Shown here: one piece after another, positions 1 to 13,146 of the stretch
How positions within the stretch are numbered: the first letter of the stretch is position 1
Layout of the letters: each line of letters begins with the position of its first letter
DNA from: Chloroflexota bacterium
Lineage (GTDB): Bacteria > Chloroflexota > Limnocylindria > Limnocylindrales > CSP1-4
Length of the DNA: 13,146 nucleotides
Direction: 5' to 3'
Assembly (NCBI GenBank): GCA_021812735.1
Contig: JAKAMV010000180.1
Span: 1 to 13,146 of the forward strand
Position numbers and translations under genes: made by a program
The notes under the pieces: generated by a model
Seen by the model: the letters and a program-made list of their open reading frames with translations, nothing else
Database searches by the model: none
Told to the model about the DNA's origin: nothing

Positions 1-27
1 GTCTCGACCACGCGCTTCGCGACTTGT

Positions 28-134
28 GCCACTGGCGGCGAGCAGGCGGGCCCGCCATCGTTGGGCGGCACGCAGGAGGCGACGAAACGCGGCCCAAACC
101 CTGCGCCGCCGGGACCGCGCCGAGCCACTGGCGG
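28..134. repeat. Short direct repeat in the left-edge non-coding region
   Basis: The 11-base word GCCACTGGCGG occurs at 28-38 and again at 124-134, 96 bases apart, upstream of the first gene. I see no convincing gene, promoter or RNA in 1-165. The possible reading frames there are arginine- and proline-rich and look like GC-driven shadows. The repeat may be chance in such GC-rich DNA. Confidence 0.25.
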
Positions 135-154
135 ACCCGGCCCGCGTGGGATGC

Positions 155-159
155 AGGAG
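155..159 (+). promoter_or_regulatory. Ribosome binding site of the SRPBCC gene
   Basis: AGGAG lies six bases before the ATG at 166. It decides for this start over the in-frame ATGs at 61 and 151. Confidence 0.65.
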
Positions 160-165
160 TCCGCC

Positions 166-630
166 ATGAACGCCGTCATCAACAGCGTGCACCACGAGAT
201 CCGGGTGGACGCCCCGGTGGAGCACGCCTTCGATTTCGCGCGCCGGTCTGACCGGCACCACGACTGGAACCCGTACCTCACGTTCTTCCACGCTTCCGAG
301 CCGCTCGACACGGTGGGCAGCACGTTCGACGTGATCCTCGACCTCGCCGGCCAGAGCACCTCGTTCCGCGGCACGGTGGCGGAGGCCAAGCCGAACCGGC
401 TGATCCGCCTGCACCTGGCCGGGGAGAAGGGCAACGCCGACTGGATCTATCGGTTCGAGCCGGCTGGCGAGGCGACGCAGTTCACGATTGACGTCGAGTA
501 CGAGAGGGACGGCCTGTTCGCGGGGGTCGTGGACCGGCTGATGTTCCACGGCGGGCTGGAGCGCGCCGTCCGGCACGTCGCCGAGAGCTTCGCCGCCATG
601 GCGCCGTCCGCGGTCCCCGTGACGGCCTGA
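166..630 (+). CDS. SRPBCC (START-like / polyketide cyclase) family protein
   Basis: This 154-residue soluble protein is probably a single helix-grip SRPBCC domain, a fold that encloses a hydrophobic ligand pocket. The N-terminus HHEIRVDAPVEHAFDFARR is the typical first strand and helix of the family. It is followed by a W-N-P-Y segment, alternating strands (FDVILDLAG, FRGTVAEA, LIRLHLAG, FTIDVEYE) and a long C-terminal helix ending ...RHVAESFAAM. The ligand and reaction cannot be read from the sequence; relatives include cyclases, lipid binders and stress proteins. I chose the ATG at 166 because AGGAG lies at 155-159 with a 6-base spacer, and the domain starts right after it. The frame stays open upstream to an ATG at 61, but that extension is low-complexity. 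No partner gene is evident, and the next gene is convergent. Confidence 0.8.
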   Translation: MNAVINSVHHEIRVDAPVEHAFDFARRSDRHHDWNPYLTFFHASEPLDTVGSTFDVILDLAGQSTSFRGTVAEAKPNRLIRLHLAGEKGNADWIYRFEPAGEATQFTIDVEYERDGLFAGVVDRLMFHGGLERAVRHVAESFAAMAPSAVPVTA

Positions 631-662
631 CGTCGTGCGCCGGCACGGCGACCGACGCGTCG

Positions 663-703
663 GGGCGGCGCGCCGCGGTCTGCCTGCGGCCGCCGCGCCG
701 CCC
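663..703. terminator. Strong GC hairpin between convergent genes
   Basis: GGGCGGCGCG (663-672) is a perfect 10-bp complement of CGCGCCGCCC (694-703). The 21-base loop holds a smaller CCGC/GCGG pairing (673-676 with 686-689). It lies in the 87-base gap where the SRPBCC gene and the mttB-like gene meet tail to tail, so it could stop transcription from both sides. There is no T-tract, as is common in very GC-rich genomes, so the terminator role is inferred. Confidence 0.55.
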
Positions 704-717
704 GCCGACGCTGACAG

Positions 718-2160
718 CTAGCCGGCGGTCGCCGTCTCGGCGGCCGCCACGATGGCGTCGAGCTCCGCCGCCACGCCGTCGGCGAACGGCAGCGGCCGGT
801 GGCCGCTGATCGCCGCGAATGCCTTCTCGCGCGCCTCGTCGAGGATGTCCGGGCGGCCGGCCCCCTCGAAGCGGTCCCACGTGCTGTGCCAGCCGAGCCT
901 GGGCATGAACCACTCACCGCCCCGCACGGCGTCACGGGTCGCGGTCCGGGCCAGGAAGTCCCCCACCGGGCCAACCTCGTCGAGCGCCGCCACGACATCG
1001 GCCTCGCCCACGGTGCCGTCGAGGCCGCGGGCGAGCCGCCGGCTCATCCGGTAGATCTCGACGTCGATCACCATCGTCTCGAGGCACAGCGTGGAAGCGC
1101 CGCCGAGCGACCCGGGGCCGATGAGGATGTCCGGCCACGACAGCACCGGCAGCAGCCAGTTGAGCGTCCGCTCGTAGGTGGCCTGGATGCCCGCCGCGAA
1201 GTGGTCCGTGCCGCCGTTGGACGCGGTGACCGGCAGGCCGTAGGAGCGGCCCATCTCGGTGGTGGCCGCGCCGAGCAGCGCGTGCTCGGGCCCGCCGCCG
1301 GCCCAGCGCCCGGTGCGCGGCTCCATGGCCGCGAGGGCCGGCGCGTAGATCACCGGCGTGCCCGGTGCCATGGCCTGGACCAGGCACAGGGCGCCCAGCA
1401 CCTCGGCGTTGCCGGCCACCACCGTCGAGACCAGGCCGGCCGGGGCGGATGAGCCCATCATCGGCATCGGCATGATCGCGATGGGGATGTCCCAGCCGGC
1501 CGTGGCGAGGTAGGCGTCCGTGTGCGGTTCCTCCATCGCCAGCGGCGAGACCGGGCAGTAGAGCACGCTGAACGGGTGGAGCTCGCGGACGCGCTCCCGG
1601 GAGCCGAAGACGGTCTCGAGGATGCGCAGGAGCCACTCGGCCTGGCGCGGCCCCGCGATCTCGTCCTGGATGTGCTTGCTGAACAGCGCGTGCGTGTCGC
1701 GCCAGTGGCGGGCCGAGCGGGCCGGGTCCGGCCCATCCTCGCCCGCGGTGACCATCTGCCAGTACAAGCCCACCTCGTCCATCGTGTCGATGAGCCTGGT
1801 GGCGTTGGCCCAGTCGTCCCGCGTCGAGGCGCGCCGCTCCCCGGTGACCGGGTCGTAGAACATCGTGGTCTCGCCGTCCGGCATCAGCGTGCACTCGCCC
1901 GCGTTCATGCGCAGCTCGAAGCCCTCGCGCCGACCGCCCAGCGAGAACCTCCGGGGCGCGGCAGCCAGCGACGCCTCAACCAGCGAGCGAGGGAAGCGCA
2001 CCCGGCGGTCGGCGTGGTCCACCCGGGCGCCGGCCGCCTCGAGGATGCCGCGGGCGCGCTCGGAATCGACCCGCATGCCCGTTCGGGCCAAGACCGCCAG
2101 GCTCTTCTCGTGGACCTCGCTGATCTGCGCGTCGGTGAGGACGCGAAGAAGGGTCGGCAT
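718..2160 (-). CDS. Trimethylamine methyltransferase (MttB) family protein, non-pyrrolysine type
   Basis: This 480-residue protein matches the usual length and layout of the MttB superfamily. The N-terminal region (LTDAQISEVHEKSLAVLARTG, then a VRFPRSLVEASLAAAPRRF segment) is characteristic. So are the middle motifs around residues 240-260 (MPMPMMGSSAPAG) and the glycine-rich GPGSLGGAS stretch near residue 350. Family members move a methyl group from a quaternary or tertiary amine to a corrinoid protein. True trimethylamine enzymes use pyrrolysine (UAG), but here the frame is continuous with no internal TAG. It therefore belongs to the larger non-Pyl group, whose characterised members act on compounds such as glycine betaine; the substrate here is unknown. 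No corrinoid protein, reactivase or transporter lies beside it. The ATG at 2160 is preceded by GGAG (2166-2169) five bases upstream. The stop is TAG. Confidence 0.85.
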   Translation of the reverse strand: MPTLLRVLTDAQISEVHEKSLAVLARTGMRVDSERARGILEAAGARVDHADRRVRFPRSLVEASLAAAPRRFSLGGRREGFELRMNAGECTLMPDGETTMFYDPVTGERRASTRDDWANATRLIDTMDEVGLYWQMVTAGEDGPDPARSARHWRDTHALFSKHIQDEIAGPRQAEWLLRILETVFGSRERVRELHPFSVLYCPVSPLAMEEPHTDAYLATAGWDIPIAIMPMPMMGSSAPAGLVSTVVAGNAEVLGALCLVQAMAPGTPVIYAPALAAMEPRTGRWAGGGPEHALLGAATTEMGRSYGLPVTASNGGTDHFAAGIQATYERTLNWLLPVLSWPDILIGPGSLGGASTLCLETMVIDVEIYRMSRRLARGLDGTVGEADVVAALDEVGPVGDFLARTATRDAVRGGEWFMPRLGWHSTWDRFEGAGRPDILDEAREKAFAAISGHRPLPFADGVAAELDAIVAAAETATAG

Positions 2161-2191
2161 GGCTGCTCCGGCACGGGATGCTCGCGGGCGC

Positions 2192-2275
2192 GGCCGCGAC
2201 GCTAGCAGAGGCGGTGTCGCGACGGTTGGCCGGGTCGCGCGGGCCGCGACGCTAGCACAGGCGGTGTCGCCACGG
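2192..2275. repeat. Two-copy direct repeat upstream of the mttB-like gene
   Basis: Positions 2192-2225 and 2242-2275 are 34-base direct repeats with two mismatches (at 2208/2258 and 2221/2271) and a 50-base period. Each contains the palindrome GCTAGC. The pair occupies the 135-base gap between the start of the mttB-like gene and the end of the membrane-protein gene. It may be a duplicated promoter or a regulator-binding site; both are inferences. Confidence 0.7.
2199..2257 (-). promoter_or_regulatory. Possible tandem extended -10 promoters for the mttB-like gene
   Basis: On the minus strand each repeat copy reads TGCTAGCGT (2207-2199 and 2257-2249), which fits the extended -10 pattern TGnTAnnnT. 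Leaders to the ATG at 2160 would be roughly 30 and 80 bases. I see no good -35 hexamer 16-18 bases upstream of either element, so the call rests on the -10 match and the position only. Confidence 0.35.
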
Positions 2276-2295
2276 GCACGTCGACGCGGCGCGCC

Positions 2296-2742
2296 TCACC
2301 AGAGCCGGAGCTGGTCCGTTCGGCGGAGCCAGGACAAGGCGACGAAGCCGAGCCCGAACCCGATCGCCAAATACAGCCAGGTGAGGAACATGGTCGCGGG
2401 CATCACCAGGATCTCGACAAGGATCCACACGATCAGCCCCACGCCGAGGGCGCCGGTCAGCCACGGGGCGGCCCAGTGCCTGAGGATCGAGAGGCCGGCA
2501 AGCACCAGCATCCCGACGCCGTTGACGAGGAGCAGGTACAGGCCGGGCACCAGGTAGGACCCGAAGGGGGTCGCCTCGATCCAGCCCCGGGGGAGCTGGA
2601 CCAGCTGGCCGGTCGGGTCGATCAGGAACATGATCCCGACCGGGATCGCGCCCAGGGCCGTGAGCAGCTCGAGCACCACGGCGATCCAGACGTAGCGGGG
2701 ACGCCCTACCCGGGCATCGCCCGGCATGACCTGAACGTGCAT
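2296..2742 (-). CDS. Small four-helix membrane protein, unknown function
   Basis: I do not recognise this 148-residue protein. After a short polar start (MHVQVMPGDARVGRPR) there are four hydrophobic segments, at about residues 18-41, 62-84, 93-116 and 117-137, and a short charged tail ending RTDQLRLW. The first and second helices are separated by a loop with P-x-G-Q-L-V-Q-L-P-R-G-W. No cofactor motif or conserved charged residue inside the membrane stands out. The frame is open upstream to residue 1 of a longer version at 2847. I chose the ATG at 2742 because GAGG sits seven bases before it (2750-2753) and the upstream extension is arginine-rich and low-complexity. It runs in the same direction as the mttB-like gene but 135 bases away, with the repeat between them, so the two need not share a transcript. 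Confidence 0.65.
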   Translation of the reverse strand: MHVQVMPGDARVGRPRYVWIAVVLELLTALGAIPVGIMFLIDPTGQLVQLPRGWIEATPFGSYLVPGLYLLLVNGVGMLVLAGLSILRHWAAPWLTGALGVGLIVWILVEILVMPATMFLTWLYLAIGFGLGFVALSWLRRTDQLRLW

Positions 2743-2998
2743 GATCCACCCTCTCCGCGGACGCGGGACGCCGCGTCGGAGCGAATACCGCGCGAGGCCG
2801 CCGCCGCGAGGTCCCTCTGACCCGAAAGCGGCGGATGGTGGGTACACGGCACCAGTGCCTGACAGCCCGTCCCGACGCGCCGGTTGGGGTCGCGCAGTCG
2901 CGCCGCGGCATTTGCCGGGGCGCCGTGGCGGGGAGGGCGGGACGAGGATGACACCGGCCCGGGCTCGTCGTCCGCGCCCGCTGTTGCGCCCGCCCGGC

Positions 2999-3004
2999 TA
3001 CACT
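2999..3004 (+). promoter_or_regulatory. Possible -10 element for the formate dehydrogenase gene
   Basis: TACACT at 2999-3004 fits the TAnnnT pattern of a housekeeping -10 box. It would give a leader of about 30 bases to the GTG start at 3041. No -35 box is apparent at the expected distance. The rest of the 298-base divergent gap (2743-3040) shows no gene I can support. Confidence 0.3.
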
Positions 3005-3029
3005 TGGGGCATCGGACCCTCCAGCAAAC

Positions 3030-3033
3030 GAGG
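3030..3033 (+). promoter_or_regulatory. Ribosome binding site deciding the GTG start of fdhA
   Basis: GAGG is seven bases before the GTG at 3041. The frame stays open upstream to 2741, but that stretch has no cysteines and no family resemblance. This site supports the short N-terminus. Confidence 0.55.
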
Positions 3034-3040
3034 TACGCCA

Positions 3041-4957
3041 GTGCCCAGGGAGTACGTCCGCCTCACCACGCCGCTCGTGCGCGACGGCGACCGCAGCTCC
3101 CCGCTCCGCCCCGCCACCTGGGACGAAGCGCTGGACCGGGTCGCCGAAGGGTTCAAGGCGGCTGGCGCGGCGCACGGCCCCAAGACCTTCGGGATCTTCA
3201 GCTGCAGCCGCTCGACCAACGAGATGAACTACGCAGCGCAGAAGTTCTCCCGGCAGGTGTTGGGATCCAACAACATCGACAGCTGCAACAGAACCTGACA
3301 CGCTCCCTCTGTCGCCGGTCTGGCGACCGTGTTCGGAGCCGGTGGTTCCACCAACAGCTACAAAGAGGCCGAGGAGACGGATCTCATCCTCCTGTGGGGC
3401 AGCAACGCCCGGGAGTCGCATCCGATCTTCTTCCACCACATCCTCAAGGGTGTCCGCAATGGCGCGCGCCTGATCGCGGTGGACCCGCGCCGCAGCTCGT
3501 CGGCCCAGTGGGCTGACCTGTGGCTGGGCCTGGACGTCGGCTCTGACGTGGCGATGGCCAACGCGATGGGCCGCGAGATCATCGCCGCCGGCCTGGCGGA
3601 CGACGAGTTCATCCACCGCGCCACCTCGGGCTTCGAGTCGTACCGCGAGCGCGTGGAGCCGTACACGCTGGAGTACGCGGAGCGCGTGACCGGCGTTCCG
3701 GCCGAGGCCATCCGCGAGGCGGCCCACGCCTACGCCGCCGCCGACAAGGCGATGATCTGCTGGACGCTGGGGATCACCGAGCACCACAACGGCGTGGACA
3801 ACGTCCTCTCGCTCATCGACCTGGCGCTGCTCACCGGCCACGTCGGCAAGTGGGGCTCCGGCGTGAACCCGCTCCGGGGCCAGAACAACGTCCAGGGCGG
3901 CGGCGACAGCGGCGCCCTGCCGGATCGCCTGCCGGGCTTCCAGCACGTCGAGAACGACGCGCTGCGCGCTGCGTTCGATACGGCGTACGGCGTCGCGATC
4001 CCGCCCAAGCGCGGCTGGAACCTGACCGGCATGTACAACGCCATGGAGCGGGGCGAGCTCACCGCCGTCTACTGCATCGGCGAGAACCCGGTTCAGTCCG
4101 AGGCGGACACGCACCGGGTGAAGCGGCTGCTGGGCGGGCTCGAGTTCATGGTGGTCCAGGACATCTTCCTGACCGCCACCGCCGAGCTTGCCGACGTCGT
4201 GCTGCCGGCCGCCGCCGCCTGGGCCGAGACCGAGGGCACCGTCACCAACTCCGAGCGCCGCGTCCAACGCGTGCGCAAGGCGATGGACCCGCCGGGCGAC
4301 GCGAAGGAAGATCTCTGGATCATCTTCGAGATCGCCAAGCGGATGGGGTACGACTGGGGCGAGCCCTCGGCCGAGAAGGTCTGGGACGAGTTCCGGAGCC
4401 TGGCGCCCGCGTTCCGGGGCATGACCTATGCCCGGCTCGAGGCGGAGGACGGCCTGCAGTGGCCGTGCTACGACGAGAGCCACCCGGGCGAGCCGTTCCT
4501 GCACTCGCGCCTGTGGGCGGACCCGGTGCCCGGCAAGCGCGCCCTGTTCGTCCCCGTGGACCATGACCCGCCGGTCGAGGAGCTCAGCGAGGAATTCCCG
4601 ATGCGCCTCACGACGGGGCGTCGGCTCGATTCGTACAACACCGGTGTCCAGTCCGGCCCGCTGCGGTTCCCGCGGCGCAAGGGCGAGACGCTGGACCTCT
4701 GCCCCGAGGACATGCGCGCCATGGGTCTCGAGGAGGGCGAGGTTGTGCGGATCGTGTCGCGACGCGGCCAGGTGGAGGCGCCGGTCAGGACGGAGCGCGC
4801 GCTGCGGCCCGGGCTCGCGTTCATGACGTTCCACTTCCCGGACACGGTGAACGTGAACACCATCACGATCGACGCCACGGACCCCAAGGCCGGCACCGCC
4901 GAGTTCAAGGCGGCCGCGATCCGGATCGAGAAGCTGGCGCCGGTCGCGGTCGGCTGA
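3041..4957 (+). CDS. fdhA: Selenocysteine-containing formate dehydrogenase catalytic subunit, lacking the N-terminal [4Fe-4S] domain
   Basis: This subunit interconverts formate and CO2 at a Mo or W bis-PGD centre. The reading frame runs through TGA at 3296-3298, read as selenocysteine (residue 86), for 638 residues in all. Flanking residues NNIDSCNRT-U-HAPSVAGL match the FdhF active site (NNVDCCARV-U-HGPSVAGL). His87 and Arg279 (in LRGQNNVQGG) correspond to E. coli His141 and Arg333; the Sec-to-Arg distance is 193 residues in both. Residues ~13-430 form the molybdopterin oxidoreductase core. Residues ~518-632 are the C-terminal dinucleotide-binding domain, ending with HFPDTVNVNTITIDATDP and a terminal EFKAAAIRIEKL. 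Compared with FdhF (715 residues), the first ~54 residues with the CxxCxxxC...C cluster site are missing, and none is encoded in any frame upstream. It faces the hydrogenase operon tail to tail. Electron partner unknown. Automated callers will split it into two ORFs. Confidence 0.93.
3296..3298 (+). other. Selenocysteine codon (in-frame TGA)
   Basis: The only in-frame stop between 3041 and 4957 is this TGA. It sits exactly where formate dehydrogenases carry Sec or Cys as the metal ligand, directly before the conserved histidine. Decoding requires SelA/SelB/SelC/SelD, none of which is in the window. Confidence 0.92.
3298..3339 (+). promoter_or_regulatory. Bacterial SECIS hairpin directing UGA recoding
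   Basis: Downstream of the TGA, GTCGCC (3311-3316) pairs perfectly with GGCGAC (3322-3327) around the five-base loop GGTCT (3317-3321). The loop starts 18 bases after the TGA, the spacing seen in E. coli fdhF, which also has GGUC(U) at the tip. Two lower stems are possible: ACACG/CGTGT (3298-3302 with 3328-3332) or GCTCC/GGAGC (3302-3306 with 3335-3339). The bulged U known from the E. coli element is not obvious here; U residues in CTCT (3307-3310) are candidates. Confidence 0.85.
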
Positions 4958-5087
4958 GTTCCCGCCGCCTGAGGTCGAGGGCCGGTCGCCACCGCGCGCG
5001 TCCCCTCACGCCTGGTCGGCTGCGCCCCACGGGCAGGCGCCGCAATCCGTTCACGCCATTCGCTGGGGCCCGGCTCAGCGTTGCCGT

Positions 5088-5135
5088 TGGCGAGGGGCCC
5101 GCCCGGCTCGCCAGGAGGCGCAGATCGGCAGCGCC
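5088..5135. terminator. Hairpins in the convergent gap between fdhA and hyfI
   Basis: The 210-base gap (4958-5167) between the tail-to-tail genes has no supported gene. It does contain TGGCGAG/CTCGCCA (5088-5094 with 5107-5113, 12-base loop) and GGCGC/GCGCC (5117-5121 with 5131-5135, followed by TTT). These could terminate one or both transcripts, but they are modest and could be chance in GC-rich DNA. Confidence 0.3.
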
Positions 5136-5167
5136 TTTGCGCTTGGCGAACCCAAGTCACTCTCGGG

Positions 5168-5722
5168 TCAGGTGGGGCCCGTCCCAGCGAAGGGGGCCAT
5201 CCGCCCCACGGCCAGGAGGAGCCCGTGGATGAGCGCCTCGGGCCGCGGCGGGCACCCGGGCACGAAGACGTCCACGGGCAGCACCTCGCCCACGCCATCC
5301 CGGCCGGCGTAAGTGCCGGCGAACACGCCCCCGCTGATCGCGCACGCCCCGACCGCCACGACGAGCCGCGGCTCCGGCATCGCCTCGTAGGTGCGACGGG
5401 CGGCCTCCTCTAGATTACGGGTCATGATCCCGGTGACGAGGAGCAGGTCGGCATGGCGCGGCGAGGCCACGAAATCGACCCCCAGGCGCTGGACGTCGTG
5501 GTACGGGTTGAGGAGGGCTGAGATCTCCCAGTCGCAGCCGTTGCACGAACCAGCGTCGAGGTGCCGCACGTGGAGCGAGCGGCCGAGGAGGCGATGAACG
5601 GCGCGCCGCAGTTCGGCGGCCTCGTCAGGCTCGACTGTCCCGGCCGGCTCGACCGTCCCGGCCGGCTCGACTGTCCCGGCCGGCTCGACTGCCGGCATGG
5701 CGTCCCGGTGGCGATCCGTCAC
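5168..5722 (-). CDS. hyfI: Group 4 [NiFe] hydrogenase small subunit (HyfI/HycG/NuoB-like)
   Basis: This subunit carries the proximal [4Fe-4S] cluster that passes electrons to and from the NiFe site. All four ligands are present: C60 and C63 (GSCNGCDWEI), C127 (VGACAISGG) and C157 (VPGCPPRPEAL). The segment SPRHADLLLVTG is typical of the NuoB/HyfI family. At 184 residues it is a compact member without a long C-terminal extension. The GTG start at 5722 overlaps the hyfH stop (GTGA) and has GGAGG at 5731-5735. An ATG at codon 9 is possible but has no better ribosome site. Residues 12-32 are an unusual tandem VEPAGT repeat between the start and the conserved domain. It is the last gene of the hydrogenase operon and ends facing fdhA. 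Confidence 0.9.
   Translation of the reverse strand: MTDRHRDAMPAVEPAGTVEPAGTVEPAGTVEPDEAAELRRAVHRLLGRSLHVRHLDAGSCNGCDWEISALLNPYHDVQRLGVDFVASPRHADLLLVTGIMTRNLEEAARRTYEAMPEPRLVVAVGACAISGGVFAGTYAGRDGVGEVLPVDVFVPGCPPRPEALIHGLLLAVGRMAPFAGTGPT
5628..5691 (-). repeat. 18-base tandem repeat inside hyfI
   Basis: Three full 18-base units (5628-5645, 5646-5663, 5664-5681) and a 10-base partial unit (5682-5691) encode VEPAGT repeated three times plus VEP at the HyfI N-terminus. The units differ only by C/T at one position (5636/5654/5672), so the array is recent or actively homogenised. Unit number can change by slippage without breaking the frame. Confidence 0.9.
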
Positions 5723-6063
5723 GGCGCGGCCCTCCACGTCCGCCGGATCACGAGGTCCTCCCTGCGCTCGACGGCCAGCTCGATGCGGTTCCCGAGCCGG
5801 ATCGCCCCGGTCGGGCACGCCCGCTGGCAGGCGCCGCAGAAGACGCACGCGCCGGCGTCGAGCGACCAAGTCGAGTCCGCGACGCGGATCGCGTTCGCGG
5901 GGCAAACCCCGACGCACGCCGCGGTGCCGTCGCAGCGGTCCGCGTCCAGCTCCGGCAGCCCCCGCGCGGCCGGCGGCAGGTCGGGCGGCACGTCGGGGTA
6001 CCGGCTCGTTGCCGGGCCGCGGCGGAGCGGGCGAAGGATGCGGTCGAGGACATCGAGGGGCAT
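5719..6063 (-). CDS. hyfH: Ferredoxin-like hydrogenase subunit (HyfH/HycF/NuoI-like) with a modified first cluster
   Basis: This is a 114-residue two-cluster ferredoxin that relays electrons between the small subunit and an outside donor or acceptor. The second binding site is complete: C73, C76, C79, C83 (CVFCGACQRACP). The first site has C44, C50 and C54 followed by proline, but residue 47, normally the second cysteine of CxxCxxCxxxCP, is threonine. That site may hold a [3Fe-4S] cluster, a [4Fe-4S] cluster with a different ligand, or none. The ATG at 6063 lies two bases after the hyfG stop. A GTG at 6081 in the same frame would overlap hyfG and is less likely. The stop overlaps the hyfI GTG. 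No strong ribosome site is seen, so coupling to hyfG is probable. Confidence 0.88.
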   Translation of the reverse strand: MPLDVLDRILRPLRRGPATSRYPDVPPDLPPAARGLPELDADRCDGTAACVGVCPANAIRVADSTWSLDAGACVFCGACQRACPTGAIRLGNRIELAVERREDLVIRRTWRAAP

Positions 6064-6065
6064 CG

Positions 6066-7640
6066 TCAGCGGTCCGTGCACGCGTAGCAGAGCTCGAAGC
6101 TCTTGTTGATGAGCGGGAAGTCGGGCACGAGGTTGCCGGGCACGGCCGCGGCGACCACAGGCCAGTTGGCGAACGAGGCGGAGCGGAGGTGGAGGCGATC
6201 AACCGTCCCGTCGGCGCCCGCGCGAAGCCACACCCACGACGCGCCCCGTGGGCCCTCCACGCCGGCGACCGACGACTCGCCCACACGCGGCTCGGCGGCA
6301 AGCGGCGCTGCGATCGCGCCTCCGGGCAGCCTGGCGAGGGCCTCACGCAGGAGGCGAAGCGACTCGTGGGCCTCCTGCGCCCGGACATGGACGCGTGCGG
6401 CCACGTCGCCCGCGGCGGCACCGGCCACGCTGACGGCGAACTCGTCGTATGCGGCATACGGCCGGTCACGGCGCAGGTCGCGGTCGAGACCGCTCGCGCG
6501 GGCGGCGACCCCGAGCGCGCCCAACGCCTCTGCCGTCTCTCGCGTGACGACGCCCGTCCCGTGCAGCCGCGACATGACTCCCTCGGAGCGGACCAGCGCT
6601 CGGACGGCCGCAGCGAGCTCCAGGCCGACCGCGTCGAGGGTCGTCAGCAGCGCGGCGAGGGCGCCCTCGTCGAGGTCGGTCGTCAGGCCGCCCGGGACGA
6701 CCATGCCGACTAGATACCGATGGCCGGTCAACGTGTCGTTCGCCCGGAGCAGCCGCTCCTTGAGCAGGCCGAGACGGGAGGTCCCGGAGTGGAACCCGAT
6801 GCCCGCGCAGATGTTGCCGAGGTCACCGACATGGTTGTAGAGCCGCTCGAGCTCGCCGAGGAGCACCCGCGCCCAGCGGGCCCGCGGCGGGACAGTTGTG
6901 CCCGTCAGCTCCTCGACGGCCTGCGCGTACGCCATCGCGTGGGCGACCGCGCACACCCCGCAGGCGCGCTCGACGAGCGGGGCCGCGGCCGCGAGCGGGC
7001 GTCCCTCGGCGAGTTTCTCGAGCCCGCGGTGCACGAACCCGAGCCGGGCGTCGAGGTGCAGGACCCGCTCGCCGATCGCGGAGAACCGGAAGTGCCCGGG
7101 CTCGATGATCCCGGCGTGGATCGGGCCGACCGGGAGCTGGTAGACACCCTCGCCGTGGACCTCGAACGGGACGAAGTGGCGGTCGGCCTCGGGTGGCCGG
7201 GCGTTGGCCGGCGTGTCCTTTCGCAGCGGGTGGTAGCCCCGGGGCCAGCGCTCGTGGAGGACGAGGCGCCGCGGGTCGGGGTGGCCGGCGGGGACGATCC
7301 CGAGCAGGTCGCGCGCCTCGCGTTCATCCCAGTGCGCCGCGGGCACCAGCGGGGTGATCGACCGGTACGTCGGCTGCGCCAGCGGCAGGTCCGCCCGGAG
7401 CCGGGCGAGGCGGCCATCCGGGCCGGCGGCGATCGCCTCGACCGCCAGGCCCTCGCCGCCGACGCCGCGCTCGTCGAGACCCACGAGCATGACGAACCGG
7501 CCGCCCGCGGCAACGGTGTCCGCGACGCGCGGGCCCAGGGCGTCAGGCGCGACCGGCTCCACCGCCCCGTCTCGGGCCGCGGCACGGGCCTGGCCCGAGG
7601 CGACCGGCGCAGCGCCCCCGGTCTCCGGCGGCTCAGCCAC
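6066..7640 (-). CDS. hyfG: Group 4 [NiFe] hydrogenase large subunit (HyfG/HycE/NuoCD-like)
   Basis: This 524-residue catalytic subunit makes or consumes H2. Residues ~80-142 are the NuoC-like domain (YRSITPLVP, HWDEREARDLLGI, GYHPLRKD). Residues ~160-524 are the NuoD/hydrogenase domain, with VGPIHAGIIEPGHFRF at 171-186. Both nickel-ligand pairs are present: the N-terminal motif RACGVCAVAH (C227, C230) and the C-terminal CYACTDR (C518, C521, R524). These cysteines argue for a true hydrogenase rather than a cysteine-less complex I relative. The protein ends at R524, the residue after which maturation proteases normally cut, so there is no C-terminal propeptide. The GTG start at 7640 has GGAGG (7646-7650) five bases upstream and overlaps the hyfF end by 8 bases. 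The TGA stop at 6066-6068 is genuine because the sequence beyond it resembles nothing. Confidence 0.92.
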   Translation of the reverse strand: MAEPPETGGAAPVASGQARAAARDGAVEPVAPDALGPRVADTVAAGGRFVMLVGLDERGVGGEGLAVEAIAAGPDGRLARLRADLPLAQPTYRSITPLVPAAHWDEREARDLLGIVPAGHPDPRRLVLHERWPRGYHPLRKDTPANARPPEADRHFVPFEVHGEGVYQLPVGPIHAGIIEPGHFRFSAIGERVLHLDARLGFVHRGLEKLAEGRPLAAAAPLVERACGVCAVAHAMAYAQAVEELTGTTVPPRARWARVLLGELERLYNHVGDLGNICAGIGFHSGTSRLGLLKERLLRANDTLTGHRYLVGMVVPGGLTTDLDEGALAALLTTLDAVGLELAAAVRALVRSEGVMSRLHGTGVVTRETAEALGALGVAARASGLDRDLRRDRPYAAYDEFAVSVAGAAAGDVAARVHVRAQEAHESLRLLREALARLPGGAIAAPLAAEPRVGESSVAGVEGPRGASWVWLRAGADGTVDRLHLRSASFANWPVVAAAVPGNLVPDFPLINKSFELCYACTDR

Positions 7641-9111
7641 GGCCGCCTCCGAGAACGATCACGACCTGGCCAAGCGCCGCCGCGAGCGGCGAGGGCGTCC
7701 AGAGCCCCGCGACGACGACTGCCGCGAGGGGAACCCCGAGGAGCAGCGCCCAGCGACGCGAGGCCGGGGGTTCTCCCGCGGGGCGCCCGGGGGGACCGAC
7801 CGACACCCGGACCACGTGGAAGAGGAGGCCCGCCACCGCTAGCGCGAGGATCGCGGCCGCGGCTCCGGCGGCCGGGCCCCAGCCCGCCTGAACGCCGCCC
7901 AGGAGGATCGCGATCTCGGCGACGAAGATCCCGGACGGCGGCAGCCCGGCCAGCGCGAGCGCGGCCAACACGAGAGCCCGGCCGGCGGCCGGCGAGCGGA
8001 CGAGGCTGCCTCCCAGCCGTCCTATCCGGCGACTCCCGCGTTCGGCGACCAAGCGTCCGGCGGCGAGGAAAACGGTCGACTTGGCCAGGCCGTGGCTGAG
8101 CAGGTGGAGGGTGAGGCCGAGCAGCGCCAGGTGGCCCCCGAAGCCGAGGGCCAGCGTCGCCAGCCCGAGGTGCTCGATCGAGGAGTAGGCCAGGAGGCGC
8201 TTGAGGTCGCCCTGGGCGACGATGAACGGAAGGGCCGTCGCGAGACTGAGGAGCCCGAGCACGACCAGCAGGGTCGACGAGAAGGCCGGCCCGAGGGTGG
8301 CGACGGTGATGAGGTGGAAACGGGCGAGCGCGTACAGGGCAACCGCCAGCGCCGCCCCCGACAGGAGCGACGAGACCGGGCTCGGGGCCTGGCTGTGCGC
8401 ATCGGGCAGCCAGAAGTGGAACGGCACGAGGCCCGCCTTGGTGCCGTAGCCTGCCAGGGCGAAAATGAAGGCGAGGCGAACGTACGCCGGGTCCAGTCGC
8501 GGAGCGATCGCGACAAGCCGGGTCCAGGCGAGGGCGTCGCTCGTCTCACCGAGCACGCCGACCGACGAAGCGTACAGGAGCAGCGTCCCCAGGAGGGCGA
8601 AGCCGATCCCGATCGAGCCCAGGATGAGGTACTTCCAGGCGGCCTCGATCGCGGTCGGCGTCCGGGCGAAGCCGACCAGCAGCGCCGAGACGATTGTGGT
8701 CGCCTCGATGCCCACCCACAGGAGCCCCAGATTGTCGAGGAGCGGGACGGCCGCGAGCCCCGTCGCGAACCAGAGGAGCAGCGCGTAGTAGCGGCCGGTG
8801 TCGTGTGGCCGAAGCCGCCCGGCAGCGCGCTCGTGGGCGAGATGGCCGGGCGAGCCGGCAAAGGCGACGGTGGCGACCACGAGGACGAGTCCCAGCACGT
8901 ATGCGCCGAGCGCGTCGACCACGACCAGGCCGCCGAACGCCCGGAGTGGACCCTCGACAAACACGCGCGCGGCAAGGAGGAGCCCGGCCGCGAGGGCGGC
9001 CGCGAAGCCGAGCGCCGCGAGGCGACCGGCGTGCCGGTCGCTGGCGAACCAGGCGACGGCGCCGGCAGCCGTCGGGGCGATGACGACCAGGGCGGCGAGC
9101 AGCTCCGTCAT
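7633..9111 (-). CDS. hyfF: Hydrogenase-4 membrane subunit F (HyfF), NuoN/NuoM-like ion pump
   Basis: This 492-residue multi-pass membrane protein belongs to the Mrp-antiporter-like family shared with complex I. Pump residues are visible: E136 (LLWVGIEATT), K160, K225 (GYGTKAGLVPFHFWLPDAHS), K304 (QGDLKRLLAYSSIEH) and K344 (HGLAKSTVFLAAG). It starts in the outer arm of the membrane domain and probably moves H+ or Na+ when the hydrogenase turns over. The ATG at 9111 overlaps the hyfE stop (ATGA). GGAG (9121-9124) lies nine bases upstream. The family includes hydrogenase-4 subunits and complex I subunits; the HyfE neighbour favours HyfF. Confidence 0.9.
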   Translation of the reverse strand: MTELLAALVVIAPTAAGAVAWFASDRHAGRLAALGFAAALAAGLLLAARVFVEGPLRAFGGLVVVDALGAYVLGLVLVVATVAFAGSPGHLAHERAAGRLRPHDTGRYYALLLWFATGLAAVPLLDNLGLLWVGIEATTIVSALLVGFARTPTAIEAAWKYLILGSIGIGFALLGTLLLYASSVGVLGETSDALAWTRLVAIAPRLDPAYVRLAFIFALAGYGTKAGLVPFHFWLPDAHSQAPSPVSSLLSGAALAVALYALARFHLITVATLGPAFSSTLLVVLGLLSLATALPFIVAQGDLKRLLAYSSIEHLGLATLALGFGGHLALLGLTLHLLSHGLAKSTVFLAAGRLVAERGSRRIGRLGGSLVRSPAAGRALVLAALALAGLPPSGIFVAEIAILLGGVQAGWGPAAGAAAAILALAVAGLLFHVVRVSVGPPGRPAGEPPASRRWALLLGVPLAAVVVAGLWTPSPLAAALGQVVIVLGGGRG

Positions 9112-9773
9112 CCGCGCAGGCTCCGCAGCTCGTCGGTCGAGGTGCTGCCCAGGACGTCGAGCATCCGACGCGCGTAGACCCAGGCGACGACGACGGCGAT
9201 CAGCACGTCGAACAGGACCCCGAGCTCGACGACGAAGGGCATCCCGTAGGTCAGCGCGAATGCCGTGAGCGCGATCCCGTTATCGAAGACGAGGAGGCCG
9301 ACGACGAGTGAGAGCGCCTTGCGGCGGGTCATGATGATGAGCAGGCCGGTCAGCACCGTGGCAATCGCCGCCGCCAGGCCTCGGCCCGCAGCCACGGTCG
9401 CCCCGAGAAATGCCCCGTCCGCGGCCGCACTCGCGACAAACACGATGGCGACCGCGGCGACGAGCGAGGCGCGCGGGCCCAGCAGCGGATGCCGCTCCTG
9501 CCGGACGGGGGAGCGACGGAGGATCGAGCCGAGCACGAACGGCACGACCACGCCCTTGGCCACGACCGCCAGCAGGCCGCCCATCACGAGGTGGCCGGCG
9601 CCGGTCGCCAGCCCCACCCCGATCGCAGCGACGCCCGTGAGGACCGACTGGAGAGCAACGAGCCAGATCGCACGACCGATCGAGCGCGTCGCGGCCAGGC
9701 CGACGCCGAGGACGACGATCGCCGCCGCGCACGCGTCGACGAGCTGCCCGGCGGCCCGCGGGTCGATCGTCAT
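9108..9773 (-). CDS. hyfE: Hydrogenase-4 membrane subunit E (HyfE)
   Basis: This 221-residue membrane protein has about seven hydrophobic segments. Its C-terminal half (RRKALSLVVGLLVFDNGIAL, then FVVELGVLFDVLIAVVVAWV) is typical of HyfE. The family looks like NuoK fused to extra helices; NuoK-type subunits carry conserved glutamates in membrane helices, and E209-like charge in VVELGVLFD is in the expected place. It joins the NuoH-like subunit to the antiporter-like arm. The ATG at 9773 overlaps the hyfC stop (ATGA). There is no clear ribosome site, so translation is probably coupled. Confidence 0.87.
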   Translation of the reverse strand: MTIDPRAAGQLVDACAAAIVVLGVGLAATRSIGRAIWLVALQSVLTGVAAIGVGLATGAGHLVMGGLLAVVAKGVVVPFVLGSILRRSPVRQERHPLLGPRASLVAAVAIVFVASAAADGAFLGATVAAGRGLAAAIATVLTGLLIIMTRRKALSLVVGLLVFDNGIALTAFALTYGMPFVVELGVLFDVLIAVVVAWVYARRMLDVLGSTSTDELRSLRG

Positions 9774-10732
9774 GCCGGCAGCCAGAGGCGAGCCGCGAGG
9801 CCCACCGCCGCGACGATCGAGGCCGTCGCGAGGAGACCCGGCAGGGCGAGGATGCGGAGCTTGGCCAGGCTCGCGTCGAGCACGCCGAGGATGGCGGCCG
9901 CCCCGATCAGCTTCGCCAGGGCAGCAGCGATCGCGACCAGGAGCGACAGCGGCGTCAGGTCGAGGGCGATGCCGGCCGGCAGGAAGGCCGCCGCGAACAG
10001 GCCCGCAACGAGGACGAGCTTGAGCTCGGCGGCGTACATGAGGATCGCGAGCCGGGGACCGGACGCCTCGAGCACCATCCCCTCGTGGATCATGGTGAGC
10101 TCCAGGTGGGTATCGGGATTGTCGACCGGCTCATGACCGGTCTCAGCGACCGCGACGATCGCGAACGCGCCGGCGGCCAGCAGGAGGGGCGGCGTGTACC
10201 AGGCGCTCCCCGAGGCGATGCCCAGCGCGGCGATCTGACCGAGATCGGTCGACCCGGCCGCCAGGGCTGCTCCGGCGAGCGCGAGCAGGAGCGCCGGCTC
10301 GACCAGGGTCGCGATCGCGACCTCGCGGCTGCTGCCCATGCCGCCGAAGGCGCTGCCCGCGTCGAGCGCCGACAGGGCGAGGACGAAGCGGCCCAGGGCC
10401 ATGAGCCCGACGACGACCAGGAGGTCGCCCCAGCCGTCCAGCGGCGGCCGGGCGCCAACGATCGGCACGAGAAGCGTTGCGACGACCACGGCGGCCAGGA
10501 CGATCGCCGGGGCCGCCCCGGTGAGCCGGCTCGCCGCGTCGCTCTCGACCGGCTGCTTCGCCCACCACTTCGCGAGGTCGCGGTACGGCTGCAGCAGCGG
10601 CGGTCCCTGTCGGTACTGGAGGCGGGCCTTGACCCGCTTGGTGACCCCCAGCAGGAGCGGTGCCACGGCCAGCGTGAGCGCGAGCTGGACCAGGCCCACG
10701 ACGAGCGCCCCGAACACGGCCGGCTCGAGCAT
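9770..10732 (-). CDS. hyfC: Hydrogenase membrane anchor subunit (HyfC/HycD/NuoH-like)
   Basis: This 320-residue, roughly eight-helix protein docks the hydrophilic hydrogenase arm to the membrane. Family motifs are RLQYRQGPPLLQPYRDLAKW (residues 37-56), GMGSSREVAIATLVEP (131-146) and the charged loop DNPDTHLELTMIHEGMVLE (204-222), close to the E. coli HycD/HyfC loop. The ATG at 10732 overlaps the hyfB stop by one base (TGATG), so the longer open frame upstream, which runs through hyfB, is a shadow. No good ribosome site is seen, consistent with coupling. Confidence 0.92.
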   Translation of the reverse strand: MLEPAVFGALVVGLVQLALTLAVAPLLLGVTKRVKARLQYRQGPPLLQPYRDLAKWWAKQPVESDAASRLTGAAPAIVLAAVVVATLLVPIVGARPPLDGWGDLLVVVGLMALGRFVLALSALDAGSAFGGMGSSREVAIATLVEPALLLALAGAALAAGSTDLGQIAALGIASGSAWYTPPLLLAAGAFAIVAVAETGHEPVDNPDTHLELTMIHEGMVLEASGPRLAILMYAAELKLVLVAGLFAAAFLPAGIALDLTPLSLLVAIAAALAKLIGAAAILGVLDASLAKLRILALPGLLATASIVAAVGLAARLWLPA

Positions 10733-12756
10733 CAGCGGGCGACCAGGAGCAGCACGACGAGCGCGACGACCGCGTAGGCGAGGTACGCCTGCAGGCTGCC
10801 CGACTGGATCCGCCGGACGAGCTGCGCGGCCGCGACAGAGGCCCGGAGGAGCGGCCCGTAGAGGCGCTCGTCGATCACGTGGCTGACCTCGCCCCGGTAG
10901 CGGACCGCCCGAGGGAAGGGCGTCCCGGGATGGAGCTCGACCGCGATCTCGCGTTCGGGCCGCAGCACAGGCCCGTAGTAGAGCCGGATGAGCTTGGCGT
11001 AGCTCGTCGCCGTGTACTCGAACGCCGCCTCCGGCACATTGCCGCACGTCCAGGTTGGCGCCCGGCGCGCCGCCCGGCGCCGCGTGCCAACGATCCACAC
11101 CCCTCCCGCCACGGCGAGGAGCACGGCAGCGAGCGGGCCCGCCGCATAGAGCGCGTCGAGGCCGACCACGGGTTCGGACATCGCCGCGGTCGCGCCGGTT
11201 CCGCCGAGCATCCCGCGCGAGATCCCGCCGATGACACCCGAGACCGGCCCGGCCGCGACCCCGACGCCGATGCAGGCGGCTGCCAGGCCCGCCATGGCGA
11301 CGCCCATCGACGCGGCCGCCTCGCGTGCCTCGGTCGCGCGCGGGCCGCGCGGCAGGCCGAGGAAGCTCATCCCGGTCGCCTTGACGAAGCAGGCCACCGC
11401 GAGCGCCGTCGTCAGCCCGAGCCCGGCGACCGCGAGGAGGGCCCCCGATCGCGCGACGAGCGACAGCCCCGCCTCGCTGCCGGCGCCGATCAGCCCCTGG
11501 AACGTCAGCCACTCGCTGGCGAAACCATTGAGCGGCGGTAGGCCGCTGATCGCCGCCGCCCCGATCCCGAAGGCGAGCGCGGTGACGGGCATCGCTCGCG
11601 CGAGCCCGCCCAGGGCGTTGAGGTCCCGCGACCCGACCGCGGACTGGATCGAGCCCGCGGCGAGGAACAGGACTGACTTGAAGAGCGCGTGGTTGAGGGT
11701 GTGGAAGAGCGCTGCGGTGAGGGCGAGGGCAGCGAGCGCGGTCGCGCCGTCGGCGCTGGCCAGCAGGGCGACCCCGACGCCCACGAGGATGATCCCGATG
11801 TTCTCGATGCTGTGGAAGGCAAGGAGGCGCTTGAGGTCGTGCTCCATGAGCGCATAGAGCACGCCGAGCACCGCGGAGGCCACCCCGATCCCGAGGACCA
11901 GCAGGCCCCACCACTCAGGTCCCGGACCGAGGATCTCGAGGCCGAAACGCACGATGCCGTAGATGCCGGCCTTGATCATCACGCCCGACATCAGCGCGGA
12001 CACGTGGGACGGCGCCACCGGGTGGGCGCGGGGCAGCCAGACGTGGAGCGGGATCGCGCCCGCCTTCGTCGCGAAGCCGACGAGGACGAGCGCGAAGACG
12101 ACGTCGCGAACGTCCGGCGGCAGGCTGGCGGCCGCCCGCCCGAAGGCGCCGAAGCTGGTCGAGCCGGCGGCCGAGGCGAGGATCGCGAAGGCGATGATGA
12201 GGGCCGCCGTCGCGAGGTGGGTCAGGACGAGGTAGAGGTAGCCGGCCCGCGCCACCTCGGCGCTCGGACGCCGGCCGACGACGAGCAGCGCCGAGCTCAG
12301 CGCCATGAGTTCCCACGCGAGCAGGAACGCGAACGCGTCGTTGGACCCGAACACCAGCGCGAGGCTCGCGAGGAAGATCGGGTAGGCGACCGCAGTGCGA
12401 TCGACTCCCGGCGAACCGTGGGCCGTGTAGCCGATGCCGTAGACGGAGCTGGCGGCGCCGGCGGCGCCGAGTGCGATCAGGAAGAGTGCGGACAGCGAGT
12501 CGAACCGCACGTCGATGAGCGCGAACCCGAGAACCGAACCGAAGCGGGCGGTGACGGGCTCACCTGTGACCAGCACGGCCACGCCGAGCGCGAAGATGAC
12601 GAGGCAGGCGAGCGCCGACAGGGCGAGCGACAGCCCGTGAAGCGTGATGCGCGTCCGCGGTGCCAGGGCCGTCAGGGCGGCCAGGCCGATGAGGGCGACG
12701 ATCGACGGCAGGAGCCCGCCAGAGGCGAAGTCCGCGAGCGCGGGCGCGTTCGGCAT
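10732..12756 (-). CDS. hyfB: Hydrogenase-4 membrane subunit B (HyfB/HycC), antiporter-like
   Basis: This 674-residue membrane protein is about the length of E. coli HyfB. Residues ~130-420 are the proton-translocating antiporter-like core, with E149 (LLAWELMALSSALLV), K231 (GFATKAGAIPLHVWLP), K262 (MIKAGIYGIVRF), K309 (EHDLKRLLAFHSIENIG) and K360 (HALFKSVLFLAAG). GLPPLNGFASEWLTF at 405-419 is a strong family signature. The C-terminal part (TWTCGNVPEAAFEYTATSYA, then a soluble stretch and a last helix) is the HycC/HyfB type of tail. The start at 12756 was chosen because the hydrophobic domain begins just after it. The open frame upstream to 13137 is arginine-rich and unlike the family. The ribosome site is weak (GGGG about 10 bases upstream). 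This is the first gene of the operon. Confidence 0.9.
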   Translation of the reverse strand: MPNAPALADFASGGLLPSIVALIGLAALTALAPRTRITLHGLSLALSALACLVIFALGVAVLVTGEPVTARFGSVLGFALIDVRFDSLSALFLIALGAAGAASSVYGIGYTAHGSPGVDRTAVAYPIFLASLALVFGSNDAFAFLLAWELMALSSALLVVGRRPSAEVARAGYLYLVLTHLATAALIIAFAILASAAGSTSFGAFGRAAASLPPDVRDVVFALVLVGFATKAGAIPLHVWLPRAHPVAPSHVSALMSGVMIKAGIYGIVRFGLEILGPGPEWWGLLVLGIGVASAVLGVLYALMEHDLKRLLAFHSIENIGIILVGVGVALLASADGATALAALALTAALFHTLNHALFKSVLFLAAGSIQSAVGSRDLNALGGLARAMPVTALAFGIGAAAISGLPPLNGFASEWLTFQGLIGAGSEAGLSLVARSGALLAVAGLGLTTALAVACFVKATGMSFLGLPRGPRATEAREAAASMGVAMAGLAAACIGVGVAAGPVSGVIGGISRGMLGGTGATAAMSEPVVGLDALYAAGPLAAVLLAVAGGVWIVGTRRRAARRAPTWTCGNVPEAAFEYTATSYAKLIRLYYGPVLRPEREIAVELHPGTPFPRAVRYRGEVSHVIDERLYGPLLRASVAAAQLVRRIQSGSLQAYLAYAVVALVVLLLVAR

Positions 12757-12799
12757 GTCTTGGCGGACCCCGTGGCTCAGCGCGCCGCGAGGATCGTCG

Positions 12800-12818
12800 G
12801 GCGGCCCGGGCAGCCGCC
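12800..12818. other. Hairpin in the hyf operon leader
   Basis: GGCGGC (12800-12805) pairs with GCCGCC (12813-12818) around a seven-base loop. It lies between the stop of the partial gene (12878) and the start of hyfB (12756). It could end the upstream transcript or sit in the hyf leader. No T-tract follows on the minus strand, and chance is possible. Confidence 0.25.
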
Positions 12819-12877
12819 GGACTCGCGCAGGCCCGACCCCGACCCGCTTCCCGACCGTTGCGTGGTTGACGCCGACC

Positions 12878-13146
12878 TCACCTTGCGCGGCCCCTGGCCG
12901 CGGTCGTCGTCCGCGGCGTCGCTCGCCGGATCGGCCTCGCGTCCGGCGTGGCGGACTCCTCGGCCGATGTCGGCGCCTCGGACCGGCTCGCGGCCTTGAT
13001 GCGGCGGAGCGACCAGTCGATGTCTTCGCGGACTCCCTCGGGCGCGCGCTTCCGCCCTGCCCGCAGGGCGAGGGTCGCCGATTCCGCGTGTCCGTCGAGA
13101 CCCGCTCGGTCGATGACCCGCACCGCGAACCGGGCAAGAGATCGGA
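12878..13146 (-). CDS. Partial gene at the right edge, unknown function
   Basis: On the minus strand a frame stays open from the window edge to a TGA at 12878-12880, giving at least 89 residues. The first part reads like a real, charged helical protein (VRVIDRAGLDGHAESATLAL, then EGVREDIDWSLRRIKAASR). The last ~35 residues are a low-complexity Ala/Thr/Arg tail. I do not recognise the family. A GTG at 13123 could be an internal start, but the frame continues beyond the edge, so this is probably the C-terminal end of a longer gene. It runs in the same direction as the hydrogenase operon, 121 bases upstream of hyfB. Confidence 0.4.
   Translation of the reverse strand, partial: RSLARFAVRVIDRAGLDGHAESATLALRAGRKRAPEGVREDIDWSLRRIKAASRSEAPTSAEESATPDARPIRRATPRTTTAARGRAR

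Follow-up and report, generated by a model that had tools for sequence, protein, structure and literature searches.

Reading frame and internal TGA codon of the formate dehydrogenase gene

The window, i.e. the whole stretch of 13,146 nucleotides that was analysed, carries on its forward strand a gene (fdh) for the catalytic subunit of a formate dehydrogenase (FDH), with the following features:

3030..3033, + strand: GAGG, likely ribosome-binding site as judged from its sequence, 7 bases before the GTG at 3041
3041..4957, + strand: fdh, catalytic subunit of 638 aa with predicted selenocysteine (Sec) 86; Mo/W-bisPGD domains, [4Fe-4S] domain absent
3296..3298, + strand: in-frame TGA, apparently read as Sec (residue 86), based on codon comparison and the hairpin
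3311..3327, + strand: SECIS-like hairpin, stem 3311-3316/3322-3327, loop GGUCU at 3317-3321 (offset 18-22 after the TGA)
3875..3877, + strand: codon of Arg279, the active-site arginine, 193 residues after Sec and invariant in 34 aligned members

Across the frame 3041-4957, the TGA at 3296-3298 is the sole internal stop and is flanked by IDSCNRT and HAPSVAGL, in agreement with an earlier note on this DNA, which had described a single in-frame TGA within an otherwise unbroken FDH frame. That note had also equated the Sec-to-Arg spacing with that of Escherichia coli FdhF; indeed, the arginine of the RGQNN motif is residue 279, and its distance from Sec86 matches that between U140 and R333 of FdhF (strain MG1655), being 193 residues in both. 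The Sec86-His87 pair is, like Arg279, invariant among the 34 aligned members. A further forecast, that gene calling would fragment the gene, fits the listed proteins: of 8000 scored relatives, the 120 that were listed had lengths of 492-566 aa and a query cover of 77-85%, as expected for the part following the TGA.

The read-through protein was matched to NCBIfam TIGR01591 (Fdh-alpha) with 663 bits (E 3.9e-199; cut-off 666.25), covering profile positions 53-672 only. A Pfam scan identified PF00384 (Molybdopterin) and PF01568 (Molydop_binding) in this protein, while PF04879, the [4Fe-4S] domain, was not found. The GTG at 3041 is likely to be the true start of fdh. A mis-assigned start was rejected, as the upstream open frame contains neither a [4Fe-4S] cysteine motif nor CxKG in the window or the 110 loci described below (in two of these 111 rows, the frame runs off the locus), indicating that fdh is short by nature.

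The same TGA is present in another assembly, G000 (contig C200), which represents almost the same strain as the window (19 differences in 12475 bases), and in a public metagenome-assembled (MAG) contig titled Chloroflexi (L076), the protein of which is 97% identical. On these grounds, the window is assigned to a Chloroflexota bacterium. A whole-genome search of relatives yielded 43 rows, and all 37 split-type rows (see below) covering the codon have TGA. The internal TGA is neither a chance occurrence nor a sequencing error.

Selenocysteine or cysteine at the TGA position

The codon was compared across 110 loci, comprising 30 from whole genomes of relatives and 80 public loci, partly representing the same contigs. 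The motif DSCNRT-x-HAPSV was observed in 110/110 loci, x being encoded by TGA in 88 and by TGC or TGT in 22, such that the alternative to TGA was Cys in every case (22/22), in line with the earlier assignment of this position to the family's Sec-or-Cys residue. The 22 Cys sequences were derived from named strains of Saccharopolyspora, Lentzea, Kutzneria, Amycolatopsis and Nonomuraea. The TGA carriers include a cultured organism, Allonocardiopsis opalescens DSM 45601 (L122).

A tree was constructed by a quick method with SH-aLRT support only, from 79 of the 80 public loci (L135 was too short and was dropped), the window and three outgroups. In this tree, which was midpoint-rooted and has long outgroup branches, the split rows group together with a support of 100, and the Cys sequences lie among Actinomycetota TGA sequences, with one change needed (support for the Cys group, 57). 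Records of the clade are labelled Chloroflexota, Actinomycetota, Acidobacteriota, Gemmatimonadota, Myxococcota, Planctomycetota and Armatimonadota, in addition to one Bacillota bin, these eight phylum labels being mostly MAG labels. Plasmid records gave 254 matches, all below 60% identity.

One in-frame TGA fits any form of recoding, including a genome-wide reassignment of UGA to Trp or Gly. The latter is considered extremely improbable, since TGA serves as the stop of fdh itself and of ten of 12 other genes (11 of 13 nearby gene ends in all), since fdh contains 13 TGG codons and one internal TGA, and since the alternative codon is invariably that of Cys.

A hairpin following the TGA

The hairpin and folding-energy tests were performed on 99 distinct sequences, obtained from 111 rows (110 loci and the window) after removal of identical ones. 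The six-pair stem was complete in 77/77 distinct TGA sequences, as opposed to 0/22 Cys sequences, and the GGUCU loop was kept in 77/77 and 1/22, respectively. Within the TGA set, one pair is flipped from C-G to G-C in two rows, and two further pairs vary via G-U or U-A. The hairpin is also present in the computed fold of the window sequence, and E. coli fdhF carries a GGUCU loop at the identical offset of 18-22 after its UGA. The E. coli stem features a bulged U; the stem described here is without one.

Folding energy after the TGA was no better than that of synonymous shuffles among the 77 TGA rows (mean z 0.08), and the 22 Cys rows folded better than the TGA rows (mean z -0.60; Mann-Whitney p 0.005), which is the wrong direction for a SECIS element. 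The window alone exhibited a z of -1.48 against dinucleotide shuffles, and no Rfam match was obtained in the window at gathering thresholds. As the folding-energy test came out negative, the SECIS assignment rests on the specific hairpin.

Selenocysteine machinery in relatives

Relatives were searched for selA, selB and tRNA-Sec, with Infernal run under stricter filters and tRNA-Sec rows below 55 bits left out. Among 121 genomes searched, 38 harbour a split-type FDH; a 39th match (G120), a fused Cys-type gene of 41% identity, was set apart. Within the 38 genomes, selA was detected in 34, selB in 32, tRNA-Sec in 33 and all three in 31, while none of the three was found in four (G000, the 92% complete G007, G067 and G071). 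A genus-mate (G001) possesses selA and selB, and G043, whose FDH is 97% identical, possesses selA and tRNA-Sec. Among public genomes, which covered 50 of the 80 loci, selA was identified in 23 of 28 TGA genomes and also in 13 of 22 Cys genomes; some Cys carriers could keep other selenoproteins, which would explain selA without TGA.

G000 is the nearest binned genome (88% complete, 7% contamination). Profile searches of this bin revealed no SelA match and only sub-threshold matches for SelB and SelD, and no tRNA-Sec scored over the cut-off, the eight best places being tRNA-Ser, -Arg, -Gly and -Asn genes according to ARAGORN. The earlier claim that the organism must have a working Sec pathway thus rests on relatives: selA, selB or tRNA-Sec is present in 34 of the 38 genomes with a split FDH, and in the bin, which is 88% complete, the pathway was not found over cut-off.

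In 20 of the 33 genomes with tRNA-Sec, this gene shares a contig with fdh and is located upstream of it. The gene order SRPBCC-MttB-orf-fdh is common to G002 and the window, and in G002 the tRNA-Sec gene is located ~2 kb beyond the SRPBCC gene, a place that projects to ~2 kb outside the left end of the window. Contig C200 of G000 starts at window position 672, and window positions 1-670 have only two short 78% matches in G000. We infer that the sel genes of the window strain fall in an assembly gap.

The lack of sel genes over cut-off in G000, and of selA, selB and tRNA-Sec in G007, G067 and G071, would be compatible with a pseudogene, in which the TGA inactivates the gene as a nonsense mutation and nothing but fragments is produced. 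Such decay is nevertheless very unlikely, given that 88 of 110 loci, whose records bear the labels of eight phyla, share this TGA, that the active-site residues are invariant in the 34 aligned members and that the hairpin is retained only together with TGA. Moreover, the window copy is without a second lesion, though G032 has a TAG elsewhere in frame besides the TGA at the Sec site and L135 also has a further in-frame stop. The presence of Cys at the same codon, the TGA-specific hairpin and the continued use of TGA as a stop, together with codon position and the sel genes of close relatives, support the reading of TGA 3296-3298 as a selenocysteine codon.

A separate [4Fe-4S] half and a NuoEF diaphorase

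The domain missing from the window protein was located beyond the window, on contig C200 of G000. There, positions 16681-17751 encode a NuoG-like protein of 357 aa that contains [2Fe-2S] and [4Fe-4S] domains (referred to here as the FeS partner), residues 295-347 of which form a Molybdop_Fe4S4 domain; its C-terminal end reads NLCVKGRFGFDF. A gene for a NuoE-NuoF fusion protein (14765-16684) directly precedes it. The FeS partner aligns with residues 21-311 of Rhodobacter capsulatus FdsA (6tg9), and residues 308-931 are matched by the window protein, such that the two halves together match one FdsA and meet at 308-311. The region 3041-4957 therefore encodes the catalytic half of an FdsA-type, probably NAD-linked Sec-FDH with a split alpha chain. 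The earlier note had proposed FdhF and FdnG as alignment models; the split FdsA-type enzyme is the better model, the split design having been missed since its second half is located outside the window.

This arrangement recurs among the public loci. The order fdh, nuoEF, FeS partner on one strand was observed in 60 of 80, and a nuoEF match in 67 of 80, with a gap between fdh and nuoEF of less than 100 bases in 59 of these 67. A partner match was absent from 20 loci; 15 of them offer less than 3.7 kb of downstream sequence and five offer 7 kb. The latter, all titled Chloroflexi (L077, L080, L085, L086 and L087), have no partner within the 7 kb downstream, L087 having nuoEF. A narrow Fe4S4 motif matched 36 of the 80 loci, and in these 36 the frame ends 7-37 residues after CxKG. 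At genome level, 36 of the 38 genomes with a split FDH contain the partner, whole or partial, as do four genomes without an FDH match. In the window lineage, nuoEF and the partner lie ~10.5 kb and ~12.4 kb from fdh, respectively, behind a hydrogenase cluster on the opposite strand, and co-transcription of fdh with nuoEF and the partner is consequently not seen in this lineage.

Further partial FeS-partner matches were noted in G000 (contig C330, 12828-13322, minus strand; 76% identity, residues 192-356, internal TAA) and on contig C266 of G001.

Comparison with known formate dehydrogenases

The closest parallel is FdsABG(D) of R. capsulatus (6tg9), a cytoplasmic FDH that depends on NAD+. The Mo part is 36% identical by structure alignment, the diaphorase proteins are of the NuoE/NuoF type, and the NuoG-like FeS region aligns along its length. 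FdsA is a single chain with Cys, as described in an excerpt of PMC13397495, whereas here the chain is divided in two near FdsA residue 310, most split members seen have Sec, and NuoE and NuoF are fused. E. coli FdhF shares the Sec residue, the spacing of 193, ~40% identity and the position of the GGUCU loop after the UGA, but has its own N-terminal [4Fe-4S] domain (CPYCASGC, CLKG), which is absent from the window protein. In both FdhF and FdsA, this domain passes electrons away from the metal, and FdhF works in formate hydrogenlyase (FHL; structure 7z0t).

Further FdsA-type genes with TGA at the Sec site also occur in the same bacterial family. One of these (G060, contig C6, 26102-27979, equal to L215 1603-3480) resembles the window gene in its TGA and has NuoEF-like matches just downstream, but differs in that the FeS domains are fused within one frame; another, partial FdsA-type copy with TGA at the Sec site is found on contig C142 of G051. 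Both copies are 45-46% identical to the window protein. The existence of a fused FdsA-type gene with an in-frame TGA in this family argues against the split being an artefact of gene reading. Contig C6 of G060 carries both a fused and a split Sec-FDH, i.e. two FDH designs with a Sec codon in one bin (90% complete, 8% contamination). Bacillus subtilis ForCE (YjgC/YrhE) is, according to an excerpt of PMC8808070, fused, menaquinone-linked and characterized by Cys followed by Gln, in contrast to the Sec-His pair and split chain observed here.

The adjacent hydrogenase cluster

The minus strand from 5168 to about 13000 encodes a group-4 [NiFe] hydrogenase (hyf/hyc-like), comprising a small subunit, a two-cluster ferredoxin, membrane subunits and a NuoCD-like large subunit with CYACTDR at its end. 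On contig C200 of G000, this hydrogenase-4-like cluster lies between fdh and nuoEF.

Being the direct neighbour of fdh in the window, this cluster raises the alternative that the catalytic subunit and the hydrogenase constitute an FHL, instead of or besides an association with the NuoEF and FeS proteins. The large subunit is, among solved structures, closest to HycE of FHL (7z0s) and retains the RACGVC and CYAC motifs as judged by eye. On the other hand, tblastn with five Hyf proteins gave matches in 0/80 public loci within flanks of up to 7 kb (often less), compared with the 60 of 80 loci that carry nuoEF and the FeS partner. In addition, fdh and the hydrogenase genes are convergent, no second HycB-like linker was found among the scanned window proteins, and the missing [4Fe-4S] domain sits on the FeS partner. 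An FHL is accordingly considered unlikely. Similarly doubtful is a broader scenario in which the division of the alpha chain at the edge of its Mo-proximal [4Fe-4S] domain made the Sec subunit an exchangeable module, which would dock to the NuoG-like/NuoEF diaphorase and, after the hyf cluster entered the operon, to the group-4 hydrogenase, yielding a switchable NAD-FDH/FHL.

Proposed function and significance

The window gene very probably encodes the Sec-containing catalytic subunit of a cytoplasmic FDH with an FdsA-type alpha chain split over two genes, Sec being incorporated through SelB and the hairpin, and electrons passing via the NuoG-like [4Fe-4S] protein and NuoEF to NAD(P)+. SelB, guided by the hairpin directly after the UGA at 3296-3298, would insert Sec86, a step that is strongly indicated. 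By analogy with the family, Sec86 would serve, alongside two pyranopterins, as a ligand of Mo or W, and formate would be oxidized beside Sec86, His87 and Arg279. Complementarity with FdsA and gene linkage suggest that electrons would exit via the C-terminal [4Fe-4S] domain of the NuoG-like partner, with the Lys of its CVKG motif. They would then pass along the clusters of the partner to the NuoE-NuoF fusion, the presence of which points to NAD(P)+ as the putative acceptor of such a complex. Physiologically, the enzyme probably oxidizes formate to supply reducing power.

According to an excerpt of PMC5029168, which surveyed over 5200 genomes, FDH alpha is the selenoprotein family encountered in most organisms; a Sec codon alone is, given this frequency, ordinary. 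A split FdsA was not described in the open-licence PMC literature searched (titles and abstract starts). The new element is thus the separate [4Fe-4S] half within a Sec/Cys clade spanning eight, mostly MAG-derived, phylum labels, for which no description was found in that open PMC literature. As a whole enzyme, members of this clade are easily missed, since listed protein entries break the catalytic gene at the TGA and the first cluster domain resides on a separate NuoG-like protein; metagenome counts of formate oxidizers may overlook them. The Sec and Cys branches, both with a split alpha chain, offer a natural comparison for the course of Sec loss and for the question whether electrons can take their first step across an interface between subunits.

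Other genes in the window

Two further minus-strand genes lie upstream of fdh. An ORF at 2296-2847 encodes a 183-aa membrane-like protein that had no Pfam or NCBIfam match and is 73% identical in G002, where it is likewise located between the MttB gene and fdh. The gene at 718-2160 encodes a 480-aa protein of the trimethylamine methyltransferase (MttB) family; its match extends to the end of the family profile with no stop inside, and the protein accordingly does not resemble the pyrrolysine form. Several of the nearest relatives likewise have the MttB-family gene next to fdh.
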